A DNA stretch of 64,000 nt, taken from the NCBI GenBank assembly GCA_000619965.1, contig JHVD01000013.1:1-64000 (forward strand). The letters run 5' to 3'. The translations under genes were made by a program, and so were the position numbers. Position 1 is the stretch's first letter. Every line of letters begins with the position of its first letter. Of the stretch, positions 1-64,000 are shown piece by piece. The notes under the pieces were generated by a model. That model searched no databases, was not told where the DNA came from, and was given only the letters and a program-made list of their open reading frames with translations. This stretch comes from Propionibacteriaceae bacterium P6A17. GTDB lineage: Bacteria; Actinomycetota; Actinomycetes; Propionibacteriales; Propionibacteriaceae.

Positions 1-291
1 TTGCTCGCAGACAAGGGCTACCCCTCAAAGGCGAACCGGGCTTGGCTGCGCGAGCACGGCATCGCCGCGACGATCCCTGAACGCGAGGACCAGATCACCC
101 ACCGCCGCAAGCGGTCCGGCCGACCGATCGACTTCGGCCGCGAGCAGCGAGAACGCTACAAGGGCCGCAACGTCGTCGAACGATGCTTCAACAAGCTCAA
201 GCAGTGGCGCGGTATCGCGATGCGCTCAGACAAGACCGCCCGGAACTACCACTCTGCGCTCTGCCTCGCCGCCACCCTCCAATGGCTTTAG
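1..291 (+). CDS. IS5-type transposase, C-terminal part (cut by window edge)
   Basis: The reading frame is open from the first base of the window, so the true start lies outside it. The 96 visible residues resemble the end of IS5-type DDE transposases: a basic stretch followed by RNVVERCFNKLKQWRG, in which the glutamate is the last acidic residue of the DDE triad, then a tail of the form ARNYHSALCLAATLQWL. The frame stops with TAG at 289-291, and about ten bases later the debris of an unrelated IS256-type transposase begins. This suggests the IS5-type element landed inside the older element. Whether this copy is intact cannot be judged from here. Confidence 0.8.
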   Translation: MLADKGYPSKANRAWLREHGIAATIPEREDQITHRRKRSGRPIDFGREQRERYKGRNVVERCFNKLKQWRGIAMRSDKTARNYHSALCLAATLQWL

Positions 292-299
292 CAACACGC

Positions 300-985
300 C
301 CTAGGCCGACGTGGGCGTTGGAGTTGGCCAGTCGGACGCCGCCCAAGCCGCGGGCGCCGGGTTTGGCGAAGGACGTGTTCCGGGCGCTTCGGGTGTCGCC
401 TGTGGCGATCTGCAGGCCCAGGACATCGCGGTGACCGGCGCCGTTGGCCCCGGTCGCGACGAGAACGACGGTCTTGATGAGCGCGGCGACGGCGACGAAC
501 GTGAACGGCACCGCTCCCGAGAGGGACAGTGGGGGAGCTGGTCGACGTGTTCACCTATGTCGGCTGCCATCCGGGTCACGTGGAACTTCGACAACCCGTC
601 AATCCCGAGGCCGTTGACGAGCTTGTCCATGCGGCGCGTGGACACGACTGCGAGGCAAGTCCGCGATCACAGTGACCAGCGCCGCCTCGGCCCGCTTGTG
701 GCGCTCGAGCAGTCACTGGGGCACATGGGTTCCGGCGCGCAGTATGACGACGGCGACACCGATCGTGCCGACGGGCGTGCCTCAAGGACGTTGTCGGAAG
801 CCATTGCGTTGCGCTACCCGTCCCGCCGAGGGTTGGCCCCATTCGGCCTCACACGCCAGATCGACATCGGCAAGGAGGAGCTGGTTGATCATGTTCTGCA
901 GCAGGCTGCGCATCATGTCCGGGGACGCCCCGTTGGGGAGGTTGCTGGGCACGTGGACGGGGTCGACAATGCCGAGAGCGGTCAT
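300..985 (-). pseudogene. IS256-type transposase, frameshifted and truncated remnant
   Basis: Read on the minus strand from an ATG at 985, the translation starts like IS256/mutator transposases (a segment containing ASPDMMRSLLQNMINQLLL and then GQPSAGRVAQRNGFRQRP near 782). Homology continues in a second frame (LLERHKRAEAALVTVIAD after an in-frame stop). It then moves to a third (STRRMDKLVNGLGIDGLSK...VTRMAADIGEHVDQ at 645-530) and shifts again to PFTFVAVAALIKTVVLVATG and HRDVLGLQIAT before stopping abruptly near 300 where the IS5-type sequence begins. The C-terminal half is missing. At least two frameshifts and one stop show that it is dead. It marks the left edge of the defence island. Confidence 0.85.
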
Positions 986-1187
986 CGTGGTTGATTTCCC
1001 TTGAGCGAGCCGTGATAGATGAACTCGCAGGATCCCACGGTGACTGCACTCGCATCGCTGACGCACACGGCCGCCGGTGAGGACTACACCGTTGTGAGGG
1101 ACTTGGCCAAGCGAACCAGATCCCCCGCGTCGCCGACAAAGCGTCGTTTCGCTTGGGTACCATGTCGGGGAGATCTCAGGGAGACAA

Positions 1188-3872
1188 ATGGACGTCAATT
1201 GGGTGCGAAACATGCTGATCACCCAGATCAGGCAACGTGGCTTCACACTGGAGGAGGCGAGGGCCGATGCCCTGCGCGGTATGGGGCCGCTGTTTGCCGA
1301 TGCCGTCGACGCCGCCGTGAAGCTCATCCAGGAGGAATGCCGAGCAATTCGTGTTGTGGAGACCGTTCCCGGGGTTGTCAACCCATTGATCGGCCAAGAC
1401 CTCAAGGAATCTGCGTGGTACCCCGGCCCTGCCAAGGGCGACAAGGTTTGGCCAGCGCTCAGGGCAAGGTTGGAGAGTTCGGAGCTCTCCGAAGCGCTCG
1501 GGAGCATCGACGAGGCTTCCACGAAAGTCGTCGCCCATCTGGCCCCACCACGGGTCCGTGGAGTGAAAAAGAAGGGACTGGTGCTCGGATACGTCCAGTC
1601 GGGCAAGACAGCCAACTACACGGCAGTCATGGCCAAGGCTGCGGACGCGAACTACAGGCTGTTCGTCGTCCTGTCCGGCATGCACAACAACCTCCGTCGC
1701 CAGACCCAAGCCCGGATCGATCGGGATTTGGGAACGAATGCCGAGCCTTGGGTCGCCCTCACCAACGCGGAAGCTGACTTCGGCAACAAAATCGACGGCA
1801 ACGCACTCATGTCCTCCCGAGACCTCCGGTTGCTGGCCGTGGTCAAGAAGAACGGAACCCGGCTCAAGAATCTCCGGGACTGGCTCCGAGACATCGACCC
1901 CGAAATCCGAGCCCGTACACCCATCCTCATCATCGATGACGAGGCAGACCAGGCAACGCCCAATACACTGGCAGCCAAGGAGGAGATCTCTGGTATCAAC
2001 CGGCTGGTCCGGGAGATCTGGGCCGAGGTGGGAAATGGAACCTACGTGGGTTACACGGCCACGCCCTTCGCCAACATCTTCATGGATCCTGACGATGTCA
2101 CGGACTTGTATCCGGAGGACTTCATCTTCGACCTCCCCCGATCCGATGAGCACTTCGGGGCTGAACAGCTCTTCGGACGTACCGTCTTGCACGAGGGAGA
2201 TGAGCCCGACGATGGATACGACGTCGTCAGGGACATACCGGACGAAGACGCCCTCTCTCTCAAGCCCCCCTCGAGGGGAACGGCCCGCGAGAAGTTCGAC
2301 CCTCCCCTACCTCCGTCTCTGCAGACCGCGATTCGATGGTTCGTCTTGGCCACCGCAGTGCGCAGGACGCGCGGACAAGGCGCTGAGCATTCGAGCATGC
2401 TCGTGAACACCACGACCTACGTGAAGCCTCATGAGCACATGAGTGTCCGTATCCGCGACTTCGTGGAACGCCTGCGAAGGGAACTGTACGAATTCCCCGC
2501 CGAGTGGGAATTGCTCTTCGTCGACGAGATCGACCGCGCCTACGAGCTGAGCCACTACGCCCTGCCCAACTGGGAGCATGTGTGGGAAGAGCTCCCGGGT
2601 GTCTTGGACTGTTTGCGGGTCGTCGTGGACAACGGCTACTCCCACGACCGGCTCGACTACGACCGTCGAGACGAGTTCGGCAAACCCATCGCCGAAGTCG
2701 TGATCGCCGTTGGCGGCAGTACGCTGTCTCGCGGTCTCACTCTCAAGGGCTTGGTGGCCTCCTACTTCGTTCGAACGGCGAACACATACGACACACTGAT
2801 GCAGATGGGCCGCTGGTTCGGTTTCCGCCCGGGATACGAAGACCTTCCCCGCATCTGGGCAACGCCTCAACTGCAGGAGGAGTACCGATTCCTCGCCTCG
2901 GTCGAGGACGAGCTGCGTCGTGAAATGGCCAAGATGGAGGCTCTCAACGTCACTCCGGGCCAATTCGGAGTCAAGGTCCGGGCTCATCCGGGCCGACTGT
3001 CGATCACACAACGCAACAAGATGGTCCACGCGGAGCGAGTGAAGGTCTCATACGAGGGGCAGCGCATCCAGACCATAGTGCTGCACGAAACGGATCGGCA
3101 AGCCTTGGAGACCAATCTCGACGCGGCACGGCATCTCGCCCAAGCAAGTCGACTTCATGCGCAAGAGCTCGGACGGCAAGACCCAGCCCGCACACAGTTT
3201 CGTGGGGTTGCCCAGCAAGTCGTGCTGGATTTCCTGGGGAGCTACCGCTTCCATGCCGACCAGCCCGGTCTTCGCAAGGACCACCTGCTCGGGTGGCTCC
3301 GACAGGCAGAGCCCTTCGACTGGAACGTCACCTTCGTTGGGACCGGCGCCCGGCCCGCCGGCGCAGGTGCTGCAGACGGGAGCAGGACCGTGGACTTGGG
3401 CTTGGCCCATCACGTGACGATGGTCACGCGCGCGCCCTTGAAACGACCGGGACCAGGGGTCGCGAACATCAAGGCCCTGATGTCAACCTCCGACTGGATC
3501 GTCGACTTGGATGGCGACCTCAGCTCTGGTGCGGGGCTCAGGACGGTGTCCGACTTCGAAGACTTCCGTCGGACACATGCAGGCGGTCGAGCATCCCTGA
3601 TCGTGTATCTCGTGGACCCGCACTCAGCCCCCTCGCGTGAGACGGCGCGGAAGTCGCGGCGTGTCATGGAGGCCGAAGTGCCCATCGTCGCATTGGGATT
3701 GATCTTCCCCGACCGCGCAGTGTCCTACGTGGCCAAGGGGGCGAGCTACTACACGGTGCGCCCGGATTGGACGGTGGCTGACGAGGATGACCAAGACCAG
3801 CTGCCGATCGACACCGAAGGTTCCGTCACGATCACCGCAGCGGATGTGGAGGCCTTGAGCTATGGCAGGTGA
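1188..3872 (+). CDS. Z1 domain superfamily II helicase-like protein
   Basis: The protein has 894 residues. A Walker A motif, GYVQSGKT, lies at residues 134-141, a Walker B/DEAD-like motif, IIDDEADQA, at 248-256, and a motif III-like YVGYTATPFANIF at 286-298. The Z1 segment GGSTLSRGLTLKG (509-521) is followed by QMGRWFGFRPGY (539-550). This is the Z1 family of helicase-like proteins, which in prokaryotes co-occurs with MORC-like GHKL ATPases and nucleases in predicted restriction systems (Iyer, Abhiman and Aravind 2008, from memory). It should be an ATP-driven DNA translocase or remodeller. It is the first gene of a compact operon; the next gene overlaps its end by 11 bases. Start chosen at ATG 1188 behind AGGGAG. 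GC at third codon positions is visibly lower than in the dnaA region, as expected for acquired DNA. Confidence 0.9.
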   Translation: MDVNWVRNMLITQIRQRGFTLEEARADALRGMGPLFADAVDAAVKLIQEECRAIRVVETVPGVVNPLIGQDLKESAWYPGPAKGDKVWPALRARLESSELSEALGSIDEASTKVVAHLAPPRVRGVKKKGLVLGYVQSGKTANYTAVMAKAADANYRLFVVLSGMHNNLRRQTQARIDRDLGTNAEPWVALTNAEADFGNKIDGNALMSSRDLRLLAVVKKNGTRLKNLRDWLRDIDPEIRARTPILIIDDEADQATPNTLAAKEEISGINRLVREIWAEVGNGTYVGYTATPFANIFMDPDDVTDLYPEDFIFDLPRSDEHFGAEQLFGRTVLHEGDEPDDGYDVVRDIPDEDALSLKPPSRGTAREKFDPPLPPSLQTAIRWFVLATAVRRTRGQGAEHSSMLVNTTTYVKPHEHMSVRIRDFVERLRRELYEFPAEWELLFVDEIDRAYELSHYALPNWEHVWEELPGVLDCLRVVVDNGYSHDRLDYDRRDEFGKPIAEVVIAVGGSTLSRGLTLKGLVASYFVRTANTYDTLMQMGRWFGFRPGYEDLPRIWATPQLQEEYRFLASVEDELRREMAKMEALNVTPGQFGVKVRAHPGRLSITQRNKMVHAERVKVSYEGQRIQTIVLHETDRQALETNLDAARHLAQASRLHAQELGRQDPARTQFRGVAQQVVLDFLGSYRFHADQPGLRKDHLLGWLRQAEPFDWNVTFVGTGARPAGAGAADGSRTVDLGLAHHVTMVTRAPLKRPGPGVANIKALMSTSDWIVDLDGDLSSGAGLRTVSDFEDFRRTHAGGRASLIVYLVDPHSAPSRETARKSRRVMEAEVPIVALGLIFPDRAVSYVAKGASYYTVRPDWTVADEDDQDQLPIDTEGSVTITAADVEALSYGR

Positions 3873-4851
3873 TCCGGTCGATGCATTGGTGCGCCTGCAG
3901 ATCTCCGCAGACGACATGTTCGGTGATCACTGGGAAACCCGGTCTTTCGGAGGTGGCCCGCACGCAGCTCTCGAGGCTGCGGGCACGGAACATGTCCGAA
4001 GCTCCCTGTCTCTTGGACGAACCTTCCTGGAAGATCTCAACGACCACGGCGTGCATGGTGCCCGCGTCAACTTGAAGGACGTCGCGGGGCACATGGAGAT
4101 GGCCGACTTGGGCCGCGAGGACACTCAGCTTCCACCGATCTTCGAGCCTCTCGGGGGTGTCGCCCTCTCGTGTGCCCTCAACGACTCCGCCGATCCGCTC
4201 GATACCCGCCGAGGTGTCCCGACGGATGGGAGGGACCAGTTGGAGAATCGCGCCCAGCCAGCAGAATCGCCTGTCGTCACGCTGCCGAGCGAATTCCATG
4301 GACTGGGGACCCTTGGAGCCGCGGACCCGTGGGCAGCACGGGATTGCCGGGAAGACTCGGACGGCGCCATCCGTGACCGGGCCACGGGACACCGCAAGAT
4401 CGAGGTGAAGTCCACGACGACGAGAGGGCGGAACCCGATCCAGCCCCATCTCATGGGCCAGCTGGCTCCAGTATCGGCCGACTCGCACCCACTTCTCGCG
4501 GACCGACATCGGCCCGACATGCCACCCTCTTCGCTGGACGACCGCATTCGCCCACCGATCGGCGGACTTCACAAGCTGCGGCTTACCGCACGCATGACGG
4601 GATTGGGCCATGTCCACGGCGGAGGCCCCAGAGAGGACGCTCGGTGTCGCCCAGTGGGCCATGGAGTCGGGCGCGTCGTCGAAGCCCTCCTCGGACTTCT
4701 CGGACGCCACCCATCGCAAGTCCGGCCCACTCCCATCGACGACATGCGGCATTTGCTGATCCGGATGGGGATTGCCGAGTTCAATCGGCCCACCTTCGGC
4801 CGAGCAGTCGCTGGAATGGTTGGGAGAGCTGGATGCCTCGGACTAATTTGA
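3862..4851 (+). CDS. Probable PD-(D/E)XK nuclease-like protein of the Z1/GHKL system
   Basis: The frame gives 329 residues. Its ATG overlaps the end of the Z1 gene by 11 bases, and its stop lies 16 bases inside the next gene, which is the tight packing expected of an operon. A PD-(D/E)XK-like core is visible around residue 180: GHRKIEVKSTTTRGR carries the E-x-K pair, followed by GQLAP, which resembles the region after the active site in the DUF4420-type PD-(D/E)XK proteins usually encoded beside Z1 and MORC-like genes. The role would be DNA cleavage. Caution: outside this core the sequence is rich in Pro, His, Arg and Gly with few hydrophobic blocks, and an antisense frame has equally good codon-position GC. 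The gene may be very divergent or may hide compensating frameshifts. Confidence 0.55.
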   Translation: MAGDPVDALVRLQISADDMFGDHWETRSFGGGPHAALEAAGTEHVRSSLSLGRTFLEDLNDHGVHGARVNLKDVAGHMEMADLGREDTQLPPIFEPLGGVALSCALNDSADPLDTRRGVPTDGRDQLENRAQPAESPVVTLPSEFHGLGTLGAADPWAARDCREDSDGAIRDRATGHRKIEVKSTTTRGRNPIQPHLMGQLAPVSADSHPLLADRHRPDMPPSSLDDRIRPPIGGLHKLRLTARMTGLGHVHGGGPREDARCRPVGHGVGRVVEALLGLLGRHPSQVRPTPIDDMRHLLIRMGIAEFNRPTFGRAVAGMVGRAGCLGLI

Positions 4852-6992
4852 CGGAGGCCGTCCGCCCCGTTGCCAAGCACCATTACGGTGCACGGCTCAC
4901 GGAGGAGTCGGTTCTGGCGGCGTACATCCGGGCCCAGGGAGCGTGGCCCACCAAACAGGCCCTCTCCTCGGGGCTGTCGAGGTTGGCCGACGGGATCGAC
5001 TTCGAACAGGTGGCCATCGGCTTGGTCGAAAACGGTCTGGCACCGGTGCGAATCCCGACCCAAAGCGGAGCACCCGCACCGAGAGAACCAGCGGCTCCCC
5101 GTCGGGCGGCGCCGGCATCCGCGCCGAGGCTCGACCCAGACACTCCGCCCAAGGCCACCCCTCACGAAGCCGAGACCCTCGAATGGTTCCCCAAACCCAA
5201 TGCGTTGGGAGACCTCAATGGCGAAGGTGCCGTGAAGATGCTCGGCACGCCCAACGTTCCACTCTCGACGGTGCTCGTTCGGGAGACGGCCCAGAACAGC
5301 TGGGACGCCCGACTGGGCAACAAGCCGATCGACTACGAGGTCCACCTCAGAACGCTGTCGGACACGGAGGCGCAGGTCCTCGAGACGAGGGTGTTCACGG
5401 GGGAGGCCACGAAACTGGGGCTCCGGGAGGCGCTTCGCCGCCGCCCCCTACGTGTGCTGGAGATTTCCGACCGTGGCACGACTGGCCTTGATGGACCGAT
5501 TCGTGCAGACTTGGAGATCGGCCCCGGCATGTCCCGAAACTTCGTGGATCTGATCTTCAACATCGGAGCCCCTCGTGACGTCCATCTGGGGGCTGGGACC
5601 TACGGGTTCGGCAAGACGATCACCTACCGCGTCTCGAATCCGCGCACCGTCCTCTTCTGGTCACGTACCCGCGTGGACCACTCACTCCAACACCGCCTCA
5701 TCGGATCAGCGTTCGGCCCCTCATTCTCAGCCGGTGGGGTGGTGTACACAGGCCGACATTGGTGGGGGCAGATCACGGAGGATGGGACACGGGTCGAACC
5801 GTGGATTGGCCACCGTGCCCAAGAGATGGCCGAGGACGTCTTCGCCGCGAGGTTCCATGGAACGGACACGGGTACGACCCTTCTCGTCGTCGATCCGGAA
5901 CTCGGTGGTCATGACGACCATGAGGATCTGCAGCGTCTCTCCGACGCCATCATCTGGAACCTGTGGCCCAAGTTGTTGACGACACCCACGGGCAGCAAGC
6001 CAATGAACATCCGGCTGCTCCACAATGGTCACCCCGTCGACTTGCCCGACGTCAACGAGCATCCGCAGCTCCAAGGTTTCGCGGAAGCACTCCAGATGGT
6101 GCGCGCCCAACAGGGGCGTACCACCTTCGCCCCCCGATTCGATACCAAGGTCGAGGAAATCTGGCTGGAGCGTCCCCGCGTCTTGGTGGGCCACTTGGGT
6201 CTGTGCCGATTCCCGCGCATGGGCGGGACGAACGCAGCGGACAGCGAGACTCGTCCCATCCAGGGCCCTACGGGGCACGTGGCTTGGATGCGACACGATG
6301 CCGAGCTCATCGTTCGTTACGACGAACGTCAGAAGATCGAATCCGACTACGTCCAGTGGGCGGCGGTATTCCGGCCCATGGCAGCCGTGGACGACAGTTT
6401 CGCCCAATCAGAGCCACCGGCACATGACGATTGGGTTCCCGCGTCGATCTCGAACTCCACTCGAAAGCGGCACGTGAATGTCGGAATTCGACGCGTGCGC
6501 GAGAAGGTGCAGGAGTGGTTGCGCCCAACGGCAGGCCAGACCTCATCCGCAACCTCGCGAGTGTCCGTGGCTGCGCTGGCGGACAAACTCGCTGCGCTCA
6601 CGGGAGCCATACCCGGGTTCCGGTCCACACGGCGAAACTCGGGAGCGAAGACGGGAGCCACTCGGACGGGCCGAGCGCGCCCCAAAGTGGACGTGCTCCG
6701 TCATGAAGTCGGCAGGATCGACGACGGATGGCGAACCACCAAGATCTTGGTGAAGGCTGGCGAAAAGGGGCCCCGAACCGAGGTCCACGCCAAGTGTGAA
6801 GTGGCCACCGATGGCAAGCCCTTGGCGGATGAATCATTCCTTCGCATCCTCGGCTGGGCAGCCGGCGAGGACCAGGAGCCGGACGGCAGCGCCAGCGCTG
6901 TATTGGCGCCCGGCCAGACGGCTTGGCTCGTTGTTGAGACGCAAACCGCAGTCACGCTGCAGGTAACCCTCTCTGCCGAGGAGGAAGACTGA
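4833..6992 (+). CDS. MORC/MutL-like GHKL ATPase of a predicted restriction system
   Basis: From ATG 4833, which follows GGGAGAG, the product has 719 residues; an upstream extension in frame is rejected because it covers the preceding gene and reads as low-complexity Arg/Pro. The GHKL ATP-binding motifs are complete: N-box RETAQNSWDAR (150-160), G1 ISDRGTTGLDG (211-221) and the G2 lid GAGTYGFGKT (253-262). The N-terminal 75 residues look like a small helical domain, followed by a Pro/Ala linker. The middle and C-terminal parts contain the transducer and family-specific regions. Bacterial paraMORC proteins of this kind are predicted to act as ATP-gated DNA clamps or loaders in restriction-like systems with Z1 helicases and nucleases. 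The next ATG shares one base with this gene's TGA. Confidence 0.85.
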   Translation: MPRTNLTEAVRPVAKHHYGARLTEESVLAAYIRAQGAWPTKQALSSGLSRLADGIDFEQVAIGLVENGLAPVRIPTQSGAPAPREPAAPRRAAPASAPRLDPDTPPKATPHEAETLEWFPKPNALGDLNGEGAVKMLGTPNVPLSTVLVRETAQNSWDARLGNKPIDYEVHLRTLSDTEAQVLETRVFTGEATKLGLREALRRRPLRVLEISDRGTTGLDGPIRADLEIGPGMSRNFVDLIFNIGAPRDVHLGAGTYGFGKTITYRVSNPRTVLFWSRTRVDHSLQHRLIGSAFGPSFSAGGVVYTGRHWWGQITEDGTRVEPWIGHRAQEMAEDVFAARFHGTDTGTTLLVVDPELGGHDDHEDLQRLSDAIIWNLWPKLLTTPTGSKPMNIRLLHNGHPVDLPDVNEHPQLQGFAEALQMVRAQQGRTTFAPRFDTKVEEIWLERPRVLVGHLGLCRFPRMGGTNAADSETRPIQGPTGHVAWMRHDAELIVRYDERQKIESDYVQWAAVFRPMAAVDDSFAQSEPPAHDDWVPASISNSTRKRHVNVGIRRVREKVQEWLRPTAGQTSSATSRVSVAALADKLAALTGAIPGFRSTRRNSGAKTGATRTGRARPKVDVLRHEVGRIDDGWRTTKILVKAGEKGPRTEVHAKCEVATDGKPLADESFLRILGWAAGEDQEPDGSASAVLAPGQTAWLVVETQTAVTLQVTLSAEEED

Positions 6993-7885
6993 TGGTCCAA
7001 TTTCGGATTCCTCCGCATCGCCAAGCCTCAACCGGAAGTGTCCAGTGGGGCGCATGGTGGTACGTCGTAAACGGGCAGCGACACCTCGCGGAAGGACTCG
7101 TCGAAGGCTGGGATTACTCGACCCCGATCACCTTCGAGGTACAGCCGAGCGTGGATGAGGATCGATTCCTCGAGTCAACCGGGTTGCCCTCCGTGAGGGT
7201 CGCGGATTTCGTCGCCATTGTCGAATGCCCTTCCACCGGCATCCGTCACATCTCACGAATCGGCCTCGCCCAACTGTTCTCCGAAGCCACCAAGTCATTG
7301 TGTCTCGCGCCAGACCCAGCCACCTTGTCAGGCTCGATCCTGCTCTCGGCAAGCGTCGTGCTCAACAGGGATCTTCCAAGTGCTATTGCGACCGTGGCCT
7401 CCCGGGCAGGAGCCCGCTTGGCTTCCTCTGGAAGCACCAGACTCCTGCTCGAGGGAGACGGAGCGCGCTTCCCGACCGAGGCTGTCGATTTCAAGGAACT
7501 GGGGTATGAACCAGCGCCTTGGTCCGTGGAATGTGATTTCTCTGACCCCCATGAGATGTTCCTAGGGTCCGTGAGGTTGATGGTCAACACCAAGCACCCC
7601 TCTGCCGAAACCCTGTTGGGTGATGGAACACCCAACGCAGCCTTGGTTCAGTCGGTCCTGCGCACGGACATTCTCCGGCAGCTGTTCGCGGCGGCCTCCG
7701 ACGTGATGGACGAATTCCGAACCTCGGAGTTCTCGGCAGGCTCATTGGGGTATGCGCTGGAGAATCTCTCCGACCTCTACTTCGGTCGCTCGGCCTACGA
7801 GACCCTTCGCCTTCGCCAGATGGATGCCCAGCAGTTCGAGCTTCTCCTCATGTCCCGAACCCAGATGCTCGAGGAGACAGTGTGA
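6992..7885 (+). CDS. Uncharacterised protein of the Z1/GHKL operon
   Basis: The 297-residue protein overlaps the GHKL gene by one base and the following gene by four (GTGA), so translation is probably coupled. I do not recognise a family. It is soluble, with no signal peptide or membrane helix. The first 140 residues contain beta-rich stretches (SVQWGAWWYVVNGQRHLAEGL; VRVADFVAIVECPSTGIRHI), and the last 80 residues are helical and acidic, ending ELLLMSRTQMLEETV. Its fixed place between the GHKL ATPase and the DUF6339-like gene suggests an accessory or specificity subunit of the same complex. That role is inferred from position only. Confidence 0.75.
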   Translation: MVQFRIPPHRQASTGSVQWGAWWYVVNGQRHLAEGLVEGWDYSTPITFEVQPSVDEDRFLESTGLPSVRVADFVAIVECPSTGIRHISRIGLAQLFSEATKSLCLAPDPATLSGSILLSASVVLNRDLPSAIATVASRAGARLASSGSTRLLLEGDGARFPTEAVDFKELGYEPAPWSVECDFSDPHEMFLGSVRLMVNTKHPSAETLLGDGTPNAALVQSVLRTDILRQLFAAASDVMDEFRTSEFSAGSLGYALENLSDLYFGRSAYETLRLRQMDAQQFELLLMSRTQMLEETV

Positions 7886-9048
7886 CCCCGCTACGTGCCT
7901 TTCCCCGACTCTCCCGAGGAGAGACGCTGCTCGTCCGGGAACACATGCTGCGGCAAGCCGCGGACAGCCCCCGCCGCATGTCCGATTTGGCGGGCGTCAC
8001 ACACCCGAAAGCCTCAGGCATCCCGACGGGCGCCCACGTGGCCAATCCCGAAGAGATTGCTGCGGTGCGAAAGGATGTCATGCAGGATCTCTCTGCATGG
8101 CCCACGGATCGCCCGGTGCAACGTCAGCACACTGCGGAATTCGACCGCGACTTGGGACAGGCATTGGCCCGGCACCTCAGGATCCTGCCTGCCGACGCCG
8201 GACACGAGGAGACTTGGAGCTTCCTGGCTGCCATCGTGTTTCCAGATCTGACATGGATGCGGTACCCGGACCTCCACAAGGACCGGGTGTTGGGAGTCCG
8301 CCATCGCAATGTGCTTCGTCGTGCTTGGTTCCGCCAAACCATCCTCGGAGACCTGCAGTTCACCGAGGCCGGCCCCTTGGGCGAGGACGAGCTGGTGAAT
8401 CTGTTCGAACGGCCTTCCCTCTCGATGAACGTCACCCTCCTGCGGACCTTGGCCCGATTGGTCCTGGCATACGACGGCCCCGATCGAAGTGAGTACGCGC
8501 GGAGCCTCACTCGCCGCGCCGTCATGCTGACAGGCACCTTCCTCCTCGACGGGTTGACGGAGAGTCAGCTTCTGGAGCACTTGGCACCAGACCCACACAC
8601 ACTGGAAACCATGCTCACTGCCCACGGGATGGTGCCACATCCTTTGCCATCCAGCGCCACCGCGACGAGCCCGAGGGACGGATCTCGGCCCCCGAGTGCA
8701 GACCAAATTCCCGAGCGCTTGACCGCCCCTCGGGGGAAGCCAAGCGACCTCGTGGCCCGCTTCCACCGTCACATGCTCCGGCTCACGGAGGAGGTGGCTT
8801 CGATTGCGCCTCAAGCGGGCAGGGTGCTGCATTTCCTGGTGAATCGCGACGGCGGACTCAAGACTGCTCGAGCTTGGGCTGCCCCCGACAGCGAGCATGC
8901 CCTGCTCGATGTGTTGCAGAAAGCCAAGCGCTTGGACCTCTCGATCGAGGCCTTGGTGATCCAGCCCGTCTACCGGCCACTTTTCTCCGAGGAGTTCCTC
9001 GAAGCAGCAACGGAACGCCTGAGGAAGGCGTCGCGTCGATCCGAGTGA
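7882..9048 (+). CDS. DUF6339-like protein of the Z1/GHKL operon
   Basis: The protein has 388 residues and starts with GTG overlapping the previous stop. It matches my recollection of DUF6339: RLSRGETLLVREH near the N-terminus, THPKASGIPTGAHVANPE (about 44-61), then a tryptophan-rich middle with FLAAIVFPDLTWMRYPD, DRVLGVRHRNVLRRAWFRQ and LGEDELVNLFERPSLS. The family has no known biochemical function but is found with this type of restriction-linked operon. Residues from about 265 to 295 look like a flexible linker, followed by a helical C-terminal domain. No nuclease or nucleotide-binding motif is visible. It is probably a structural or DNA-contacting subunit. Confidence 0.75.
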   Translation: MTPLRAFPRLSRGETLLVREHMLRQAADSPRRMSDLAGVTHPKASGIPTGAHVANPEEIAAVRKDVMQDLSAWPTDRPVQRQHTAEFDRDLGQALARHLRILPADAGHEETWSFLAAIVFPDLTWMRYPDLHKDRVLGVRHRNVLRRAWFRQTILGDLQFTEAGPLGEDELVNLFERPSLSMNVTLLRTLARLVLAYDGPDRSEYARSLTRRAVMLTGTFLLDGLTESQLLEHLAPDPHTLETMLTAHGMVPHPLPSSATATSPRDGSRPPSADQIPERLTAPRGKPSDLVARFHRHMLRLTEEVASIAPQAGRVLHFLVNRDGGLKTARAWAAPDSEHALLDVLQKAKRLDLSIEALVIQPVYRPLFSEEFLEAATERLRKASRRSE

Positions 9049-9051
9049 CAC

Positions 9052-9468
9052 ATGCGGGGGGGCGTGAGCGATCGGATGTCCCGGACCCGGAGACGTGACA
9101 CTACTCCGGAGATGGCCGTCCGACGTCTGCTGCACGCAGCCGGCTACCGCTACCGCGTCGACCACCGTCCGATCCCGACGCTCCGCCGTACGGGCGACAT
9201 CGTGTTTCCAAGGAAGAAACTCGTCGTGCTCATTGACGGTTGCTTCTGGCATGGTTGTCCCGAGCACTTCGTGATCCCCAAGACCCGTACCGAGTGGTGG
9301 CTCGCCAAGATTGGCGCCAACCAACGTCGCGATCTGGAAACCGAGCGACTCTGGACCGACGCGGGCTGGAACGTCCTACGCTTTTGGGAACACGAAGATC
9401 CCCAATGCGTAGCCGCTGTGGTGGCGCAGGCGCTCGATTCTCCGACTCAAAAGAGAGTTGCCGGTTGA
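9052..9468 (+). CDS. vsr: Very short patch repair (Vsr) endonuclease
   Basis: The 138-residue product has the Vsr signature: MSRTRRRDTTPEMAVRRLLH, then GDIVFPRKKLVVLIDGCFWH with the catalytic Asp region, the CFWHGCPEH zinc/active-site motif, and W-N-V-L-R-F-W-E-H near the end. Vsr nicks 5' to the T of T:G mismatches produced when 5-methylcytosine deaminates, so it repairs damage caused by the adjacent C5 methyltransferase. ATG 9052 lies three bases after the previous stop, which fits operon coupling; ATG 9076 would begin at the usual family start and is an alternative. The last 22 bases overlap the 3' end of the convergent methyltransferase gene. Confidence 0.93.
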   Translation: MRGGVSDRMSRTRRRDTTPEMAVRRLLHAAGYRYRVDHRPIPTLRRTGDIVFPRKKLVVLIDGCFWHGCPEHFVIPKTRTEWWLAKIGANQRRDLETERLWTDAGWNVLRFWEHEDPQCVAAVVAQALDSPTQKRVAG

Positions 9469-10688
9469 GCCACCGAAGATACGTAGGGGGACATCAACTT
9501 CGCGATCTCTGCAACGACGGGCACGACGATCGAGTTGCCGAACTGCTTGTAGGCCTGGGAGTCGGACACCGGGATGCGGAAGTCATCTGGGAATCCCATG
9601 ATGCGAGCGCACTCTCTGGGCGTGAGTCGCCGTGGATTCTCTCCCTCACCCCTTGACACCAGGATCTCTGAGCCGTCCTTGTAGTACCGGGCAGACAGGG
9701 TGCGGGCAACGCTGTCGGGGCCGACCAAGCCGAAGCCGAACCCATTTCCTGCAGCTTGGTGCTTTCGGGCATAGGCCTGCAGATAATTCCACAGGTGATC
9801 CGTCAGGACGTACTTGTCGTTGACCGCTCCCGATTCTCCGAGCGTGAAGTGGCCCTCTGCGGCTTCGGAGCCGTCTTCCGGGTGAAGTACATCCCTCATC
9901 ACCGGAGCGTCCCGCGGAATCTGCAGATCGTCGAAGTCGAACTCATGCCTGACATCGTCGCGGAAGCCCACGATGAAGATCCTTCGCCGACCTTGTGGCA
10001 CCCAAGGAGATGCGTCGATCACGCGGTAGTGGGTGTCGTAGTGCAGTTCCTCGGACAGGGTCCTGAGAATCGTCTCGAACGTCCTACCTCGGTCGTGTGA
10101 CTGCAGGTTCTTGACGTTCTCCAGCATGAACGCCTTTGGCTTCTTCTCATCGATGATCCTTGCCACGTCGAAGAAGAGCGTGCCTTGGGTCTCATCCGCA
10201 AAGCCGTGAGGCCTTCCGAGGGAGTTCTTCTTCGAGACGCCCGCGATCGAAAACGGCTGGCAGGGGAAACCGCCGACGAGCACATCATGATCCGGAACGT
10301 CCGCCGCATCCACTTCGGTGATGTCTCCAACGAGAGGGTGCTCGGCAGACGCCCCGAAGTTGGCGATGTACGTCTGCTGCGAGTACTTGTTCCACTCGGA
10401 GGTGAAGATGCACTCACCACCTGCCTGCTCGAACCCCAGCCGGGTTCCCCCGATGCCCGCAAAGAGATCGATGAAGGTGAACGAGGCGCCCTCTCTCCTT
10501 GCATGCTCCAGCTCTGACGAGAGAGTCTGCCTCTGGGCATGGCTCATGTGTGTTTCGCCGGAGAGCCAACGTCGAACCGTACGCTCGCTCACGTGCACTC
10601 GCCTTGCGATCTGCGCAGGAGACAGGTACTGGGAGATCTCGACCAACAGCGTGGTGCCGTCGGCACGAGAGGACTTCTTTTCGAACAC
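9447..10688 (-). CDS. DNA (cytosine-5-)-methyltransferase with N-terminal helix-turn-helix
   Basis: The protein has 413 residues and starts with GTG 10688 behind GGGAAGG. Residues 20-60 form an XRE-like helix-turn-helix (LSPAQIARRVHVSERTVRRW). The C5 methyltransferase domain follows: FIDLFAGIGG (72-81, AdoMet), GGFPCQPFS (139-147, catalytic Cys143), ENVKNL (190-195), QGRRR (232-236) and QFGNSI near the end. The layout matches SsoII/Ecl18kI-type methyltransferases that modify CCNGG or CCWGG-like sites and repress their own gene through the N-terminal domain. A perfect inverted repeat of the right type lies 25 bases upstream. It should protect host DNA from the MvaI-like enzyme encoded upstream on the same strand; the target sequence is inferred, not seen. 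Confidence 0.93.
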   Translation of the reverse strand: MFEKKSSRADGTTLLVEISQYLSPAQIARRVHVSERTVRRWLSGETHMSHAQRQTLSSELEHARREGASFTFIDLFAGIGGTRLGFEQAGGECIFTSEWNKYSQQTYIANFGASAEHPLVGDITEVDAADVPDHDVLVGGFPCQPFSIAGVSKKNSLGRPHGFADETQGTLFFDVARIIDEKKPKAFMLENVKNLQSHDRGRTFETILRTLSEELHYDTHYRVIDASPWVPQGRRRIFIVGFRDDVRHEFDFDDLQIPRDAPVMRDVLHPEDGSEAAEGHFTLGESGAVNDKYVLTDHLWNYLQAYARKHQAAGNGFGFGLVGPDSVARTLSARYYKDGSEILVSRGEGENPRRLTPRECARIMGFPDDFRIPVSDSQAYKQFGNSIVVPVVAEIAKLMSPYVSSVAQPATLF

Positions 10689-10712
10689 TTGATGCCTTCC
10701 CGCGGGGACTTT

Positions 10713-10733
10713 TCCCGGACATTCTGTCCGGGA
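10713..10733 (-). promoter_or_regulatory. Candidate methyltransferase operator (inverted repeat)
   Basis: TCCCGGAC and GTCCGGGA form perfect 8-bp arms around a 5-base centre, ending 25 bases before the methyltransferase start codon. The core GGACA-N3-TGTCC closely resembles the regulatory site that, as I recall it, the helix-turn-helix of M.SsoII binds (GGACA-AAT-TGTCC). Since the methyltransferase here also has an N-terminal helix-turn-helix, autoregulation is the simplest reading. A hairpin terminator for the restriction gene is less likely, because no T-run follows and the upstream stop is about 73 bases away. Confidence 0.6.
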
Positions 10734-10805
10734 TTCTACCTCGCCGCACAGGCTAGGTGATCATACTGACAACAACTGTACGAAGGATCTGCGGTGACGC
10801 TGGGG

Positions 10806-12182
10806 CTACCGCAGCTCGACGTACACGGTCGACTCATACAGGTCGACGAGGTGCTTGGGGGACACCCGAAACTGCGACCTACGGTGGACCCGCCACCGAC
10901 CCCCAACCCACTGCATGTTGACACCCGGATCGTAGTAGACGCGCCGCGCAGCGAAACCGTTCAGGAGCTTGGGGAATCCGGTGGTGTCACACATCAACAC
11001 CGTGGAACCGAATCGGAACTCCTTGGTCGTCCCCTCTCCCCGTGCTTCGTAAGGGACATAGCAGGTGTGGGCATGCTTGCGCTTCCAGTGATTCATGAGC
11101 CCTTCGAATCCCCATTTGGCAGCGAGGATGCCTTCCCTGTCCCGCAGCTCGAGGGCGCCACCGACATCGAAGGCTCCAGCGCCATCCCATCCGTTCAGGG
11201 ACAGGACCGTCCCAAGCTCACCCACCGGCTTGCCGACGAAGTGCCGCCCGGTGAAGTCGACGCGGTCTGGACGATCCTCTCGCCGTCGCCCGTAGCGATG
11301 CATGAAGTCCACCACCCCCGGATCCTTGTAGAACCCGCCCGTCGGTTCAGGCGTCATGAGGGTGAGCGCCGTGCCCGAGCCCGGGTTGTCGAAACTCCGA
11401 ACCTTGTGCGCCTTGAGTTCCCAGCCTTGGAAGTCAGGCTCGCTTCGCCCGTTGGGAGAAACTCCCAGCAGTGACTCCAGGGTGTAGCCTCCCGCGTTCC
11501 GTGCCGTATAGGCGATGGCTTGATCGCCCTCGAGTCGCTGGCTGGGAACCCAGCCCATGTGATGGACATCCGTCAATCGCCGCAGCAGCAGTTCCCTGCC
11601 ATCGAGGTCGTTCTCCGCCTCGAGGTCCCAGATCTGGAAGACCCCAGCACTGCCAACGGCTCGATTCATGATCCCCGCGATCGCCACGGATTCCGGCGGC
11701 AGGAGCAGCGCCCACACCTGTTCGGACTTTCCCGTGATGCCGAGCACCAGACAACGACCTGCCTCCTGACCACGCCGTGCACGGACGTAGAGATTGCGAG
11801 GAGGGTTCGCACTGCCTTGAATGAGCCCGGAGAGGCGCACCTCTGGATATTGCGGGTAGTAGATGAGCTTCGCGTTGGGTGCCGGTGAGTCACCGTCGGG
11901 ACCGATCCAAGCAAATTGAACGGGCAGGGTGAACTTGGTCCTCCCCGGGGCTCCAGGCTTCGTGCTGGCAGTCAAGGATGCTTCGACGTCACCGGAAGGA
12001 ATCTTCGCGACATCGCTCAGGTCGCCGCCGACGTAGATTTGGTTCTTGTCATTGTCCTGGCGCGGGGACAGGCTCTTGATGAGCAACTGCCGACACCCAC
12101 GTCGGGCGAAGAGGGTACGAACCTCAGCAACGCCCAAGCTCGCAAGCCATGCGTCGTACGCCACACCTTCGCTGACGTCCAT
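10806..12182 (-). CDS. MvaI/BcnI-like type II restriction endonuclease with N-terminal extension
   Basis: The 458-residue protein starts at ATG 12182 behind GGGGATGAGGG. The C-terminal half carries the MvaI/BcnI family signature: GGYTLESLLGVSPNGRSEPD then FQGWELKAHK, giving a PD-(D/E)XK site with Asp250, Glu255 and Lys257. MvaI and BcnI are monomeric enzymes of about 240 residues that cut CCWGG and CCSGG. The first 225 residues here are therefore an extra region; it contains beta-rich segments (TKFTLPVQFAWIGPDG, KLIYYPQYPEVRLSGLIQGS) and may be a separate DNA-recognition domain. The neighbouring methyltransferase is C5-type with Vsr, whereas MvaI and BcnI partners are N4-methyltransferases as far as I recall. 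The 117-base gap to the methyltransferase gene holds the latter's own candidate operator. Confidence 0.85.
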   Translation of the reverse strand: MDVSEGVAYDAWLASLGVAEVRTLFARRGCRQLLIKSLSPRQDNDKNQIYVGGDLSDVAKIPSGDVEASLTASTKPGAPGRTKFTLPVQFAWIGPDGDSPAPNAKLIYYPQYPEVRLSGLIQGSANPPRNLYVRARRGQEAGRCLVLGITGKSEQVWALLLPPESVAIAGIMNRAVGSAGVFQIWDLEAENDLDGRELLLRRLTDVHHMGWVPSQRLEGDQAIAYTARNAGGYTLESLLGVSPNGRSEPDFQGWELKAHKVRSFDNPGSGTALTLMTPEPTGGFYKDPGVVDFMHRYGRRREDRPDRVDFTGRHFVGKPVGELGTVLSLNGWDGAGAFDVGGALELRDREGILAAKWGFEGLMNHWKRKHAHTCYVPYEARGEGTTKEFRFGSTVLMCDTTGFPKLLNGFAARRVYYDPGVNMQWVGGRWRVHRRSQFRVSPKHLVDLYESTVYVELR

Positions 12183-12298
12183 CCCTCATCCCCTTCCAAC
12201 CCCGGATTCGGGTGCCTTCGCACCCACCCGCACAACGCTACCGGCCAGAGTGAAGCGCAATGGGTTTCGTTCCTTTTCGACCGGAGCCGAATTGGAAT

Positions 12299-12838
12299 GT
12301 GCCCAAGGAGTTGAGTCGTGGCTGCGGGAGCGTGCCGTGCGGATGGTTCTGGAACGTCAAACCGCTCAGCGAGGGCCTCGCTCGCACTCGATCCGGGCTG
12401 TGGCCCGATAGCTCGGTGTTGGGGAGGAGACCTTGCATATGCGGTGCAACCCCCAGGGGCTCGAGATCGAGTAGATTCCTGCCGGAGAGGACCTGCGGCA
12501 GGAGACGGAGCGCCTCGCACGCGAACTCGGCGAAGCCCGCCGAGCGGACGGGACCCTCGACGCCGCCTCGGCCCTCTTTTGCAGCGGAACTCGACCGCCC
12601 CAGGACGAGATGATCCGGTGCATCGACGAATACCCTGGTCAGTTCAGGGGTCGAGGTCTTCTGCCGCATCCTCGCTGCGGAATGTGGGTTCCTCACTTCC
12701 CGCGGCTACCGTGTCGCGAAGAGACGACCGCCCGCTGAGGGGGCCATGGAGGGTGAGCTCCTCGTTGCCGAGATCCGTCGGATCCACGCCGAGAGCACCT
12801 CGGTCTTCGGACTACGGAAGACGAATCACCCTGGGATT
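12299..12838 (+). pseudogene. IS3-type element remnant (orfA and start of orfB)
   Basis: Scattered frames read like an IS3-family element. An orfA start region (RERAVRMVLERQ, then HSIRAVAR followed by a stop, then LGVGEETL) is followed by ETERLARELGEARRADGTLDAA. An orfB start, MIRCIDEYPGQF, lies at about 12610, and pieces resembling LLVAEIRRIHAE and SVFGLRK follow near 12760-12820. Stops and frameshifts separate all the pieces, so nothing is functional. The interval 12183-12300 before it shows no gene. Confidence 0.7.
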
Positions 12839-12843
12839 CGTTC

Positions 12844-13290
12844 CTATGGGGTTCCTTGACCGGCGGTTGCCGGCTGGGGTGGTTCTTGGCCAGCATGATG
12901 CGCGGCTTCGACCTCGAGGGGTGTGCGGTAGCCGAGTTCACTGTGGAGGCGGGAGTGGTTCCACCACCACATGTACTCGAGCGTCGCGCGCTCGACCTGC
13001 TCGATGGTCCGCCAGGGGCCGCGGCGGCGGATCAGTTCGGTCTTGTCGAGTCCGTTGATCGCCTCGGCGAGGGCGCTGTCAATGCTGTCGCCCACGGCTC
13101 GGGTCGACGGTTTCGCGCCGATCTTGACGATCCGATCCATGGAGACGACGCAGAGGTAGTTCGAGTCGTGGCCCGCCTCGTGGACGAGCTCGTCCACAAG
13201 GCCGGCGGCGTCGAATGCTGCCATGCTCAGCGCTGACAGCGACAGGCCGTCGGTCTTGGCATGGAATCCGGACGGGTCGGCCGCGGCGCC
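12844..13290 (-). pseudogene. IS3-type orfB (DDE integrase) remnant, opposite orientation
   Basis: On the minus strand the sequence encodes the C-terminal half of an IS3-type transposase: LSALSMAAFDAAGLVDELVH, NYLCVVSMDRIV, GDSIDSALAEAINGLDKTEL, RRRGPWRTIEQVERATLEYM and WWWNHSRLHSELGYRTPLEVE. The last conserved Glu of the DDE set lies in ALAEAINGL. The N-terminal half is missing or unrecognisable, and several conserved positions differ from the usual (for example SID for SYD), consistent with decay. It meets the oppositely oriented IS3 fragment at about 12840. From 13290 to 13504 I see no gene. Confidence 0.75.
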
Positions 13291-13504
13291 ATCAGTGGCG
13301 CCTGCGTCTCGCCAGACGGGCGGGAGATCGCAGTCGCTGATCAACACGCGGGCATCGTCGCGCACGATCGCACCGGCGCGATCCTTCGACGCTCCGAGGA
13401 GCCGAAGGGCCGTTCGCGCAACGCTCCGCTCCCCAAAGGACCGCCACACCTCCGCACGGCCGACGGCGCACCCACCGACGCGCCACGAGCAAGCGACGTG
13501 GGGC

Positions 13505-13555
13505 CTGAGCGCAGTGTGGCGCCCACCCGAAGGATGGGCGCCACACTGCGCTCAG
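13505..13555. terminator. Perfect long-stem hairpin, probable terminator
   Basis: Two 21-base arms are exact reverse complements (13505-13525 and 13535-13555) around a 9-base loop, CCCGAAGGA. It lies 8 bases past the stop of the minus-strand metallophosphoesterase gene. There is no T-run on either side, as is common in high-GC actinobacteria. The length and perfection of the stem are unusual for a plain terminator. Confidence 0.7.
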
Positions 13556-13562
13556 CGGTTGA

Positions 13563-16500
13563 CTAGGCCGTCAGCACGATCTCGAGCCGGCTGACACCCG
13601 TCGAGGGCAGCCCGGGCCGAGGGGACCCGTCGGGCAGCGTACCGGGCTCGTCGATCTCGCCTGGCGCCCCCGTCCCACCGGGCTCGTCGGTGCCACCGGG
13701 CTCGTCGGTGCCACCGGGCTCGTCCGTCCCGTCAGCCTCGTCGGTGCCGCCAGGCTCACCGGCCGGTGCGAGGTCCACGGACAGCAGGTGCATCGGCGAC
13801 GCGACGACACCACCCGAGGTGTTCTCCGCGACGGCGAGCCACGCCACCGGCACGTCGTCCACCTTCGGCAACGCCTCCACCGTCGCGAAGTCGACGCTGA
13901 TCGTCGCCCACTCGCCGGCCTTGGCCTTCGCAACACCCAACACCTCGTCGCTGGCCACGACGACGCCCACCGCGTCCGTCGTCAACGACGTCGTGCGGCT
14001 GCTGAGCTGCAGCGGCACCCGGAACTCGTCGGAGTGCACGTCGTAGCGCTTCTCGACGTCGTACTCCTCCGCCCCGAACTCGCCCAGGAACGGCGAGTAC
14101 GCGTTGATGACGAGCTCGCCGCGGTCGACGTCGAACTGCAACAGGCGGAAGAAGCTCGACCCGAAGCGCAACGACGTGCCCTCGGCGTAGTTGGCGCGCA
14201 AGTCGGCCAACTTCGGGTGCGTCGTCGGGACCTCGTAGAACTGGTAGTCGGCAAGCATTTCGACGACATGGTTGCCCACCTGGCCGGCGTCCTTGCGGAC
14301 GTTCAGGCCCACCCCGTGATGGTGCCCGTTCAGGGTCATCACGACGTTCGGGTTCTGCTCCACGATCCGACGAGCCTGCTCGCGTCCCTCCGCGTTGGAG
14401 TACGGGGCATCACGGCCGTCGGGCTCCGACGAGGTGGTCAGGTAGGCATGCGAGAACAACAGGCCGTTGCGGTCCGGGAACTGCCGGAAGACGCTGTTGG
14501 CCCAATCGATCTCCTCACGGGTCACGCCGTAGGCGAGGTGGACGGCCACGAAGTCGAGCCCGCCCGCGCTGAATAGGTCGTAGTGGTTCTCGTTGTCCCC
14601 CGGCTTCCACGGACCGCCGTACTTCGCATCGGCACGCCACTGCTTGCTGACGCGCTCGTAGCGATCCGGCCCGAAGTGCTCGTTGTACATCGAGCCGTCG
14701 GTGCCGTACTGGTTGTCGTGGTTGCCCGGCAACACACCGTTGGGGATGCCGGAGGCGTCGATGATCTCCTGGATCTTCGAAGCCTCAGCCCACTCGCGTT
14801 GCACCTGCTCCTGCATCGCCGGATCCGCGTGCACCTTCGTGTTGTTCTCGATGATGTCGCCCGTGTGCGCCATGTAGCTGATCTTGCGTTCCTCCGCGTT
14901 GGCCACCACCCAGCGCAGCACGTCCGCGTACGCGTCGCGCCACAACGCCCGCTCCGCATCCGGGTGCAGCTCGGTGTTGTCCGTGCGCCAGTCACCCGCC
15001 GCGCCCTCGGAGAGGTACTGCGTGTCCGTCAAGTGCGCAATGGAGAAGTCGTAGTCGGACGGATCCTGGAAGGCGCCGGTGATGTCCTTGTCGATGTCGT
15101 CGGCGAACGGATCCGTCGCCGCCACCATCACGTTGACCACACCCTCGCCCACATGCTCAGGCCGCGCGACCGCCGCCAGCACCGTCGGCGCGTTCAGCAC
15201 GCCACGCTGCTCCACCAGCTGATCCCATGCACCCTCGACGTGGTCCCACACGAGCAGGTGCGCCAGACGCTGCGGATCCACGTCGCCGCTCCAATGCACC
15301 GTCGGAGCCGCAGTGGCGCCGTCGGGCACCGACACGTCAAACCGCTGCCAGCTCGTGTTCGCCGCAGCCGGGCTGCGATCACCCTCGCCATCGGTGGCCG
15401 ACACCACACCGAGCTGCACCTGGCCGTCGGCCTCCGGGTTGAGCTCCGTCGGAATCGAAACGCTGGTGCCCTCCGAGCCGGCCGTCACACGGCCGGCGGC
15501 GCCGAGGTGGAACGTCGTCTCATACTCGTCCTCCCCGTCCTCCGCGACGGAGGCCCCCAGCTCGACGACGCCCTCCCCCTTCACGGTGGCCGAGGTGGAC
15601 ACCACCCCGCCGGGGATGTCGTCCGAGGTGAAGGTGACCGTGTGCGTCGACGTCTGCCCCAACACATCCTTCGCGACGACGACCAACGCATGGCTGCCCT
15701 GCCGCAGTCCCGCCCCGATCCGGGCGCCCGGCTGCACATTTGCGCCGTCGAGCGTCACGAGCACCGAGCCGTCGTCGACGCCAGAGACATCGTCCAACTC
15801 CACCGCCAACGTCGTCGCGGCACTCAAGTGCGCGCCCTCCGTCGGGGTGCTGCCCGTCAGGCGCGGACCATTGTTGTCGACCACGACGTTGCGCGTCAGC
15901 CGCGCCCCGTCCGCCGACACCGCAGAGACGGTGTGCGCACCGTCGGCCAACGTCGTCGTGTCCAGCACCAGCCTCAGCCCGGGCTCGTCGACACTCACGT
16001 CGAACGAGAACTGCGCCGTCAGCAGCTTCGCCGGCGAGCTGCCACAGTTGCCGTCGCCCATGTCATAACGCGACTGCAACCCCATGCCCGCGACCGTCCC
16101 GCCCGGGAAGTCGAGGCCCACCTTCGACATGACGAAGTCGTCGTGGTTGGTGCCGCACGAACTCTGAATGGTGCCGGTGCGCATCACGATCTCGTTGCGG
16201 CCCGGGCGCAGCCACGCCGCCGGGAACTCCACGCGCACCGTCTCGCTGACGTAGTCGCGGTCCACCAGCGGCAGCTCCTGCCCGTTGACCAGGACCGTGT
16301 TGCCATAGCGCGCCTCCGACGAGTTCGAGCCGATCGCGAACACGAACGCCGCCGTCCCGGCTCCACCCGAAGGCTCACCCGCCGCCGCCTTGCCGTCGAC
16401 CTCATACGACGCCGCTGCCGGCGCCTTCTCGGACACGACGTCGTGCACCAGCACCTCGCCCTGCAGCACCTGCCCGTCGCGGACGTTCAACTGCGGTGCC

Positions 16501-17243
16501 ATCGGATTCCCGTTGTTGACGCGCACGGTGTGACGGGTCACCCCGCCCTGGGCGGTGGTCGCCGCCAGCACATGCTCCCCGTCGGCGAGCGTCGTCGAAT
16601 CGAGCGTCCCGGTCAGGCCCGTGCTGGCCTGCGGATCGTCGCCCACCTTGAAGTGGGCATCGAACTCCTTCAACAGCGTCGTGTTCGAGCCGCACGAGCC
16701 GTCGCCCATGTTGTAGCTGGCCCGGTTGGCGTCGCTGGCCGTCACCGGGCCGCCCGTCACCAACTCGACGTCGAACACCTCGAAGTCGTCGTAGTTCGCA
16801 CCGCAGGAGGTGGTGAACGTGCCGACCTTCAACGTGATCACGTTGTCCCCCTTGACGAGCCACTCGTTCGGCACCTCCAATTCCACGGTCTCGTTGACGT
16901 ACTCGCCCCGGTCCAAGGCGATGCGCTGCTCGGACTTGCCGTTGACAAGCAGGTACGAACCGTACTTGCCCTCGATCGAGTTCGAGCCGACGCCGAAGCG
17001 CAGCGTCGACGTGCCCACGACCTCCGTCGCCGCCAACGGCTCATCGTCGATCGTCAACGCCACCACGCGATCGCCACGTGTCGTCGGAAATGCCTCGACG
17101 GAAGCCTCACCGACGACGAACGCGCCATCGGCGGGGGTGAGAGTGGGGGCCGTACCGGCGGCGCCGGCAGGCAGGGTCACCGCGGTCAAGGCGGTGAGGA
17201 GTCCCACAACGCTCAAGGCGCTGAAGAAACGTTTGGGGGACAT
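13563..17243 (-). CDS. Secreted metallophosphoesterase with duplicated Cys-containing domains and terminal LPSTG
   Basis: From the second ATG (17243), with AAAGGAG five bases before it, the product has 1226 residues. Residues 1-30 are a signal peptide (KRFFSALSVVGLLTALTAV, cleavage after AGA). A duplicated module of about 217 residues follows, marked by SCGANYDDF (about 149) and MGDGSCGS (181), then SCGTNHDDF (366) and MGDGNCGS (399). Ig-like segments lead to a calcineurin-type phosphoesterase domain: HLTDTQ (735), HTGDIIEN (796), GNHDNQYG (839) and GHHHG (976). The C-terminus has a Gly-Thr-Asp-Glu-Pro repeat spacer and then LPSTGVSRLEIVLTA, where the sortase motif is present but the hydrophobic segment and charged tail are absent. 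It probably cleaves phosphomonoesters or phosphodiesters outside the cell; the substrate is unknown. Confidence 0.85.
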   Translation of the reverse strand: MSPKRFFSALSVVGLLTALTAVTLPAGAAGTAPTLTPADGAFVVGEASVEAFPTTRGDRVVALTIDDEPLAATEVVGTSTLRFGVGSNSIEGKYGSYLLVNGKSEQRIALDRGEYVNETVELEVPNEWLVKGDNVITLKVGTFTTSCGANYDDFEVFDVELVTGGPVTASDANRASYNMGDGSCGSNTTLLKEFDAHFKVGDDPQASTGLTGTLDSTTLADGEHVLAATTAQGGVTRHTVRVNNGNPMAPQLNVRDGQVLQGEVLVHDVVSEKAPAAASYEVDGKAAAGEPSGGAGTAAFVFAIGSNSSEARYGNTVLVNGQELPLVDRDYVSETVRVEFPAAWLRPGRNEIVMRTGTIQSSCGTNHDDFVMSKVGLDFPGGTVAGMGLQSRYDMGDGNCGSSPAKLLTAQFSFDVSVDEPGLRLVLDTTTLADGAHTVSAVSADGARLTRNVVVDNNGPRLTGSTPTEGAHLSAATTLAVELDDVSGVDDGSVLVTLDGANVQPGARIGAGLRQGSHALVVVAKDVLGQTSTHTVTFTSDDIPGGVVSTSATVKGEGVVELGASVAEDGEDEYETTFHLGAAGRVTAGSEGTSVSIPTELNPEADGQVQLGVVSATDGEGDRSPAAANTSWQRFDVSVPDGATAAPTVHWSGDVDPQRLAHLLVWDHVEGAWDQLVEQRGVLNAPTVLAAVARPEHVGEGVVNVMVAATDPFADDIDKDITGAFQDPSDYDFSIAHLTDTQYLSEGAAGDWRTDNTELHPDAERALWRDAYADVLRWVVANAEERKISYMAHTGDIIENNTKVHADPAMQEQVQREWAEASKIQEIIDASGIPNGVLPGNHDNQYGTDGSMYNEHFGPDRYERVSKQWRADAKYGGPWKPGDNENHYDLFSAGGLDFVAVHLAYGVTREEIDWANSVFRQFPDRNGLLFSHAYLTTSSEPDGRDAPYSNAEGREQARRIVEQNPNVVMTLNGHHHGVGLNVRKDAGQVGNHVVEMLADYQFYEVPTTHPKLADLRANYAEGTSLRFGSSFFRLLQFDVDRGELVINAYSPFLGEFGAEEYDVEKRYDVHSDEFRVPLQLSSRTTSLTTDAVGVVVASDEVLGVAKAKAGEWATISVDFATVEALPKVDDVPVAWLAVAENTSGGVVASPMHLLSVDLAPAGEPGGTDEADGTDEPGGTDEPGGTDEPGGTGAPGEIDEPGTLPDGSPRPGLPSTGVSRLEIVLTA

Positions 17244-17429
17244 CATGCTCCTTTCGAACTGGCTTGACCAACGAAGACCCAATCACGTCCCAAAATCGCC
17301 CACTAGGCACGTTGTGTGCCAGACGCGCAGAGTTCACGAGATGTTCATGCCCAGCGGGCGCCGGCCGGAGCGCGTGCCGAGCGTGAAGACGATGGCGTTC
17401 GCCGAGCGGTCGCCAGGCATGAAGACGAC

Positions 17430-17460
17430 GGTGGCCTCCCCCATCCCAGGGGAGGCCACC
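17430..17460 (-). terminator. Hairpin terminator after the DUF3817 gene
   Basis: Perfect 12-base arms (GGTGGCCTCCCC and its complement) enclose a 7-base loop, 15 bases past the stop of the minus-strand DUF3817 gene. No T-run follows. The rest of 17244-17429 holds the upstream region of the metallophosphoesterase gene; I see no further gene there. Confidence 0.75.
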
Positions 17461-17475
17461 GTCGGTGTCGAGCGG

Positions 17476-17889
17476 TCAGAGGCCGCGCGCCTCGATGTCG
17501 GCGATGCGGCGTCGGACGTCCTTCGTCGCGCGGTGCTCCGCGTAGAAGCTCAGGAAGGGGACGGTGCCGGCGAGGGCGATGCCGACGAACCACTGCCATC
17601 CCCACTTGACGCGCAGGCCGAGGTACACGACCGATCCCAGCAACACCGCGTAGAGCCAGCCATGTGCGACGCCCACCCAGCGCACGAGGACGTCGTTGTC
17701 CCAGATGTACTTCAGCGGCATGGCGATGAGCGTGAGGACGACGAGCAGCACGCCGACGATCCAGGCCATCACCTGATAGAACTTGTGCGCCTTCCTGATG
17801 CCCGGGATGTCCTCGACCATCACCCATTCGAGCGGGTCGTAGTCGTCACCCTGATCCGCTCCCGCGTTAAGCCCCTTGTCAGCACTCAT
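17476..17889 (-). CDS. DUF3817 integral membrane protein
   Basis: The 137-residue protein begins at ATG 17889, ten bases after AGAGG; a TTG at 17898 is too close to that ribosome binding site. It has an acidic N-terminus and three predicted membrane helices: KFYQVMAWIVGVLLVVLTLI, VAHGWLYAVLLGSVVYLGL and WQWFVGIALAGTVPFLSFYA. The VAHGWLY motif and the overall size are typical of DUF3817 proteins, which are common in actinobacteria. A basic C-terminal tail would face the cytoplasm. The function is unknown. It lies 39 bases downstream of parB on the same strand and may be cotranscribed with it. Confidence 0.85.
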   Translation of the reverse strand: MSADKGLNAGADQGDDYDPLEWVMVEDIPGIRKAHKFYQVMAWIVGVLLVVLTLIAMPLKYIWDNDVLVRWVGVAHGWLYAVLLGSVVYLGLRVKWGWQWFVGIALAGTVPFLSFYAEHRATKDVRRRIADIEARGL

Positions 17890-17928
17890 TGTCGACAAAC
17901 CTCTTTACTTCTTTGCCAGTCTACCGTT

Positions 17929-18810
17929 TTAGTATGAAACAGTTTTACCGTTGATGATTGCCATGATGCGCTCGAGGTCCTCTCCCGTCGCGAACTCAAT
18001 GGTGATCTTGCCCTTGTTGCGCCCGATGTTCACCTTCACCCGTGTGTCGAAGTGGTCGCTCAGCGCACTCGACAGCTCGGACTCCTGAGCCGACGCGGTC
18101 CTGGGCAGCCTTGGGGCTTTCGGCGCGGCGGGTGCCCGTCGTCCCAACGCCACGAGCTCCTCCGTGGTCCGTACCGACAGGCCTTCGGCGATGATCCGGG
18201 CCGCCAGTGCTTCCATGTCCCCCGGCGTCTCGAGCCCGAGCAACGCCTTGGCATGTCCGGCGCTCAGCACGCCGGCAGCCACCTTCGTCTGCACCGACGT
18301 CGGAAGGTTCAGCAGGCGCAGCGTGTTGGAGATCTGCGGACGCGAACGGTGGATGCGCGTCGACAGCTCCTCCTTTGTGCATCCGAACTCCCCCAGCAGC
18401 TGCTCGTACGCCATCGCCTCCTCAATCGGGTTCAGGTCCGATCGATGCACGTTCTCGATGAGCGCGTCGCGCAGCAGGGTGTCGTCGTCGGTGTGGCGCA
18501 CGATGGCCGGGATGCTGGTCTTCCCGGCGCGCTCCGACGCCCGCAGACGTCGCTCCCCCATCACCAGCTCGTACATACCCGGCTTCAGGGGTCGCACGAC
18601 GACCGGCTGCAGCACCCCGAACGCACGGATCGACTCCGCAAGCTCGGCGAGATCATCCTCATCGAAGTGCTGCCGCGGCTGCTTCGGATTGGGCCGAATA
18701 CTGTCGATGGGTAGCTCGCGCAGCGTCGGCTGCGACGTCGTGGGCTCCTCAGTCCGCGCCAGCAGCCCGTCGAGGCCCTTGCCAAGTCTCGATTGCTTCG
18801 GTGCAGCCAT
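17929..18810 (-). CDS. parB: Chromosome partitioning protein ParB
   Basis: The protein has 293 residues. It has the basic start KQSRLGKGLDGLLA, an N-terminal CTPase/ParB domain with RPNPKQPR, GERRLRAS (arginine-rich box II) and ENVHRSDLNPIEEA, then the helix-turn-helix KEELSTRIHRSRPQISNTLR. The C-terminal dimerisation domain ends ATGEDLERIMAIIN. ParB binds parS, spreads as a CTP-dependent clamp and works with ParA to segregate origins. The ATG lies 2 bases after the parA stop, so the two genes form an operon. Candidate parS sites lie at 19725 and 19948, within and just before parA. Confidence 0.97.
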   Translation of the reverse strand: MAAPKQSRLGKGLDGLLARTEEPTTSQPTLRELPIDSIRPNPKQPRQHFDEDDLAELAESIRAFGVLQPVVVRPLKPGMYELVMGERRLRASERAGKTSIPAIVRHTDDDTLLRDALIENVHRSDLNPIEEAMAYEQLLGEFGCTKEELSTRIHRSRPQISNTLRLLNLPTSVQTKVAAGVLSAGHAKALLGLETPGDMEALAARIIAEGLSVRTTEELVALGRRAPAAPKAPRLPRTASAQESELSSALSDHFDTRVKVNIGRNKGKITIEFATGEDLERIMAIINGKTVSY

Positions 18811-18812
18811 GT

Positions 18813-19814
18813 CTACTCCTTCGTCTCCGCCTGGCTGGCGATCTCCTCGGCGACTGCCGTGTAGGCGACGGCGCCGTCGGAGCGCGGTTGATATGTGAGC
18901 ACGGTCTGGCCGAAGCTCGGCGCCTCGGCGATGCGCACCGAGCGCGGGATTTCGACGTCGAGCGTCTCGTCCGGGAAGTGCTTGCGCACCTCCGTCGCCA
19001 CATCCTTCGAGAGGTTGGTGCGCTTGTCGTACATCGTCAGCAGGATGTTCGTGAGCTTGAGATCGTCGTTCAGAGATCCCTTGATCTTGTTGATCGTGCT
19101 CATCAGAGCCGTGACGCCTTCGAGCGCGTAGTACTCGGTCTGGATCGGCACCATGATCTCGGTGGCCGCGACCAGCGCATTGAGCGTCAGCATGCCCAGC
19201 GACGGGGGACAGTCAATGAACACGTAGTCAGCACCGGACTGCTCGAGATACTCGTCGAGCGCGTGCTTCATGCGCGCCTCACGGCCGGCCATGGTCGCGA
19301 GTTCCATCTCCGCCGCCGCGAGATCCACCGTCGCCGGCAGGACGTGGAGATTGGGGGAATGGGGCGTGAGTTGTGTGTGCGCGATGATCGGGTCACCCTC
19401 GACGAGCACCTCATAGGTTCCCAGAGTCCCGGGGGAGTGCTCGACGCCGAGTGCGGTGGAGGCATTGCCCTGGGGATCGTTGTCGATTACGAGGACATTG
19501 AGCCCACCGAGCGCGAGTGCCATCGCGACGTTGACCGTCGTGGTCGTCTTGCCGACGCCGCCCTTCTGGTTGGCCACGACGAAGACCCTCGGCTGCTCGG
19601 GGCGGGGGAGTCGCGGTGCGTCCATCTCCTCCGGGTACAGCTCGTCACCGTACTCGTCGCCGTACTCCTCGGTCTCGTCGTAGAGGGCGGCCCTCCGCGG
19701 ACTCGCCGGTGCCGTAGCGCCATCCGTTCCACGTGGAACGTTCGCGTGATCCTTCCAGAAATCCTCGCCATTGCTCACCGGACGCGGCTTCCGCTTCCTG
19801 AAGAAGATGGCCAC
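18813..19814 (-). CDS. parA: Chromosome partitioning ATPase ParA (Soj)
   Basis: The 333-residue protein has the deviant Walker A motif KGGVGKTTTT at residues 84-93 after NQ, DNDPQGNASTALG as the switch region, and YVFIDCPPSLGMLTLNAL. The C-terminal part holds the DNA-binding and dimer regions. It has an N-terminal extension of about 75 residues, acidic and Tyr-rich (DETEEYGDEYGDELYPEE), longer than the short lead in classical Soj. Such extensions occur in actinobacterial ParA proteins and may bind polar partners. It is the first gene of parA-parB, and a parS-like site lies inside its own 5' coding region. Confidence 0.96.
   Translation of the reverse strand: MAIFFRKRKPRPVSNGEDFWKDHANVPRGTDGATAPASPRRAALYDETEEYGDEYGDELYPEEMDAPRLPRPEQPRVFVVANQKGGVGKTTTTVNVAMALALGGLNVLVIDNDPQGNASTALGVEHSPGTLGTYEVLVEGDPIIAHTQLTPHSPNLHVLPATVDLAAAEMELATMAGREARMKHALDEYLEQSGADYVFIDCPPSLGMLTLNALVAATEIMVPIQTEYYALEGVTALMSTINKIKGSLNDDLKLTNILLTMYDKRTNLSKDVATEVRKHFPDETLDVEIPRSVRIAEAPSFGQTVLTYQPRSDGAVAYTAVAEEIASQAETKE
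19725..19740. other. parS site within the 5' end of parA
   Basis: The 16-base perfect palindrome CGTTCCACGTGGAACG is a variant of the bacterial parS consensus (TGTTTCACGTGAAACA; actinobacterial copies often carry GGAAC). It lies about 25 codons into the parA reading frame. It should be a ParB nucleation site. Confidence 0.85.
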
Positions 19815-19940
19815 ACGTGCTCCTCTCGATCAACCCGTCCGATCCTACCCGTCTACCCCGCTCGACACGCCAGCGCGTCGCGGCCAAATCGAGGAGCGCT
19901 GGCCCATCGCTGCCCAATGGAATCAACGGCGAGACACGAC

Positions 19941-19970
19941 GGCGGGGCGTTCCACGTGGAACGCCCCGCC
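19941..19970. other. parS site embedded in a 30-bp perfect palindrome between rsmG and parA
   Basis: The same 16-base parS core as at 19725 occupies 19948-19963 and is extended by GGCGGGG/CCCCGCC arms to a 30-base perfect palindrome. It lies 23 bases past the rsmG stop and 126 bases before the parA start, so as RNA it would form a GC-rich terminator-like hairpin for rsmG. One sequence may therefore serve both as ParB site and terminator. The rest of 19815-19993 shows no gene. Confidence 0.85.
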
Positions 19971-19993
19971 CTACGGTCTCCTCGGCCGAGTGC

Positions 19994-20650
19994 CTACACG
20001 TCGCGCCGGCAGCGAACAGCGCGGGTCCCGGGCAGACCTGGCCCGGGGGAGAGCTCCAACACCTCCGCGCGAAGGCGGCACTGGCGCAGCACCTTCGCCG
20101 CCTTCGCCATCTCCTGCTCCGCAGATTGACCCTTGAGCGCCAGCAGCACCCCGTCGGGAAGGAACAGCTCCTGCGTCCATCCGATCAGCTTCCCCAAAGG
20201 TGCGACCGCCCGACCGGTCACCACGTCGAAGGCTCCCAGCCCGGGTGCCGAGCGGCGAAGGTCCTCGGCACGACCGCGATGCACGCGCACACGATCCCCA
20301 AGGCCCAGCTCATCCACCGCAAGTGTCAGGAACGCCGAGCGACGCTCCAGGGGCTCGATGAGGGTGACCTCCAGGTCGGGACGGACGATCGCGAGGGGAA
20401 TACCCGGGAGCCCGGCCCCCGAGCCGACGTCGGCAACGGAGACCCCGTCGGGGATGACATCCACGAGCGCGGCCGAGTTGGCCACATGACGGGACCACAG
20501 CTTGCCGCCCTCGCGCGGCCCGAGCAGTCCCCACTCGATTCCACGGGAAGCCAATATATCGACATACTGCTTTAGCTGTTCCCCTGCAAAGGGATATAAA
20601 GACAAGAGCGCGGCCGAAGCCGCGCCCTCGCCGTCGAGTTGCTGCTCCAC
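19994..20650 (-). CDS. rsmG: 16S rRNA (guanine-N7) methyltransferase RsmG
   Basis: The 218-residue protein (GidB) has the AdoMet-binding core [24 protein letters not shown], and RAVAPLGKL, matching the family that methylates G527 of 16S rRNA. The GTG start at 20650 follows the khpB stop by 2 bases with AGAAGGG upstream, so translation is coupled. It is part of the rpmH-rnpA-yidD-yidC-khpB-rsmG row typical of origins. Confidence 0.96.
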
Positions 20651-20652
20651 AC

Positions 20653-21117
20653 TCAGCCCTTCTGGACGACAACGCGCCGATTCGGCGGCTCGCCCTCCGA
20701 CTCGCTCACGAGCCCGGCCGCAGCCACCTCGTCGTGGACGATCTTGCGCTCGTAGGCATTCAGCGGCATGAGGCGCACGGGCTCGCCCGTGTCCTGCACT
20801 TCTGCGATCGCGTCCTTCGCCATTGCGACGAGCTCCGCGCGACGACGAGCGCGGAAGCCGCCGACGTCGACCATGAGCCGCGAGCGGTGACCCGTCTCCG
20901 TTATGACGACGAGCCGCGCCAGCTCCTGAAGCGCCTCGAGCACTTCACCGTCCTTGCCAACCAGCAGCTCGGAATCGGTGTCGATGGCGACGAACGCGCG
21001 CCCGTCGGCGACGGAGTTCTCGATGTCGCCGTCGAGGTCGGCGATGTCGAGGAGCTCCTCAAGGTAGTCGGCGACGAGGTCGCCCTCGGCCAGCAGGCTG
21101 GCCTGGTTGTCACTCAT
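20653..21117 (-). CDS. khpB: RNA-binding protein KhpB/Jag (KH-R3H)
   Basis: The 154-residue protein has an acidic lead, a KH domain around [20 protein letters not shown] and a C-terminal R3H domain ([14 protein letters not shown], then [12 protein letters not shown]). The Jag/SpoIIIJ-associated family binds RNA. It is shorter than the Bacillus-type protein and lacks the Jag-N domain, as usual in actinobacteria. It lies between yidC and rsmG. Confidence 0.94.
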
Positions 21118-21182
21118 GCGAGTCCTTTCTCACGATGGGTGGCCCGAGCGGGCCGGGAGGACAGGGGGCGGTCCGGCGCCGC

Positions 21183-22313
21183 CTACTTCTTCTTCCGCTG
21201 GGAGCGGGTCTGCTGCTTCGGCTGCTGTCGCGTGACGACCTTCTTGCCGTCGCTGGTCACGCGCACCGTCGAGCGGGTCACCTGCTGACGCTGCACCTTC
21301 GCAGGTGCGGTCGCGGCGTTGGCGGCACCCTCTGCGGTCTCGGTCGACGACGAGACGGTCTCCTGACCGCGGACGGTACGCGTCGTGCCCTTCGTCTCGC
21401 GGCTGCGGCGAGCCTTCTCGCGGCGCTTGCGCATGATCTCGTCCGGGTCGAGGCCCTTGGCTCGCATGCGCTCCTCCCAGTCGATGTACGCGGGGGTGTT
21501 GGGCGCGGGGTTGTTGCGGATGAGGATGCCCTGCTGGGCCATGGTCCAGACGTTGGAGGCCAGCCAGTACACCAGGACACCGATCGGGATGACCACCGCG
21601 GAGGCCGCGTAGATGACGGGGAAGAGGTACAGCATCATCTTCTGCTGCTGCGCCATCGGGCCGGTCAGCGATTCCGGCGGCATGTTCTTGCGCATGAGCT
21701 GCAACTGCGTGACGAAGAGGGCCGCCACCATCAAGATCACGAGGATGATGCCGAGCACCTGCGTCGGCCCGAACGGCGTCAGCGGGAAGATCTTCGACGC
21801 CAGCTCGGCCCCGAAGAGCTTCGCCTGCTGCAGGGATTCGACGAGGTCCGGCCGCTCCTTCAGCCACGTGCCGCGCACCTGCCCATCCGACGCGCCCTGC
21901 AGCACGCGGAACAGCGCAAGGAAGATCGGCATCTGGATGAGCAGCGGGAAGCACGACGCCATCGGGTTGACGCCCTCTTCGCGGTACAGCTTCATCGACT
22001 CCTGGCCGAGACGCTCCCGGTCGTGCCCGTACTTCTTCTGCAGCTCCTGGATCTTGGGCTGCATCAGCTGCATGTTGCGGGCGCTGTTGATCTGCTTGAC
22101 GAACAGCGGGATCATCGCGGTGCGCACCACGACGGTCAGCGAGATGATCGCCAGCGTCCAGGCCACACCCTGGGGGAGCGCCAGCCAGACGCCCCACAAC
22201 CAGTGGAACAACACGAGCAGGCCGGAGACCGCCCAGTAGAGCGGCTGCATCATCGTGGACAGGGCCCCGTAGATGGAGTCCCAGATACCCAGGGGTAGGA
22301 GCAGTTCGATCAC
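21183..22313 (-). CDS. yidC: Membrane protein insertase YidC
   Basis: The 376-residue protein has the YidC/Oxa1 insertase core: WTLAIISLTVVVRTAMIPLF, a cytosolic helical hairpin with KYGHDRERLGQESMKLYREE, and later helices including FPLLIQMPIFLALFRVL and VIPIGVLVYWLASNVWTM. The tail is very basic (ending QQTRSQRKKK), typical of actinobacterial YidC contacting the ribosome. The first 30 residues include a hydrophobic segment that is probably the first membrane span. Its start overlaps the yidD stop by 4 bases. Confidence 0.97.
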   Translation of the reverse strand: MIELLLPLGIWDSIYGALSTMMQPLYWAVSGLLVLFHWLWGVWLALPQGVAWTLAIISLTVVVRTAMIPLFVKQINSARNMQLMQPKIQELQKKYGHDRERLGQESMKLYREEGVNPMASCFPLLIQMPIFLALFRVLQGASDGQVRGTWLKERPDLVESLQQAKLFGAELASKIFPLTPFGPTQVLGIILVILMVAALFVTQLQLMRKNMPPESLTGPMAQQQKMMLYLFPVIYAASAVVIPIGVLVYWLASNVWTMAQQGILIRNNPAPNTPAYIDWEERMRAKGLDPDEIMRKRREKARRSRETKGTTRTVRGQETVSSSTETAEGAANAATAPAKVQRQQVTRSTVRVTSDGKKVVTRQQPKQQTRSQRKKK

Positions 22314-22594
22314 TTCTTCACCTCGTGGTCGGTGTGTTCTGCGAAGGCCTCACTGGCCTCCCAAGCAATGCGTTCCGGGGTGCCCGGGACATAGTCGACG
22401 CCACCCATTGACCACGGGTGACAGCGGACGATGCGCTGGACGATCAGCGCGGAGCCCTTGATCGCGCCGTGGAACTCCAGGGCGCGCAGTCCGTACGCGG
22501 AGCAGGTGGGGTGGAACTTGCACACGTCGCCGTACAGCGGCGAGATGAACCGTCTCCAGCCCCGCACGAACCAGATGAGCGGGTACTTCAGCAT
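22310..22594 (-). CDS. yidD: Membrane protein insertion efficiency factor YidD
   Basis: The 94-residue protein starts at ATG 22594 (LKYPLIWFVRGWRRFISPL) and carries the family motif CKFHPTCSAYGLRAL with the two conserved Cys, then IVRCHPWSMGGVDYVP. YidD is a small amphipathic membrane-associated protein that helps YidC. Its start lies inside the end of rnpA (7-base overlap) and its stop overlaps yidC (4 bases). In-frame sequence upstream of the ATG is rejected because it covers rnpA. Confidence 0.94.
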   Translation of the reverse strand: MLKYPLIWFVRGWRRFISPLYGDVCKFHPTCSAYGLRALEFHGAIKGSALIVQRIVRCHPWSMGGVDYVPGTPERIAWEASEAFAEHTDHEVKK

Positions 22595-22938
22595 GGGGCG
22601 GCCTTGCGGAAAGCCCGCTGCCAGGCCGAGGTCACATCGTCGACGAGCTCCGGCCCCGCGAGCGCGGCTGGCGGGAGTGCCCGTACGACGACGTCGGTGG
22701 CGAAGGGCGACGACAGGCCTGCGACGATGTGACGCAGCCGTCGCTTGGTGCGGTTGCGCACCACGGCGTTGCCGACCTTCTTGGAGACGACAAAACCCAC
22801 CCGCGTGGTGGCGGGTGGATTCATCGGGTCTGGCCGGCGTACGTGCACGACGACCGTCTCGCCCGCCGCCCGCGCACCCCCGCGAAAGCACGCCGTGAAG
22901 TCGGCGGGTGCCTTCAGTCGGGATGCGACGGGCAGCAC
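22588..22938 (-). CDS. rnpA: Ribonuclease P protein component
   Basis: The GTG start at 22938 gives 116 residues beginning VLPVASRLKAPADFTACFRG. The RNR motif region RVGFVVSKKVGNAVVRNRTK is complete, as is RRLRHIV. It binds the catalytic RNase P RNA for tRNA 5' processing. An upstream in-frame extension is rejected because it would run into rpmH. The gene lies 10 bases after rpmH. Confidence 0.95.
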   Translation of the reverse strand: MLPVASRLKAPADFTACFRGGARAAGETVVVHVRRPDPMNPPATTRVGFVVSKKVGNAVVRNRTKRRLRHIVAGLSSPFATDVVVRALPPAALAGPELVDDVTSAWQRAFRKAAPC

Positions 22939-22948
22939 GGAGCCGGGC

Positions 22949-23086
22949 TCAGGCCGACAGCTCGCTGCGACCCTTGCGACGACGCGCGGCCAGGATGGCG
23001 CGGCCGGCACGAGTGCGCATCCGGGCGCGGAAGCCGTGGGTACGGCTGCGACGACGGTTGCTCGGCTGGAAGGTGCGCTTGCTCAT
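22949..23086 (-). CDS. rpmH: Ribosomal protein L34
   Basis: The 45-residue protein starts at ATG 23086 and matches bacterial L34 ([19 protein letters not shown] and [18 protein letters not shown]). It is the first gene of the minus-strand rpmH-to-rsmG row and is divergent from dnaA across 285 bases. Confidence 0.98.
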
Positions 23087-23306
23087 GGAAGTACTCCGTT
23101 GGTCAGTCGTGTTGCCCGAGGGCAGGGGAAGGGGGCTGTCCGAGACAGCGACTTGCCAACGATACGTTGAACCCTCCGAAATCTCCAAACCTCGTCGGGT
23201 CCCAAACGAATTACACCAGTGTAGTCCAGCCGACACGCCGAGCGAATCGCCGATTCGGGTTGCGAAACCGGGCCGCGACGACTAACTTCGACACTCCGGC
23301 ATATCC

Positions 23307-23357
23307 TGTGGGAAACCATGTGGAAATGTTGACAACCATGGTGCTGCTCTCGATTAG
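23307..23357 (+). promoter_or_regulatory. dnaA upstream region: two DnaA-box-like sites and a weak promoter
   Basis: TGTGGGAAA (23307-23315) and TGTGGAAAT (23319-23327) are reverse-oriented DnaA-box-like 9-mers. TTGACA at 23329-23334 is followed after 17 bases by GATTAG at 23352-23357, a plausible weak promoter 14 bases before the dnaA GTG; the short leader makes it uncertain. This would allow dnaA autoregulation. The rest of 23087-23306 has no gene and must hold the rpmH promoter. Confidence 0.5.
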
Positions 23358-23371
23358 GACAAGGGGCTCGA

Positions 23372-24733
23372 GTGACTGAAGCAACCGACCTCGACTCCCT
23401 GTGGAGCGCGATCATCGCCTCCGTCGACACCCCCACGAGGGCATGGTTGCGTCGCACGAAACCCATCGCCATGCACGGCACGACGCTGATGCTCGCCGTC
23501 GGCGACGAGCCCACCCGCGACCGCGTCGAGACCAGGCTGCGCACCACCATCGAGAAACAGCTCTCCGAACACTTCGACGCCCCCACCCACCTCGCGGTGA
23601 TGATCGACCCCGATCAGGCACCCGAGCAGCCACCGGTGGCGGCCGCCGTCGACGAGGAGACCGCAGCCCAGATGCCCGAGCCGCTCCTCGCCCGTCCCAA
23701 GCCGGACCAGGACCTGCGCCTCAATCCCCGCTACACCTTCGAGAGCTTCGTCGCCGGCTCCTCCAACCGCTTCGCGCACGCCGCGGCGGCCGCCGTCGCG
23801 GAAACTCCCGGCAAGTCGTACAACCCGCTGCTGATCTACGGCGCCTCGGGCCTCGGCAAGACGCACCTCCTGCACGCGATCGGCCACTACGTGCGCAGCT
23901 ACTACGAGGGCCTGCGCGTGAAGTACGTCTCCACCGAGGAGCTCACCAACGACTTCATCAACGCGATCTCGAGCAACCGCACCGCCGAGTTCCGCAGCTC
24001 CTACCGCGACATCGACGTCCTCCTCATCGACGACATCCAGTTCCTGGCGCAGAAGATCCAGACGCAGGAGGAGTTCTTCCACACGTTCAACACGCTGCAC
24101 AACGCGCAGAAGCAGATCGTGATGACCTCCGACCGCCCGCCCAAGCTCCTCGAGGCGCTCGAGCCCAGGCTGCGCTCGCGCTTCGAGTGGGGCCTCATGA
24201 CCGACATCCAGCCGCCCGACCTCGAGACGCGCATCGCGATCCTCCGCAAGAAGGTGGCCTCGCAGCGCCTCACCGCGGGCACCCAGGTCCTCGAACTGAT
24301 CGCCGCGAGGGTCACGTCGAACATCCGCGAGCTGGAGGGCGCGCTCACCCGCATCGCGGCGCTCGCGAGCCTCAACCAGCAGGAGATCACCCCGGAGCTC
24401 GCCGCCAGCGTCCTCGACGACCTCATGCCGGAGGGGGAGGTGCAGGTCGACGCGCAGTCGATCATCCAGGCCACCAGCGCCTACTTCGGGATCAGCGTCG
24501 ACGACCTCACCGGCCCCAGCCGGGTCGCGAACATCGCGATGCCGCGCCACATCGCCATCTACCTGTGCCGCGAGCTGACGGACCTGTCGCTGCCGAAGAT
24601 CGGCGCGAAGTTCGGCGGCCGCGACCACTCGACCGTCCTCAACTCCGTGCGCCGCATCACCGACCGCATCAGCGAGGACCGCGCGCTGTACACGCAGGTC
24701 ACCGAGCTCACCAACCGCATCAAGCACGGCTGA
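23372..24733 (+). CDS. dnaA: Chromosomal replication initiator DnaA
   Basis: The 453-residue protein starts at GTG 23372 behind AAGGGG. Domain I is residues 1-75 and the short, acidic/proline-rich domain II is 76-115. The AAA+ domain has GASGLGKT (157-164), VLLIDDIQF (about 217-225) and the arginine finger region. Domain IV carries the signature GGRDHSTV near 414. DnaA-ATP unwinds the origin that lies directly downstream. Domain II is short compared with Streptomyces DnaA. Confidence 0.98.
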
Positions 24734-24741
24734 GCCATCCC

Positions 24742-24788
24742 CGACGACGTCCCTCCGCCACCGCGCGTCCGGCCGAGGGACGTCGTCG
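24742..24788 (+). terminator. Hairpin terminator after dnaA
   Basis: Perfect 14-base arms (CGACGACGTCCCTC and complement) flank a 19-base loop, starting 8 bases after the dnaA stop. It separates dnaA transcription from the DnaA-box cluster. Confidence 0.7.
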
Positions 24789-24813
24789 CGACCCTTCCGA
24801 CACCCGCACCAAC

Positions 24814-24979
24814 TGTGGAAAACTTGTCGCGCACAACTGTGGAGACTGCTGTGGAGAACTTCGAGCCGAGCAGTCTCCACAAATCACAACCGTGTGCTTC
24901 ATCAGCTCCAGGGCGGGTTGTCCACACCGGGTTGGTGGCGTGGGACTAGGGCAGACGAAACTTCTCCACAGTCTCCACA
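24814..24979. other. oriC: Origin of replication (oriC): DnaA-box cluster
   Basis: Seven DnaA-box-like 9-mers lie within 166 bases. In reverse orientation they are TGTGGAAAA (24814), TGTGGAGAC (24838) and TGTGGAGAA (24850). In forward orientation they are GTCTCCACA (24873), TTGTCCACA (24918), TTCTCCACA (24962) and GTCTCCACA (24971). The inverted arrangement of the two halves around about 24865 is clear. The stretch from 24980 to 25020 (AGCTATGACGATGATGAG) is the least GC-rich part and could be the unwinding element, but no strong AT block is present. The site lies between dnaA and an ABC transporter, not directly before dnaN. Confidence 0.88.
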
Positions 24980-25071
24980 GCAGCTATGACGATGATGAGT
25001 AGACACACATCCCCATGTCTTCAAGGACACAGCCGTGGAGAGTGAGCGAATCCGGCAGGTAGTGTCGAGGC

Positions 25072-25887
25072 GTGAACGTAGCAGCGCGGACGGTGGGGCT
25101 CACCAAGGAGTACGGCAGCGGCGACACCCTGGTGGTGGCGCTGCGCAGCGTGGACTTCGAGGTCGAGGCGGGAAGGTTCACGGCCATCATGGGCCCTTCC
25201 GGCTCCGGCAAGTCCACCCTCATGCACCTGCTCGCCGCGCTCGACACCCCGACGGCCGGACAGGTCTACCTGGGCGACACCAACGTCGCGCAGCTCGCCG
25301 ACACCCCGCTCACCGAGCTGCGCCGCGAACGCGTCGGCTTCATCTTCCAGTCGTTCAACCTCGTCCCGACGCTCACCGCGCGCGAAAACATCGTGCTGCC
25401 GCTGAAGATCGCCGGCAAGGCCGTCGACGAGGAGTGGTTCGGGCGGCTGGTCGACACGCTCGCCATCGGCGACCGCCTCACCCACAAGCCGACGGAACTC
25501 TCCGGCGGGCAGCAGCAGCGCGTCGCGTGCGCCCGTGCACTGATCACCAGGCCGGAGATCGTGTTCGCCGATGAGCCGACGGGCAACCTCGACTCCGCCA
25601 CGGCCCAGGAGGTGCTGGGCTTCCTGCGCCGCAGCGTCGACGAGCTCGGGCAGACCATCGTGATGGTCACCCACGACGCGCACGCGGCCAGCTACGCGGA
25701 CCGCGTCGTCTTCCTCTCCGACGGGCGCATCGTCGAGGACCTCCATGGCGCCGGCCAGGACGAGATCCTCGACGTCGTCTCGATGCGCTACCACCGAGCG
25801 TCGACGGCCAGACCGGGGAGCGCACCGGATCCTGCCGACGACGACGAGGCGCCCGCAGCGTCGAGCAAGCCGCGTCGGGCGATGTGA
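25072..25887 (+). CDS. ABC transporter ATP-binding protein (MacB/LolD type)
   Basis: The 271-residue protein has Walker [10 protein letters not shown] (41-49), the Q-loop [11 protein letters not shown] (90-100), signature LSGGQQQR (143-150) and Walker [13 protein letters not shown] (163-174). It belongs to the MacB/LolD/FtsE-like group that powers exporters or mechanotransmission complexes. After the ATPase core there is a tail of about 40 residues rich in Asp, Ala and Pro. The start is GTG at 25072. The permease begins 4 bases after the stop. Position between oriC and dnaN is unusual. Confidence 0.9.
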
Positions 25888-25891
25888 CGGC

Positions 25892-28444
25892 ATGCTGAAC
25901 GCCACCTGGAAATCCCTTCTCGCGCGCAAGTTGCGGCTCCTGCTGAGCGCGCTGTCGATCGTGCTGGGCGTCGCCTTCGTCGCCGGCTCGCTGATGTTCA
26001 CCAACCTCCTGCAGCGCAGCGTCGACGAGATCGTGAAGTCCACTGTCGGCGACGTCAACGTCGTCCGCCAGGGCACCGGATTCACCGAGTTCGCCACCGA
26101 CGCCATGATCAACGTCCGCTCCCTGACTCCCGACGACCTCGAACTGATCGCGGACGTCCCCGGGCTCCGCCAGGTGACCGGCGTCGTGTCGTCGGCGCAG
26201 GTCTACATGCTCGACACCGACGAGCACCTCGTGGCCCTCCAGGGCGCGCCCGGCATCGGGTCGAGTTGGCACACGACCCCCGCCGCCGACGGGCTGACGG
26301 GGGCGCGCGTCGTCGAGGGCAGGGCGCCGACGAATGCGGGCGAGGTGGCGATCGACCCGTCGACGGTGCGCCGCTCCGGGCACGCCATCGGCGACATGGT
26401 GAAGGTGGCGACGCCGTTCGCGGACACGCAGCAGTTCCGGCTCGTCGGCACCGCCACGTACGGCGCTGGCGCCACGGCCGGCTCCAGCTACCTGTTCTTC
26501 ACCCAGCACGACGCGCAGCGGCTCTTCGCCGGCGGCCAGGACCGCTACCAGGGCGTGTGGGCCACCGTCGAGCAGGGCGCCGACGCGGCGGCGGTGGCGA
26601 AGGCCGTGGCCGAGGTGGTGCCCCCCAACTGGGAGGTCCGCACCGGCGACGAGCTCGCCGCCGAGGTGGAGGAGCTGCTGTCCACCGGCATGGGATTCGT
26701 GACGGCGATCCTGCTCGTGTTCGCTGCCATCGCGTTGGCCGTGGCGTCGCTGCTCATCGTCAACACGTTCTCGATCCTCGTCACGCAACGCTCCCGCGAG
26801 CTCGCGATGCTGCGCGCCATCGGCGCCACGCGCCGCCAGATCCGACGCTCGGTGCTGCTCGAGGCGCTCGCGATCGGCCTGCTCGGGTCGCTGCTCGGGG
26901 TGGCCGTCGGCTACGCGCTGGTGTGGGCGCTGCGCTCCGGCCTGGGCACCCTGGGCGTCGACCTCGGCGACCAGGCCCCGCGACTGACCGTCGTCTCCGT
27001 GGTGGCGGCGGTGGTCGTCGGGGTGGGGGTCACGACGATCGCCGCGCTGCTGCCCGCGCTGCGCGCGTCCCGGCAGCGGCCCGTCGAGGCCCTGTCGCAG
27101 GCGGTGCCGACGGCGGCCCCCGAGGGGCACGTGACCCAGGACATGCTCGGCATCGTGCTGTTCGAGCTGGCCGCGGCGCTGCTCGTGTGCGGCATCTTCC
27201 TCGACGTGCCCCAGCCGCTGTGGTGGGTGGGCGCCGGCTGCGGGCTGCTGCTCGTCGGCGCGGTGCTCGCCGCGGGCATGCTCGGACGGCCGGTGCTGCG
27301 CGGCAGTGCACTGCTGCTGTCGCGGACCTTCGGCGAGGTGGGGGCCCTGGCGCAGCGCAACGCGCAGCGGCAGCCGCGTCGGACTGCGGCGACGGCAGGC
27401 GCGCTCATGCTGGGGCTGGCGCTGGTGACGGCCCTGTCGGTGCTGGCCTCGAGCGTCGAGACGTCGATGCGCACCCAGCTCACGCAGGACCAGCGGGGCG
27501 ACTTCGTGATCGCCCCCGTCAACCGGGCCCCGTTCGACAAGAAGGTCGCCGTCGCCGCAGAGGGGACGCCGGGCGTCTACTGGGTGGGGTCGTTCGCGCC
27601 CGCCAAGGCGATGCTGGGCGGCACGGAGGAGACCGTCGACGTCGTCGGCACCACCCCGAAGGCGCTGCTGCAGGCGAGCCCGACGAACATCCTCGCCGGT
27701 ACGATGACCGCCGAGACGGATTCGGCGGTGATCGCGCCCGATTTCGCCTCCCGGCACGACCTCTCCCTGGGTAAGACGTTCGAGCTGCGCGGCCAGAGCG
27801 GCACCCAGCGCCTGCTCGTCACGGGGATCGGCGAGCTGGAGGACGGCGCCGAGGTGGTGATGCACCGCTCGACGTTGGAGAAGATCAACTCGGTGCGCGA
27901 GCTCAGCAAGGTGGTGGTGTTCGCGCAGGCGAGCGCCGACAAGGCCAAGCTGGGGCGCGCGTTGCAGGCCGCGACCTCCGGCCAGAAGCTCGTGACGGTG
28001 AGCAGCGTCGACGAGTACGTGCAGGCGCGCATCGATCAGGTGCAGCAGATCGTCGGGCTCATCTACGGCCTTCTCGGGCTCGCGCTGATCATTTCGCTGC
28101 TCGGCGTCGGCAACACGCTGTCGCTGAGCGTCGTCGAGCGCGGCCGCGAGATCGGGCTGCTGCGCGCGGTCGGGCTCACCAGGCGGCAGATCCGTCGCAT
28201 GGTGTCGCTGGAGGCCGTGCTCATCACCACGATGGGCGGGGTGACCGGCGTGCTGCTCGGCCTCCTGATCGGCGTGCTGGTGCAGTATGCCAACCGCGGC
28301 GCCGGCATCGGCACCCTCGACATTCCGTGGCTGCAACTGCTGCTGTTCCTCGTCGTCACCACCCTCCTCGGGTGGGTGGCGGCCGTCGGGCCGGCCCGCC
28401 GGGCGGCCAGGCAGCCGGTGTTGTCGGCCATCGCCGACGAGTAG
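25892..28444 (+). CDS. FtsX-like ABC transporter permease
   Basis: From ATG 25892 the protein has 850 residues: an N-terminal helix (SLLARKLRLLLSALSIVLGV), a periplasmic/extracellular MacB-type domain, then a first FtsX domain of three helices (about 265-390, with LAMLRAIGATRRQIRRSVL). A central helix pair, a second extracellular domain and a second FtsX domain (about 715-845, with IGLLRAVGLTRRQIRRMVSL) follow. The duplicated architecture matches the long single-chain permeases of actinobacteria. The substrate is unknown; such systems often export lipids, peptides or toxic compounds. It pairs with the ATPase just upstream. Confidence 0.9.
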   Translation: MLNATWKSLLARKLRLLLSALSIVLGVAFVAGSLMFTNLLQRSVDEIVKSTVGDVNVVRQGTGFTEFATDAMINVRSLTPDDLELIADVPGLRQVTGVVSSAQVYMLDTDEHLVALQGAPGIGSSWHTTPAADGLTGARVVEGRAPTNAGEVAIDPSTVRRSGHAIGDMVKVATPFADTQQFRLVGTATYGAGATAGSSYLFFTQHDAQRLFAGGQDRYQGVWATVEQGADAAAVAKAVAEVVPPNWEVRTGDELAAEVEELLSTGMGFVTAILLVFAAIALAVASLLIVNTFSILVTQRSRELAMLRAIGATRRQIRRSVLLEALAIGLLGSLLGVAVGYALVWALRSGLGTLGVDLGDQAPRLTVVSVVAAVVVGVGVTTIAALLPALRASRQRPVEALSQAVPTAAPEGHVTQDMLGIVLFELAAALLVCGIFLDVPQPLWWVGAGCGLLLVGAVLAAGMLGRPVLRGSALLLSRTFGEVGALAQRNAQRQPRRTAATAGALMLGLALVTALSVLASSVETSMRTQLTQDQRGDFVIAPVNRAPFDKKVAVAAEGTPGVYWVGSFAPAKAMLGGTEETVDVVGTTPKALLQASPTNILAGTMTAETDSAVIAPDFASRHDLSLGKTFELRGQSGTQRLLVTGIGELEDGAEVVMHRSTLEKINSVRELSKVVVFAQASADKAKLGRALQAATSGQKLVTVSSVDEYVQARIDQVQQIVGLIYGLLGLALIISLLGVGNTLSLSVVERGREIGLLRAVGLTRRQIRRMVSLEAVLITTMGGVTGVLLGLLIGVLVQYANRGAGIGTLDIPWLQLLLFLVVTTLLGWVAAVGPARRAARQPVLSAIADE

Positions 28445-28549
28445 CGCCGGATCGGTTCCGCCGCGCGGGTGCCCTGAGGGGGCGTCCGTGGATATGATCG
28501 GGGGAGCGCGGCCTGAAGACGCCGCGCAGGGACTCACGAGGAGACGCAA

Positions 28550-29710
28550 GTGAAGATTCGAGTGGAGCGTGACGCGCTGGCCGACGCGGTCGCCTGGGTC
28601 GCACGCAGCCTGCCCAGCCGCCCCACTGCGCCGATCCTCTCCGGCATGCTGCTGCAGGCCGACGGAGACGGGCTCACGCTGTCCAGCTTCGATTCGACGA
28701 CGTCCGCGAAGGTCACGATGCCGGCGCAGGTCAGCGACGAGGGGACCGTCCTCGTGTCGGGCCGGCTCCTCGCCGAGATCGCCCGCTCGCTGCCCAACAA
28801 GCCCGTGAGCCTCGAGGCTGACCACTCGAAGGTCGAGCTGACCTGCGGTTCTGCCCGCTTCACCCTGCAGACCCTGCCCGTCGACGAGTACCCGACGCTG
28901 CCCGACATGCCCACCCAGGCGGGCACCGTCGATGCCTCGACGTTCGAGCGTGCCGTCGCGCAGGTGTTCGTCGCCGCGGGCCGCGACGAGCTGCTGTCGG
29001 TCTTCACGGGTGTGCGCGTCGAGATCGACGGCGACACCCTCTCCCTGCTCGCCACCGACCGCTACCGCATGGCGCTGAAGGAGATCACTTGGCATCCAGC
29101 CAGCCCCGACGCGGAGGGCGCGGTGCTCATCCCGGGCAAGGTGCTCTCCGACACTGCCAAGGCGATGAGCGCCGGCGAGGAGATCACGATCTCGCTGTCC
29201 ACCACTGAGGCCGAGGGTGAGGGGCTTGCGGGCTTCGTCGGTAGCGGCCCGCTGGGCACGCGTGAGGCGACGACGCGTCTGCTGTCGCAGGCGTTCCCGA
29301 AGGTGCGGCACCTGATGGACGTCGACGGCACCGTCAACGTCCGGGTCTCCACCGACGAGCTGCTCGCCGCGGTCAAGCGCGTGAAGCTCGTCGCGGAGCG
29401 CAACACCCCACTGCGGATGGTCATCAACGACGACCACGTCACTCTCGAGGCCGCCACCGGCGACCAGGCGCAGGGCACCGAGGCGATCGCCGCGTCGGTG
29501 GAGGTGGTCGGTGACGAGCCGAGCATCTCGGCCGCCGGCTTCAACCCGCAGTACCTGCTCGAGGCCCTCTCGGCGCTCGACGCCCCGTTTGCGCACTTCG
29601 CGTTCACCGCCCCGGGCAAGCCGTGCCTCATCACGGGGCTGGCGAGCCTCGACGGCGAGCAACTGCTCGACTACCGTCACGTCATCATGCTGATGCGCCT
29701 GCCGAGCTGA
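28550..29710 (+). CDS. dnaN: DNA polymerase III sliding clamp (beta subunit)
   Basis: The 386-residue protein has three clamp repeats, beginning MKIRVERDALADAVAWVARS and ending LLDYRHVIMLMRLPS, the usual clamp C-terminus. GTG 28550 is preceded by GAGGAGACGCAA. It tethers DNA polymerase and is the target of repair enzymes. It lies 105 bases after the ABC permease, so it probably has its own promoter there. Confidence 0.98.
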   Translation: MKIRVERDALADAVAWVARSLPSRPTAPILSGMLLQADGDGLTLSSFDSTTSAKVTMPAQVSDEGTVLVSGRLLAEIARSLPNKPVSLEADHSKVELTCGSARFTLQTLPVDEYPTLPDMPTQAGTVDASTFERAVAQVFVAAGRDELLSVFTGVRVEIDGDTLSLLATDRYRMALKEITWHPASPDAEGAVLIPGKVLSDTAKAMSAGEEITISLSTTEAEGEGLAGFVGSGPLGTREATTRLLSQAFPKVRHLMDVDGTVNVRVSTDELLAAVKRVKLVAERNTPLRMVINDDHVTLEAATGDQAQGTEAIAASVEVVGDEPSISAAGFNPQYLLEALSALDAPFAHFAFTAPGKPCLITGLASLDGEQLLDYRHVIMLMRLPS

Positions 29711-29759
29711 GCGGGCTCGTCGGGGCAGCCGAGGCCGGTCACGCTAGGCTGGGCCGAGC

Positions 29760-30911
29760 ATGTTCGTCACCGCTTTGGAACTCACCGACTTCCGCAACTA
29801 CGCGGAGGCCCATCTGGCGCTGACTTCGGGTGTGACGGTGTTCGTCGGCGCCAATGGGCAGGGCAAGACCAATCTGGTGGAGGCCATCGAGTATCTGTCG
29901 ACGGCGTCTTCCCACCGGGTGTCGAGCATCGTGCCGCTGATTCGCGCCGGCTGCGAGTCCGCGCTGGTGCGGGCGAGGGTGCGCGCCGGCCGTGACGACG
30001 ACCGGGAGATCCTCCTCGAGCTCGAGATCGCGCAGGGCCGACAGAACCAGGCGCGGCTCAACCGGGCCCCACTGCCCAGGCCGAGGGACCTCGTCGGGAT
30101 GCTGCGCACCGTCGTGTTCTCGCCGGTGGACCTGGCGATCGTGCGTGGCGATCCGGCGGACCGTCGGCGTTGGATCGATTCGCTCATCGTCACCCGGTGG
30201 CCGCGCATGGCCGGGGTGAAGCAGGACTACGACAAGGTGCTCAAGCAGCGCAATGCGCTGCTGAAGGCCATGTCGGGGCGGTGCGCGACGAAGGGTGCTG
30301 GCGACGACGAGTTCAGCCTCGGGATCTGGGACGAGCAGCTCGCGGGCGTCGGCGCGGAGTTGTTGCATGCGCGGCTGGACACGCTCGCCGACGTGCGGCC
30401 GTTCGCGCAGCGTGCCTACGAACGCATTGCGCCGGTGAACAACCGCATCGACGCCCGGTATGTCTCGGGCGTGGACCTCGACGGCGTCGCGGACGCGGCC
30501 GATGTGCGGGCCGCGCTCCAGGACCGGCTGCTGGGGCAGTTGCGGAGCCTGCGCGCCGAGGAGCTGCGCCGCGGGGTGACGCTCGCCGGGCCGCACCGCG
30601 ACGACGTCGAGCTCATGATCGGTGAGCTGCCGGCGAAGGGGTATGCGTCGCACGGGGAGTCGTGGTCGCTCGCGCTGGCGCTCAGGCTGGGTGGCTTCGA
30701 GCTGGTGCGCGATGACGGCACCGAGCCGGTGCTGGTGCTCGACGACGTGTTCGCCGAGCTGGACGCGTCGCGGCGGGAGCGGCTGGCCGACGCGATCCGG
30801 GGCGCCGAGCAGGTGCTCATCACGGCCGCCGTCGGCGCGGACGTGCCGGAGTTTCCCGCCGAGCGCCGCTTCCGCGTCGAGGCGGGTAGCGTCGCTCTCG
30901 AGGAGGCGTGA
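29760..30911 (+). CDS. recF: DNA replication and repair protein RecF
   Basis: The 383-residue SMC-like ATPase has Walker A GANGQGKT (30-37), LELTDFRNY near the N-terminus, and the signature/Walker B region LALALRLGGFELV and PVLVLDDVFAELDASRRERL. It loads RecA on gapped DNA with RecO and RecR. The stop overlaps the next start (TGATG). Confidence 0.97.
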   Translation: MFVTALELTDFRNYAEAHLALTSGVTVFVGANGQGKTNLVEAIEYLSTASSHRVSSIVPLIRAGCESALVRARVRAGRDDDREILLELEIAQGRQNQARLNRAPLPRPRDLVGMLRTVVFSPVDLAIVRGDPADRRRWIDSLIVTRWPRMAGVKQDYDKVLKQRNALLKAMSGRCATKGAGDDEFSLGIWDEQLAGVGAELLHARLDTLADVRPFAQRAYERIAPVNNRIDARYVSGVDLDGVADAADVRAALQDRLLGQLRSLRAEELRRGVTLAGPHRDDVELMIGELPAKGYASHGESWSLALALRLGGFELVRDDGTEPVLVLDDVFAELDASRRERLADAIRGAEQVLITAAVGADVPEFPAERRFRVEAGSVALEEA

Positions 30912-31513
30912 TGCGCGCGACGGACGAGCCCGAGTTCGAGCAGGGGGCCGAGCAGGCCTCGGACGGCGGGGTGTCGTCGCAGGGGCATGATCCGACGGGG
31001 CTCGAGCTGGCGGCGCGGATCGCGCACGCGACGGCGATGGGCCGCCGCTACGAGCCGGGCGGGGACGACGTGGACCTGCCGCCGCCGAGGGTGGGCAGGC
31101 CGCGGGTGCGCCGTCGGGTGGAGGGGGAGCAGCGCTCCGGCGCGCACCCGGACGAGCGGGATCCGCAGGAGATCGGTGTCGTGTTCGAGCAGGTGGTGCA
31201 GCGGCGCGGCTGGGTGAAGCGGCTGTCGTTGTCGACGGTGCTGCGCAACTGGGCGGGGCTCGTCGGGGATGCGAACGCGGAGCACTCGCAGCCGGTCGAC
31301 TTCCGCGACGGCGTGCTGAAGGTGCAGTGCGATTCGACGGCGTGGGCCACCGGCATGCGGTATTCGGCCTCGCAGATCGTCGCCCGCCTGAATCACGAGC
31401 TCGGAGACAAGACGGTGCTGCGGGTGGAGATCGTCGGGCCGCCGCAGAAGAGCTGGAAGCATGGGCCGAGGTCGGTGCGCGACGGCCGTGGGCCGCGGGA
31501 CACGTACGGCTAG
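30911..31513 (+). CDS. DciA-type protein (DUF721)
   Basis: The 200-residue protein starts at ATG 30911 sharing a base with the recF stop. The N-terminal 90 residues are charged and probably disordered. The C-terminal half has the DUF721/DciA fold: VVQRRGWVKRLSLSTVLRNW, then VDFRDGVLKVQCDSTAWATG and RLNHELGDKTVLRVEIVGP. DciA is the ancestral loader of the DnaB helicase, so it belongs with the replication genes. In most actinobacteria gyrB follows; here it does not. Confidence 0.9.
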   Translation: MRATDEPEFEQGAEQASDGGVSSQGHDPTGLELAARIAHATAMGRRYEPGGDDVDLPPPRVGRPRVRRRVEGEQRSGAHPDERDPQEIGVVFEQVVQRRGWVKRLSLSTVLRNWAGLVGDANAEHSQPVDFRDGVLKVQCDSTAWATGMRYSASQIVARLNHELGDKTVLRVEIVGPPQKSWKHGPRSVRDGRGPRDTYG

Positions 31514-31515
31514 CG

Positions 31516-32157
31516 ATGGGCGATTTCCGGGAGTTCATGCGGCAGCAGACGCTGGCGGAGGCCAGGCTGCGGCTGACCGTCGACGTGGACGAGGACGATC
31601 GGATCGCGGTGCCGCTGGCGCGCGGGTTGGCGCTCACCGTGCGCATCGGCAACCTCCCCGACTGCCATCTCGCCGCCGACAACGCGTGGCTGGACCGCAT
31701 GAGCGCCGACGAGATCCGCGACGTGGCCACCCTCAACACCTCCGTGGAGCTGCTGGGCGTCGCGTGGCGGCTGGAGGAGCTGGGCCCGCAGACGTGGGCG
31801 TTGGAGTCGCCGTCGTGTTCGACGGCGGTGGTCTGCACGATGCTCGACGAGCAGGTGCCCGTCCCCGCCGGGCGCGCCCTGGACCTCGACCGCGGCGTGC
31901 TGGTGGCGGTGCCGACTTCGCGGCGCGTCGTGTTCGGTGCCCTCGACGGGCCGGGCAGCTTCCGCCGCAACGTCGAGATTCTGCTGGAGGACTGCCGCGC
32001 GCACCGCTCGGAGGCGGATTGCCTTGCGGGGGCGGTGTTCCTCGTCGACGAGGAGGGGATTGCCCGCGTTGCCACCGCGCAGGAGGATCCGCCCCATGGG
32101 ATCGTCGTGACACCGCCCCCGTGGCTGCGCAGGGCCGTTGACGAGGGGGAGCTGTGA
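31516..32157 (+). CDS. Uncharacterised protein (first of two paralogues)
   Basis: The 213-residue protein begins at ATG 31516, two bases after the DUF721 stop. I do not recognise the family. It has no signal peptide or membrane helix. Its central part (LLGVAWRLEELGPQTWALES and VCTMLDEQVPVPAGRALDLD, then VLVAVPTSRRVVFGALD) aligns by eye with the next gene's TCDVTHQ...VLESESFCTTGIVYFLD and ALLFSVPDRHTVVLCPID. The two genes are tandem paralogues of different length, this copy lacking the other's first 70 residues. They sit where gyrB is expected. Confidence 0.75.
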   Translation: MGDFREFMRQQTLAEARLRLTVDVDEDDRIAVPLARGLALTVRIGNLPDCHLAADNAWLDRMSADEIRDVATLNTSVELLGVAWRLEELGPQTWALESPSCSTAVVCTMLDEQVPVPAGRALDLDRGVLVAVPTSRRVVFGALDGPGSFRRNVEILLEDCRAHRSEADCLAGAVFLVDEEGIARVATAQEDPPHGIVVTPPPWLRRAVDEGEL

Positions 32158-32178
32158 GGACTTCGCGGAGGAGCGGCG

Positions 32179-33060
32179 ATGACTGATCCGTACGAGCATC
32201 TCCTGGGGGTGCGCACGCCCATGTTTCGCGCAGCGCTCGAGCAGGAGCTCGCCGCGCTGCAGGCCACCGTCGACGACGATGGGCGCGGCGCCGAGCTGCC
32301 CGACGGGATGCGCGTGGGCTTCGACAACCTCGCGCGGGTGGCGGCCCAGTGCGAGGACTACGCGGAGCTGCGCGACGTGTTGCACGAGCACTTCCGGATC
32401 ATGACCTCCGGCAGGGCGCAGGAGGAGCTGTCCCCCGACGAGACCCGCGCCGCCTTGCGGGTGCGGCTCGTCTTGGAGGACTCGACGCTCACGATGGATG
32501 GGAGCCTGGTGAGGGAGTTCGCGCCCGGGGCCCGCGCGGTGCTGGCGATCGACCTGCCGGAGACGCTCTACTATCCGCCGTCGCGGGCGGCCATCAACCT
32601 CGACGCCAGCGTGGATGAGCTGTGGCAGATCGGCTTGGACAACACCTGGCGGGAGCTGGCCGAGTGCGACGTCACCCACCAGCGACACGGTGGCGTGCAC
32701 GTGCTGGAGAGTGAATCGTTCTGCACGACGGGGATCGTCTACTTCCTCGACCGGGTGATGCCCGGACTGCTGGGGGTGGACTTCGGCGAGTCGCGGGCGC
32801 TGCTGTTCTCGGTGCCCGACCGGCACACCGTCGTGCTGTGCCCCATCGACACGATGGATGAGGTGATGGCGGCCGTGCGGCTGGCCGTGCCGTGGACGTG
32901 GGAGCGCTTCGAGCACGAGCCCGGCGGGGTCTCGCCGCTGACCTACGTCTGGGACGACCACGGCATCGCCCCCTTCGCCAGCCTGGAGGAGCACGACGGC
33001 ACCGCGCGGATCGTCGTGCAGATGCCGGCACACTTCGACGAGCGCTTCCGCTCCGAATGA
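32179..33060 (+). CDS. Uncharacterised protein (second of two paralogues)
   Basis: The 293-residue protein begins at ATG 32179, preceded by CGGAGGAGCGGCG. It is soluble and acidic. It contains IDLPETLYYPPSRAAINLDA and, in the C-terminal half, SRALLFSVPDRHTVVLCPID and SPLTYVWDDHGIAPFASLEE, resembling the preceding gene. The pattern of a strand-rich C-terminal domain ending with DDHG(I)APF suggests a DUF1444-like or similar fold, but I cannot assign it. It is probably cotranscribed with the upstream gene. Confidence 0.75.
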   Translation: MTDPYEHLLGVRTPMFRAALEQELAALQATVDDDGRGAELPDGMRVGFDNLARVAAQCEDYAELRDVLHEHFRIMTSGRAQEELSPDETRAALRVRLVLEDSTLTMDGSLVREFAPGARAVLAIDLPETLYYPPSRAAINLDASVDELWQIGLDNTWRELAECDVTHQRHGGVHVLESESFCTTGIVYFLDRVMPGLLGVDFGESRALLFSVPDRHTVVLCPIDTMDEVMAAVRLAVPWTWERFEHEPGGVSPLTYVWDDHGIAPFASLEEHDGTARIVVQMPAHFDERFRSE

Positions 33061-33107
33061 CCGTGACCGGCCGCGCCTGAGAGCGAACCGACGGCATGAC
33101 CTGCGCA

Positions 33108-36100
33108 TCACAGGGCCTTTGAGGTGCGCCGGTGCAGCGCTGCCGGCACGCTCGCCGTCGGTGTGGCGAGGCTTGCCGTGGCTGCGGGGATGCGATGGGG
33201 TGGCTGGCGGGTGGATTCGAGGGCGTCGTCGAGGTCTCGTGCATGGTGGGGCGCGATCTCGCGGTTGTCGTCGCGCAGCCCGCGAAGCAGGGTGTCCGCG
33301 GCGGCACCGAGGGCGGACTTGTCGGGCCTGCGTGAGTGCACCTTCACGAGACGGATGCGGACCTCGTCGTGCCCGGGCAGGTGGTGCTCGACCAGTTCGA
33401 GGGCCCAGAGGGCGTCGTCGAGCCGTTGCGTGCGCAGGGCGCGGTCGGCGTACTCGCATGCCATGTCGACGACGATGGCGACCATGTCGTCGTGCAACGC
33501 CCGCGCCCACGGCCAGCGCGATGCCGCCGTGCCGAGCGGCGCGCCGGTGACCATGCCGAGGGCGCGGCGCAGGGCGTCGTCGCTGGCCTGCCGGACGGGG
33601 CCGTCGAGCGAGTCGAGGAGCCGGTGCCAGTCGGAGGTGACGCGCTCGTCGAGGCGGATGCGCCCGTTGTAGGCATCGGGGAGGAAGCGGGCGCCGGCCG
33701 CGTCCACGCCCAGCCAGGTGCGTAGCCGGGACAGGTTGGAGCGACGGGTCCCCTCCGCCACGCACAGTGCCGCCGCCATCGTCTGGGCGTTGGCTCCCGG
33801 GTGGAACAGCAGCCACGCGCAGTACTCGATGCACTGTTGGCTCGCGCGCTGGGGGCGTTCGCCGTTCGCGTCGACGATGGCCGGCTCACCCAAGAGGACC
33901 AGCGAGGGGGCGGGCTCGCCGGGTGTGCGACCGCGACGCGGTGGCGAGGAGAGCGGGGCGAACGCCTCGGGCGACGGGTGGGACTGCAGCCCGCCCCCGG
34001 CCGCCCGTCGCGGGCCAGCCCCGTCCCACCAGGGGGCGGCGTGGGATTCGGGGGTGCTCGTCGCGGCGAACAGGTCGACGATCGCTCGGCGCGCCGCGGT
34101 GGTGAGGAGCTGCGGCTCGAAGCGTTCGCCCTTGTGAAGGCCGCCGTGTTCGGTGTAGCGCAGCCGCGTGCCGGTGCCGAGGCCCACACCGACCACGCTC
34201 ACACCCACGCGACCGAACTGGAGCGCCGACTGGAGCTCCCGTGACTGCTCGGCGGTGGGCGCCTTGGCGAACAGCACCACCTGTGGCGCCCACGACGGCG
34301 CCGTGTCGGGGTGGCTGCGCACCTCGTCGAGCAGTCGGGGGCCAAGTGCGATGCGCCGCTGCGCGCACCGTCGGGTGACCTCCGAGACGGCAGCCGCGGC
34401 GTCGGTGATCTGGCGCAGGCGTGGGTCGTCGATGGCGGTGGCCCAGGGCTGGTCGGCACCGACCAGCAGCACCTCGACCTCCTCGGACCACGGCGCGCAC
34501 AGCAGGCTTGTGACCATCGCGGCGATCACGGCCTGCGGCTCGGGGGCCTCGTCAATGCTCGTGCAGCGCGCGCCCTCCACGTCGAGCACCACCTGGGAGC
34601 CGTCGTCGCGCCAGCCCAGCACCACCGACGTGGGAGCCATCGGCTCCCCATCGGCGGTGGCGTCGTCGAGCCCGCCGGACTCGTCGGCCTTGCGCCCGAG
34701 CGCGGTCCAGAACCGGGCCGTCGCGGGCGACAGGGGAATGAGCCGACGCCCCACCGCGCGCCCGACCACCTGCAGCCTGCGTCGCGCCGCGACGCCGACG
34801 ACGATCACGCTTGCCAGGAGCCCGCCGATGTGCGCAACCGGGTTGGACTCCGACTCCCGCACCTCGGCGACAGCGTCCCCGTGCGCAGCCGTCTCGGCTC
34901 CGGGGGTACCGGGGATGGAGCCATTGCTCGGGCCGGTGGCGGGGCTCGTTGCGGGGCCGGTGGCGGGGCTCGTTGCGGGGCTGCCGGCCGTCGGGCCCGG
35001 TGCGGGCACCGGCGGCACGTGCGCCGTCGCGGGCGCCTCGGTGGGGGAGGCCGGGGGGCCAGGAGGCGACGACTCTGCGGACCGCGGTTGCGTTCCCGTC
35101 GGGGTGGGGGCGACGGTGCCCGTTGGGGTGGGGGCGGCCGTGACCGACGGCGTGACGGCGGGCCTGGGCGTGTCGGCGGATGCCTGCTCGGGCCCCGGCC
35201 CGGCGGTGGCCGTCGGCGCAACCGTGGTAGCCGGCGTGGGAGCCTCGGGAGCAGCCGACGGATGCGTGGCCTCGGGTGATGCCTGCTGCTGCGGCCCGCT
35301 CGCGGCAGGCTCGCTACCCGGGCGCTGCCTCTCGGGCGGCTGCCTCGGCTCGGACGGCGGGGCGTCGTCGGTGGGGAGCAGGAGGCGCCAGCCGACGTCG
35401 ATCCGGTCCGGATCTGTGATGAGGTCGGTGTTGAGCTCGTGGATCTCCGTCCAGCGCTCGGCGTCGCCGAGGTGCCGCTCGGCCAGGCGCCACAGCGAGT
35501 CCCCCGGCTGGACCTGCACGTCGGGAGGGAGTACGAGCCGCTGGCCGGGAGTGAGGCGCGACTGGGCGTCGAGCGTCGGGTTGAGCACGAGCAGATCGCG
35601 CCAGCGCTCGCCCGAGCCGAGCCGCAGCTCGGCCACCGTCCACAGCTCCTCACCGGGCCGGACGGTGTGCCAACGACCCGTGCCGTCGACCGGCCGAGAG
35701 TCTCCCGTCGCGGGCACCTCGGGCTGGGCCGCAGGTGCCGACGGCGCGGCCGTCGGGGCCGTGGGGGTGGGTGCCGGGGCAGGGGTGGCTGGGGCCGCGT
35801 GCGCGGCCTGTGGTGCCAGGAGCGCCCCAGCCACCAGCATGGTCACGGCCGGGCGCAGCCAGGCCGTGCCGGGAAGCTCGACCCGGAGGCGTTGCCGCGA
35901 CAGCACGGCCACGAGCTCCGAGACGATCGTCGCTGCGACGACGAGCCACGCGGCCCACCCGACGAGCCCCAGCATCCCGACGAGCAGCGTCCCGTCGTCG
36001 GGGCTCAGGAGGACGTCGGGCCATCGGGCGTGCAGGAGCGCCGTCGGGCTGGACCAGGCCGACAGCACCCAGGGCACGCCGACGAGCACCCCCGCCAAGA

Positions 36101-36134
36101 GCGCGAGGGAGCCGAGCGCACGCAGCAGTCGCAT
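33108..36134 (-). CDS. LysM and bacterial transcriptional activation domain (BTAD) protein of the Tad locus
   Basis: The 1008-residue protein begins with two or three membrane helices (LGSLALLAGVLVGVPWVL; LLVGMLGLVGWAAWLVVAA; and a third near 95-110). Two LysM motifs follow (WHTVRPGEELWTVAELRLG about 156; VQPGDSLWRLAERHLG about 211), then a 200-residue Pro/Thr/Ala spacer. A further helix (about 430-450) leads to a cytoplasmic region ending in a BTAD-like helical domain (about 745-935) with RSNLSRLRTWLG and AMACEYADRAL-type repeats. Such LysM-BTAD proteins are usual partners of actinobacterial Tad loci. It may link cell-wall sensing to pilus assembly, which is an inference. Confidence 0.8.
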   Translation of the reverse strand: MRLLRALGSLALLAGVLVGVPWVLSAWSSPTALLHARWPDVLLSPDDGTLLVGMLGLVGWAAWLVVAATIVSELVAVLSRQRLRVELPGTAWLRPAVTMLVAGALLAPQAAHAAPATPAPAPTPTAPTAAPSAPAAQPEVPATGDSRPVDGTGRWHTVRPGEELWTVAELRLGSGERWRDLLVLNPTLDAQSRLTPGQRLVLPPDVQVQPGDSLWRLAERHLGDAERWTEIHELNTDLITDPDRIDVGWRLLLPTDDAPPSEPRQPPERQRPGSEPAASGPQQQASPEATHPSAAPEAPTPATTVAPTATAGPGPEQASADTPRPAVTPSVTAAPTPTGTVAPTPTGTQPRSAESSPPGPPASPTEAPATAHVPPVPAPGPTAGSPATSPATGPATSPATGPSNGSIPGTPGAETAAHGDAVAEVRESESNPVAHIGGLLASVIVVGVAARRRLQVVGRAVGRRLIPLSPATARFWTALGRKADESGGLDDATADGEPMAPTSVVLGWRDDGSQVVLDVEGARCTSIDEAPEPQAVIAAMVTSLLCAPWSEEVEVLLVGADQPWATAIDDPRLRQITDAAAAVSEVTRRCAQRRIALGPRLLDEVRSHPDTAPSWAPQVVLFAKAPTAEQSRELQSALQFGRVGVSVVGVGLGTGTRLRYTEHGGLHKGERFEPQLLTTAARRAIVDLFAATSTPESHAAPWWDGAGPRRAAGGGLQSHPSPEAFAPLSSPPRRGRTPGEPAPSLVLLGEPAIVDANGERPQRASQQCIEYCAWLLFHPGANAQTMAAALCVAEGTRRSNLSRLRTWLGVDAAGARFLPDAYNGRIRLDERVTSDWHRLLDSLDGPVRQASDDALRRALGMVTGAPLGTAASRWPWARALHDDMVAIVVDMACEYADRALRTQRLDDALWALELVEHHLPGHDEVRIRLVKVHSRRPDKSALGAAADTLLRGLRDDNREIAPHHARDLDDALESTRQPPHRIPAATASLATPTASVPAALHRRTSKAL

Positions 36135-36151
36135 GGGGACTCCTCCCGGGA

Positions 36152-36325
36152 TCAGCTCGGAAGCTGTTTGGTGACGTAGTCGGTGATGACGGAAATGATG
36201 ACCAGCGCGATCGCGGCCGCGCCGGCGAGCAGGATGGCGTTTTCCGTGCTCTGGCTGAGGCCGCGCTCGTCGCGCGGGGTGCGAGCCTGGACGAGCAGAC
36301 CGATCATGTGGTGGATGGGCTTCAT
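36152..36325 (-). CDS. Flp/Tad-type pilin-like small protein
   Basis: The 57-residue protein starts at ATG 36325 with AGGAGACACC before it. After a basic lead it has ERGLSQSTENAILLAGAAAI and a hydrophobic helix ending ISVITDYVTKQLPS. The GLSQSTENA segment followed by a helix fits class IV prepilins of the Flp type, cleaved after Gly, though Glu sits at position 6 rather than the usual 5 of the mature protein. It lies between tadC and the LysM-BTAD gene. Confidence 0.75.
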   Translation of the reverse strand: MKPIHHMIGLLVQARTPRDERGLSQSTENAILLAGAAAIALVIISVITDYVTKQLPS

Positions 36326-36392
36326 GGTGTCTCCTGTTGTCGTGATCACTATTGGGGCAGTGGTGGGTCGAAGTTGCACGGAATGGAGAAGT

Positions 36393-36418
36393 TGTGGAGA
36401 ACTCGGTGGTTTTCCACA
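36393..36418. promoter_or_regulatory. Two DnaA-box-like sites between flp and tadC
   Basis: TGTGGAGAA (36393-36401, reverse) and TTTTCCACA (36410-36418, forward) face each other 8 bases apart, directly after the tadC stop and 68 bases before the flp start. TTTTCCACA is a good match to the high-GC DnaA-box pattern TTRTCCACA. They could place flp under DnaA influence or act as a titration site. Confidence 0.45.
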
Positions 36419-36420
36419 GG

Positions 36421-37272
36421 TCATGTGGCCGTGATCCGCAGCAAGGCGGGCACGAGGAACGCGAGGCCCAACAGCATCGCGGGGATGGTCATCCAGACGG
36501 TCATGCGCTCGGATGCGGCGCTGGCTTCGATCTTCACCCGGGTGAGGTGGGCGTCGCGAAGCTCCTTCACGCGGGCCTGCAACACTTCCGCCAGGCCGGC
36601 ACCCTGCTCCTCGAGCTGCATCACGTCGGCGAAGTCGGCCAACTCGGGCACGCGCCACTCGTCGGCGATCGCGCGCAGCTCCTCCCACGGCGGCACCTGC
36701 TCCATCCGGGCTCGCTCGAGGCCGGCGGTGATGCGTCGAAACAGTGGCGCGTCGGAGATGGCGGCGGCGGTCGTCGTCGCTTGGATCGCGGAGGCGTTCG
36801 CCAGCCGTTCGAGGGCGACGAGGTCGAAGAAGGTGTGCAGCGCGTCGGTCATCGAGCGCACCTGTTGTTGCTCGCCGCGGCGCAGACGGAGGTCTGGCAG
36901 GAACCAGCCCACCAGCGCCCCGAGCGGGGCGGCCGCCAGCGGCAGGAGCGTGACGCGTCCCCCCAGGAGCGCCTGCGAGGCCAGCCACAGGCCCGGCAGG
37001 AGGAGCCCAGTGCCCGCGAGAATGAGCTTCTCCAGGTGGAAATCGGCCACGGCGCGGCCCTGGATGGCCAGGAGCCGCTGCTGTTCGCGCCCGATCGGCA
37101 GGGGGAGCCGGCGGGTCACCGTCGGCGCCTGCGCCGTGTCGACCAAGGCCGGGGCGCGACGGTCGAGGGCCGCGAGCGCATCGTCGAGCCGTGCATGGCC
37201 GGGCACGAGCCCCGCGACCGCGACGCACGCGCCGAGGCCGACGAGCATTCCCAACACGAGTGCAAGCCCCAT
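36421..37272 (-). CDS. Tad secretion system inner-membrane protein TadC
   Basis: The 283-residue protein starts at ATG 37272, sharing one base with the tadB stop. It has a GspF-type domain: N-terminal helices (ALVLGMLVGLGACVAVAGLV), a helix pair around LLPLAAAPLGALVGWFLP, the cytoplasmic helical bundle with MTDALHTFFDLVALERLANA, and a terminal helix TVWMTIPAMLLGLAFLVPAL. It is the platform protein acting with TadB. Confidence 0.87.
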   Translation of the reverse strand: MGLALVLGMLVGLGACVAVAGLVPGHARLDDALAALDRRAPALVDTAQAPTVTRRLPLPIGREQQRLLAIQGRAVADFHLEKLILAGTGLLLPGLWLASQALLGGRVTLLPLAAAPLGALVGWFLPDLRLRRGEQQQVRSMTDALHTFFDLVALERLANASAIQATTTAAAISDAPLFRRITAGLERARMEQVPPWEELRAIADEWRVPELADFADVMQLEEQGAGLAEVLQARVKELRDAHLTRVKIEASAASERMTVWMTIPAMLLGLAFLVPALLRITAT

Positions 37273-38126
37273 CACTGTGCCCCCAGGAATCGAGGGGCGG
37301 GAGGCGGCGTCGTCATGCGGCGCAGCATGAGCAGGCATCCCAGATAGGCGGCGGCGAGCGCGAGCCCGATCACCTGGCCCAGCGGGGTCAGGTACGGAGC
37401 GAAGAACTGCCCGTTGAGGACGATGGCTCCGACGAGCACCGCCAGCGTGATGATCGTCACCTGGCGCACCACCACCCGAGGTTTCGCGCGCTCTGTCGCT
37501 ACTTCGCGCAGGGCTCGAAGACGGTCCTGAATCGTGTCTGACAAGGCGTGCAGCGTCGCACGGGTGCCGATACCGCCGCGCGTGGAGGCGATCGCCAGCG
37601 CCGCGGCGACGGCGTCGGCGTCCGCGCAGTCGAGGTCGTCGGCGAATCGCAGCAGGGCCTCCCTCGTCGAGAGACGCTGGTCGAGCCGTGCGCAGAGGCG
37701 GTCGACGGCGTCCCTCAGCACCGCAGGTGCCTGCGTGCGGGTGGCGAAGATCGCGTCCCGGATCGACTTGCCGGTGCCGATGGAGGTGGCCAGCAGCCGA
37801 ACCCAGCGGTCGAGCGCGGCGAGGAGGTCGAGCTCCCGCGAGGGCGGCGCGGCGAGCAGGTAGGGCACGGTGAGCGCGAGCGCGGGGATCAGCACCACGG
37901 CCAGCACGTAGCCGGAGGTGGCCGCGACGACGACCCCCGCCGCCAGCGAGCCCGCGGCCAGCCGGCGGGTGCTCGTCGGGAGGGAATCCCACCGATCCCA
38001 CAGGGTTTTCCACAGGGATGTGGAGTGTCGTGGATCCTGTGGAGGATCGACGCGACGCAACCCCGCGACGACGAGCACCAGCCCCAGCGCGGTCAGGGCG
38101 CCCAGCGCGGCGGCCGCGGCGGTCAC
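37272..38126 (-). CDS. Tad secretion system inner-membrane protein TadB
   Basis: The GTG start at 38126 overlaps the tadA stop (GTGA), giving 284 residues. A first helix (TAAAAALGALTALGLVLVVA) and a helix pair near 60-100 precede the GspF domain with LLATSIGTGKSIRDAIFATR and IASTRGGIGTRATLHALSDT, and then terminal helices. An in-frame extension upstream covers the ATPase gene and is rejected. The coding DNA near its start contains three DnaA-box-like 9-mers (38006, 38019, 38038). Confidence 0.86.
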   Translation of the reverse strand: MTAAAAALGALTALGLVLVVAGLRRVDPPQDPRHSTSLWKTLWDRWDSLPTSTRRLAAGSLAAGVVVAATSGYVLAVVLIPALALTVPYLLAAPPSRELDLLAALDRWVRLLATSIGTGKSIRDAIFATRTQAPAVLRDAVDRLCARLDQRLSTREALLRFADDLDCADADAVAAALAIASTRGGIGTRATLHALSDTIQDRLRALREVATERAKPRVVVRQVTIITLAVLVGAIVLNGQFFAPYLTPLGQVIGLALAAAYLGCLLMLRRMTTPPPAPRFLGAQ

Positions 38127-39544
38127 CGTCGCTCCCGAAACTCGGCGAGCTCGGCCAACAGCTCGGCGCTCGGGTCGAAGAAGTGCGGGCGGCCATCTTG
38201 TGAGGCCTGGTAGACGAGATGCGTCGTGGGGCGCCCGCCCTCGAGGGAGCCGGTGAGCTGGCGGACCTCGCGCACGAACCGCGTCCGACGCCCGCCGCGC
38301 CACGTGTCGTCGCGCAGCACCACGTGGACGATCAGGCCAATGTGGTGCGCGATCTGGCGCATGGCCTCGTCGATCGTGATGACCCCGCCCTGCGCCACCC
38401 TCGACGCGAGGCGGTCGATCGTCGAGGTGGCCGAATGGGAGTGCGTCGTCGAGAGCGTGCCGGCGCCCGACTGCATGGCCTCGAACATCGCCCCAGCCTC
38501 CTCGCCGCGCACCTCGCCGACGACGAGCCTCGAGAGGTTCTGGCGCAGCGCCTCGGGGATGAGGTCGGCGACGGTGAACGTGCCGACTGCCTTGCCACCG
38601 GCCGATTCGCCCAGCCCGATGCGGGCCTGCAGGGCGAGGATGTTGCGGCGGTGTTCGTGCAGATGGGTGAGCAGTTCGTAGTCGGTCTCGAGGGTGCCGA
38701 AGCGTTCGCTCGCGGGGATCGCGTCGATGAGCGCACGGAGCAACGTGGTCTTGCCTGCGCCCTGATCGCCCGAGACGACGATCGACTTGCGCGCCAGCAC
38801 GGATGCCCGGAGCAGCGACGCCAGCTCGCGGGTGAACATGCCCGTGTCCGCGAGCTCGTCGAGCGTGATGTGCGTGAGCCGATGCTGGCGGATCACCACG
38901 GAGGGCCGATAGGACAGGCCGAAGCCGATCGCGTGGAGTCGGTGGGTGGCGCCCAGGGCGAGGGTCATCGTCGGGTGGGCGTCGTCGAAGGGGCGCGGGG
39001 GAGTGGCGGTCTCGCCGAGGAAGCGCACTGCCTCGACGAGCTCGTCGTCGGTGTCGGCCACCGGCGGGTGCGGGACGCGGCGCCCGTCGCCGTACTGGAT
39101 GGTGACGGAGTCGAAGCCGTGGATCTCGATGTTTTCCGCCTCCGCCAGCTCGAACAGCGGCTGGAGGCGCCCGTAGCCGAAGATGGCGGACTCCACCGCC
39201 TCGGCGTAGCGCTGCTCGGTCTCCAGCGTCCACAGGGCCTGGCCGTCGTGGTTGAGCTGGCTCGCATGGGCGTGCACGACGGCGCGGATGATGGCGCGGG
39301 CGCGGACGCGACGATCTTCGTCTGGCATGTCGAAGCCCTTGTCGGACTTCCATTGCTCGCCGGCGGACGCGATCTGCTCGGCGGCGGTGCGGCGCAGCCC
39401 GACGACGACCAGCCAGTCGATACCCGGGTGGGCCGGCGCGGGCCGTCGCGGAGGAGTGGCCGGCGATTCGGGGATCAGCGGCTCGAAGCTCGGCACCGGG
39501 CCCAGCAGGCCGAGGCTCGTCGCGAGGGAGGGCGTCTCAGGCAT
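38123..39544 (-). CDS. Tad/CpaF-type secretion ATPase
   Basis: The 473-residue protein has an N-terminal helical region, then the VirB11/CpaF core: VVSGDQGAGKTTLLRALIDA (Walker A, about 258-270), LETDYELLTHLHEHR, LRQNLSRLVVGEVRGEEAGA (Walker B/Asp box) and the His box GTLSTTHSHSA. It powers pilus assembly. Its start overlaps the end of the TadZ-like gene by 8 bases, so the row TadZ-CpaF-TadB-TadC is translationally coupled. Confidence 0.93.
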   Translation of the reverse strand: MPETPSLATSLGLLGPVPSFEPLIPESPATPPRRPAPAHPGIDWLVVVGLRRTAAEQIASAGEQWKSDKGFDMPDEDRRVRARAIIRAVVHAHASQLNHDGQALWTLETEQRYAEAVESAIFGYGRLQPLFELAEAENIEIHGFDSVTIQYGDGRRVPHPPVADTDDELVEAVRFLGETATPPRPFDDAHPTMTLALGATHRLHAIGFGLSYRPSVVIRQHRLTHITLDELADTGMFTRELASLLRASVLARKSIVVSGDQGAGKTTLLRALIDAIPASERFGTLETDYELLTHLHEHRRNILALQARIGLGESAGGKAVGTFTVADLIPEALRQNLSRLVVGEVRGEEAGAMFEAMQSGAGTLSTTHSHSATSTIDRLASRVAQGGVITIDEAMRQIAHHIGLIVHVVLRDDTWRGGRRTRFVREVRQLTGSLEGGRPTTHLVYQASQDGRPHFFDPSAELLAELAEFRERR

Positions 39545-40331
39545 GGATCAGCGCCTCCCGGCTCTCGCGCAGCCCGTGCGTGCGCTCCTCGAGGCGCTGG
39601 GCCACCGCGCGCGCCTGCCCCATGAACCCCTGCTGCTCGAAGCGTTTCGGCGCGGGCTCCCCGTCGAGCAGCACCGCCGCCGCGCGCGCATCCCACGGCA
39701 GCGTGCCCCACACGTCCACCCCGAACTGCCGCGCGATCTCGTCGGTGCCATACGGCCTCCCCGGCCCCACCACGCATAGCCCGAGGGGCACCTCGGTGGG
39801 CAGCCGTCGGAGCTGGTCCTGCACCGTCGGGAGATGCAGCCGCAGCGCGGCGAGCGAGCGCAGATGGCTCCCGGTGACGGCCACGACGACGTCCGCCCCG
39901 GCCACCACGTCAGCGGCCAACCCGCGCGGGCCGACCCGGCCCGCGTCGACCACCACGTCCACCCCCATCGCGTCCAGGGCTCGAAACGCATCCACGAGCG
40001 GCCCCCACACCCCGTCGAACAGCGCCACGGCCTGCGGTGTGGCGAAGCCGGGGAGGAACCGTCGGTCCACCCCGCCCGAGCCCGTCAGCGCCAGAGTGTG
40101 CAGCCACAGCTCGTCGGCGAGCGGCCGTCGCTCGCGGTGGGCTTGGGCCACCGACGGGAGCCCTCGGCCTCCCGCATCGAGGCCGCGCAGCCAGCCCGCG
40201 AGGACGGCATGCGACGGGTCGCGGTCGCAGTCGGCGAGCAGTACGTGGCGCGGCCAGGTCAGGGCCAGCGCGAGGGCCGACGTGGTGGTGCCTGGCGATC
40301 CGGGGCCGGAGGTGACGACGACGACGGCCAT
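39537..40331 (-). CDS. TadZ/CpaE-like P-loop protein
   Basis: From ATG 40331 the protein has 264 residues beginning AVVVVTSGPGSPGTTTSALA, a MinD/ParA-like P-loop in which the usual Lys of KGG is replaced (GPGSPGTTT), as in many TadZ proteins. LLADCDRDP is the following strand, and VDVVVDAGRVGP the Walker B-like strand. TadZ directs pilus machinery to its cellular position. It lies 4 bases after the CpaB-like gene. Confidence 0.8.
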   Translation of the reverse strand: MAVVVVTSGPGSPGTTTSALALALTWPRHVLLADCDRDPSHAVLAGWLRGLDAGGRGLPSVAQAHRERRPLADELWLHTLALTGSGGVDRRFLPGFATPQAVALFDGVWGPLVDAFRALDAMGVDVVVDAGRVGPRGLAADVVAGADVVVAVTGSHLRSLAALRLHLPTVQDQLRRLPTEVPLGLCVVGPGRPYGTDEIARQFGVDVWGTLPWDARAAAVLLDGEPAPKRFEQQGFMGQARAVAQRLEERTHGLRESREALIHA

Positions 40332-40335
40332 GCGC

Positions 40336-41046
40336 TCATCCCTCCCCGACGGTGACGACGGCGAGCTCGCCGCGCGCCGACCACTGCGCGACAAGGGAGG
40401 ATGCGTCGCGGGCGACGTGCACGTCGAGCACGAAGGTGGTGCCGTCGTCGAGCAGGAGGGGCGCGACGGCGACCGTGGCGGGCACGGGGCTACTGGCCGG
40501 CTGGGCGGCGTCGTCGGCCCCGTCCACCACCGGCACGAGCGTCACCTGCGTGCCCGCCGGCATGGGGGAGACGGGGAGCTGGCCGTGCGTCAGCCGAAGC
40601 CCGACGCGCGCCATCCCGTCGGGGAGGGGGTCGTCGCCGACGTGGCTGGCCAGCGGGAAGGCGCCGGCGGGGAGGTCGGTGAGGGCGGTGCGGCCGACGA
40701 GATCGCCGTCGCGGGAAGCCGGGAGGGTGTCGACGGCGAAGCGCTCCGGCACCTCGACGACGGTGAGGTGCTCGTCGGTGATGGTTTCGCCACGGGCGAC
40801 GGCCTTGGCGACGGCCACGACCTGCCGTGCGTCGGTGCCACTGGTGTAGAGGAAGGCGAAGCCGAGGCCGCCCACGACGACGGCGAGCACGCCGAGCGCG
40901 ATGAGCTTCGGGCTGCGGCGCGCACGAAGCTGCACCCCGGCGGGCCTCGTGGGCGGCGGCACGAGGGTGTCCGTCGGTGGCAGGGCGCGCGTCGGGGCGG
41001 CGGGCGCGGCGGGGGTGTCGTCGGCTGGGGGACGTCGTCGTTGCAT
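40336..41046 (-). CDS. CpaB/RcpC-like SAF-domain protein
   Basis: From ATG 41046, behind GGAGGTGGAACC, the protein has 236 residues. A proline-rich cytoplasmic lead is followed by one membrane helix (LIALGVLAVVVGGLGFAFLY) and a SAF domain (VAVAKAVARGETITDEHLTV, then VPERFAVDTLPASRDGDLVG), ending with a domain containing MPAGTQVTLVPVVDG. It is the first gene of the Tad row and probably an outer structural part of the apparatus. Confidence 0.8.
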   Translation of the reverse strand: MQRRRPPADDTPAAPAAPTRALPPTDTLVPPPTRPAGVQLRARRSPKLIALGVLAVVVGGLGFAFLYTSGTDARQVVAVAKAVARGETITDEHLTVVEVPERFAVDTLPASRDGDLVGRTALTDLPAGAFPLASHVGDDPLPDGMARVGLRLTHGQLPVSPMPAGTQVTLVPVVDGADDAAQPASSPVPATVAVAPLLLDDGTTFVLDVHVARDASSLVAQWSARGELAVVTVGEG

Positions 41047-41110
41047 GGTTCCACCTCCGCGGGACACTCAAGCAGCCGATGGGGTCATTTCGAGGGCATT
41101 CGTCGGGGTC

Positions 41111-41153
41111 TGTGGAGAAGTCTGGCGAGGTTGTCCACAGGTGCTGTGGAAGG
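41111..41153. promoter_or_regulatory. DnaA-box-like cluster upstream of the Tad operon
   Basis: TGTGGAGAA (41111-41119), TTGTCCACA (41131-41139) and TGTGGAAGG (41145-41153) lie 65-107 bases upstream of the CpaB-like start. TTGTCCACA matches the boxes seen at oriC exactly. Together with the sites at 36393-36418 and 38006-38046 this gives eight box-like sequences around the Tad locus. Confidence 0.45.
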
Positions 41154-41203
41154 GCGGTGGAAATTGGGGACAACTCCGTGGAGAGCGGCTCCCTCGGGCC
41201 AGT

Positions 41204-41224
41204 TATTGAGAACGGCTATCAATA
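41204..41224 (+). promoter_or_regulatory. Candidate Zur/Fur-type operator
   Basis: TATTGA and TCAATA arms surround GAACGGCTA; 8 of 10 positions pair about the central G. The core TGAGAACGGCTATCA resembles actinobacterial Zur sites (TGANAACG-TT-TCA pattern). It lies 105 bases before a choice-of-anchor M surface protein gene, a family normally linked to zinc or manganese transport loci. The rest of 41047-41328 has no gene. Confidence 0.5.
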
Positions 41225-41328
41225 GCGTAGGGTGTGGTGCTGCGCGCCCCGAGCACGCGCACGACCGCCGGACACCCCGGCGGCGACCCGACCCATCCGG
41301 GCCCCGACCCGGGCTGAAGGGAAGTGAC

Positions 41329-42990
41329 ATGCGACAACCGCGAGCCCTCCGACCACCCGCGACGCTGGCCGCCGTGCTGGCGCTCCTGGCCTCGGTGTTC
41401 CTGCCGCCGCAGTGGGCGCAGGCCGTGACCGTCCTCACACAGGACCACACCGACGCCTTCCACATCGTCACCGACGGCGGCGTGCCCGTCATGACGGTCG
41501 CCAACGGCGCCGCCACCACCCTCTACGACCCGAGCGCCGTCGAACTCCACATCAACGCCACCACCTACGCCACCGACCACAGCCTCCAAGGGTTCAGCCA
41601 ACGCCCCGTCGTCGGCTACTTCACCGGAAGCTGGGACGCCGACCCGTGGTTCGAGCCCGGCTGGAACGCCCCCAACTTCGCCGCCAACGGTTTCGCCGAG
41701 CTCAGGATCGACTTCACCTCCGTCACCGGCCCCGGCCAGGTGGCGCTCATCGGCAATCCCGAAGGCGACGACGAGGACGGCGTCCGCGGCAGCTACCTCT
41801 CGGGCGGCAGGTACGTCGTCGGCGCCGGCGCATCCCTGCCCGTGCACGGGCACGAGCACGCGCACTGGTACTTCAGCCACGCCGGCACCTATCGCATGCA
41901 CGGCGAAGTCGTCGGCAAGAAGACCGACGGCACCGTCGTCACCTCCGATCCCTTCACCCTCACGTGGAGCGTCGAACGACACGGCGACGATCACCGCGAT
42001 TCCTCGACCACTGACGACGGCGCCTCCGACGAGGCTCCGGGAGAGGAGTCCGACGGGGCTCCCGACGACGCATCGGGCGGAGAATCCGACGACGCACCGG
42101 GCGGGGAATCCGATGAGGCTTCCGACGACGCACCGGCACTCGACGCCACGCCCATCGAGATCGACCACGGCCACGTCGACCTGCTCGCCGCGAGCTCCCA
42201 CGACGGCAACCTCGCGTTGACGCTGAAGGACGATCGTGCGGGCGGCACCCCGATCCACCGCAAGCCCGAGGCCGTCACGCTGCGCGTGCGCGACAACGCC
42301 TGGGAGGAGCTTCCGGCGCACCTCCACGACCGCATGGTCACCGCCGGCTACGTGCTGCCCCAACACGGCAAGAACCAGCAGACCGTCGTCTTCCCCGGGT
42401 GGGACACCTTTGGCGCTGCCCCCGATTTCCGGGAGGTCGAGTTCGAGTTCCTCGACGTGCAGGGGCCAGGCCGCATCAACCTGTTCATCGTGTGGGATCG
42501 GATGCGCTCCCCGTTCGTCTCGGGCGGCTGGGACCTCCGATCGGGTGAGGTCATCCGGCAGCGTTTCCCTGCGCACATGCACGCCACTTGGGTGTTCGAG
42601 AAGCCAGGCGTCTACACGATGAAGGTCCGGGCGCGCGGCGTGCCGGTCGGTGCCACCGACCAGACCATGCGCCACTCCGAGCCGCGGACCTACACCTTCG
42701 TCGTCGGCCCCGACGAGGCCCCCCAGCCGGAGCCGAGCGATACCTCGTCGGCTGACGCGCCGTCCGAGGTGCCCGGTGGCGGGGCCAGCGGTGCGTCGTC
42801 CGAGGTGCCCAGTGGTGGAGCCGGTGGTCCCTCGTCGACTGGTGCGGCGTCGGCTGACGCGCCTTCGACGGGCAAGTCGTTGACCGGCGTGCCGTCCGTG
42901 GTGCCCGCCAGCTCGCCCACCGAAGGGTCCGGTGGCATGTCGTCGACCGGCGTGCCGTCGGTGGTGGGTCTGCCCAGCACCGGAGTCTGA
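41329..42990 (+). CDS. Choice-of-anchor M surface protein with terminal LPSTG
   Basis: From ATG 41329 (AAGGGAAG upstream) the protein has 553 residues. A signal peptide ([20 protein letters not shown]) is followed by two repeats of the actinobacterial surface-anchored domain. The first, residues about 35-215, contains [19 protein letters not shown]; the second, about 275-460, contains [20 protein letters not shown]. An acidic Asp/Glu/Ser spacer separates them. A Ser/Gly/Val/Pro tail carries several STGV words and ends GLPSTGV at the stop, with no membrane segment or charged tail. The HxHxxW motifs are likely metal-binding. The family is typically encoded with zinc/manganese ABC importers; none lies in this window. 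Cell-wall attachment is uncertain without the rest of the sorting signal. Confidence 0.85.
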
Positions 42991-43021
42991 CGACCGCCGC
43001 TGGCCTGGGCGCTCGTGCTCC

Positions 43022-43114
43022 GCGAATCCACCAGCCTTGGGCCCATCCACCAGCATTCGAACGCTGGTGGACGCGGCTCGGAGTGGCACCTGTGGCCAAG
43101 GCTGGTGGATTCGC
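43022..43114. repeat. Nested inverted repeat with CCACCAGC units
   Basis: Perfect 19-base arms (43022-43040 and 43096-43114) enclose a second hairpin with 9-base arms (TCCACCAGC at 43046-43054, GCTGGTGGA at 43063-43071). All four arms carry the same CCACCAGC word. It lies between the surface protein stop and fhs and could act as a bidirectional terminator or as a repeat element. Otherwise 42991-43286 shows no gene. Confidence 0.75.
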
Positions 43115-43286
43115 CAACGAGCCCCACGAGCCCAACGAGCGCAGCGCCACCGAGCCGTCCGAAACCCCGGACGATCGGGTGCGCGGATGCCGGCGCAAGC
43201 GGGACCCCGTCGCACCCGAGGGTGGGGGAACGGCAAGATGGGAGCCGTCCCGACGGGGTCCCGCCCCGCACCACGATGGAGAAACG

Positions 43287-44981
43287 ATGACGATTCCCAG
43301 CGACATTGACATCGCCCAGGCGGCGACGCTGCTGCCGATCGGCGAGGTCGGCGCCAAGCTTGGCATCCCGGCCGACGAGCTCGTCCCCTTCGGGCACGAC
43401 AAGGCGAAGATCCAGCTCAAGGCCGCCCAGCGGTATGCACGCCTCGGCGAGGACCTGGCCACCGCCGGCAAGCTGATCCTCGTCACCGCCATCTCCCCGA
43501 CGCCCGCGGGCGAGGGCAAGACGACGACGAGCGTGGGCCTGACCGACGGCCTCAACAGGCTGGGCCACAAGGCCATCGCCTGCCTGCGCGAGCCGTCGAT
43601 GGGGCCCGTGTTCGGCATGAAGGGAGGCGCGGCGGGCGGCGGCTACGCGCAGGTGGTGCCGATGGAGGACATCAACCTCCACTTCACCGGCGACATGGCC
43701 GCGCTCACCCAGGCCCACAACCTCCTCGCCGCGCTCATCGACAACCACCTCCACCACGGCAACCAGATTGGCCTCGAGACGCGCAGCATCGTCTGGCGCC
43801 GCGTCCTCGACCTCAACGACCGTGCCCTGCGCGACACCGTCATCGGCCTCGGCGGCACGGGCAATGGCGTCCCCCGCGAGACCGGCTTCGACATCACCGT
43901 CGCCTCCGAGCTCATGGCCATCCTCTGCCTGTCCGACTCCATCGCCGACCTCAAGCGGCGCATCGGCGACATCGTCGTCGGCCGCAACGCCGCCAAGGAG
44001 CCCGTCCACGTCCGCGACCTCGGGTTCGAGGGTGCCGTCACGACGGTCCTGCGCGACGCGCTCTCGCCCAACCTCGTGCAGACCCTCGAACACTCGCCGG
44101 CATTCGTCCACGGCGGGCCCTTCGCCAACATCGCCCACGGCTGCTCGTCGGTGATCGCGACGAAGGCGGCGCTCGGCCTGGCCGACTACGTCGTCACCGA
44201 GGCGGGGTTTGGCGCCGACCTCGGCGCGGAGAAGTTCTTCGACATCAAGTGCCGCAAGGCCGGGCTGCAGCCGTGGGCGACGGTCGTCGTCGCCACCGTG
44301 CGCGCCCTCAAGTACCACGGCGGCGTCGAGCGCGAGGACCTCGAGGACCAGAACCTGGGCGCGGTGCGCGCCGGCATGGCCAACATCAACAAGCACCTCG
44401 ACAACCTCGTCGAACAGTTCGGGCAGCGGGTCGTCGTCGCCATCAACCGCTTCCCCTCGGACACCGACGCCGAGATCGAGGTCATCCGGACGCAGCTCGC
44501 CGAGCGCGGCATCGCGGCCGTCGAGGCCACGCACTTCGTCGACGGCGGTGCCGGCGCCGAGGATCTGGCGAGGGCCGTCGTCGAGCTGACGCAGGAGCCC
44601 CCGACGGAGCTGAGGCACCCCTACGAGCTGCGGTCGCCGCTGGTCGACAAGATCCGCGCCGTCGCGAAGAAGATCTACGGCGCCGGACGGGTCACGTACA
44701 CCACCGGCGCCCGCAATCGCCTGCGCGCCTACCAGCACGACGGCTTCGGCAACCTGCCCGTGTGCATCGCCAAGACGCAGTACTCCTTCTCCACGGACGC
44801 GAAGCTGCGCGGCGCCCCCGAGGGGCACGAGTTGGAGGTGCGCGAGGTGAGGCTGTCGGCGGGAGCGGGCTTCGTCGTGGTCATCTGCGGGGCCATCATG
44901 ACGATGCCGGGCCTGCCGAGCGAGCCCGCAGCGCTCCACATCGACGTCGACGACGAGGGGCGCGTCCGAGGGCTGTCCTGA
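43287..44981 (+). CDS. fhs: Formate-tetrahydrofolate ligase
   Basis: The 564-residue protein starts at ATG 43287 with GGAGAAACG before it; the upstream in-frame extension covers the inverted repeat and is rejected. It has the P-loop [38 protein letters not shown], and the expected total length. It makes 10-formyl-THF from formate, THF and ATP in one-carbon metabolism. A single gene, not visibly in an operon. Confidence 0.97.
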
Positions 44982-45017
44982 GCAGCCCCGACGAGCACCC
45001 TCGGCTGATCGCGCGGC

Positions 45018-45431
45018 TCAGTCGCGCTGCTCGACCCTGCCTTCCAGCACCCATTGGAGGAACTCCCGAAGGGTGCCGGTCTCGCCGTCGCGGCCACCAC
45101 GCCCGACGACGAGCTGCGGCTGATCGCCGGGCAGCGTGACACCACGCAACCGCGCACCCCACCCACCGGCGACGACGAGCGAGTGGTAGCCGCCGTCGGT
45201 GTCGATCGCCACCGAGTGATTCTGGCGCAGGTACCATCCGCGCTTGTCGGTGCGCACTTTGTGGCCGTCGAACGTCGTCGCCCGCAGCGGCACCGGCTCG
45301 ATGCCCCGACGGTGCGCCTCGGCGACGAACCAGTCGATGAGCGCCTGCGCCTCCTTCGCCTCGCCTCGAGCGTGCTGTTCGGCGAGCTCGAGCCGGATCC
45401 GGGCTGCCTCGGCGCGGTCGTGGTCACTCAT
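45018..45431 (-). CDS. Uncharacterised 137-residue protein
   Basis: The protein has a helical N-terminal half (RAEAARIRLELAEQHARGEA, then LIDWFVAEAHRRGIEPVPLR) and a beta-rich C-terminal half (GWYLRQNHSVAIDTDGGYHS, then RLRGVTLPGDQPQLVVGRGG). It is soluble and I do not recognise it. The ATG is at 45431. It is convergent with fhs (36 bases apart) and lies just downstream of the MDR gene on the same strand. Confidence 0.7.
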   Translation of the reverse strand: MSDHDRAEAARIRLELAEQHARGEAKEAQALIDWFVAEAHRRGIEPVPLRATTFDGHKVRTDKRGWYLRQNHSVAIDTDGGYHSLVVAGGWGARLRGVTLPGDQPQLVVGRGGRDGETGTLREFLQWVLEGRVEQRD

Positions 45432-45459
45432 GGCGACAGGCTAGCGCGCGCTTGACCCC

Positions 45460-46431
45460 TCAGCCCCGTACGTCGAGGATGAGCTTGCCGCGCGTGTGCC
45501 CGTGTTCGAGCTGTCGGTGGGCGCGCTGCACCTCGTCGAGGGGGATGACCTCACTCACCTCCAACGGCAGGCTGCCGTCGACGAAGGCCCTTGCCAGCCT
45601 GTCGAGCGCCGCACGTGTGGGCTCGATGCCGGGGATGGCCGCCTCGATGCCGCGCTCGCGGGCGGGGGTGAGGTCGGCGAGCGTGGGCAGCGCGACGATC
45701 CGGCCTCCGTCGGCGACGTGGTCGAGGCTCGGCAGGAACGTCTCGAAGTAGTGCGTGTCGATGACGACGTCCACCCCTCGGCCCTCGGTGGCCTCGTCGA
45801 TGGCCTCCCGCCAGTCGACCCCGTCGTAGGGGATTGCGGTGGCTCCGAGCTGGCGGATGCGGTCGGCGTTCTGGGCGCGGCCGGTGGCCCACACGTGCCC
45901 GGCGCCGCGGGCGAGCGCCATCGGGATCAGCACCTGCCCGACGCCCCCGGAACCGCCGTGGACGAGGACGGTCTCGCCGGGCGCGAGCCGTGCCCGATCG
46001 AGCGCATTCATCGCGGTGAGCCCCACCAGCGCGAGCCCCGCCCAGTGGGTGAGGTCCTGCACGTCGGCGTCGTCGGGCAGCGGCGCGACGGTGTCCGCCC
46101 GGATCGTGAGGCGCTCGGCGTAGCATCCGCGGGCATCGGAGTGGTCGCGGATGCCGAACACCCAGCCGCCCTCCTCCAGGCCGAGCCCGGGCAGGTCGAC
46201 GCCGGGGCCGGCCGCCACGAGTTGCCCGGCGAACTCGCGCCCGAGCGAACTGGGCAACGTCATCTTGCGACACATGCCCGACGAGCCGTCGCGCATCTTG
46301 TAGTCGATGGGGTTGAGCCCCGCGAAGTGCACGTCGACGAGCACCTCGCCCGCCGCGGGCTGGGGCTCCGGGACCTCCTCGACCCGCATCGCCGCAGGGC
46401 CGCCGAACTCGTGGATCATCACCTGTCGCAT
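45460..46431 (-). CDS. Quinone oxidoreductase-like MDR protein (zinc-free)
   Basis: The 323-residue protein is a medium-chain dehydrogenase/reductase: a GroES-like N-terminal domain (GEVLVDVHFAGLNPIDYKMR) and a Rossmann domain with VLVHGGSGGVGQVLIPMALA and VWATGRAQNADRI. The Cys ligands of zinc-dependent alcohol dehydrogenases are absent, so it should reduce quinones or enones with NADPH. The end ERAHRQLEHGHTRGKLILDV-like is typical of the family. The ATG is 46431. Confidence 0.88.
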   Translation of the reverse strand: MRQVMIHEFGGPAAMRVEEVPEPQPAAGEVLVDVHFAGLNPIDYKMRDGSSGMCRKMTLPSSLGREFAGQLVAAGPGVDLPGLGLEEGGWVFGIRDHSDARGCYAERLTIRADTVAPLPDDADVQDLTHWAGLALVGLTAMNALDRARLAPGETVLVHGGSGGVGQVLIPMALARGAGHVWATGRAQNADRIRQLGATAIPYDGVDWREAIDEATEGRGVDVVIDTHYFETFLPSLDHVADGGRIVALPTLADLTPARERGIEAAIPGIEPTRAALDRLARAFVDGSLPLEVSEVIPLDEVQRAHRQLEHGHTRGKLILDVRG

Positions 46432-46540
46432 GCCTCATTGTGCCCCGGATCGTCGATCCGCGACGGTTTCCACGCGCAACTGCGCACCCGGCTTCGGGAT
46501 TGGTAGGGCCAAAGGGGGTTTTGCGTCCTACGATGATCGT

Positions 46541-48127
46541 GTGGTTGAGATCCTGGCCGGCACGCCGCTGTTGACGCTGTTCCTCGCCGTTGCGCTCGGC
46601 ACCCTCGCGGGCGCCATCCCGTTCGGTCCCTTGCGCTTCGGCGCCTCCGGCGCGCTGTTCGTCGGCCTGGCCATCGGGGCGCTCGACCCCCGCCTCGGCG
46701 AGGGATTCGGGCTGCTCCAGACCCTCGGGCTCGCCCTGTTCGTCTACACCATCGGGCTCGCCGCCGGCTCCTCCTTCTTCCGCGACCTCAAGAAGCAGGC
46801 GCCGCTCATGCTCGGCGCGGTCGTGCTGCTCGCGGGCTACGCCGGCGCCGTGATCGTCGCCGACAAGGTGTTTGGCATCTCCGGGCCGATGGGCGCCGGA
46901 CTCTTCGCCGGCTCCCTGACCGCCACCCCCGCCCTCGCCGCAGCGCAGGCCGCGGCAGACGGGTCGACGGAACCCGCCGTCGGCTACGCCATCACCTACC
47001 CCGTGGGCGTGATCGTCACGATGATCGTCGTCACGCTCGTGGCGCGCGTGAAACTGCCCGCCCGCAACGACCCCGACAATGCCGCCGGCTCCCGACTCGT
47101 CGCCATCACCGTCGAACTCGACCGCGACGTCGCGGTCCGCGACGTCCCCGGTATCGCCGAGGTGGCGGGCAAGGCCGGCGGCGAAGTGCGCATCTCCTAC
47201 CTGCTCCGCGGCGACGAGATGACCGTCGCGAGGCCGGACCAGGAGCTGCACCGCGGCGACCGGGTGGTGCTCGTCGGGACCCCCGCCGGCGTCCACCGGG
47301 CCGCCACCGACATCGGGCACGAGGTGCCGGAGCACCTGCTGCACGACCGCCGCGCCGTCGACTTCCGCCACTACGTCGTCTCCAAACCCAGCACCGCCGG
47401 CCGCACCGTCGCGGAGCTGCAGATCCCGTCGCGCTTCGACGGCATCATCACCCGAGTGCGCCGCGGCGACACGGAGATGCTCGCCCACGCCGAGATGCGG
47501 CTCCAGCTCGGCGACCGGGTGCTGGCAGTGGCGCCGTCCGAGCGCCTCGACGAGCTCACTGGCGTCTTCGGCGACTCGGAGCGCAAGGTGACGGAGGTGG
47601 ACTTCTTCTCCATGGGCCTCGGCATTGCGCTCGGCGTCGCGGTCGGGGTGCTGTCGATCCCCCTCGGTGAAGGCGCGCTGGCCCTGGGCAGCGCGGCGGG
47701 GCCGCTGGTCGTCGGGCTCATCCTCGGCGCCCTCGACCGCACCGGGCCGCTCGTGTGGACCATCCCGAACGCCGCCAACCTCACCATCCGCCAGCTCGGC
47801 CTCGTCGTCTTCCTCGCCGCCGTCGGCCTCTCCAGCGGCCAAGCGTTCGCGTCGACGGCCTTCTCCCTGCAAGGCGTGAAGGTGGGGCTCGTGGCGGCGG
47901 TGCTGCTCGTCGCCCTGCTCGGGATGTTCTGGGTGCTCGGCCGGCTCATCGGACACTCGACGGCGCGCGTCGCCGGCGCGATGGCCGGCCTCATCGGGCA
48001 GCCGGCGATCCTCAGCCACGTCAACACCATCATCGACGACGACCGCACCGAGGCCGGCTACTCGGCGCTGTTCGCGCTGGGCATCGTCGCGAAGATCGTG
48101 CTCGTGCAGTTCGTCGTCGGAGCCTGA
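46541..48127 (+). CDS. AAE-family (aspartate:alanine exchanger-like) transporter
   Basis: The GTG at 46541 gives 528 residues. Two membrane halves of the YidE/YbjL type (first: [20 protein letters not shown] through [14 protein letters not shown]; second: [20 protein letters not shown] through the end) flank two RCK_C domains in the middle, for example [15 protein letters not shown] and [16 protein letters not shown]. Repeated motifs in the two halves include [14 protein letters not shown] and [14 protein letters not shown]. Substrate is probably a carboxylate or amino acid. It lies 86 bases upstream of class I fumarase, which suggests a C4-dicarboxylate. Confidence 0.87.
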
Positions 48128-48213
48128 CCAGCACCGCGGGAGACGCACCCCAGCCCAGCGGACGCGGATGTTGCGTGGAAAGATGGGGGCATAGCAGTTG
48201 GAAGGATCACTCA

Positions 48214-49911
<1,698 letters not shown>

Positions 49912-49928
49912 TCGACGCCAGCACGCTG

Positions 49929-49975
49929 GCCTACCGAGGGGTCGGGGCTTCCCGGCCCCTCGTGGTGTCTGTGGG
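49929..49975 (+). repeat. 47-bp direct repeat, left copy (terminator-like hairpin)
   Basis: The 47 bases are identical to 60475-60521 in the same orientation. The core GAGGGGTCGGG-GCTT-CCCGGCCCCTC forms an 11-pair stem with one T-G pair and a 4-base loop. It begins 17 bases after the fumarase stop, as a terminator would. The remainder of 49912-50094 has no gene. Confidence 0.9.
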
Positions 49976-50094
49976 CGAGCTTCATCCACTGTCTGGGGAG
50001 CTCTCGCGAGCGGGTTGGGGCGCGCGAGTGAGCTCGAAGTGCTGATCCTCGAGTGATGACGATCCCCGTGGGTCGAACTGCGACCCGGCCTCAG

Positions 50095-51129
50095 TCAGTC
50101 GCGACGCGGTGGTGCGGTTGAGGAACGCACGACGAGACTGGTGGCGATCTCGATGTGCTGTGAGCTTGGCGGCTCTCCTCGGGCCATGCCCAGCACCGTG
50201 GCCATTGCGTGGGCACCCATGTCCGCGAGCGGCTGCCGGACCACAGTGAGCGGGGGAGTGGCAAGGGCGGCGAGCGCGGTATCGTCATAGCCGACGATGC
50301 TGAGGTCGTCGGGCACGGTCAGCCCCGCCTCCCGTGCTGCTTGGAGGACGCCCATTGCCTGGGCATCGCTTCCAGTGGCGATTGCGGTGGGGCGATGCTC
50401 ACTCCGTAGCCAACCCGCGGCGACGGTGTCGGCCGCTGCCGCGTCGAAAGCGACATGCTCGACACGGGCGGCCTGAGGGTCCTTCCCAGCCTGCGCCCAT
50501 GCGGACAGCAACCCATCGAGGCGTGCCATCGCGCTCAGCGACTTGGCGGGTCCGCTGATGATGCCGATGCGCTCGTGCCCGAGGCTGATGAGGTGTTCAG
50601 CCACGCTGCGTCCCCCCATCCAGTTGGTGGAGCCGATCGACGTGACGTCCGGATGTGACGACTCGAGTGGATCCACGACGACCATCGGGAGTCGGGCGCG
50701 AATCAGCTTGGCATAGTCCTGCTTGCTCACGCCTGAGGTTAGGACTATTGCGCCCGAACGGCCGCGGGACAGCAGTCTCTGGGTCAGCAATGTCTCGGTG
50801 TCCGGCCCATCCCCTTGGTGTGTGCGCTCCACAACCACATCAACGTCGAGTTCCTCGGCGGCGAGCACTGCGCCTCGGAGTACCTCCATTGCGTAGGGCG
50901 AGTTGATCACGTCGGCCAGGAACGCGACCGACTGCCGTCCCTGCTCCTGCTTGCGAGTGCGCCCCGAGTACTGGAGACCTCGGATGGCTTCCTCAACTTT
51001 CGCCCGGGTTTCGAGAGCAACGTCGGGCCGGCCATTGACGACTTTCGAGGCGGTCGCCAGGGACACTCCGGCAGCGCGGGCGACTTCCGCGAGGGTGGTC
51101 CGGGGCTTCCCCGTGTCGGGTGAGGTCAC
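50095..51129 (-). CDS. LacI-family transcriptional regulator of the sugar island
   Basis: The GTG at 51129, nine bases after AAGGAG, gives 344 residues; an in-frame ATG 36 bases upstream has no such site. The N-terminal helix-turn-helix TTLAEVARAAGVSLATASKV is followed by the hinge helix and a periplasmic-binding-like sugar domain ([37 protein letters not shown]). It is divergent from the transport genes and probably represses them, binding the repeat at 51246-51270. Confidence 0.92.
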   Translation of the reverse strand: MTSPDTGKPRTTLAEVARAAGVSLATASKVVNGRPDVALETRAKVEEAIRGLQYSGRTRKQEQGRQSVAFLADVINSPYAMEVLRGAVLAAEELDVDVVVERTHQGDGPDTETLLTQRLLSRGRSGAIVLTSGVSKQDYAKLIRARLPMVVVDPLESSHPDVTSIGSTNWMGGRSVAEHLISLGHERIGIISGPAKSLSAMARLDGLLSAWAQAGKDPQAARVEHVAFDAAAADTVAAGWLRSEHRPTAIATGSDAQAMGVLQAAREAGLTVPDDLSIVGYDDTALAALATPPLTVVRQPLADMGAHAMATVLGMARGEPPSSQHIEIATSLVVRSSTAPPRRD

Positions 51130-51206
51130 TGTTTGCCGCTCCTTGCTCGGTGATCCTCCGAGCATAGTTGCCGCCGGTCCAGGGTGTTGAATTCTCGGCC
51201 CCCCCC

Positions 51207-51270
51207 TTGTGCGCCCCGGGAGCGGGTGCTAGCGTGAAGCCACGGAAGTTTCAGAAGAGGTTCGAAACTT
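51207..51270 (+). promoter_or_regulatory. Promoter and inverted-repeat operator of the sugar operon
   Basis: TTGTGC (51207-51212) and TAGCGT (51230-51235) are 17 bases apart, a good actinobacterial promoter. Directly downstream AAGTTTC (51246-51252) and GAAACTT (51264-51270) form perfect 7-base arms with 11 bases between, overlapping the likely transcription start. This is the expected place for a LacI-type repressor site. A ribosome binding site AAAGGAG follows at about 51277. Confidence 0.6.
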
Positions 51271-51287
51271 TAGATAAAGGAGACTCA

Positions 51288-52610
51288 ATGCTGAGGATCA
51301 AGAAGTCGGCGGCGTTGGCGAGTGGTGTTGCCTTGGCCGTGCTGATGGCAGGCTGCGCGACCGGGGCTCAGCCCGGCGACGGACAGTCAGGTGGAGGAAG
51401 CGGGTTCGCTGCGAGCGCCTGGGCGGTGCAGAGCTCGCAGTCGGAGTCATTCGAGAACGCGGTGGCGCGCTGGAACGAGGAACATCCCACCGAAAAGATC
51501 GACCTGCAGGTGATGCCGGACAACGGGTACAAGGACAAGGTGCGCGTGGCGCTTGGCGCAGGTGAGGCCCCAACGCTCATCTACGGCTGGGGCGGAGGCG
51601 GACTGCGAGACTATGTCGAGCAGGACCTCGTGGTCTCGATCAGCGAGCTCGCCAAGGCAGAGCATCCCGAGGTCATCGATCGCTACCTGCCCGCTGCATT
51701 GGGTGCCGCGACCATCGACGGAGACGTGTACGGAGTGCCGGTGAGCAACATGCAGCCGGTGACGTTCCTCGTCAACAAGGACGTCATGGCCGAACTTGGC
51801 GTCGAGCCCTTCGAGACTTGGTCCGAGCTGATGTCCTTCGTGGACAAGGCCAACGCTGCAGGCATCGCGCCGTTCGCGCTCGCTGGTCAGAGCAAGTGGC
51901 CCGAATTGCCGTGGCTTGCCTACCTCATCGACCGTATCGGTGGCCCCGAGGTCTTCCAGCGCATCGAAAACAACGAAGCGGGTTCCTGGAGTGACCCTGC
52001 GGTAATCGAGGCCGCGACGAAGATTCAGGAGCTGGTCAAGGCCGGTGGCTTCGTAAAGGACTACGCTGCCATCTCCTACGAGAGCGGTGCGGCCGATGCG
52101 CTCGTCTACACGGGCAAGGCGGCTGGCATCCTGATGCTCAGCAACGCCTACTCGAACATCGGGAAGGCCGCGCCGGAGTTCGTGGAAGCCGGCAAGCTCG
52201 GATACTTCCCCTTCCCCGCCGTAGAGGGTGGCGCGGGCGATCCCGCCAACATCACCGGCAACCCCGCAAACCTGTGGTCGATCACGACCGCCTCGAAGGA
52301 CTCCGAGAAGGACGTGGCGTTGCGCTTCCTGGACGAGCAGGTGATGAATGACGAGTACCAGCAGGAGATCCTGGGACGTGCAGCCGTTCCCGGTGTGAAG
52401 GCGGCGGGCGAGAAGATCAGCCAGTCCGGTGATCAGTTTGCCCAGTACATCTTCGACACCGTCGAGAAGGCACCGTACTTCCAGCTGTCGCTCGATCAAG
52501 CGCTTGCTCCGGAGCAGGGCCAGGCGCTGAACACCGCTCTGGACAGGCTCTTCCTGCTGGAGATCACCCCGCAGGAGTTTGTCGACACGATGAACGCCAC
52601 GATCAAGTGA
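51288..52610 (+). CDS. ABC sugar-binding lipoprotein
   Basis: The 440-residue protein is a family 1 extracellular solute-binding protein with a lipoprotein signal (SAALASGVALAVLMAGC, lipobox LMAGC). Family features include WNEEHPTEKIDLQVMP, TLIYGWGGGGLRDYVEQDLV, GVPVSNMQPVTFLVNKDVM and WSITTASKDSEKDVALRFL. The ligand is probably an oligosaccharide or glycoside. Its stop overlaps the next start by 4 bases. Confidence 0.93.
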   Translation: MLRIKKSAALASGVALAVLMAGCATGAQPGDGQSGGGSGFAASAWAVQSSQSESFENAVARWNEEHPTEKIDLQVMPDNGYKDKVRVALGAGEAPTLIYGWGGGGLRDYVEQDLVVSISELAKAEHPEVIDRYLPAALGAATIDGDVYGVPVSNMQPVTFLVNKDVMAELGVEPFETWSELMSFVDKANAAGIAPFALAGQSKWPELPWLAYLIDRIGGPEVFQRIENNEAGSWSDPAVIEAATKIQELVKAGGFVKDYAAISYESGAADALVYTGKAAGILMLSNAYSNIGKAAPEFVEAGKLGYFPFPAVEGGAGDPANITGNPANLWSITTASKDSEKDVALRFLDEQVMNDEYQQEILGRAAVPGVKAAGEKISQSGDQFAQYIFDTVEKAPYFQLSLDQALAPEQGQALNTALDRLFLLEITPQEFVDTMNATIK

Positions 52611-53527
52611 CTGAGACGACGATGACCACCAGCGACACCACCCGAGTGCGAGGTCGACGCAGGGTCGGCCCGAGCCTCTGGCTCATTGCACCTGCGGCAC
52701 TGCTCTTCGTGACCTTCGCGATCGTTCCTCTTGCGGGAGCCGTGGGGCTGTCCTTAACCGACTGGAATGGGCTTGGTACGCCGGCCTGGGCAGGATTCGA
52801 GAACTGGGCCGCTGTGTTGAGTGACCCAATCACGGGCCAGACGATCGTGCTCAGTCTCAAGGTGATGGTCCTGTCCTGGCTCTTCCAGACGCCGCTCAGC
52901 CTCCTGCTTGGAGTCTGGGTGGCCAAGGAGGGTCGTGCGAGAGCGCTGGTGGCCATCGTCTACTTTCTTCCCCTGCTGCTCTCCTCGGCAGCCGTGGGCC
53001 TGACCTACAAGAACCTGTTGGACCCCAACTTCGGCTTGACCGCGTCGTCGGCGCTTGGTCCCCTCAACCACAACTGGCTGGGAGACCCGCGGACAGTGCT
53101 CGTCGTCGTGGTGGCCATCATCGCCTGGCACTTCGTACCGCTGCACACGCTCCTCTACCAGGCTGGGGTTCGGCAGATCCCGAAGGTGCTCTACGAAGCC
53201 GCGGCCGCCGATGGCGCCGGAGCCTTGCGCACGTTCTTCTCCATCACCCTTCCCCAGTTGAAGTACACCATCGTGACGTCGTCGACGCTGATGCTCGTCG
53301 GCTCGCTGACCTACTTCGACCTCATCTTCGTGTTGACGGCAGGCGGCCCCGGATACGCGACGCGGATTCTCCCGCTGCACATGTACCTCACCGGCTTCCA
53401 AGCGGCGGACATGGGCAAGGCAAGCGCGATCGCCACGGTGCTCGCGCTGATGGGACTCACGCTGTCCTTGGCCCTGACCAAGCTCAGCGGCTTCACGAAG
53501 ATGCAGAGCCAGCAGACGGGACTGTGA
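52607..53527 (+). CDS. ABC sugar permease, MalF type
   Basis: The GTG at 52607 overlaps the lipoprotein gene stop. The 306-residue protein has six membrane helices (first: LWLIAPAALLFVTFAIVPLA) and the EAA loop YEAAAADGAGALRTFFSITL, which docks the ATPase. No ATPase gene lies in the cluster, so a shared MsmK/UgpC-like ATPase encoded elsewhere must serve it, as is common in actinobacteria. Confidence 0.92.
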   Translation: MTETTMTTSDTTRVRGRRRVGPSLWLIAPAALLFVTFAIVPLAGAVGLSLTDWNGLGTPAWAGFENWAAVLSDPITGQTIVLSLKVMVLSWLFQTPLSLLLGVWVAKEGRARALVAIVYFLPLLLSSAAVGLTYKNLLDPNFGLTASSALGPLNHNWLGDPRTVLVVVVAIIAWHFVPLHTLLYQAGVRQIPKVLYEAAAADGAGALRTFFSITLPQLKYTIVTSSTLMLVGSLTYFDLIFVLTAGGPGYATRILPLHMYLTGFQAADMGKASAIATVLALMGLTLSLALTKLSGFTKMQSQQTGL

Positions 53528-53528
53528 C

Positions 53529-54374
53529 ATGGCCAACTCCAATCGAAAGCGCCTTCGTTCTCTGATTTCCGGTGCCCCGAGCTGGCTTGGCGCGCTGGTG
53601 TGGCTCGTGGTCGTCGTAGTGCCCATCTACTGGGTGGTCGTGACGAGCGTCCGCAGCCAGGCCAACTTCTTCGTCGAGTCCCCGTTGTCGCTGCCGAGCG
53701 ATCCCCAGTTCGGAAACTACGCGTTGGTCTTCGAGATGGGTTTCCCCCGGTACTTCATCAACTCGACCATCGTGACGGTTGTTGCGGTGGCGCTGACGCT
53801 GTTCGTATCCCTGCTCGCCGCATACACCATCGTTCGCAACGACACACCCCTCGCGCGTCGCTCTCTGAACGTTTTCCTCCTCGGGCTGGCGATCCCCGTT
53901 CAAGCTGCGATCATCCCGATCTTCTACATGATCACGCGTATGCGGCTCTACGACAGTCTGTTGGCGATCATCCTTCCGTCGGCTGCATTCGCAATCCCCA
54001 TCACGATCATCATCTTCACCAACTTCCTCCGAGATATCCCTGCAGAGCTGTTCGAGTCCATGCGCCTTGACGGTGCAGGCGAGGCGAGGATCCTGTGGAA
54101 GCTCGTGTTGCCGCTCAGCGTGCCAGCGATCAGCACCACTGCCATCTACAACGGCGTCAATGTGTGGAACAACTTCCTGTTCCCCTTGGTGCTGACGCAG
54201 TCTCCAGAGACTCGGGTCCTGCCGTTGGCGTTGTGGACATTCCAAGGAGAGCTCACGATCAACGTGCCAGCGATGATGGCCGCCATCGTACTCTCCGCCA
54301 TCCCCCCTCTAACCCTCTACATCGTGGGCCGCCGCCACCTGATCGCCGGCATGACCGCCGGCTTCGGCAAGTGA
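53529..54374 (+). CDS. ABC sugar permease, MalG type
   Basis: The 281-residue protein begins at ATG 53529, one base after the previous stop. It has six helices (first: WLGALVWLVVVVVPIYWVVV) and the EAA motif ESMRLDGAGEARILWKLVLP. It forms the heterodimeric channel with the MalF-type subunit. Confidence 0.92.
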   Translation: MANSNRKRLRSLISGAPSWLGALVWLVVVVVPIYWVVVTSVRSQANFFVESPLSLPSDPQFGNYALVFEMGFPRYFINSTIVTVVAVALTLFVSLLAAYTIVRNDTPLARRSLNVFLLGLAIPVQAAIIPIFYMITRMRLYDSLLAIILPSAAFAIPITIIIFTNFLRDIPAELFESMRLDGAGEARILWKLVLPLSVPAISTTAIYNGVNVWNNFLFPLVLTQSPETRVLPLALWTFQGELTINVPAMMAAIVLSAIPPLTLYIVGRRHLIAGMTAGFGK

Positions 54375-54396
54375 CCCCAAGGAAAGTGACCGACAC

Positions 54397-55350
54397 ATGC
54401 AACCCTCACCCGAATCACGCGCTGGACGGTGGCCCATCGCAGCCGCGATGCTGCCCTTCAAGCCCTCCCAAGACGCTGATGCCGCCCATTGGCGGTGGCA
54501 GCTCGACCAGGTCGCCTTCGAGGGCTTCGATCTGATCGACCTCACCGACAACTGGGTCAAGATCGGTGACCTGTCTGCACAGCGTCTCGAAGAGTTGGAC
54601 GCGACGATCGAGGCCGCCGGTCTGCGGGTGCTCGCCACTTCGGCGATTCGCTGCAGCCCCATCGACCCTGAGCGCGGTGAAGAGAACCTCGCGTACCTTC
54701 ACCGGACCATCGATGCAGCCCACGCTCTGGGCATTGAAATGGTCTCACTCGGACTCCACCGTCCGCTGCTGCCCTCGCAGGCCGAGGCCCTCTGGTTCTG
54801 GACTCAGCCCGGTCCTGTGGATTCGCGCTCCCCGGAGAATTGGCAGCTGGCCGTCGACCGCATCCGCGAGCTGGCCGAGCACGCGGCGGGGCTCGATATC
54901 CAGCTATCCCTCGAGATGTACGAGGACACGCTTGTCGGGACTGCTGACGAGGCCGTCGAGCTTGTGCAACGCATCGATCGTCCCAACGTCGGCCTCAACC
55001 CCGACCTGGGCAACCTGTTCCGGCTGCACCGTGACATCGAGCCGTTCCTCGTCTCGGTTGCCAAGTGCATGCCCCACGCCAACTACTGGCACGTCAAGAA
55101 CTACTCGCGTGACGAGGATGCCGACGGACACGTTGTCGCCCTTCCTGCTCCGATGTACATGGGCACGGCCAACTACAGGGAGGCGATCCAGATTGCTATC
55201 GAGGCGGGGTTCACTGGCGGCTTCTGTGTCGAGCACTACGGCGGTGACGGACTGAGCGTCTGTGCGCTCAACCGCGACTACATCCGGCGCATGCTGGCCG
55301 TTGCGCTCAACGAGATGCGCCCGGCGATGCAGGAAGGGGTGCGGTCATGA
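54397..55350 (+). CDS. Xylose isomerase-like TIM barrel (sugar phosphate isomerase/epimerase)
   Basis: The 317-residue protein has the AP-endonuclease-2/xylose isomerase-like barrel. Likely metal ligands are visible in order: Glu in LSLEMYEDT, Asp in LNPDLGNL, His in NYWHVKNY and Glu in FCVEHYGGD. FEGFDLIDLTDNWVKIGDL is near the N-terminus. It may isomerise a ketose/aldose or 2-oxo acid sugar, as hydroxypyruvate-isomerase-like OtnI does. The start has AAGGAAAGTGAC before it, and the end overlaps the next gene by 4 bases. Confidence 0.85.
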   Translation: MQPSPESRAGRWPIAAAMLPFKPSQDADAAHWRWQLDQVAFEGFDLIDLTDNWVKIGDLSAQRLEELDATIEAAGLRVLATSAIRCSPIDPERGEENLAYLHRTIDAAHALGIEMVSLGLHRPLLPSQAEALWFWTQPGPVDSRSPENWQLAVDRIRELAEHAAGLDIQLSLEMYEDTLVGTADEAVELVQRIDRPNVGLNPDLGNLFRLHRDIEPFLVSVAKCMPHANYWHVKNYSRDEDADGHVVALPAPMYMGTANYREAIQIAIEAGFTGGFCVEHYGGDGLSVCALNRDYIRRMLAVALNEMRPAMQEGVRS

Positions 55351-56243
55351 GCGCCCACGTCGCAGTTCTGGGGCTCGGGGCCATGGGCCTGCCCATCGCT
55401 ACGAATCTCGCTCGCCATCACGAGGTCCGTGGCTTTGACCTGTCCCGTGCGCGGCTCGACGAAGCCGCCGGTGCTGGTGTGATCCCGTCGACCTCGGCAG
55501 CGGAGGCAGTCGACGGCGTTGAATTCGTGGTGGTCGCAGTCCGCGATGGCGCGCAATTGACGTCGGTGCTGTTCGACGGGGCGATCACGGGCCTCGCGCC
55601 GGGAGCCGTCGTGGTCGTGACCTCCACCGTCGGTGCCGAGGCGGTACTCGCGGTGCGGGACCGACTCGCCACAACCGGACATCACGTCGTCGATGCACCA
55701 GTGTCTGGTGGCCCGGTCCGCGCTGGGACGGGTGACCTCCTCATCATGGCAGGTGCGGACGAGCCAGTCCTCGAACGGAGCCGCTCGCTGCTTGAGGACA
55801 TGGCCAGCAACCTTGTCATCGCAGGCGGCGTGGGCGATGGCCAGAACATGAAGGTGGTCAATCAGCTCCTCTGCGGGATCCACACGGCAGCCGCAGCGGA
55901 GGCCCTGGCGCTGGCCCAGGCACTCGGGCTCGATCTGGATCAGTGCGTGCAGGTGTTTGGGCAGGGGGCCGCGGCGTCGTTCATGCTGGCCGATCGCGGC
56001 CCGCGCATGGCGCAGCAGCTCCGTAACGAAGAGCCACCGTTGCGGTCCCGGCTTGACGTCATCGCGAAGGACATGAAGCTCGTTGCCGATCTGACTCGCG
56101 GCCTGGGCGTGCCGACGCCACTTGCCGGTGCGGGTGATCATGCCTACCGGCTCGCCATGCTCCTGGGCCTGCAGTCCCAAGACGACTCCATCATGGCTCC
56201 GCTGTTTGCGGGCCAGCTCACCCAGAAGGGGAAGACATGCTGA
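55347..56243 (+). CDS. 3-hydroxyisobutyrate/L-threonate dehydrogenase-like oxidoreductase
   Basis: The 298-residue protein belongs to the beta-hydroxyacid dehydrogenase family: VLGLGAMGLPIATNLARHHE (NAD-binding), VDAPVSGGPVRAGTGDLLIM (substrate), and NMKVVNQLLCGIHTAAAAEA, with the catalytic Lys. The KVVNQLL-G-H-AAAAEA form is close to LtnD, the L-threonate dehydrogenase. It would oxidise a sugar acid or hydroxy acid. It overlaps the previous gene by 4 bases and the next by 7. Confidence 0.87.
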   Translation: MSAHVAVLGLGAMGLPIATNLARHHEVRGFDLSRARLDEAAGAGVIPSTSAAEAVDGVEFVVVAVRDGAQLTSVLFDGAITGLAPGAVVVVTSTVGAEAVLAVRDRLATTGHHVVDAPVSGGPVRAGTGDLLIMAGADEPVLERSRSLLEDMASNLVIAGGVGDGQNMKVVNQLLCGIHTAAAAEALALAQALGLDLDQCVQVFGQGAAASFMLADRGPRMAQQLRNEEPPLRSRLDVIAKDMKLVADLTRGLGVPTPLAGAGDHAYRLAMLLGLQSQDDSIMAPLFAGQLTQKGKTC

Positions 56244-58198
56244 TCCACGTGGCCACGACTGGCTCCGACCAGCACTCCGGCACCGTCGATGCCCCGTTCG
56301 CGACGATCAATCGCGCGGCGGCAATTGCCAAGCCGGGCGACACCGTCGTCGTGCACGAGGGCACCTATCGTGAGTGGGTGCAGCCTCCCAGAGGCGGAGC
56401 CAGCGACAGTCGTCGAATCACGTTTCAGCCCGCCGACGGCGAGCACGTGGTCATCAAGGGATCCGAGGTCGTGGATGCCTGGGTGCCGGACGAGGGACTC
56501 TGGCGGGCCACTGTGCCCAACGCCTTGTTTGGTGACTTCAATCCATTTGCCGAACCTGTCGCTGGTGACTGGCTGGTGCGCCCGACGGCAGAAGATGCCC
56601 AGGTGCACCTGGGCCAGGTCTACGTCGATGGAGTCGCCTTGCCCGAGGTTTCTTCCGTCGAGGCGCTCCGACGCCACCCGAGCTCTTCGAGGGTCGTGGA
56701 CGACTGGACCGGAGTTTCGCTGGGGGAACGCGCATTCGCAGGTGGCTGGCACGCCAGCGTCGGGCCGGACAGCACGACGATCCACCTGGCACTGGCCGAA
56801 GGCGACCCGCGCGACGCGCTTGTTGAGATCAACGTGCGTCGCTCCGTGTTCCAACCGGTGCTGAACCACGTGGACTTCATCACGGTGCGGGGCTTTGAGC
56901 TCGCCCAAGCGGCCACCCCGTGGGCCCCGCCGACGGCGGATCAGCCGGGCCTCATCGGCGTCAACTGGGCCAAGGGCTGGATCATCGAGGACAACGTGAT
57001 CCACGACGCCAAGTGCTCTGCCGTCTCGCTTGGCAAGGAGATTCGCACGGGGCACAATTTCGCGACAAGCCGGCGTGACAAGCCGGGTTACCAGTACCAG
57101 CTCGAGTCGGTGTTCACCGCGCGGCACTTGGGGTGGTCGCGAGAACGCATCGGTTCGCACATCGTGCGGCGCAACCACATTCACCACTGCGGCCAGAACG
57201 GCATTGTTGGCCATTTGGGGTGCGTCTTCTCCGTCATCGAGGACAACCACATTCACGACATCGGAGTGAGCCGGGAGTTCTACGGTCACGAAATCGCGGG
57301 CATCAAGCTGCACGCTGGAGTGGACGTGCGCATCGAGAGCAACCATGTGCATGACTGCTCGCTCGGCCTTTGGCTGGACTGGCAGACACAGGGCACGCGG
57401 GTCACGCGCAATGTGCTGCATGACAACAGTCGAGACCTGTTCGTCGAGGTGAGCCACGGGCCGTACGTCGTGGACCACAACGTCTTTGCTTCTCCCGCGT
57501 CCATCGAAAACTTCAGTCAGGGCGGTGCCTATGTCGCGAATCTGATCCTCGGCTCCGTGCGTCAGGAGCCGGTGATCGATCGTGCCACTCCATATCATGT
57601 GCCCCACAGCACGGAGGTCGCTGGCTACGCCATCATCGTCGGCGGAGATGATCGTTTCATCGGAAACATCTTCGGCGACGGACAGGGCCGGCAGGCCTAC
57701 GCCGTAGAGCTTCCGGAGATTGCCTCAGTCGGATATGGAACGGCCATCTACGACGGGTTCCCCACCAGCCCAGAGGCGTACTTCGCGATCGTCGAGAGCC
57801 AAAGTGGCGACCACCGTCGCTTTGGCACGGTCCGGCAGGCCGTCGATATCGGCGACAACTGCTATCTCGGCGCCGCAGCATCGCTCGCGGACGAGCGGGG
57901 GGCTGTCCGCGTCCCCGACGGTGACGCACGTCTCACCGTTGCGGGGGATGGGCAGGTGTCGCTGACACTCAATCTCTCGGGCGTGCCGACCCTGCCCGAA
58001 GGGGTTGCGCGACGCCTCGGGCACGTGCGCTTCGTGGGCGCCGATTTCGAGGAGCCCGACGGCAGACCTCTTGGGCTGGACGTCGACCTCGTGGGGGCCA
58101 TCCGCGACGGTCAGGGCGCCGTCGGGCCAGTGGCCGCGCTCGCGAACGGTGCTTGGTCTGGAGTCGTGTGGGCACCGCGGGAAGGTGGTGCGCGATGA
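56237..58198 (+). CDS. Cytoplasmic right-handed parallel beta-helix protein
   Basis: The 653-residue protein starts VATTGSDQHSGTVDAPFATI and continues to AAAIAKPGDTVVVHEGTYRE, the usual lead of pectate-lyase-like beta-helix enzymes. Beta-helix coils with Asn/His ladders follow: WIIEDNVIHDAKCSAVS, VRRNHIHHCGQNGIVG, VIEDNHIHDIG, RIESNHVHDCSLGLWLDWQT. The overall form, including PNALFGDFNPFAEPVAGDWL, recalls GH141-like glycoside hydrolases. There is no signal peptide, so it should act inside the cell on an imported glycoside. The activity is not known; lyase or epimerase activity is also possible. Confidence 0.8.
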   Translation: MLIHVATTGSDQHSGTVDAPFATINRAAAIAKPGDTVVVHEGTYREWVQPPRGGASDSRRITFQPADGEHVVIKGSEVVDAWVPDEGLWRATVPNALFGDFNPFAEPVAGDWLVRPTAEDAQVHLGQVYVDGVALPEVSSVEALRRHPSSSRVVDDWTGVSLGERAFAGGWHASVGPDSTTIHLALAEGDPRDALVEINVRRSVFQPVLNHVDFITVRGFELAQAATPWAPPTADQPGLIGVNWAKGWIIEDNVIHDAKCSAVSLGKEIRTGHNFATSRRDKPGYQYQLESVFTARHLGWSRERIGSHIVRRNHIHHCGQNGIVGHLGCVFSVIEDNHIHDIGVSREFYGHEIAGIKLHAGVDVRIESNHVHDCSLGLWLDWQTQGTRVTRNVLHDNSRDLFVEVSHGPYVVDHNVFASPASIENFSQGGAYVANLILGSVRQEPVIDRATPYHVPHSTEVAGYAIIVGGDDRFIGNIFGDGQGRQAYAVELPEIASVGYGTAIYDGFPTSPEAYFAIVESQSGDHRRFGTVRQAVDIGDNCYLGAAASLADERGAVRVPDGDARLTVAGDGQVSLTLNLSGVPTLPEGVARRLGHVRFVGADFEEPDGRPLGLDVDLVGAIRDGQGAVGPVAALANGAWSGVVWAPREGGAR

Positions 58199-59970
58199 CC
58201 ACGATCTTCAATGATCCGGCGGAATTCACCGAGGAGTCGCTGCAAGGCTTCGTCCGACTTCATGGTGCCGGGTTGCGTGCCGTGCCCGGCGGCGTGGTCC
58301 GACGTGGACGCGCGGCAGAGCCCAGAGTGGCGGTGATCTTGGGGGGCGGCTCGGGCCACTACCCGGCCTTTGCGGGACTCGTCGGACCAGGGTTCGGAGC
58401 TGGGGCTGTGGTCGGGAACCTGTTCACGTCCCCCTCGACGGCGCAGGCCTACTCTGTGGGACATGCGGCCGACCAAGGTGCGGGTGTGATCTTCACCTAC
58501 GGCAATTATGCCGGCGACGTCATGAACTTCGGGCTGGCCGGTGAGCGGCTGGGCGAGGACGGGGTGGCGGCCAGGCAGGTCATCGTCACGGACGACATCG
58601 CGAGTGCGCCGCCCTCGCGCTCGAGCGAGCGCCGGGGCATTGCGGGCGACTTCATCGTGTTCAAGATCATGGGTGCCGCGGCTGAGCGCGGAATGGCCCT
58701 CGACGAAGTCGTCGCGTTCGGCGAGCGGGCGAACGCAGTCACCTACTCGTTGGGGGTCGCCTTCTCGGGCTGCACCTTCCCCGGCGCCAAGGAACCGCAC
58801 TTCACCGTCCCTGCGGGGAAGATGGGCCTCGGTCTCGGAATCCATGGTGAGCCCGGGCTCGAGGACATCGACTGGATGCCCGCCCGCGAGCTTGCACGGC
58901 TACTCGTGGAGCGAGTGCTCGAGGAACGTCCCGCAGGGGCGTCGGGCCGCGTCGCGGTGCTGCTCAACGGCCTTGGCTCGACAAAGCAGGAGGAGCTCTT
59001 CCTGCTTTGGGGACATGTGGCCGAACTGTTGGAGGACCGCGGGTTGGAGCTCGTCGCCCCGGAGGTGGGCGAGCTTGTCACCAGTCTTGACATGGGCGGG
59101 GTGTCGTTGACCGTCGCCTGGCTCGACGAGGAGCTGGAGTCGCTGTGGCTCGACCCGGCCCTGACGCCTGCATGGCAGCGCGGCCACGTTGTCGCCCAAG
59201 CACTCGGTGATGATGACGTGCTCGAAGAGGTCGTCGGTGTCGATGAGTTCCCTGAGGCCAGCGCCGACTCGCAGGCCGTCGCAGGGGTCATCGCGAGCGC
59301 CCTGACCGCGGCAGCCAACGTGGTTCGTGAGTGTGAGCACGACCTCGGTCGCGTCGACGCGGTGGCCGCCGACGGTGACCACGGTCGGGGCATGGTCAAG
59401 GGAACGCGGGCAGCGGAAGCCGCGGCTCGAACCGCCAGCGCCCGCGGCGCAGGGGCTCGTACTCTGCTCGAGCATGCAGCAGACGCCTGGGCTGCGGAGG
59501 CTGGTGGAACGTCGGGGGTGCTCTGGGGTGCAGGGCTTCGAGCCTTTGCCCGCTGTCTCGATGACACGCATCGCCCTGACGCCAACGCCGTGTCGAGGGG
59601 CGCCCAGGCATTCGTTGCAGCAGTGCAGCAGCTTGGTGGTGCCGCCGAGGGTGACAAGACGTTCGTTGACGCCGCCCTGCCCTTTGCTCGAGGACTTGCT
59701 GACCGGCTCGCAGCCGCATCGAGCCTTGCGCTGGCTTGGGAGGGAGCAGTTCATGCAGCGATCGAGGCGGCCGAAGGCACGGCTTCGCTGGAGCCCAAGA
59801 AGGGGCGTGCTCGACCACTGCGGGAGCGCAGCCTCGGTCACCCAGACCCGGGTGCACTCTCGTTCGGACTGGTGGTGGAAGCCGTCGGGGCGGAGATCTT
59901 CGGTACCGAAGCGGGTGCAGGAATCGCGTCGGCGCGAAGGGCAAGCGAAGGATTGGAAGGAACGGAATGA
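58195..59970 (+). CDS. Fused DhaK-DhaL kinase (dihydroxyacetone/erythrulose kinase-like)
   Basis: From ATG 58195 (overlap of 4 bases with the previous gene) the protein has 591 residues. The DhaK part (1-330) has ILGGGSGHYPAFAGLVGPGF, NYAGDVMNFGLA and GIHGEPG with the His that in DhaK proteins binds the keto group of the substrate. The DhaL part (about 375-580) has AADGDHGRGMVKG (Mg/ADP-binding) and GGTSGVLWGAGL. Single-chain ATP-dependent kinases of this type act on dihydroxyacetone, D- or L-erythrulose and apulose. With the RpiB-like isomerase behind it, a C4/C5 keto-sugar is most likely. Confidence 0.9.
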   Translation: MTTIFNDPAEFTEESLQGFVRLHGAGLRAVPGGVVRRGRAAEPRVAVILGGGSGHYPAFAGLVGPGFGAGAVVGNLFTSPSTAQAYSVGHAADQGAGVIFTYGNYAGDVMNFGLAGERLGEDGVAARQVIVTDDIASAPPSRSSERRGIAGDFIVFKIMGAAAERGMALDEVVAFGERANAVTYSLGVAFSGCTFPGAKEPHFTVPAGKMGLGLGIHGEPGLEDIDWMPARELARLLVERVLEERPAGASGRVAVLLNGLGSTKQEELFLLWGHVAELLEDRGLELVAPEVGELVTSLDMGGVSLTVAWLDEELESLWLDPALTPAWQRGHVVAQALGDDDVLEEVVGVDEFPEASADSQAVAGVIASALTAAANVVRECEHDLGRVDAVAADGDHGRGMVKGTRAAEAAARTASARGAGARTLLEHAADAWAAEAGGTSGVLWGAGLRAFARCLDDTHRPDANAVSRGAQAFVAAVQQLGGAAEGDKTFVDAALPFARGLADRLAAASSLALAWEGAVHAAIEAAEGTASLEPKKGRARPLRERSLGHPDPGALSFGLVVEAVGAEIFGTEAGAGIASARRASEGLEGTE

Positions 59971-60437
59971 AGCAGTATCGAGTGGTGGTGGCGGCAGATC
60001 AAGCGGGTGTCGCCTACAAGGACGCCATCGCGCGGGCACTCGCCGAGGATCCTCGCGTGTCTGAAGTGATTGACGTGGGCGTAGCCGCAGACTCGGACGA
60101 GACCGCGTATCCGCTGGTGGGGCACGAAGGGGCCAGCGTAATCGCCGAAGGGCGCGCGGACCGCGGCGTGTTCGTCTGCGGTACGGGCATGGGCATGGCC
60201 ATTGCGGCCAACAAGGTGCCAGGGGTCCGAGCATCGACCGCACACGATTCGTACTCGGTGGAACGTCTTGTGCGTTCGAACAACGCTCAAGTGCTGTGCC
60301 TGGGGCAGCGCGTCATCGGGCCTGAGCTGGCGCTACGGCTGGCGAAGGAGTTCTTGAACTATGAGTTCGACCCGAACTCCGCATCTGCGCGCAAGGTTGC
60401 AATCATTGCCGAACAGGAGCGCGCTCGGTCCATGTGA
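59967..60437 (+). CDS. RpiB/LacAB-type sugar phosphate isomerase
   Basis: The 156-residue protein starts at ATG 59967, overlapping the kinase stop by 4 bases. It has VVVAADQAGVAYKDAI, GVFVCGTGMGMAIAANKVPG with the catalytic Cys, and HDSYSVERLVRSNNAQVLCL. In tetritol pathways related isomerases (DerI, EryI) convert erythrulose-phosphate to erythrose-4-phosphate, which would link the cluster to the pentose phosphate pathway. That assignment is inferred from the neighbouring kinase. Confidence 0.9.
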   Translation: MKQYRVVVAADQAGVAYKDAIARALAEDPRVSEVIDVGVAADSDETAYPLVGHEGASVIAEGRADRGVFVCGTGMGMAIAANKVPGVRASTAHDSYSVERLVRSNNAQVLCLGQRVIGPELALRLAKEFLNYEFDPNSASARKVAIIAEQERARSM

Positions 60438-60474
60438 GTCCAGCGAACACGGCCCGCGAAAGTTGCCGGGCGCT

Positions 60475-60521
60475 GCCTACCGAGGGGTCGGGGCTTCCCG
60501 GCCCCTCGTGGTGTCTGTGGG
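60475..60521 (+). repeat. 47-bp direct repeat, right copy (terminator-like hairpin)
   Basis: Identical to 49929-49975 in the same orientation; see that entry for the hairpin. It lies 37 bases past the rpiB-like stop and closes the sugar island. The rest of 60438-60735 shows no gene and must hold the promoter of the ROK-kinase pair. Confidence 0.9.
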
Positions 60522-60735
60522 AAACCTGCCATCGCCAGCCGGCGCCCAGCCGGCCGATCTCCCGTCCGCCCGTCTGGCCGACTGGCCGATATGCGACGAC
60601 GGACTGTCCGGCACCCGCCCGACTGGGATTCGCGACGACGGACTGCGCGTTTGCGCCGCTGCCGGGGCCGCCCGCAGGTTGCGCTCCTAGGATGTCTGAT
60701 GAATCAGGTTGGATTCCGAACTGGAGGATGATGCC

Positions 60736-61650
60736 ATGCTGGCGTGCGACATCGGCGGCACGAAGATCGCCGGCGGCATCGTCGACGGCGACGAGGTGCG
60801 GCTGCTCGCCCAGGTGCCGACGCCCGCGCAGTCCGGGCCCGACGCGCTGATCGACGCCGCGTGGGGGCTCGCGCAGCGCATCATCGACGAGCAACTCGCC
60901 TCGGGCGGGGCGCGGCCCGAAGTGCTCGCCGTCGCCTCGGCGGGCGTGATCGACCCGATCGCCGGGCGGGTCACCGCCGCCACCGACGCCATCGCCGGCT
61001 GGGCGGGCACCCCGCTGCGCGACGAGCTCGCCGCCCGCTTCGGCGCCGACGTCCACGTCCTCAACGACGTCCACGCCCACACCCTCGGCGAGTACGTCCA
61101 CGGCCGGGGACGCGGGCACCGCTCCATGCTGCTCATCGCGGCAGGCACGGGCATCGGTGGCGGCTTCGTCGTCGACGGGCAGCTCGTGCTCGGCCAGTCG
61201 TTCGTCGCGGGCCACGTCGGGCACGTCGACGTCGTCGGCGCCGATGACGTCCCCTGCTCGTGCGGCCGCACCGGCCACGTCGAGGGCCTCGCCTCGGGCA
61301 CCGGCATCGAACAGCACTACCTGCGCCGCACCGGCCAGCGCCGCACCGGCGGCGAAATCGCCCGTCTGGCAAGCACCGACGACGACGCCCGCGCCTGCAT
61401 CGTGGCGGCGGGGGAGGCGTTGGGCCGCTCGATCGGCGGATTCCTCAACAGCTTCGACCCGGGCCTGGTGGTGCTCGCCGGGTCGGTCGTGCGCGCCGGC
61501 GACGAGTGGCTCGCCGCCGTCCACGACGGCATCGCGGCCTCCGCCATGGACGCCGTCGCCCAGACCCCGATCCAACTGGCCCAACTCGACAACGCGGCGC
61601 TCGTCGGCGCCGCCTGCTGGGCCGACACCAACCGGAAGGAACGCCCATGA
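60736..61650 (+). CDS. nanK: ROK-family kinase (probable N-acetylmannosamine kinase)
   Basis: From ATG 60736, with GGAGG eight bases before it, the protein has 304 residues. It has the ATP motif CDIGGTKIAGGIV, AAGTGIGGGFVVDG, and GHVGHVDVV with the ROK His. The zinc motif reads CSCGRTGHVE, so the third Cys of the usual CxCGxxGCxE is His. Coupling to nanE by a 4-base overlap supports ManNAc kinase. Confidence 0.82.
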   Translation: MLACDIGGTKIAGGIVDGDEVRLLAQVPTPAQSGPDALIDAAWGLAQRIIDEQLASGGARPEVLAVASAGVIDPIAGRVTAATDAIAGWAGTPLRDELAARFGADVHVLNDVHAHTLGEYVHGRGRGHRSMLLIAAGTGIGGGFVVDGQLVLGQSFVAGHVGHVDVVGADDVPCSCGRTGHVEGLASGTGIEQHYLRRTGQRRTGGEIARLASTDDDARACIVAAGEALGRSIGGFLNSFDPGLVVLAGSVVRAGDEWLAAVHDGIAASAMDAVAQTPIQLAQLDNAALVGAACWADTNRKERP

Positions 61651-62330
61651 ATCCGCTCGTTGCCGCCTTGCAGGGGCAGCTCATCGTCTCGTGCCAGGCC
61701 TACCCGGGGGAGCCGATGCGCCACCCGGACACCATGGCGCAGGTGGCCGCCGCCGTCGTCGAGGGAGGCGCGCGCGGCGTCCGCCTCCAGGGGCTCGAGG
61801 ACATCCGCCAGGCGGCCGCGGTCGTCGACGTGCCCATCATCGGACTGGTCAAGGAGGGCCACGAGGGCGTCTACATCACCCCCACCCTCGCGCTGGCCCG
61901 AGGCTGCGCCGACGCCGGCGCGCAGATCGTCGCGCTCGACGCCACCGACCGTCCCCGCGCCGACGGGCTCACCGTCGCGCAGACCATCGCCGGCCTGCGC
62001 GAGACGCACCCGGACGTGATCGTGATGGCCGACTGCGACTCCATCGAGACCGCCCGCCACGCCGCGGCCGCCGGCGCCGACGTGCTCGGCACCACGCTCG
62101 CCGGCTACACCGACGCGCGCGCCAAGACCGACGGCCCCGACCTCGAACTCCTTCGCGAGATCGTCGCCGAGTTCCCCGAGCACCCCGTGTTCGCCGAGGG
62201 GCGGGTCCACACGCCCGCACAGGCGAGGGCCTGCATCGACGCCGGGGCGCACGCGGTCGTCGTCGGCACCGCGATCACGCACCCCACGTCGATCACGCGC
62301 TGGTTCGACGCCGCCGTCCGCGGCCTCTGA
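61647..62330 (+). CDS. nanE: N-acetylmannosamine-6-phosphate 2-epimerase
   Basis: The 227-residue TIM barrel starts QGQLIVSCQAYPGEPMRHPD-like and carries ARGVRLQGLEDIRQAA, IIGLVKEGHEGVYITPTL, VMADCDSIETARHAAAAGAD, LGTTLAGYT and VFAEGRVHTPAQA, all typical of NanE. It converts ManNAc-6-P to GlcNAc-6-P in sialic acid catabolism. The other nan genes are not in this window. Confidence 0.95.
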   Translation: MNPLVAALQGQLIVSCQAYPGEPMRHPDTMAQVAAAVVEGGARGVRLQGLEDIRQAAAVVDVPIIGLVKEGHEGVYITPTLALARGCADAGAQIVALDATDRPRADGLTVAQTIAGLRETHPDVIVMADCDSIETARHAAAAGADVLGTTLAGYTDARAKTDGPDLELLREIVAEFPEHPVFAEGRVHTPAQARACIDAGAHAVVVGTAITHPTSITRWFDAAVRGL

Positions 62331-62356
62331 GTCCCACGGCGCCCCACAGACACGCC

Positions 62357-62392
62357 CGACGGCGCCCCGGCCACGCAGGCAGGGCGCCGTCG
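62357..62392. terminator. Bidirectional hairpin terminator between nanE and the FAH-family gene
   Basis: Perfect 11-base arms (CGACGGCGCCC and complement) with a 14-base loop lie between two convergent genes. No T-run is seen on either side. Confidence 0.75.
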
Positions 62393-62401
62393 GTGCGGGT
62401 G

Positions 62402-63175
62402 TCAGGGGCGCGGACCCGTCGGGTTGGCGAGGGTGCCCAGCCGCTCGATCGTGATCGCGACGGTGTCCCCGTCGGCCATCTCGCCCGCCCCCGACGGGGT
62501 GCCCGTGAGCAACACGTCGCCCGGCGACAGCGTAATCGACCGGGACACCGCCACCACCAGGTCGCGGATCGTGCGCCTGAGCCTCGACGTCCGGCTGCGC
62601 TGCACCTCGCGCCCGGACAGCGAGGTGACCAGCGCGAGATCGGAGGCCTCGTCGAGGGTGAGGTCGGTTTCCACCCACGGCCCGAGCGGGCAGAACGTGT
62701 CGGAGCCCTTGCCGCGCATCCACTGCGGGTCGCTCGTCTGCCAGCCACGGGCGCACACGTCGTTGGCGATCGTGTAGCCGGCGATCGCTTTCTCGACGTC
62801 GCCCGGCGCCAGATCGCGGCCGCCGCGGCCGATGACGACGGCCAACTCGCCCTCGAAGCACAGCGCCCCGGCGCCGTCGGGCCTGACGATCAGGTCCCCG
62901 GGGCCGCACACCGCCGTCGGGGGCTTGAGGAACGTCAGCGGGAATGTGAACTCGCCGCGCTGCTCCCCGTCGGCGAGGTAGTTGTCGCCGAAGCCGAGGA
63001 TCTTCGTCGGCACCACCGGCGCGAGCAGCCGCACCTCGTCGAGCCCCACCGTCTCACCGGAAGGCGCGGCGTCACCCGCGTACGGATCGCCGTCGAGGAG
63101 CGCGACGACGCCCCGCGCCTCGTCGAGGCTGCCGTGCACGGCCCGGCCACCGAGCTCGCACCGTACGACCTTCAT
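62402..63175 (-). CDS. Fumarylacetoacetate hydrolase-family protein
   Basis: The 257-residue protein has the FAH C-terminal domain with its acidic metal ligands: CFEGELAVVIGRGGRDLAPG, AGYTIANDVCARGWQ and SDTFCPLGPWVETDL, then VLLTGTPSGAGEMADGDTVA. It probably hydrolyses or decarboxylates a 2-oxo acid. It lies 11 bases downstream of the FadR-type regulator, so it is probably under its control. Confidence 0.9.
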   Translation of the reverse strand: MKVVRCELGGRAVHGSLDEARGVVALLDGDPYAGDAAPSGETVGLDEVRLLAPVVPTKILGFGDNYLADGEQRGEFTFPLTFLKPPTAVCGPGDLIVRPDGAGALCFEGELAVVIGRGGRDLAPGDVEKAIAGYTIANDVCARGWQTSDPQWMRGKGSDTFCPLGPWVETDLTLDEASDLALVTSLSGREVQRSRTSRLRRTIRDLVVAVSRSITLSPGDVLLTGTPSGAGEMADGDTVAITIERLGTLANPTGPRP

Positions 63176-63186
63176 CGGCCCGCCCC

Positions 63187-63924
63187 TCAGCTCGTGGCCC
63201 GCTCGCGCGCGCCCTGGAGGTTGCGCAGGAGCGGCTTGTAGTGGTCGCGGACGGCGTCGTGGTAGGCGTCGACGTCGCCGGCCTCGGCCGCGTCGGCGAT
63301 GGCGCGGTGGGCGTCGACGGTCTCCCGGATGTCGACGGGGTCCGGGGCGCCCAGGCGCGGGCTGGTGCGCATGTGCACGTCCCAGAAGGCCTCCGTGAGC
63401 TGGCGGAAGAGGCGGTTGTCAAGCGGCGACAGCAGCCTTGAGTGGAAGAAGCGGTCCTGTTCGGCGAAGGCCTCGCCGCGCTCGGTGCGGCGCACCATCT
63501 CGTCGACGGCGGCGTGGAGCTCGGCGTCGTGTCGGCCCTTCCAGGCGCGGCAGACGGCGGGCGCGAAGGCGTGGTCGAGCGCGGCGCGGACCTCGACGAT
63601 CTCGGCGAGGGAGCGGTAGTCGTCGCCCGGGTTGAGCAGGCCTCGGAACACGAGGAGCTCGACCATCGGGTGCATCGAGACGTTGCCGACGAACATGCCG
63701 TGACCGTGCCGCACCTCGACGATGTCCAGCGCGCTGAGGGTGCGCACGGCTTCCCGCACGGAGGAGCGCGAGACGCCGAGCGACTCGCACATCTGGGTCT
63801 CGGTGGGCAGGGGGTCGCCCGGCTCGAGGTGGGTGCGCAGGATGTAGTCCTTGATCTCGGACATGGTGGTGCTGGCTTGACTGCGTGCGCGGGACTTGTT
63901 CGCCGTTGTCGGGTCGGGGTTCAT
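63187..63924 (-). CDS. FadR-subfamily GntR regulator
   Basis: The 245-residue protein has a winged helix (about 22-88: DYILRTHLEPGDPLPTETQM, SLGVSRSSVREAVRTL) and an FCD ligand domain with the usual metal/His pattern (AALDHAFAPAV, DRFFHSRLLSPLDNRLF, VDAHRAIADAAEAGD). It could control the FAH-family gene next to it and the nanKE pair. The upstream bases 63940-63970 contain two TGATCGA words (TGATCGAATTGTGATCGA), a possible operator. The ATG is at 63924 with AAGGATG upstream. Confidence 0.88.
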   Translation of the reverse strand: MNPDPTTANKSRARSQASTTMSEIKDYILRTHLEPGDPLPTETQMCESLGVSRSSVREAVRTLSALDIVEVRHGHGMFVGNVSMHPMVELLVFRGLLNPGDDYRSLAEIVEVRAALDHAFAPAVCRAWKGRHDAELHAAVDEMVRRTERGEAFAEQDRFFHSRLLSPLDNRLFRQLTEAFWDVHMRTSPRLGAPDPVDIRETVDAHRAIADAAEAGDVDAYHDAVRDHYKPLLRNLQGARERATS

Positions 63925-64000
63925 GAGTGCATCCTTGGTCTCAGCCGTCGTGATCGAATTGTGATCGAGGGTTCTTGCCGGGGCCGTCGTCGTCCCGTGG

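What the first reader, a model, noticed from the sequence alone, without database searches (positions are those of the whole stretch)
10713..10733. SsoII-like autoregulatory operator upstream of the HTH-methyltransferase
The inverted repeat GGACA-N3-TGTCC with extended GC arms lies 25 bp before the start of a C5 methyltransferase that has an N-terminal helix-turn-helix. The M.SsoII operator, as I recall it, has the same half-sites and spacing. This predicts the same methylate-or-repress switch in an actinobacterium with an MvaI-type nuclease partner.
Basis: partly seen in the sequence, partly recalled or inferred. Interest (0 to 1): 0.6.

Follow-up and report, generated by a model that had tools for sequence, protein, structure and literature searches.

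The report
Methyltransferase's own operator, in two layers
The palindrome is almost certainly the DNA switch by which a bacterial DNA-methylating enzyme turns down its own gene; comparing dozens of relatives suggests it has two layers, an inner one read by the enzyme's DNA-binding head and an outer one probably read by its methylating body.

Summary
In detail: TCCCGGACA-N3-TGTCCGGGA at 10713-10733, 25 bp before the GTG start of an HTH-C5 methyltransferase. Core and spacing match the published SsoII/Ecl18kI regulatory site.

Of 52 non-redundant HTH-type relatives, 33 carry at least 8 of the 10 core bases near the M start (shuffles average 2.8), against 0 of 25 relatives lacking that HTH. The closest relative (68-70% identical) has the identical 13-mer. 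The Ecl18kI residues needed for binding, R35 and R38, are conserved.

The "same switch" claim is only partly supported. The MvaI/BcnI-type nuclease gene lies upstream in tandem, not divergent, and has no site of its own. This predicts M autorepression, as reported for M.EcoRII, rather than reciprocal nuclease activation.

New: an outer GGG...CCC dyad flanks the core (GGG-N9-GGACA-N3-TGTCC-N9-CCC; the window keeps 5 of 6 bases). Relatives with an SsoII-type target-recognition region keep the core but lack CCC. Relatives with an unrelated N-terminal domain but an EcoRII-like methyltransferase keep the outer dyad at another spacing. I infer a composite operator whose outer half-sites, resembling CCWGG, dock the methyltransferase domain. 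Nothing was tested at the bench.

The parts
10713..10733 (.). Perfect inverted repeat TCCCGGACA-TTC-TGTCCGGGA; inner operator core GGACA-N3-TGTCC at 10717-10729 (on the M strand GGACA-GAA-TGTCC)
   Evidence: conserved in HTH-type relatives
10739..10741 (-). Promoter-distal outer element, AGG on the M strand (family consensus GGG at -18..-16 from the operator centre 10723)
   Evidence: 2 of 3 consensus bases
10705..10707 (-). Start-proximal outer element, CCC on the M strand (family consensus CCC at +16..+18)
   Evidence: 3 of 3 consensus bases
10703..10743 (.). Inferred whole composite operator, 41 bp (outer half-sites CCTCG/CCCCG read outward, plus the core)
   Evidence: Inference from the family profile
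10733..10738 (-). TAGAAT, possible -10 hexamer next to the operator; CAGAAT at 10726-10721 inside it is the alternative used by the relatives' layout
   Evidence: consensus match only, no convincing -35
10695..10700 (-). GGAAGG, Shine-Dalgarno-like, 6 nt before the GTG
   Evidence: Sequence
9447..10688 (-). C5 DNA methyltransferase with N-terminal HTH (413 aa); EcoRII/Dcm-like target-recognition region
   Evidence: PF00145 8.7e-87, PF13384 HTH_23 7.5e-6; 3lx6/3me5 about 1e-103; alignment A1
10548..10631 (-). HTH segment (residues about 20-47), with SERTVRRWLSGE carrying the equivalents of Ecl18kI R35 and R38
10806..12182 (-). MvaI/BcnI-family nuclease (458 aa), tandem and upstream of M; PD-(D/E)XK residues D250, E255, K257 conserved
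   Evidence: PF15515 7e-38; R.MvaI by profile 2.9e-8, R.BcnI 0.004; alignment A3
9052..9468 (+). Vsr mismatch endonuclease, convergent with M and overlapping its 3' end
   Evidence: PF03852 8.3e-17; TIGR00632 1.1e-33

Best explanation
The palindrome is the inner part of the methyltransferase's own operator. Two M molecules bind it through their N-terminal HTH domains, one per GGACA/TGTCC half-site, and block the M promoter that overlaps or abuts it. M therefore limits its own synthesis once enough enzyme is present. Because the nuclease gene lies upstream in tandem, the expected effect is autorepression of M, with at most a roadblock to read-through from R, not the reciprocal activation of R known for SsoII. 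In this EcoRII/Dcm-like branch the operator also has an outer dyad (GGG-N31-CCC, fuller form CTGGG...CCCAG), which I infer is gripped by the two methyltransferase domains as near-cognate, mostly non-methylatable CCWGG-like half-sites. Shown by sequence: the palindrome, the gene layout, HTH homology, conservation of inner and outer elements, and their association with different protein domains. Inferred: dimer binding, promoter overlap, repression, and MTase-domain docking. Probability of an autoregulatory operator bound by this M: about 0.9. Probability that the outer dyad is read by the MTase domain: about 0.55.
For: Same half-sites and spacing as the biochemically proven SsoII/Ecl18kI site. 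HTH homology to Ecl18kI with R35/R38 conserved; R35A and R38A abolish binding in Ecl18kI (PMC3695355). Among 52 non-redundant HTH relatives, core score at least 8/10 in 33 (null 2.8), at least 9 in 20 (null 0.2), 10/10 in 7 (null 0); windows further upstream in the same loci give 37, 5 and 0 of 598; 0 of 25 relatives without this HTH reach 8. Closest relative L086 has the identical 13-mer. Outer dyad, not used for anchoring: 4.5 of 6 bases at N9 against about 1 at distant offsets, stable down to 11 MTases under 65% identity. Association with the HTH: R38 goes with TGTCC, Y38 with TGTCA, Fisher 3.5e-5. Association with the target-recognition region: EcoRII-type 30 of 34 sites with a CCC half, SsoII-type 0 of 4 (Fisher 9e-4). 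RHH-type relatives have GGG-N22-CCCAG around an unrelated inner GGTAT. An M.EcoRII-like gene has GGG-N31-CCC with a different inner sequence.
Against: No binding, footprint or transcript data exist for this protein. The core alone is not diagnostic: four other copies in the genome, and CCCGGACA-N3-TGTCCGGG occurs away from any C5 MTase in related genomes. 19 of 52 HTH relatives score under 8. The window's outer dyad is imperfect (AGG instead of GGG). No convincing -35 was found in the window. The domain associations rest on related sequences, with only 4 SsoII-type sites and a closely related RHH group, so the P values overstate independence. Part of the start-proximal CCCAG(AGG) may be selected as ribosome-binding sequence.
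Confidence: 0.87

Rival explanations
1. Full SsoII-type reciprocal switch: M binding represses M and thereby activates the nuclease promoter.
For: Same core and HTH as SsoII. In the closest relative L086 the nuclease (EcoRII type) is divergent with the operator between the genes.
Against: In the window R is tandem, its start is 1.4 kb from the operator, and there is no site at R (best 6/10). Published EcoRII, MspI, ScrFIA and LlaJI MTases repress themselves without affecting R (PMC3978073).
Confidence: 0.1
2. The inverted repeat is a transcription terminator or 3' hairpin of the nuclease mRNA, not an operator.
For: It lies 73-93 nt behind the R stop and folds into a strong 9-bp hairpin (z -2.6).
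Against: No T-run; the terminator scan did not report it. The same core occurs in loci with other upstream genes or a divergent R. Complementarity is lost at two of five arm positions in about 40% of relatives, unlike an RNA stem.
Confidence: 0.04
3. Methylation-sensing promoter of CfrBI type: recognition sites in the palindrome (CCCGG and CCGGG, both CCSGG) are methylated and so tune transcription.
For: Two CCSGG sites lie in the arms; BcnI-type nucleases cut CCSGG (recalled).
Against: The target-recognition region is EcoRII/Dcm-like, predicting CCWGG, and no CCWGG lies in 10600-10900. The nuclease profile matches MvaI better than BcnI. The GC arms are not conserved.
Confidence: 0.05
4. The outer GGG/CCC is not an MTase docking site but a promoter or ribosome-binding element, or a second site for the HTH protein.
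For: The start-proximal CCCAGAGG runs into the ribosome-binding site; TTGACC often abuts the distal GGG.
Against: Exact mirror symmetry about the operator centre; same dyad with another spacing and promoter layout in RHH-type loci; absent from relatives with no N-terminal DNA-binding domain and from SsoII-type loci; unlike the HTH half-site.
Confidence: 0.3
5. The site is the operator of an unrelated host regulator.
For: The core also occurs elsewhere in this and related genomes.
Against: It tracks HTH-type M genes across phyla, plasmids and phages and is absent upstream of relatives without the HTH.
Confidence: 0.03

Closest known systems
SsoII / Ecl18kI regulatory methyltransferases and their 15-bp regulatory site
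   Same: HTH fused to a C5 MTase; GGACA-N3-TGTCC; R35 and R38; site just upstream of M
   Different: EcoRII/Dcm-like instead of SsoII-like target-recognition region; tandem not divergent R; MvaI/BcnI-type nuclease; Vsr present; outer GGG/CCC dyad instead of A/T tracts
M.EcoRII autorepression
   Same: EcoRII-like MTase domain; expected autorepression without effect on R; an EcoRII-like locus (L207) has the same GGG-N31-CCC outer dyad
   Different: HTH reads SRETLNRW and the inner sequence is not GGACA; nuclease convergent and of EcoRII type
MvaI/BcnI R-M systems
   Same: Nuclease family PF15515
   Different: Partner here is a C5 MTase with Vsr; MvaI and BcnI MTases are N4-cytosine enzymes (recalled, not tested)
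C-protein controlled R-M systems
   Same: HTH dimer on a palindrome near the start of its own gene
   Different: Regulator is fused to the methyltransferase; no separate C gene

Membership tests
SsoII-like regulatory methyltransferases | N-terminal HTH domain fused to a C5 MTase, homologous to the M.SsoII regulatory domain | tested here: met
   (HMM built without SsoII-type members hits Ecl18kI at 4e-20)
SsoII-like regulatory methyltransferases | GGACA-N3-TGTCC site close upstream of M | tested here: met
SsoII-like regulatory methyltransferases | R35 and R38 equivalents | tested here: met
   SERTVRRW against GDRTIRRW; need for both from PMC3695355
SsoII-like regulatory methyltransferases | Divergent R and M genes with the site between their promoters | tested here: not met
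   R 12182-10806 and M 10688-9447 both on the - strand
SsoII-like regulatory methyltransferases | SsoII-type (CCNGG) target-recognition region | tested here: not met
   Window resembles EcoRII/Dcm, not Ecl18kI, in this region
SsoII-like regulatory methyltransferases | M binds the site, represses M and stimulates R | not testable with these tools
   Needs EMSA and transcript assays
EcoRII-type autorepressing C5 MTases | EcoRII/Dcm-like MTase domain | tested here: met
   3lx6 and 3me5 about 1e-103; alignment with the M.EcoRII-like L207
EcoRII-type autorepressing C5 MTases | GGG-N31-CCC outer dyad at the M start | tested here: met
   5 of 6 bases in the window; complete in L207
EcoRII-type autorepressing C5 MTases | Autorepression without effect on R | not testable with these tools
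   Tandem layout is compatible; no expression data
MvaI/BcnI restriction endonucleases | PF15515 domain with PD-(D/E)XK residues | tested here: met
   7e-38; D250, E255, K257 invariant
MvaI/BcnI restriction endonucleases | Specificity CCWGG or CCSGG | tested here: inconclusive
   Profile closer to MvaI (2.9e-8) than BcnI (0.004); no residue-level test

The most novel reading that the evidence does not exclude
Self-regulating C5 methyltransferases of the EcoRII/Dcm type use a two-layer operator: an inner palindrome read by an exchangeable N-terminal DNA-binding domain (HTH or ribbon-helix-helix) and an outer pair of CCWGG-like half-sites read by the methyltransferase domain itself. The enzyme's own substrate specificity would then be part of its operator recognition and could tie repression to free, substrate-ready enzyme.
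Probability: 0.5. Interest if true: 0.72.

Novelty: new variant of a known kind. Interest (0 to 1): 0.56.

Why it matters
It extends a regulatory scheme worked out in enterobacterial plasmids to actinobacteria, other phyla and phages, with a nuclease family not previously tied to it in the papers held here. The outer dyad gives a testable answer to how one protein divides itself between methylating and repressing: the published SsoII model has the MTase domain resting on flanking DNA non-specifically, whereas here the flanks look sequence-specific and near-cognate. The association between HTH residue 38 and the half-site base, and between MTase type and the outer half-site, suggests a simple partial recognition code that could predict targets of other self-regulating methyltransferases.

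Tried and rejected
Terminator or RNA-hairpin reading: rejected for lack of a T-run, pairing loss in relatives and the variety of upstream genes. Second operator at the nuclease gene: none above 6/10. Operator-first blast of a consensus 45-mer against plasmids: the hits below E 0.05 were all known M loci used for the consensus; the one followed up outside them (Sinorhizobium, E 8; L133) showed no MTase. Viral-contig scans for the nuclease and the Parvibaculaceae M found nothing. Nuclease search in 396 phylum genomes found only the window's own. Som and Friedman 1994 (EcoRII) and Protsenko 2009 (Ecl18kI) are not held, so the EcoRII footprint could not be compared. SsoII-type loci with RTIRGW recognition helices mostly lack the GGACA core and were left out of the outer-dyad comparison. 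Promoter prediction in the window gave no sigma-70 match. No structure was predicted; HTH homology was already clear by HMM.

Full report
What is there. Window 10713-10733 reads TCCCGGACATTCTGTCCGGGA, a perfect inverted repeat with 9-bp arms and a 3-nt spacer. It lies 25 bp before the GTG start (10688) of a 413-aa protein on the - strand that joins an N-terminal HTH (PF13384, 7.5e-6) to a C5 methyltransferase domain (PF00145, 8.7e-87). Upstream of it, on the same strand, ends a 458-aa MvaI/BcnI-family nuclease (12182-10806; PF15515, 7e-38); downstream and convergent is a Vsr endonuclease (9052-9468). The order along the - strand is therefore R, operator, M, with 117 bp between R and M. The methyltransferase domain is closest to the solved structures 3lx6 and 3me5, labelled cytosine-specific methyltransferase (about 1e-103) and identified by me from memory as Dcm, and its target-recognition region resembles EcoRII/Dcm rather than Ecl18kI. 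CCWGG is therefore the predicted, untested specificity.

Match to the SsoII site. An HMM of the HTH domains built without any SsoII-type member finds the Ecl18kI N-terminus with E 4e-20. The window's SERTVRRW lines up with GDRTIRRW of Ecl18kI; there R35 and R38 are needed for binding and regulation (PMC3695355).

Is it more than chance? The core alone is not rare enough: it occurs five times in the genome, and a longer form occurs in related genomes away from any C5 methyltransferase. The decisive test is comparative. From genome, plasmid and viral collections I took 52 HTH-type relatives under 85% identity. In the 140 nt around the M start, 33 reach at least 8 of 10 core bases, 20 at least 9 and 7 all 10. 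Shuffled sequences give 2.8, 0.2 and 0. Windows further upstream in the same loci give 37, 5 and 0 of 598. None of 25 relatives lacking this HTH reaches 8. The closest relative (68-70% identical) has the identical 13-mer, spacer included.

A second layer. When 37 sites are aligned on the core, conservation reappears at mirror-image positions that were not used for the alignment: GGG at -18 to -16 and CCC at +16 to +18 from the centre. The mean match is 4.5 of 6 bases at this spacing and about 1 at distant offsets. The signal survives thinning to 11 methyltransferases under 65% identity (4.45 against 1.05). The fuller form is CTGGG...CCCAG; a subclass has the outer elements one base closer on each side. 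The window has AGG and CCC, 5 of 6. At the register where the outer site overlaps CCWGG, 15 of 37 start-proximal and 9 of 37 distal pentamers match 4 of 5 bases, against 0-2 at most other registers outside the neighbouring ones, while a complete CCWGG is almost absent there (1 of 37).

Which protein domain goes with which layer? Three comparisons point the same way. First, within HTH-type relatives the last base of the half-site goes with the residue at Ecl18kI position 38: R with TGTCC (17 of 18), Y mostly with TGTCA (Fisher 3.5e-5). Second, sites whose MTase has an SsoII-type target-recognition region keep the GGACA core but have no CCC outer half (0 of 4, against 30 of 34 EcoRII-type sites). 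Third, a Firmicutes group with an unrelated N-terminus, which I read as ribbon-helix-helix from its sequence, but an EcoRII-like MTase domain has GGG-N22-CCCAG around an unrelated inner GGTAT (15 of 25 control loci score at least 8 at that spacing, 2 of 52 HTH loci). An M.EcoRII-like plasmid gene has GGG-N31-CCC with a different HTH and inner sequence. Relatives with an EcoRII-like MTase but no N-terminal DNA-binding domain show neither layer. The inner layer thus goes with the N-terminal domain and the outer with the MTase domain. These comparisons share ancestry and the SsoII-type sample is small, so the P values are optimistic.

Mechanism. For M.SsoII, two molecules bind the site, the HTH domains on the core and the MTase domains on flanking DNA, protecting about 50 bp (PMC6100179). 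The same geometry with sequence-specific flanks would explain the outer dyad. Occupation of the site should exclude RNA polymerase: in relatives the operator centre often resembles a -10 hexamer (17 of 37 have spacer NAA against 3 for the mirror form), and in the window TAGAAT abuts the operator and CAGAAT lies at its centre. No promoter is demonstrated. Repression of M by M is the expected outcome. Reciprocal activation of R, as in SsoII, is not expected because R is tandem and has no site. [quoted passage not shown]

Modularity. The operator-M unit is coupled to different nucleases and layouts: a divergent EcoRII-type nuclease in L086, M-Vsr-MvaI/BcnI operons on rhodobacterial plasmids, M-Vsr-EcoRII in Burkholderia phage KL3, and an HNH nuclease with a weak EcoRII-N match in Thauera. 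The window's R-then-M tandem is one variant.

Verdict. 'The same switch' is only partly supported. The outer dyad, which I found in none of the papers held here, is the novel part and remains an inference until tested.

Noticed in passing
L023-L080 and L106, about 180 nt upstream of the DLFAG motif: Firmicutes C5 MTases with a ribbon-helix-helix-like N-terminus (MKQVHLRVDDELYNEL) have a conserved start-proximal site GGG-N22-CCCAG with inner GGTAT; often the start-proximal half is a true CCAGG methylation site.
   Followed up: partly
window 4644-9048 (+): Three adjacent genes of unknown family end directly before vsr; the first has a weak match to a PADLOC candidate defence protein (PDC-M33A, 9e-10). 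The island may hold a further defence system.
   Followed up: no
window 12844-13449 (-) and about 12300-12800: Remnant of an IS3-like transposase (integrase core rve_3) beside the nuclease gene, suggesting the R-M island was acquired or rearranged.
   Followed up: no
window 13563-17282 (-): Large secreted calcineurin-like phosphoesterase (1239 aa) with an LPSTG-like sequence near its C-terminus.
   Followed up: no
L093, L148-L154, L098 upstream of M: Alphaproteobacterial members share TGTTCTTG roughly 25-30 bp before the operator centre, probably a -35 element or another regulator's site.
   Followed up: no
L096:4270-5271: Thauera nuclease partner combines a weak EcoRII-N match with an HNH domain, an unusual nuclease exchange beside the same operator-M-Vsr unit.
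   Followed up: no
L214-L217 (related genomes): CCCGGACA-N3-TGTCCGGG with spacers GTT/AAC recurs in one genus away from C5 MTases, apparently the operator of another regulator.
   Followed up: no
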